7,760 nucleotides of DNA from an uncultured Solirubrobacteraceae bacterium (GTDB taxonomy: Bacteria; Actinomycetota; Thermoleophilia; Solirubrobacterales; Solirubrobacteraceae), in assembly GCA_955652215.1 (NCBI GenBank), contig CATPAX010000272.1, positions 1 through 7,760 of the forward strand. The letters are read 5' to 3'. The position numbers and the translations under genes were made by a program. Every line of letters starts with the position of its first letter. Position 1 is the first letter of the stretch. Positions 1 through 7,760 of this stretch are shown one piece after another. The notes beneath the pieces are model-generated. The model saw only the letters and a list, made by a program, of their open reading frames with translations. It was not told where the DNA came from and searched no databases.

Positions 1-622
1 CACTTGACGGCCTGACGGTTCCTGACTTGTGGACGAGATAGATCTCGACGAACGCCCAAACGATGAAGACGGTGAGGATGGTGTACTCGATCAGCGCGAC
101 AGCCACCTGAAGGCGCGCGCTGGGGCGCAGGCCGATGACCGCGACGGCGGTGAGCGCCGATCCAAGGATCGCGATCACGATCGCTCCGGCCAACTGGTTA
201 TTCGGGGAGAACCCGAGCAGCGCGAGCACGCTGGGGCCGATCGTGATCACGTCGATCAGCACGAAGCCGCCGAATGCGACGAGCATCAGCCAGCCCACCA
301 GGTTCCCGACGTATGGACTGAACGCGCGGCATACCCACTCGTAGGTCGCCCCGGCGTTCTGGCGCCACATGTTCAGACGCTGGAATGCGACTGCGATGCA
401 CAGCAGTCCGAGCGCCGAGATCGCCAGCGGAAGGATCGTCGCGTAGGCGGACGCCGCGACCAGCGACGCCAGCACGATCGAGACGGTCTGGCCGGGCGCG
501 GCACCAGCCAGCGCAAACACGGTCGAGCCGAGCAGGCCGACCTCGTTGCGCTTCAGCGACGTGCGGTCCCGGGATCGGCGCTGGGTGGTGCTCCCCGAGA
601 CGTCCCCTGTCGACGCAGTCAC
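1..622 (-). CDS. APC-superfamily permease, N-terminal part (cut by window start)
   Basis: Reading the minus strand from a GTG at 622 gives 207 open codons to the window edge, so only the N-terminal part is present (APC permeases are usually 450-520 residues). The first 25 residues are polar and basic and look cytoplasmic. Hydrophobic segments follow at about 28-57, 60-80, 104-135, 145-163 and 170-195. The stretch NAGATYEW (89-96), followed by RAFSPYVGNLVGW, matches the loop and third helix of APC amino-acid/polyamine permeases. The GTG is chosen because GGAG lies 6 bases before it. It diverges from the GntR regulator and carries a putative operator in its promoter, so it is probably the uptake system for the substrate degraded by the operon at 1488-4466. 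The family imports amino acids, amines and related compounds; the substrate here is unknown. The family call is firm, the role inferred. Confidence 0.88.
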   Translation of the reverse strand, partial: MTASTGDVSGSTTQRRSRDRTSLKRNEVGLLGSTVFALAGAAPGQTVSIVLASLVAASAYATILPLAISALGLLCIAVAFQRLNMWRQNAGATYEWVCRAFSPYVGNLVGWLMLVAFGGFVLIDVITIGPSVLALLGFSPNNQLAGAIVIAILGSALTAVAVIGLRPSARLQVAVALIEYTILTVFIVWAFVEIYLVHKSGTVRPSS

Positions 623-683
623 CAGTAGCTCCAATCTCGTCGCGTGCCTGTTCGCCTGCGTGTACGGCCCTGTAGGAGAGTGC

Positions 684-712
684 TATATACCATTGCACCT
701 GGTACATTGCAA
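684..712 (-). promoter_or_regulatory. Predicted sigma-70-like promoter of the permease gene
   Basis: On the minus strand TTGCAA (712-707) is followed after exactly 17 bases by TATATA (689-684). Each hexamer matches the TTGACA/TATAAT consensus at 4 of 6 positions. Transcription would begin near 677, leaving a leader of about 55 bases before the GTG at 622. TTGCAA is its own reverse complement, so it could also face the regulator gene. The A+T-rich patch stands out from its GC-rich surroundings. This is a prediction from spacing and composition only. Confidence 0.5.
685..707. promoter_or_regulatory. Putative GntR/FCD regulator operator, site 1
   Basis: ATATACCA (685-692), a 7-base spacer and TGGTACAT (700-707) form an inverted repeat with 7 of 8 arm positions paired, including a perfect TACCA/TGGTA core. 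It lies in the 17-base spacer of the predicted permease promoter and overlaps its -10, where a bound repressor would block polymerase. The left arm plus spacer (685-698, ATATACCATTGCAC) recurs at 4589-4602 before the enzyme operon. TGGTAT-type half-sites are known for some FCD-class GntR regulators such as UxuR/ExuR. That the adjacent regulator binds here is inferred from position and recurrence. Confidence 0.6.
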
Positions 713-739
713 GCGGTTCGCGGCTGCTGCCTATTGGTG

Positions 740-767
740 TAGGGTGCGGGCCCCGCGAGCCGGAGGG
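740..767 (+). promoter_or_regulatory. Candidate -10 and ribosome site for the GntR regulator
   Basis: TAGGGT (740-745) fits the TANNNT form of actinobacterial -10 elements. A weak TTCGCG lies 17 bases upstream (717-722). GGAGGG (762-767) lies 10 bases before the ATG at 778 and is the better ribosome site, because the second purine run GGAGGA (772-777) touches the ATG directly and is too close. The promoter part is weak; the ribosome site is reasonably supported. Confidence 0.35.
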
Positions 768-777
768 ACTCGGAGGA

Positions 778-1470
778 ATGTCGTCAGCTAGCGGTCGTGC
801 CGCGGTGCGGCAAAGCCATCTTTCGATCGTCGAAAGTCGGAGCTTTCGCGACCAGGTGCGGCGTGCGCTCGAGGCGGCGCTGGTAGCCGGCGAGCTCAAG
901 CCGGGTGAGCTCTACTCGGCGCCGATCCTGGGGGAGCGCTTTGGCGTCTCCGCCACGCCGGTCCGTGAGGCGATGCTCGACCTGGTCAAGGACGGGTTCG
1001 TCGTCGCTGAGCGCAACCGCGGATTTCGTGTGGTTGCGATGTCCGAGGTCGATCTCGATCAGATCTCGCACATCCGGCTGCTGCTCGAGGTCCCGAGCAC
1101 CGTCGAGGTGGCTCGGATCGTGACCTCCGAGGTGCTCGATCGCCTGTCCGAGATCGCCGACGAGATAGTCGCAGCTGCCGCGCGCGGGGATCTGATCGAC
1201 TATCTCGATACCGACCGGCGATTTCACGTCGAACTGATCTCCCAGCTCGGAAACGACCGTCTCACTGAGCTGGTCGATCGCATGCGCCGCCAGACGCGGC
1301 TGTTCGGCCTCGACCAGCTGGTCGAAACCGGCCGGCTGGTCGCCTCAGCCGAAGAGCACAATCAACTGATCGAAGCGATGCGGGCCCGGGACGGAGCGAG
1401 CACCCGGCGCCTCATGACCTCGCACATCAAGCACACCCGCGGCCTGTGGGTCGGGCGCGAGGAGCAGTAG
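778..1470 (+). CDS. GntR-family transcriptional regulator, FCD (FadR-like) subclass
   Basis: A 230-residue protein, the usual length for the FCD group. Residues 22-86 form the winged helix-turn-helix: the GELKPGE turn, LGERFGVSATPVREAM (51-66) as the helix-turn-helix, and a wing ending GFRVVAM. Residues 92-222 form the all-helical FCD effector domain. Its expected metal-site residues are present as Asp146 and His150 (DRRFH), His194 (EEHNQ) and His216 (TSHIK), so the protein probably binds a metal and a carboxylate ligand. FCD regulators usually repress genes for uptake and breakdown of organic acids, sugar acids or amino acids and release DNA when the substrate binds. It lies between the divergent permease and the convergent enzyme operon, and its stop is only 17 bases from the aldolase stop. 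It is the likely reader of the motif at 685-707 and 4589-4606; the effector is unknown. Confidence 0.93.
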   Translation: MSSASGRAAVRQSHLSIVESRSFRDQVRRALEAALVAGELKPGELYSAPILGERFGVSATPVREAMLDLVKDGFVVAERNRGFRVVAMSEVDLDQISHIRLLLEVPSTVEVARIVTSEVLDRLSEIADEIVAAAARGDLIDYLDTDRRFHVELISQLGNDRLTELVDRMRRQTRLFGLDQLVETGRLVASAEEHNQLIEAMRARDGASTRRLMTSHIKHTRGLWVGREEQ

Positions 1471-1487
1471 CGGCGCGACCCGGGGCA

Positions 1488-2378
1488 CTAACGCAGCCCG
1501 GCTACGAGCGCCTGCTCGGTCAGCCGGCGCACCTCGCTCTCGTGCTCGGGCGAGAGCGGGACTCGAGGCGGCCGGCAGACGCCGCCCTCGCGACCAACAA
1601 TGTCCATCGAGAGCTTGATCGCCTGCACGAACTCGGTCTTCGAGTCCCAGCGAAGAAGCGGATGTAGCGCCCGGTAGAGCGGGACCGCGATCTCGAGATC
1701 TCCCGTCACCGACGCCCGGTAGAGCTCGACGCACGAGCGCGGAAAGACGCTCGTGTATCCCGAGATCCAGCCGACCGCGCCGGACAGGGCGATCTCGAGC
1801 ACCGTGTCGTCGGAGCCGATCAGCACATCGAGCTCCGGCGCCAGTTCGCGCACTACATACGCCCGGCGGGGGTCACCCGCGAACTCCTTGACAGCGACGA
1901 TCAGCCCCTCCTCATGGAGCCTGGCCAGACGCTCCGGCGTGAGATCGGTCTTGGTGTCGATCGGGTTGTTGTAGGCGACCACCGGTAGGCCAACCGCGGC
2001 CAGCGCTCTGTAGTGCTCGAATATGCTTCGCTCGTCGGAGCGGTACGAGTTCGGGGGCAGCGCCATCACCGCCGGAGCGCCGAGCTCCGCTGCCTGCTCG
2101 GCCCAGTGAACTGCCTCCCGCGCGCCGTAGGCGCCCACCGCCGGAATCACCGCGAACCCCTCGGGCGCGGCCTCGATCGCTGTTTCAATCACGCGCACTC
2201 GCTCCCCGGCACTCAGGGTCTGGTATTCGCCCAGTGATCCGTTGGGCGTGATCCCGTCGCAGCCCGACTGCGCCAGCCATCTGATGTGCTTTGCGTAGCG
2301 GTCGAGATCGAGCTCGAGCTTCTCGTCGAACGCCATCGGGTTGGCCACGAGAACGCCGTGCCAGGGCTGGCTATTCAT
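1488..2378 (-). CDS. DapA-family (class I) aldolase/lyase, probably catabolic
   Basis: A 296-residue (beta/alpha)8 enzyme of the dihydrodipicolinate synthase / N-acetylneuraminate lyase family. The Schiff-base lysine is Lys164 (VAVKEF) and the partner tyrosine is Tyr136 (VVAYNNP), at the expected spacing. The GTTGE loop of true dihydrodipicolinate synthase reads NGSLGE (46-51), with Leu49 where the second Thr of the synthase lies. The place of the arginine that holds aspartate semialdehyde in the E. coli enzyme (Arg138) is taken by Asp141. These changes argue against lysine biosynthesis and for a 2-oxo acid aldolase or a dehydratase/deaminase acting on a sugar-acid- or amino-acid-derived intermediate. 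It is the last gene of the operon; its ATG overlaps the end of the hydrolase gene by 8 bases (ATGAATAG), so translation is probably coupled. The exact reaction is not determined. Confidence 0.88.
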   Translation of the reverse strand: MNSQPWHGVLVANPMAFDEKLELDLDRYAKHIRWLAQSGCDGITPNGSLGEYQTLSAGERVRVIETAIEAAPEGFAVIPAVGAYGAREAVHWAEQAAELGAPAVMALPPNSYRSDERSIFEHYRALAAVGLPVVAYNNPIDTKTDLTPERLARLHEEGLIVAVKEFAGDPRRAYVVRELAPELDVLIGSDDTVLEIALSGAVGWISGYTSVFPRSCVELYRASVTGDLEIAVPLYRALHPLLRWDSKTEFVQAIKLSMDIVGREGGVCRPPRVPLSPEHESEVRRLTEQALVAGLR

Positions 2379-3282
2379 GCCCGTTCTCAGGGGGAAGCAG
2401 CGAGCGCGCGATCGAGCATTTCGCCGTGTGCAACAGATTGCTCACCTGTCCGACCCCGCAATGCGCTCCGATCCCCATCACGATCGCCGCCTGCTCGGGA
2501 CCGAGGCTCCACTCGTCCTCGAGCCACAGCTTGAGCTCGCGAAAGGCCGCGCGACATGAATCAGCCAATGAGATCCCGGACACGATCGTGGTCAGCTTCT
2601 CGGCCGAGCGAACCCTCGGGGCGCCCATCGACCGTGGCCGCTTCACCGGGCGCGCACTGGCCATGATCCTGGCCCCGACCTCAGGGGCGGCGACGACCTC
2701 GCCGTCGCCCATCGCGGCCTTGCAGTCCCCGAAGTACAGACCGGCGCCGGCTACCGCGACAGGAAGCGTGACCGTCGCGCCGGCAGTGATCTCGGCGCAG
2801 TCAACGTTGCCTCCGTAGTCACCCTCGTGGCGGCTGAGGACGGTTTCCCGCGCGGGCGAAGTGGCCAGGCAGCCGATCAGTGGGCGGACCGGGATAGTCC
2901 AGTCATCGCTCAGCCGGATCAATCCGTCCTCGATGGGGAGGTTCACCACGTGGTCCTCCTCGTGCCACCAGTCAACCGGAGACAGTGCCTCGCAGCGGCT
3001 GATGAGCACGCACCCAGGCGTTGTCACTCCGAGCTCCTGGACGGTGATCTCGACAGCCTCCCCGGGCTCGGCCCCCTGCACCGCGACCGGTCCGGTAACG
3101 CCGTCGAGGTTAGCTTCGACCCAGGCGGCCGACTGGTGGTTGAAGTCGGCGGGATCCCGGAAGCGGCCGGTGAAGCAATCCTCCGTCAGCACGGTGAACA
3201 GCTCTCCGGGCTCAACCGTCCCGACTGGCTCGTGGTCCGGGCTGTAGGTGTACTTGAGCTCGCTCGGGCTGAACGTCTGCAT
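2371..3282 (-). CDS. Acetamidase/formamidase-family amide hydrolase
   Basis: A 303-residue protein of the FmdA/AmdA family, whose characterised members release ammonia from formamide, acetamide or other short amides. Family landmarks are RPLIGCLATSPA (133-144), HEGDYGGNVDC (152-162, the GGN-D motif) and FGDCKAAMGDGEV (184-196). The second Asp-rich motif carries Lys188 where many relatives have His or Gln. No signal peptide or membrane segment is visible, so it is cytoplasmic. The length is within the family range of about 300-410. Its ATG shares one base with the TGA of the enolase-family gene (TGATG), and no separate ribosome site is evident, which suggests translational coupling. Context suggests it removes an amide nitrogen from an intermediate or from the substrate; the actual amide is unknown. 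Confidence 0.88.
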   Translation of the reverse strand: MQTFSPSELKYTYSPDHEPVGTVEPGELFTVLTEDCFTGRFRDPADFNHQSAAWVEANLDGVTGPVAVQGAEPGEAVEITVQELGVTTPGCVLISRCEALSPVDWWHEEDHVVNLPIEDGLIRLSDDWTIPVRPLIGCLATSPARETVLSRHEGDYGGNVDCAEITAGATVTLPVAVAGAGLYFGDCKAAMGDGEVVAAPEVGARIMASARPVKRPRSMGAPRVRSAEKLTTIVSGISLADSCRAAFRELKLWLEDEWSLGPEQAAIVMGIGAHCGVGQVSNLLHTAKCSIARSLLPPENGHE

Positions 3283-4466
3283 CAGCGCCGTTTCTGGTGC
3301 AGCTCCGTCGGCAGCGGGGACTCGGGAGTCACCGGCCCGTAGCCCTCGAACTCGCCGTACTGCTCGTAAATGCCCTCGTAGAACTTCACCGCCTCGGAGT
3401 CGAGCTCGATCCCCAGGCCCGGCCCCGTCGGAACCGGGATCGCTCCGTCGACGAACTTGATCTCCTCGGCGACCAGGTCGTGCACCAGGAACGTAAGAAA
3501 CTGCTGGTGGCCGAGCTGCGGGGAGGGAAGTGTTCCCAGCACGTGCGCCGTCGCGATCGTCGTAATGCCGAGGTCCGCGAAGGCGTGCTTACAGATTGGT
3601 ATGCCGGCGGTCTCGCACATGGTGGCCGCGTTGTGGAACGGAACCAGCCCGCCGAGCTGATGAGGGTCGGTGACGATCACGTCGGCCGCCTGCTGCCTGA
3701 TCACCTCGGGCACCTGAGTGGGCAGCCAGGCGGACTGGTTGGCTCCGATGCGCACGCGCGCCTTGCGACGGAGATCGGCCAGCCCCGCGATGTTGTGCAT
3801 GTCGATCGGCTGCTCGACGAACTCGACTCCCACGTCCTCGAAGCGCGCAAGCGCGTCGACGGCTTCGAACACCGACCAGGCCTCGTTGGCGTCGACCCGG
3901 ACTGCGACCGCATCACCCACCTCATCACGGATAGCGCGCGCCAGCGCCAGATCGTTTGCCAGGTCGAAACCGATCTTGATGTACACCGACTTGAATCCGC
4001 GCGCGGCTCCTTCGGCCGCCTGCCGGCGGGCGGTCTCCGGGGTGCGATCGTCGACCCCGATGAACCAATAGAAGGGCACGTGGTCGGTCTGAAGCCCACC
4101 GAAGAACTGGTGCACGGGACAGCCGTAAGTCTTCCCGCAGATGTCCCACAGCGCCATCTCGATCGCCGCGGTGGCGCCGTTTCCGAGGTATGGGTAGTGG
4201 TGCCAGCCGCGATCCGCGGCACGCTGGAGGAACTCCTTGACCCGCCGTGGATCCTCTCCGACGATCCACGGCGTGGTGGCCTCGAGGGCGTCGCGGACGA
4301 GCGTAATCAGGGGGCTGCCGGGCACCTCCCCGATCCCTGTGATCCCCTCGTCGGTGTGGACCTCGACGATCGCGTTGGTCAGTCCCCACATCCGGCCAAA
4401 GCGCCAGGTCTCGGGGTGCGTGAAGGGCACCGAGACGATGTGCACGTCGACGCCAGTGACTTTCAT
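3282..4466 (-). CDS. Enolase-superfamily enzyme, mandelate racemase/muconate lactonizing type (probable acid-sugar or hydroxy-acid dehydratase)
   Basis: A 394-residue protein with an N-terminal capping domain (1-125) and a C-terminal barrel. Barrel residues that can be placed against mandelate racemase are Lys164 (YIKIG, the Lys166 base), Asp192 (VDANEAW) and Glu218 (EFVEQPI) as the first two metal ligands, and the Asp267/His294 pair (TDPHQLGG, CKHAF) matching the Asp270-His297 dyad. Two differences stand out: Tyr162 replaces the first Lys of KxK, and the third acidic ligand position reads GANQS (241-245). Members with this Lys/His arrangement abstract the proton alpha to a carboxylate and then dehydrate or epimerise. 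The ATG at 4466 is chosen for the GGAGGAGGG run just before it; the reading frame stays open upstream to 4904, but that part has no family similarity and runs over the repeats and operator. It is the first gene of the operon. The superfamily is certain, the substrate unknown. Confidence 0.92.
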   Translation of the reverse strand: MKVTGVDVHIVSVPFTHPETWRFGRMWGLTNAIVEVHTDEGITGIGEVPGSPLITLVRDALEATTPWIVGEDPRRVKEFLQRAADRGWHHYPYLGNGATAAIEMALWDICGKTYGCPVHQFFGGLQTDHVPFYWFIGVDDRTPETARRQAAEGAARGFKSVYIKIGFDLANDLALARAIRDEVGDAVAVRVDANEAWSVFEAVDALARFEDVGVEFVEQPIDMHNIAGLADLRRKARVRIGANQSAWLPTQVPEVIRQQAADVIVTDPHQLGGLVPFHNAATMCETAGIPICKHAFADLGITTIATAHVLGTLPSPQLGHQQFLTFLVHDLVAEEIKFVDGAIPVPTGPGLGIELDSEAVKFYEGIYEQYGEFEGYGPVTPESPLPTELHQKRR

Positions 4467-4471
4467 TGCCG

Positions 4472-4484
4472 ACCCTCCTCCGGC
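4472..4484 (-). promoter_or_regulatory. Strong ribosome binding site of the enolase-family gene
   Basis: On the minus strand GGAGGAGGG precedes the ATG at 4466 by about 6 bases. This decides the start against the much longer open frame that extends to 4904. Confidence 0.8.
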
Positions 4485-4491
4485 ATCAGCC

Positions 4492-4518
4492 CGCGAACGG
4501 GGTAAATCTCCCCGCGCG
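4492..4518 (-). other. GC hairpin in the leader of the enzyme operon
   Basis: CGGGG (4498-4502) and CCCCG (4510-4514) pair perfectly around a 7-base A+T-rich loop. The stem can extend by an outer CGCG/CGCG pairing (4492-4495 with 4515-4518) past an AA bulge. In the minus-strand transcript the hairpin would lie only a few bases upstream of the enolase-gene ribosome site. There is no following U run, so it is not a typical terminator. A role in leader stability or translation control is possible but unproven. Confidence 0.35.
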
Positions 4519-4586
4519 CGCGAGCGATAACTCCCCGCGCGCGAGCGGAAACTCCCCGCAGCGCGAGAGATAACTCCCCGCAGGGA
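4503..4586. repeat. Four degenerate direct repeats about 22 bases apart
   Basis: The core CTCCCCGC follows a TAA or AAA and recurs with CTCCCCG starting at 4508, 4531, 4552 and 4574, which is spacings of 23, 21 and 22 bases. The filler is a CGCGCGAGCG-like stretch. Read on the minus strand each unit is close to GCGGGGAGTTATC. The spacing is not a multiple of three, which argues against a protein repeat and fits two turns of the DNA helix. The array occupies the predicted leader of the enzyme operon, between the operator (4589-4606) and the start codon (4466). It may be an array of binding sites, a structured leader RNA or a slippage-generated tandem repeat. Confidence 0.7.
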
Positions 4587-4588
4587 CA

Positions 4589-4606
4589 GTGCAATGGTAC
4601 ATAATA
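4589..4606 (-). promoter_or_regulatory. Putative GntR/FCD operator, site 2, with -10 of the enzyme operon
   Basis: On the minus strand ATGTACCATTGCAC (4602-4589) matches site 1 at 13 of 14 bases. Immediately upstream and touching it is TATTAT (4606-4601), 5 of 6 to the -10 consensus. No convincing -35 lies 17 bases further up, so an activator-independent promoter would be weak. GGTA and TACC flank a 5-base centre (GGTATTATGTACC), giving a second small inverted repeat. Transcription starting near 4594 would give a leader of about 128 bases. A repressor bound here would cover the -10 and start site. Confidence 0.55.
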
Positions 4607-4653
4607 CCCTCCGAGCCGTGTCGACGGCGCCCGGCCGCGCCGGCCCGACCGGG

Positions 4654-4668
4654 CATACTAAGCCCGTG
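4654..4668 (+). promoter_or_regulatory. Possible leaderless start of otsB (-10-like element next to GTG)
   Basis: CATACT (4654-4659) lies 6 bases before the GTG at 4666, the spacing expected for a -10 element of a leaderless transcript, which is common in actinobacteria. No Shine-Dalgarno sequence precedes this GTG. The -35 region is not recognisable. The support is modest. Confidence 0.3.
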
Positions 4669-5469
4669 ACATCAGCGCTCGATTTCGAAGCGCTTGCGCC
4701 GATCCGCGCCGATCCGAAGCACGCCGCGATCCTGCTCGACATCGATGGGACGCTCGCTCCGATCGTCGACATGGCCGCCGATGCCAGCGTCCCGGAGAGC
4801 ACCAGGCAGCTGCTGATCAGGGTGGCGCGCAAGTACGGCGTCGTGGCGTGCGTGAGCGGACGCAGAGCATCGGAAGCCCGGGCAATGGTCTCGATCGGCG
4901 CCATGTCCTACCTCGGCTCGCACGGCTCGGAGCTGTTGCGGGCCGGCTGGACCGAGCCGCGGCGCGACCCGAAGCTCGAGGAGTGGGTGGTCCGCATCCA
5001 GGAATTTGCCCGGGAGTCGGATACCCCCGATTTGCGTCGCCGGCGTGTGCGGATCGAGGACAAGGGCACGATCGTGGCGTTCCATTGGCGTGGAGCCCCT
5101 GACGAAGAGGCGGCGCGCGCTGCGATCGACGCGGTGGCGGCGAGGGCCGAGGAGGCCGGTTTCCGCACGCACTGGGGCCGGAAGGTGCTCGAGGTCCGCC
5201 CCCCGGTGCGGATCGACAAGGGCGCCGGCATTAAGGCCTTCCTGAAGGACACTGACGTCGCGGCCGCGATGTACGTCGGCGACGACACCACCGATCTTGA
5301 TGCTTTCCACGCCCTCACTGAGCTCGCGCAGGAGGGCCAGATCGCACACGCCGTCCGTGTCGGGGTGCGCTCGGACGAGGGCCCGTCCGAGATAACCGGT
5401 GAGGCCGACGTCGCGGTCGAGGGAACCGCTGGCGTCAGGGAACTGCTCGCCGCGTTGATCGCCGAATAG
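4666..5469 (+). CDS. otsB: Trehalose-6-phosphate phosphatase
   Basis: A 267-residue HAD-superfamily phosphatase that hydrolyses trehalose 6-phosphate to trehalose in the cytoplasm. HAD motif I is LLDIDGTLAPI, with nucleophile Asp25 and acid/base Asp27. Motif II is Ser64 in VSGR, motif III Lys185 in RIDKGAG, and motif IV GDDTTD (205-210). LGSHGSEL and the RVRIEDKG strand belong to the cap region typical of OtsB. The length is typical. The frame is open back to an ATG at 4594 and a GTG at 4618, but the ATG falls inside the predicted operator of the opposite operon and the extra residues do not look like OtsB, so the GTG at 4666 is preferred. No trehalose-6-phosphate synthase (OtsA) is adjacent. 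The membrane-protein gene follows after 35 bases. Confidence 0.92.
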   Translation: MTSALDFEALAPIRADPKHAAILLDIDGTLAPIVDMAADASVPESTRQLLIRVARKYGVVACVSGRRASEARAMVSIGAMSYLGSHGSELLRAGWTEPRRDPKLEEWVVRIQEFARESDTPDLRRRRVRIEDKGTIVAFHWRGAPDEEAARAAIDAVAARAEEAGFRTHWGRKVLEVRPPVRIDKGAGIKAFLKDTDVAAAMYVGDDTTDLDAFHALTELAQEGQIAHAVRVGVRSDEGPSEITGEADVAVEGTAGVRELLAALIAE

Positions 5470-5504
5470 TGGGTCACAGCGAAACATCCGGCGAGACTCG
5501 CTAG

Positions 5505-6059
5505 ATGCGCTTCAGCGACTTTCTCCGCACGACGGTTCTGCTGAGCGCCGCCGCCGCAAGTGCACTCGCCGTGATTACGGTCCTGAGCGCCGCTAACAGC
5601 GGCGATGATGTCGTGGTCGTGTTCGGGGCTGGCTGGTGGGTCGTGGCGAGCGGGATCGGGCTCTGGCTAGGACGCCGCGCGGAGACCTCGCCCCCGATCG
5701 CGACGCTGCTATCGAGCGCGCGAACCCTGCCCTCGCTACCGGAGGTCAATCCGGCCAGGACGCTGCTGAACCGGCTGTGGCCACTGCTCGTGTTGACGAT
5801 CGGCTCCGGCGCCGTCGCCTTCGAGGTGCCGCAGGTGGCGGCAATCGCCACCGGGTTCGCGATCATCTGGGCGCTGGCCTGGCGACGCCAGGCGTCTGCT
5901 GTGACCGCGATCGAGGAGCGCGACGGCGCCCGTTTCTATGTCGAGCAGACCTCGCCGCTGAAGCCGATTCGCTTGGTCCGCACCCCGGGGTTCCGGTCAA
6001 ATCGATTCGAGCTGAACGGATCATCCGGGCGCTCTCGGCGCGTCCGGCCCCGCGCTTAG
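5505..6059 (+). CDS. Membrane protein of unknown function
   Basis: A 184-residue protein that I do not recognise as a named family. Four hydrophobic segments are visible at about 10-30, 36-55, 91-106 and 109-126, with basic residues after the second (GRR, 56-58) and fourth (WRRQ, 126-129). The rest of the C-terminal part is soluble and contains ERDGARFYVEQTSPLKPI (138-155) and LVRTPGFR (157-164), which look like a conserved motif, followed by an arginine-rich tail. The ATG at 5505 has only a weak purine-rich sequence before it. The next gene starts at the base right after its stop, so the pair is probably co-transcribed. Its place between otsB and a glycosyltransferase suggests an envelope-related role, but this is only a guess from context. 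Confidence 0.75.
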   Translation: MRFSDFLRTTVLLSAAAASALAVITVLSAANSGDDVVVVFGAGWWVVASGIGLWLGRRAETSPPIATLLSSARTLPSLPEVNPARTLLNRLWPLLVLTIGSGAVAFEVPQVAAIATGFAIIWALAWRRQASAVTAIEERDGARFYVEQTSPLKPIRLVRTPGFRSNRFELNGSSGRSRRVRPRA

Positions 6060-7052
6060 GTGAACCCACTAGCCGGAATGTCCGGTACGGACGTCCTGGT
6101 CGTGTCCGTCGACAGCACGACGGGGTGGCGGATCGCAGCGCAGGCCCTCACTGACGCCCTCGAGGGCGCGGGAGCGAGCGCCATGCGGGTCAGTACTGGT
6201 CCGCTGCGCAAGGTGCGGACGTTCGCGCTCACCGATCTCCTCGAGGCTCGCGCCGCGCGACATGTTGCTGCCCGCGCGATCACCGAGCACCAGCCGGCGG
6301 TGGTCATCTATTGCGGGATCACCGCGTCGCTGCTGTGGCCGGTGCCGGGCGCGGTCTGGATCGATTCGCTCGCGGCGGAGAACCGGCCCGGTCGCCACGG
6401 GGTCTGGCAGCGTGTGGTCGAGCGCCGCCGTCTTGCCCGCGCGCCGCTGATCCTGGCCATGAGCCCCGGTGCGCTTCGCCCGCTCGATGGCGTCGCGGGC
6501 GAGGTGGCGGTCGTGCCCTGCCCGGTGGATTCCTCGGGTCCGCCCGCCGCGGTGCGGGACATCGCCGCGGCCATGTACGCCGGCAATCCGGAGAAGAAGC
6601 GGCTCGACCACGTGCTGTCCGCGTGGTCGGCGGCCAGGCAGGGCGACGAGCAGCTGGTGGTTGCGGGGCTCGATGGCGTGCAGTCGGCACCAGGGATCGA
6701 GGTCGCCGGACGGCTATCCGTAACCGAGTATCGCGCGCTGCTGCGCCGCGCCCGTACGTTCGTTGCCGCCCCGCGCCGCGAGGATTACGGGATCGCCCCG
6801 CTCGAGGCCCTGGCCGACGGGTGTCAGCTGGTCAGCACCCCGGCTCCTGGCGCGTACCCCGCGCTCGAGATCGCCAGGACGATCGACCCCAGGCTGGTGG
6901 GCGACGATCTCGCCCGCGCGATCCGGATCGCGCTCGATGACCCGGTCCCTGACTACGCGCGGCAAGCCGCCCAGCTGCTCGAGCCGTTCTCGTCCGCCGC
7001 GGTCCGCAGAACGCTCGCCGAGCGGGTGCTCCCCCGCTTACTGACAGGATGA
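6060..7052 (+). CDS. GT-B fold glycosyltransferase, GT4-like
   Basis: A 330-residue protein, shorter than the usual 360-400 of the family, with the loss on the N-terminal side. The C-terminal nucleotide-sugar half holds the EX7E motif as Glu241 and Glu249 (REDYGIAPLEAL). It is preceded by TEYRALLRRARTFVAAP and followed by ADGCQLVSTPAPG, the usual arrangement in GT4 retaining glycosyltransferases. The N-terminal half (WRIAAQALTDALEGAG) fits the acceptor-side Rossmann domain. No signal peptide or membrane segment is clear, so it is cytoplasmic or peripheral. The GTG at 6060 directly abuts the previous stop; an ATG at 6078 (MSGTDVLVVSVD) is an equally good start. Sugar donor and acceptor cannot be read from the sequence. 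Neighbours otsB and lgt hint at envelope or compatible-solute glycosylation, with low certainty. Confidence 0.85.
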   Translation: MNPLAGMSGTDVLVVSVDSTTGWRIAAQALTDALEGAGASAMRVSTGPLRKVRTFALTDLLEARAARHVAARAITEHQPAVVIYCGITASLLWPVPGAVWIDSLAAENRPGRHGVWQRVVERRRLARAPLILAMSPGALRPLDGVAGEVAVVPCPVDSSGPPAAVRDIAAAMYAGNPEKKRLDHVLSAWSAARQGDEQLVVAGLDGVQSAPGIEVAGRLSVTEYRALLRRARTFVAAPRREDYGIAPLEALADGCQLVSTPAPGAYPALEIARTIDPRLVGDDLARAIRIALDDPVPDYARQAAQLLEPFSSAAVRRTLAERVLPRLLTG

Positions 7053-7059
7053 GCGGGTC

Positions 7060-7760
7060 GTGATCTGGATCCCGTCCTACATCCCGAGCCCGTCGGCGAG
7101 CGGTTTTCACATCGGCCCGCTGTTCGTGCACGCCTACGGACTCATGTACGTGCTTGCGGTGCTTGCGGCGATCGTCATCTCGCGGCAGCGGTGGCGCAAG
7201 CAGGGAGGAGACCCGAACCTGCCGCAGGAGATCGCCGTGTGGGCGTTCCCCGCCGGGCTGATCGGCGGCCGAATCTATTTCCTGATCACCACACCCAGCC
7301 AGATCCCGCCGCACTGGTGGGGCCCGTTCGCCGTCTGGAAGGGTGGCCTGGGCATCTGGGGCGGGGTTGCCGGCGGCGCGCTTGTCGGCATCTGGCTGGC
7401 CCGCAGGCGCCTCGGGCCCGCCGACGCCCGCCGGTTCGCCGATGCCGTCGCGCCGTCGCTGCTGGTCGCGCAGTCGATCGGGCGGATCGGCAACTACTTC
7501 AACCAGGAGCTGTTCGGTAAGCCGACGTCGCTCCCGTGGGGCCTGAAGATCGACCCCGCCCACCGGCCGCCTGGGTTCTCCCAGTACGCGACCTTTCACC
7601 CCACGTTTCTCTACGAGATCATCTGGAACCTGTCGCTGGCGGCGTTCCTCATATGGCTCGGGAACCACCGCCGGATCAAACCCCCCGGGTTGTTCGCGCT
7701 CTACGTGGCGGGCTACTCGGCGTTCAGGATGTTCGAGGAGACGCTGCGGATCGACTACTC
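7060..7760 (+). CDS. lgt: Prolipoprotein diacylglyceryl transferase, N-terminal part (cut by window end)
   Basis: The GTG at 7060 opens 233 codons to the window edge; full proteins are usually 260-330 residues. The enzyme moves diacylglycerol from phosphatidylglycerol to the lipobox cysteine of prolipoproteins in the cytoplasmic membrane. HAYGL (24-28), KGGLGIWGG (94-102), the signature GRIGNYFNQELFG (141-153) with Arg142 and Glu150, and a later FHPTFLYE are all present. FRMFEETLRID near the window edge carries the C-terminal conserved arginines. Trp100 stands where E. coli Lgt has the essential His103; actinobacterial Lgt proteins commonly read GIWG here. AGGA (7046-7049) is a possible ribosome site. 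It begins 7 bases after the glycosyltransferase stop, so they are probably in one transcript. Confidence 0.93.
   Translation, partial: MIWIPSYIPSPSASGFHIGPLFVHAYGLMYVLAVLAAIVISRQRWRKQGGDPNLPQEIAVWAFPAGLIGGRIYFLITTPSQIPPHWWGPFAVWKGGLGIWGGVAGGALVGIWLARRRLGPADARRFADAVAPSLLVAQSIGRIGNYFNQELFGKPTSLPWGLKIDPAHRPPGFSQYATFHPTFLYEIIWNLSLAAFLIWLGNHRRIKPPGLFALYVAGYSAFRMFEETLRIDY

Follow-up and report, generated by a model that had tools for sequence, protein, structure and literature searches.

A predicted operator shared by a HypR-like GntR/FCD regulator region and an enzyme operon in an uncultured Solirubrobacteraceae bacterium

The locus and its two sites

Does a 14-base element that stands at two promoter regions of one locus mark the regulon of the GntR/FCD regulator encoded there? 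In the window, the whole stretch of 7,760 nucleotides that was analysed, the sequence-only reading had noted ATATACCATTGCAC (685-698, plus strand) and ATGTACCATTGCAC (4602-4589, minus strand) as agreeing at 13 of 14 bases, and both were found in these positions. Its statement that there is no third copy also held: when ATRTACCATTGCAC was searched for across the window with up to 3 mismatches allowed, exactly these two sites came up (0.22 expected; at least two matches in 5 of 200 shuffles). Both had been placed in promoter regions of genes flanking the regulator. Site A indeed lies between permease and regulator, but site B is not adjacent to the regulator: it stands at the distal end of the enzyme operon, where the enolase-superfamily gene and a divergent trehalose-phosphatase gene adjoin it on either side. 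The features of the locus are as follows.

2 to 634, minus strand: APC-type amino-acid permease, incomplete because the gene continues beyond the window edge, with an uncertain start codon (Pfam AA_permease, 22.5 bits)
680 to 698, plus strand: predicted operator A, a 19-bp inverted repeat GTGCTATATACCATTGCAC containing the 14-mer 685-698, between permease (minus) and regulator (plus)
684 to 712, minus strand: promoter-like sequence of the permease, read by eye, with TTGCAA (712-707), a 17-bp spacer and TATATA (689-684)
704 to 712, plus strand: putative additional single half-site ACATTGCAA adjacent to operator A, in the orientation of its right arm, from the sequence
778 to 1470, plus strand: GntR/FCD (FadR-subfamily) regulator, HypR-like (Pfam FCD 1.5e-23, GntR 1e-12; tree; best hits both ways)
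1488 to 2378, minus strand: DHDPS-family lyase/deaminase, gene 3 of the enzyme operon
2371 to 3282, minus strand: FmdA/acetamidase-family enzyme, gene 2 of the enzyme operon
3282 to 4466, minus strand: mandelate racemase/muconate lactonizing (enolase superfamily) enzyme, gene 1 of the enzyme operon
4589 to 4607, minus strand: predicted operator B, a 19-bp inverted repeat GTATTATGTACCATTGCAC containing the 14-mer 4602-4589, upstream of the enolase operon
4601 to 4606, minus strand: -10-like TATTAT inside operator B, with TATCAT and TAGCAT at the same place in the related loci L001 and L002, respectively

With GntR at 47.9 bits (cut-off 27) and FCD at 84 bits (cut-off 24.3), the regulator belongs to the FadR/FCD subfamily. 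The window permease scores slightly under the Pfam cut-off of 24.6 bits, and its homologue at L001, with 75% identity, lies above the cut-off (AA_permease_2, 89.7 bits). The DHDPS-family protein shares 60-68% identity with four DHDPS proteins of L005, L012, L141 and L072, loci with hydroxyproline-type genes, and Rfam gave nothing in the window at gathering scores. Operator A precedes the regulator start at 778 and would cover the -10 of the putative permease promoter, a sequence with only 8 of 12 consensus bases; the promoter scan of the window, under whose threshold the permease hexamers fall, reported no promoter-like site. The half-site at 704-712 overlaps the -35-like hexamer of this promoter and, read along the minus strand, has the sequence TGCAATGTACC, which departs from the HypR consensus at 2 positions. 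No recognisable -35 was seen by inspection for the -10-like hexamer of the enolase operon.

Recurrence and rarity of the element in related genomes

Two relatives that share the regulator and the enzyme genes were found, loci L001 and L002 in genomes G001 and G002, and inspection of their orthologous upstream regions showed that the motif recurs in both. In L001 and L002 alike it stands at the enolase promoter with 1 mismatch (none of 2000 shuffles did as well in either case), and the stretch between permease and regulator in L001 carries it with 2 mismatches (1 of 2000). The L002 regulator promoter has only a weak site, with 3 mismatches (40 of 2000), and a further site with 2 mismatches (3 of 2000) is present in the ABC-transporter stretch of L002, which was picked after the site had been seen; this last site is without the left GTR discussed below. 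The spacing from operator to enolase start codon varies, with 122 bases in the window, 81 in L001 and 21 in L002. When the three enolase upstream regions were aligned automatically, the motif matched up between the window and L001 only.

Moreover, the motif is rare at unrelated loci, as the genome-wide search of G001 and G002 gave four matches that differ from ATGTACCATKGCAC by no more than 1 base, and all four fall at the locus, at just two places in each genome. Among the remaining 144 genomes of the family, 17 hold 20 such matches between them, and a single one of these, in G341, sits at the 5' end of a HypR-like regulator homologue. Among the off-locus matches of G001 and G002 with 2 mismatches, those on G002:C76 (two overlapping matches inside a 753-residue ORF) and G001:C117 (at the 5' end of a 126-residue ORF) were viewed in context, and both were treated as chance. 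The window clade is represented by only three loci with DNA, and none was gained from searches of the class (E<=1e-80 reached in 2 of 399 genomes, with up to 7 candidates scored per genome), the order (1e-85 reached in 2 of 232 genomes, with up to 12 candidates), viral contigs (no relative among 22 pattern matches) or plasmids (22 records, all below 60% identity); since the candidates per genome were capped in the class and order searches and the regulator relatives comprise the best 80 of 579, further loci of the clade may exist.

Kinship with HypR and the form of the predicted operator

Streptomyces HypR is the closest characterised relative found. In a tree that contains regulators of similar Streptomyces clusters as stand-ins for S. 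coelicolor HypR itself, the window regulator groups in a separate 17-row clade (100/99), beside and not inside the 25-row clade with the hydroxyproline-cluster regulators (96/85); the node joining these neighbouring clades has 89/81, under a midpoint root only. When Actinomycetes genomes were searched with the regulator, the best match in six of six was the homologue at the fetched locus (in G440, 1.7e-67, second 2.0e-41), and reverse searches with a Streptomyces homologue ranked the regulators of G001 (1.2e-69, second 2.1e-17) and G002 (2.4e-61, second 2.1e-22) first. The HTH stretch GVSATPVREA, common to the hydroxyproline-clade regulators, says little on kinship because paralogues have it too. 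Residues D146, H150, H194 and H216, which we take to be the FCD metal site, are invariant in 24 aligned sequences.

According to PMC6608401, HypR (SCO6294) of Streptomyces coelicolor represses hydroxyproline utilisation, its footprinted operator covers the -10 at its own gene, zinc abolishes its DNA binding and L-hydroxyproline induces in vivo, and its regulon comprises hydroxyproline epimerase, D-hydroxyproline dehydrogenase and a DHDPS-type deaminase. The window regulator is similar in its FadR-subfamily GntR/FCD architecture, in the site at its own gene (operator A in its promoter region, likewise in L001 and weakly in L002), in the position of this site over a putative -10, and in a DHDPS-family gene within the proposed regulon. 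In contrast to HypR, its operon includes enolase and FmdA genes; homologues of proline racemase, DAO and Pyr_redox were found neither in the L001 and L002 stretches nor among the nine window ORFs scanned, and L001 and L002 yielded no homologue of D-hydroxyproline dehydrogenase. The proteobacterial HypR, from Sinorhizobium meliloti and others, is described as a GntR-family negative regulator of hydroxyproline genes (PMC5343134, PMC4494728) and corresponds by name and role; the HypR group listed in PMC4494728 has 2 nt between GT and AC, unlike the window sites.

The HypR operator was described as resembling CTNTGC(A/C)ATGTCAC, its symmetry being unclear (PMC6608401); of its operators TACAATGTCAC and TGCAATGTCAC, the second agrees with the window sequence TGCAATGGTAC at 9 of 11 bases. 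Each window site differs from the 11-mer TRCMATGTCAC at 2 of 11 positions (137 and 52 of 2000 shuffles as good), a likeness of little or no significance when taken by itself. At the position of A in HypR-type sites, window-type sites usually carry C or G (GTACCAT in the window type, GTGACAT in the HypR type). An earlier HypR-type pattern had occurred with at most 1 mismatch at 38 of 77 loci (L003-L080, 78 in number, minus L011 with only 28 bases before the gene), and since this pattern, picked after 12 of the sequences had been seen, was circular, the count was repeated with the published footprint. The footprint 11-mer lies within 1 mismatch near the own gene start of 35 of the 77 Actinomycetes homologues (0.1 expected) and is absent there from the other 42. 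The window pattern turned up with 2 mismatches at 14 of the same loci, against an expectation of 1.3 for up to 2.

These comparisons also bear on the extent of the element. The 14-base motif of the sequence-only reading is a real shared element, but it probably makes up most, not all, of a 19-bp inverted repeat (680-698 and 4589-4607) of the form GTRNNATGK-N-MCATNNYAC, whose centre reads ATGK-N-MCAT. Beyond the 14-mer, 7 of 8 window-type sites have the left-arm GTR at the mirrored position, as do 10 of the 28 distinct HypR-type sites; 18 other tested offsets gave only 0-2 of 28 in the HypR-type set (offset 7 belongs to the search pattern). In the dyad register scores, a 12-bp dyad GT-N8-AC came slightly above the 19-bp register for window-type sites (13.8 versus 13.4) and clearly below it for the HypR-type set (9.9 versus 15.9), and it was set aside for the 19-bp model because of the mirrored GTR. 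Neither site has the usual FadR/FCD operator form, TKGT/ACMA with GT and AC 2-3 nt apart; nonetheless, membership in FadR/FCD stands because PMC4494728 lists exceptions within the subfamily. The likeness to TGGTAT-type sites that had been proposed fails: NanR-type sites are direct repeats of TGGTATAW (PMC4494728), a form matched by TGGTATAT on the minus strand of site A only, whereas site B and the relatives' sites read TGGTACAT, TGCTACAT and similar within an inverted repeat, and the direct-repeat model was ruled out.

Competing explanations and biological meaning

The sequence-only reading had called a chance match unlikely, which the window alone bears out only modestly, since the best ungapped 14-base match between the shuffled intergenic regions 635-777 and 4467-4665 reached at least 13 of 14 in 54 of 3000 shuffles (p about 0.02). 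The significance of the motif lies in its conservation in relatives and not in this within-window match, and with the independent recurrence at both relatives' enolase promoters, where no shuffle did as well, a chance resemblance of the two sites is scarcely credible. The same 13/14 agreement, together with the hexamers TATATA and TATTAT, might instead come largely from core-promoter (-10) sequence common to both sites, without any specific regulator, but the conservation lies mostly outside any -10 (CCATTGCAC, GTR), the element recurs at corresponding promoters, and its close matches are confined to two places in each of G001 and G002, which renders this explanation very improbable.

Alternatively, another regulator or a global factor might read the element, the GntR/FCD protein being a bystander. 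Binding by this protein is a prediction, and the trehalose-phosphatase gene shares site B; against this, the element accompanies the regulator, being at the locus in both holder genomes compared with 20 matches in 144 others, HypR-type sites stand near the start of those 35 homologues of the same regulator, and the operator of the studied relative is similar, so that a bystander role appears unlikely. Upstream recurrence, rarity elsewhere and likeness to the HypR operator thus favour the regulon that had been proposed, and both sites are very probably operators of the regulator at 778-1470, a predicted HypR-like repressor of its own promoter, the permease and the enzyme operon. A dimer would be expected on each 19-bp inverted repeat, with 9-bp arms GTRNNATGK and a 1-bp centre, and by occupying the -10 region it would keep the enolase-FmdA-DHDPS operon, the divergent permease and the regulator gene itself shut, until the presence of the imported substrate or its metabolite made the repressor let go.

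Besides the DHDPS-type enzyme, L002 encodes an aldehyde dehydrogenase. It may be, and we regard the case as evenly balanced, that this HypR-neighbour clade of Solirubrobacterales-like Actinomycetota kept the old 19-bp code and rebuilt its regulon, such that lower hydroxyproline catabolism (the DHDPS-type enzyme, in L002 also the aldehyde dehydrogenase) is fed by another upper half, consisting of the enolase-superfamily enzyme, the FmdA-like amidohydrolase, an SDR and a permease or ABC transporter, as an undescribed route into alpha-ketoglutarate semialdehyde. The open-access literature searched yielded no paper on this enzyme combination or on a Solirubrobacter GntR operator or regulon, and for the enolase superfamily with hydroxyproline, GntR or dihydrodipicolinate synthase only work on a Corynebacterium metabolic model surfaced.

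In summary, a guess from sequence has become a testable regulon with a defined predicted operator, which links an uncharacterised GntR/FCD clade of soil-type Actinomycetota to a studied repressor. The placement of enolase-superfamily, FmdA-like and DHDPS-family enzymes and a transporter in one circuit narrows the search for the substrate. The dyad model may account for site recognition by HypR-type proteins and, if the proposed history of the clade is true, the 19-bp code would also supply the symmetry that PMC6608401 found unclear for HypR.

Paired sites in the window and in related loci

The sequence-only reading had proposed that two 14-base sites place a permease gene and an enzyme operon in the regulon of the neighboring GntR/FCD regulator, and both sites were recovered as the sole matches to ATRTACCATTGCAC at up to three mismatches in the window.

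Features of the window
2-634, minus strand: APC-type permease gene, incomplete (own Pfam score just under the cut-off; the 75% identical L001 protein scores above it)
685-698, plus strand: site A, between permease and regulator
778-1470, plus strand: GntR/FCD regulator gene
1488-2378, minus strand: DHDPS-family gene
2371-3282, minus strand: FmdA-family gene
3282-4466, minus strand: enolase-superfamily gene
4602-4589, minus strand: site B, before the enolase operon
4666 (start as read), plus strand: trehalose-phosphatase gene, divergent from and adjoining the enolase gene

The agreement of the sites at 13 of 14 bases was borne out; the assertion that such a match is unlikely by chance was somewhat too strong, since 54 of 3000 dinucleotide shuffles of the two intergenic regions reached it. 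The longest trehalose-phosphatase reading frame (4594-5469) begins at an ATG within operator B; the GTG at 4666, with a Pfam match from residue 23 of that start, is the likelier start.

A profile search of genome contigs, based on an alignment of 24 regulator relatives, gave 579 loci, of which 80 were taken. Among these listed matches, L001 (Solirubrobacterales MAG; regulator 79% identical to that of the window) and L002 (Actinomycetes MAG; 75%) carry the same regulator together with DHDPS, FmdA and enolase genes.

Sites in the two related loci
L001, permease-regulator intergenic region: ATGTAGCATGGCAC
L001, before the enolase gene: ATGTACCATTGTAC
L002, before the enolase gene: ATGTACCATGGCAC
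L002, before the ABC solute-binding-protein gene: ATGTACAATGGCAC
L002, 348 bases upstream of the preceding site, opposite strand: ATGTAGAATTGCAC
L002, before the regulator, weak: ATGCCACATTGCAC

When the window-derived pattern was compared with 2000 shuffles of each stretch, both enolase stretches gave one mismatch (0/2000 shuffles as good) and the L001 regulator stretch two (1/2000), while the L002 ABC stretch, picked after its site had been seen, gave two (3/2000) and the L002 regulator stretch three (40/2000). The spacing from operator to enolase start codon is not constant (122 bases in the window, 81 in L001, 21 in L002), and a MAFFT alignment of the three enolase upstream regions aligned the motif in the window and L001 only. 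An IS66-type transposase gene (L002, 13487-14905) lies about 430 bases past the enolase operator.

At up to one mismatch, ATGTACCATKGCAC has 24 matches in 19 of the 146 family genomes. G001 and G002, the genomes of L001 and L002, hold two each, all four at the regulator-enzyme locus; frequent close matches at unrelated loci, the outcome named beforehand as telling against the regulon, are not seen in these two genomes. The other 144 genomes hold 20 matches, spread over 17 of them; the word ATGTACCACGGCAC accounts for nine, and the G341 match, ATGTAACATTGCAC, lies at the 5' end of a region assigned to a homologue of HypR-like type. Run backward as a control, the pattern gave 14 matches in the 146 genomes and none in G001 or G002. 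A regulator homologue at E<=1e-60 is present in 11 of the 146. At up to two mismatches in 28 genomes of the genus the pattern is without specificity (184 matches versus 129 for the control).

Kinship with HypR-type regulators and probable length of the operator

In six of six Actinomycetes genomes (G440-G445) the best match of the window regulator was the homologue at the fetched locus (in G440, 1.7e-67, next 2.0e-41), and a reverse search with a Streptomyces homologue placed the G001 and G002 regulators first by a wide margin. Two annotated Streptomyces loci contain DAO, Pyr_redox/BFD, proline racemase and DHDPS genes (L012 also aldehyde dehydrogenase), the setting described for HypR (SCO6294), the hydroxyproline-utilisation repressor of S. 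coelicolor (PMC6608401). A 58-regulator tree puts the window clade (17 rows, 100/99) next to a 25-row clade (96/85) that includes the Streptomyces-locus regulators and those of G374 and G165, which have hydroxyproline-type clusters; the joining node has 89/81, and the midpoint root and long outgroup branches make the placement unsure. The segment GVSATPVREA is common to the window regulator and five aligned hydroxyproline-clade regulators; it also occurs in paralogues such as L149, L164 and L169 and therefore carries little weight for kinship. Hydroxyproline-type clusters also lie near the regulator homologue in L141, L142, L144 and L147 (G374, G165, G220 and G141; family of L001), with DHDPS, racemase, DAO and Pyr_redox genes and, in L141 and L142, aldehyde dehydrogenase; sites with two mismatches to GTRMCATKGYAC, a level at which chance matches are common, precede their DHDPS genes.

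The footprinted HypR site is TACAATGTCAC, with CTNTGC(A/C)ATGTCAC as consensus (PMC6608401). The window sites differ from the HypR site at 2 of 11 positions (TGCAATGGTAC versus TGCAATGTCAC), a likeness that alone is not or barely significant. The reversed footprint occurs at up to one mismatch near the start (250 bases upstream to 60 bases into the approximate gene start) of 35 of 77 homologues, against 0.1 expected; many of the 42 without it have candidate related sites further off. Upstream of the L009 regulator (7858-7907) stand three tandem HypR-type sites, GTGACATTGCAC, ATGACATTGCAC and GTGACATCGCAC, 19 bases apart.

The operator probably extends past 14 bases. An alignment of eight sites of the window type, four of which come from L002 and two each from L001 and the window itself, points to a 19-bp inverted repeat, GTRNNATGK-N-MCATNNYAC, with the window copies GTGCTATATACCATTGCAC (680-698) and GTATTATGTACCATTGCAC (4607-4589, minus strand). 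The left-arm GTR stands at the mirrored position in all but the L002 ABC promoter (7/8) and, lying outside the original motif, therefore gives partly independent support; it also occurs in 10 of 28 distinct HypR-type sites, versus 0-2 of 28 when 18 other offsets were tried (offset 7 belongs to the search pattern itself). In register comparisons the 19-bp dyad was clearly ahead for 42 HypR-type sites (15.9 vs 9.9), and the inner 12-bp dyad slightly ahead of it for seven window-type sites (13.8 vs 13.4). The 19-mer model has zero and one mismatch at the two window sites and at least three elsewhere in the window; two of 40 shuffled windows reached two mismatches, a descriptive figure because the model was fitted on the same sites.

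Promoters, leader and pathway

HypR is a repressor whose site overlies the -10 of its own gene's promoter (PMC6608401). A -10-like TATTAT lies within site B, with TATCAT at the same position in L001 and TAGCAT in L002, and site A covers the TATATA of a permease promoter-like TTGCAA-17-TATATA, which scores under the promoter-scan threshold. By analogy with HypR, the window regulator would most likely repress by covering the -10, its own promoter region included, and would most likely be released by a substrate-derived signal. An additional half-site at 704-712 may help; its center lies about 19 from that of site A, whereas the adjacent boxes common in the GntR family lie 7-12 nt from the site center (PMC4494728).

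The enolase leader (4467-4588, minus strand), which separates operator B from the start codon, contains three 21-base repeats spaced by 21-22 bases (4518-4581, plus-strand sequence GCGCGAGCGATAACTCCCCGC), with the start of a related fourth at 4490, and its fold is more stable than that of shuffled versions (z -3.15). The L001 leader has two short repeats, similar by eye, and no unusual fold (z -0.68); in L002 just 21 bases separate operator and start codon. The enolase-superfamily protein itself (3282-4466) has GANQ where 2pgw, the closest solved relative by sequence, has ADQ; mandelate racemase has GEN at this position, which holds a metal ligand.

The window DHDPS is 60-68% identical to those of four hydroxyproline-type loci (L005, L012, L141, L072), and the L002 aldehyde dehydrogenase shares 56-58% identity with its G374 and G165 counterparts and 51% with that of L012; the L001 and L002 stretches yielded no homologue of proline racemase, DAO or Pyr_redox. 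Therefore the lower pathway steps may be common with hydroxyproline-type loci and the upper steps different. The APC permease and the relationships of the DHDPS suggest a hydroxyproline derivative as substrate, while the enolase-superfamily enzyme, an SDR common to L001 and L002 (70% identity) and the L002 ABC transporter suggest an acid sugar. Both window sites are copies of a real, recurring element, most likely the operator of a HypR-like repressor with a somewhat unusual regulon.
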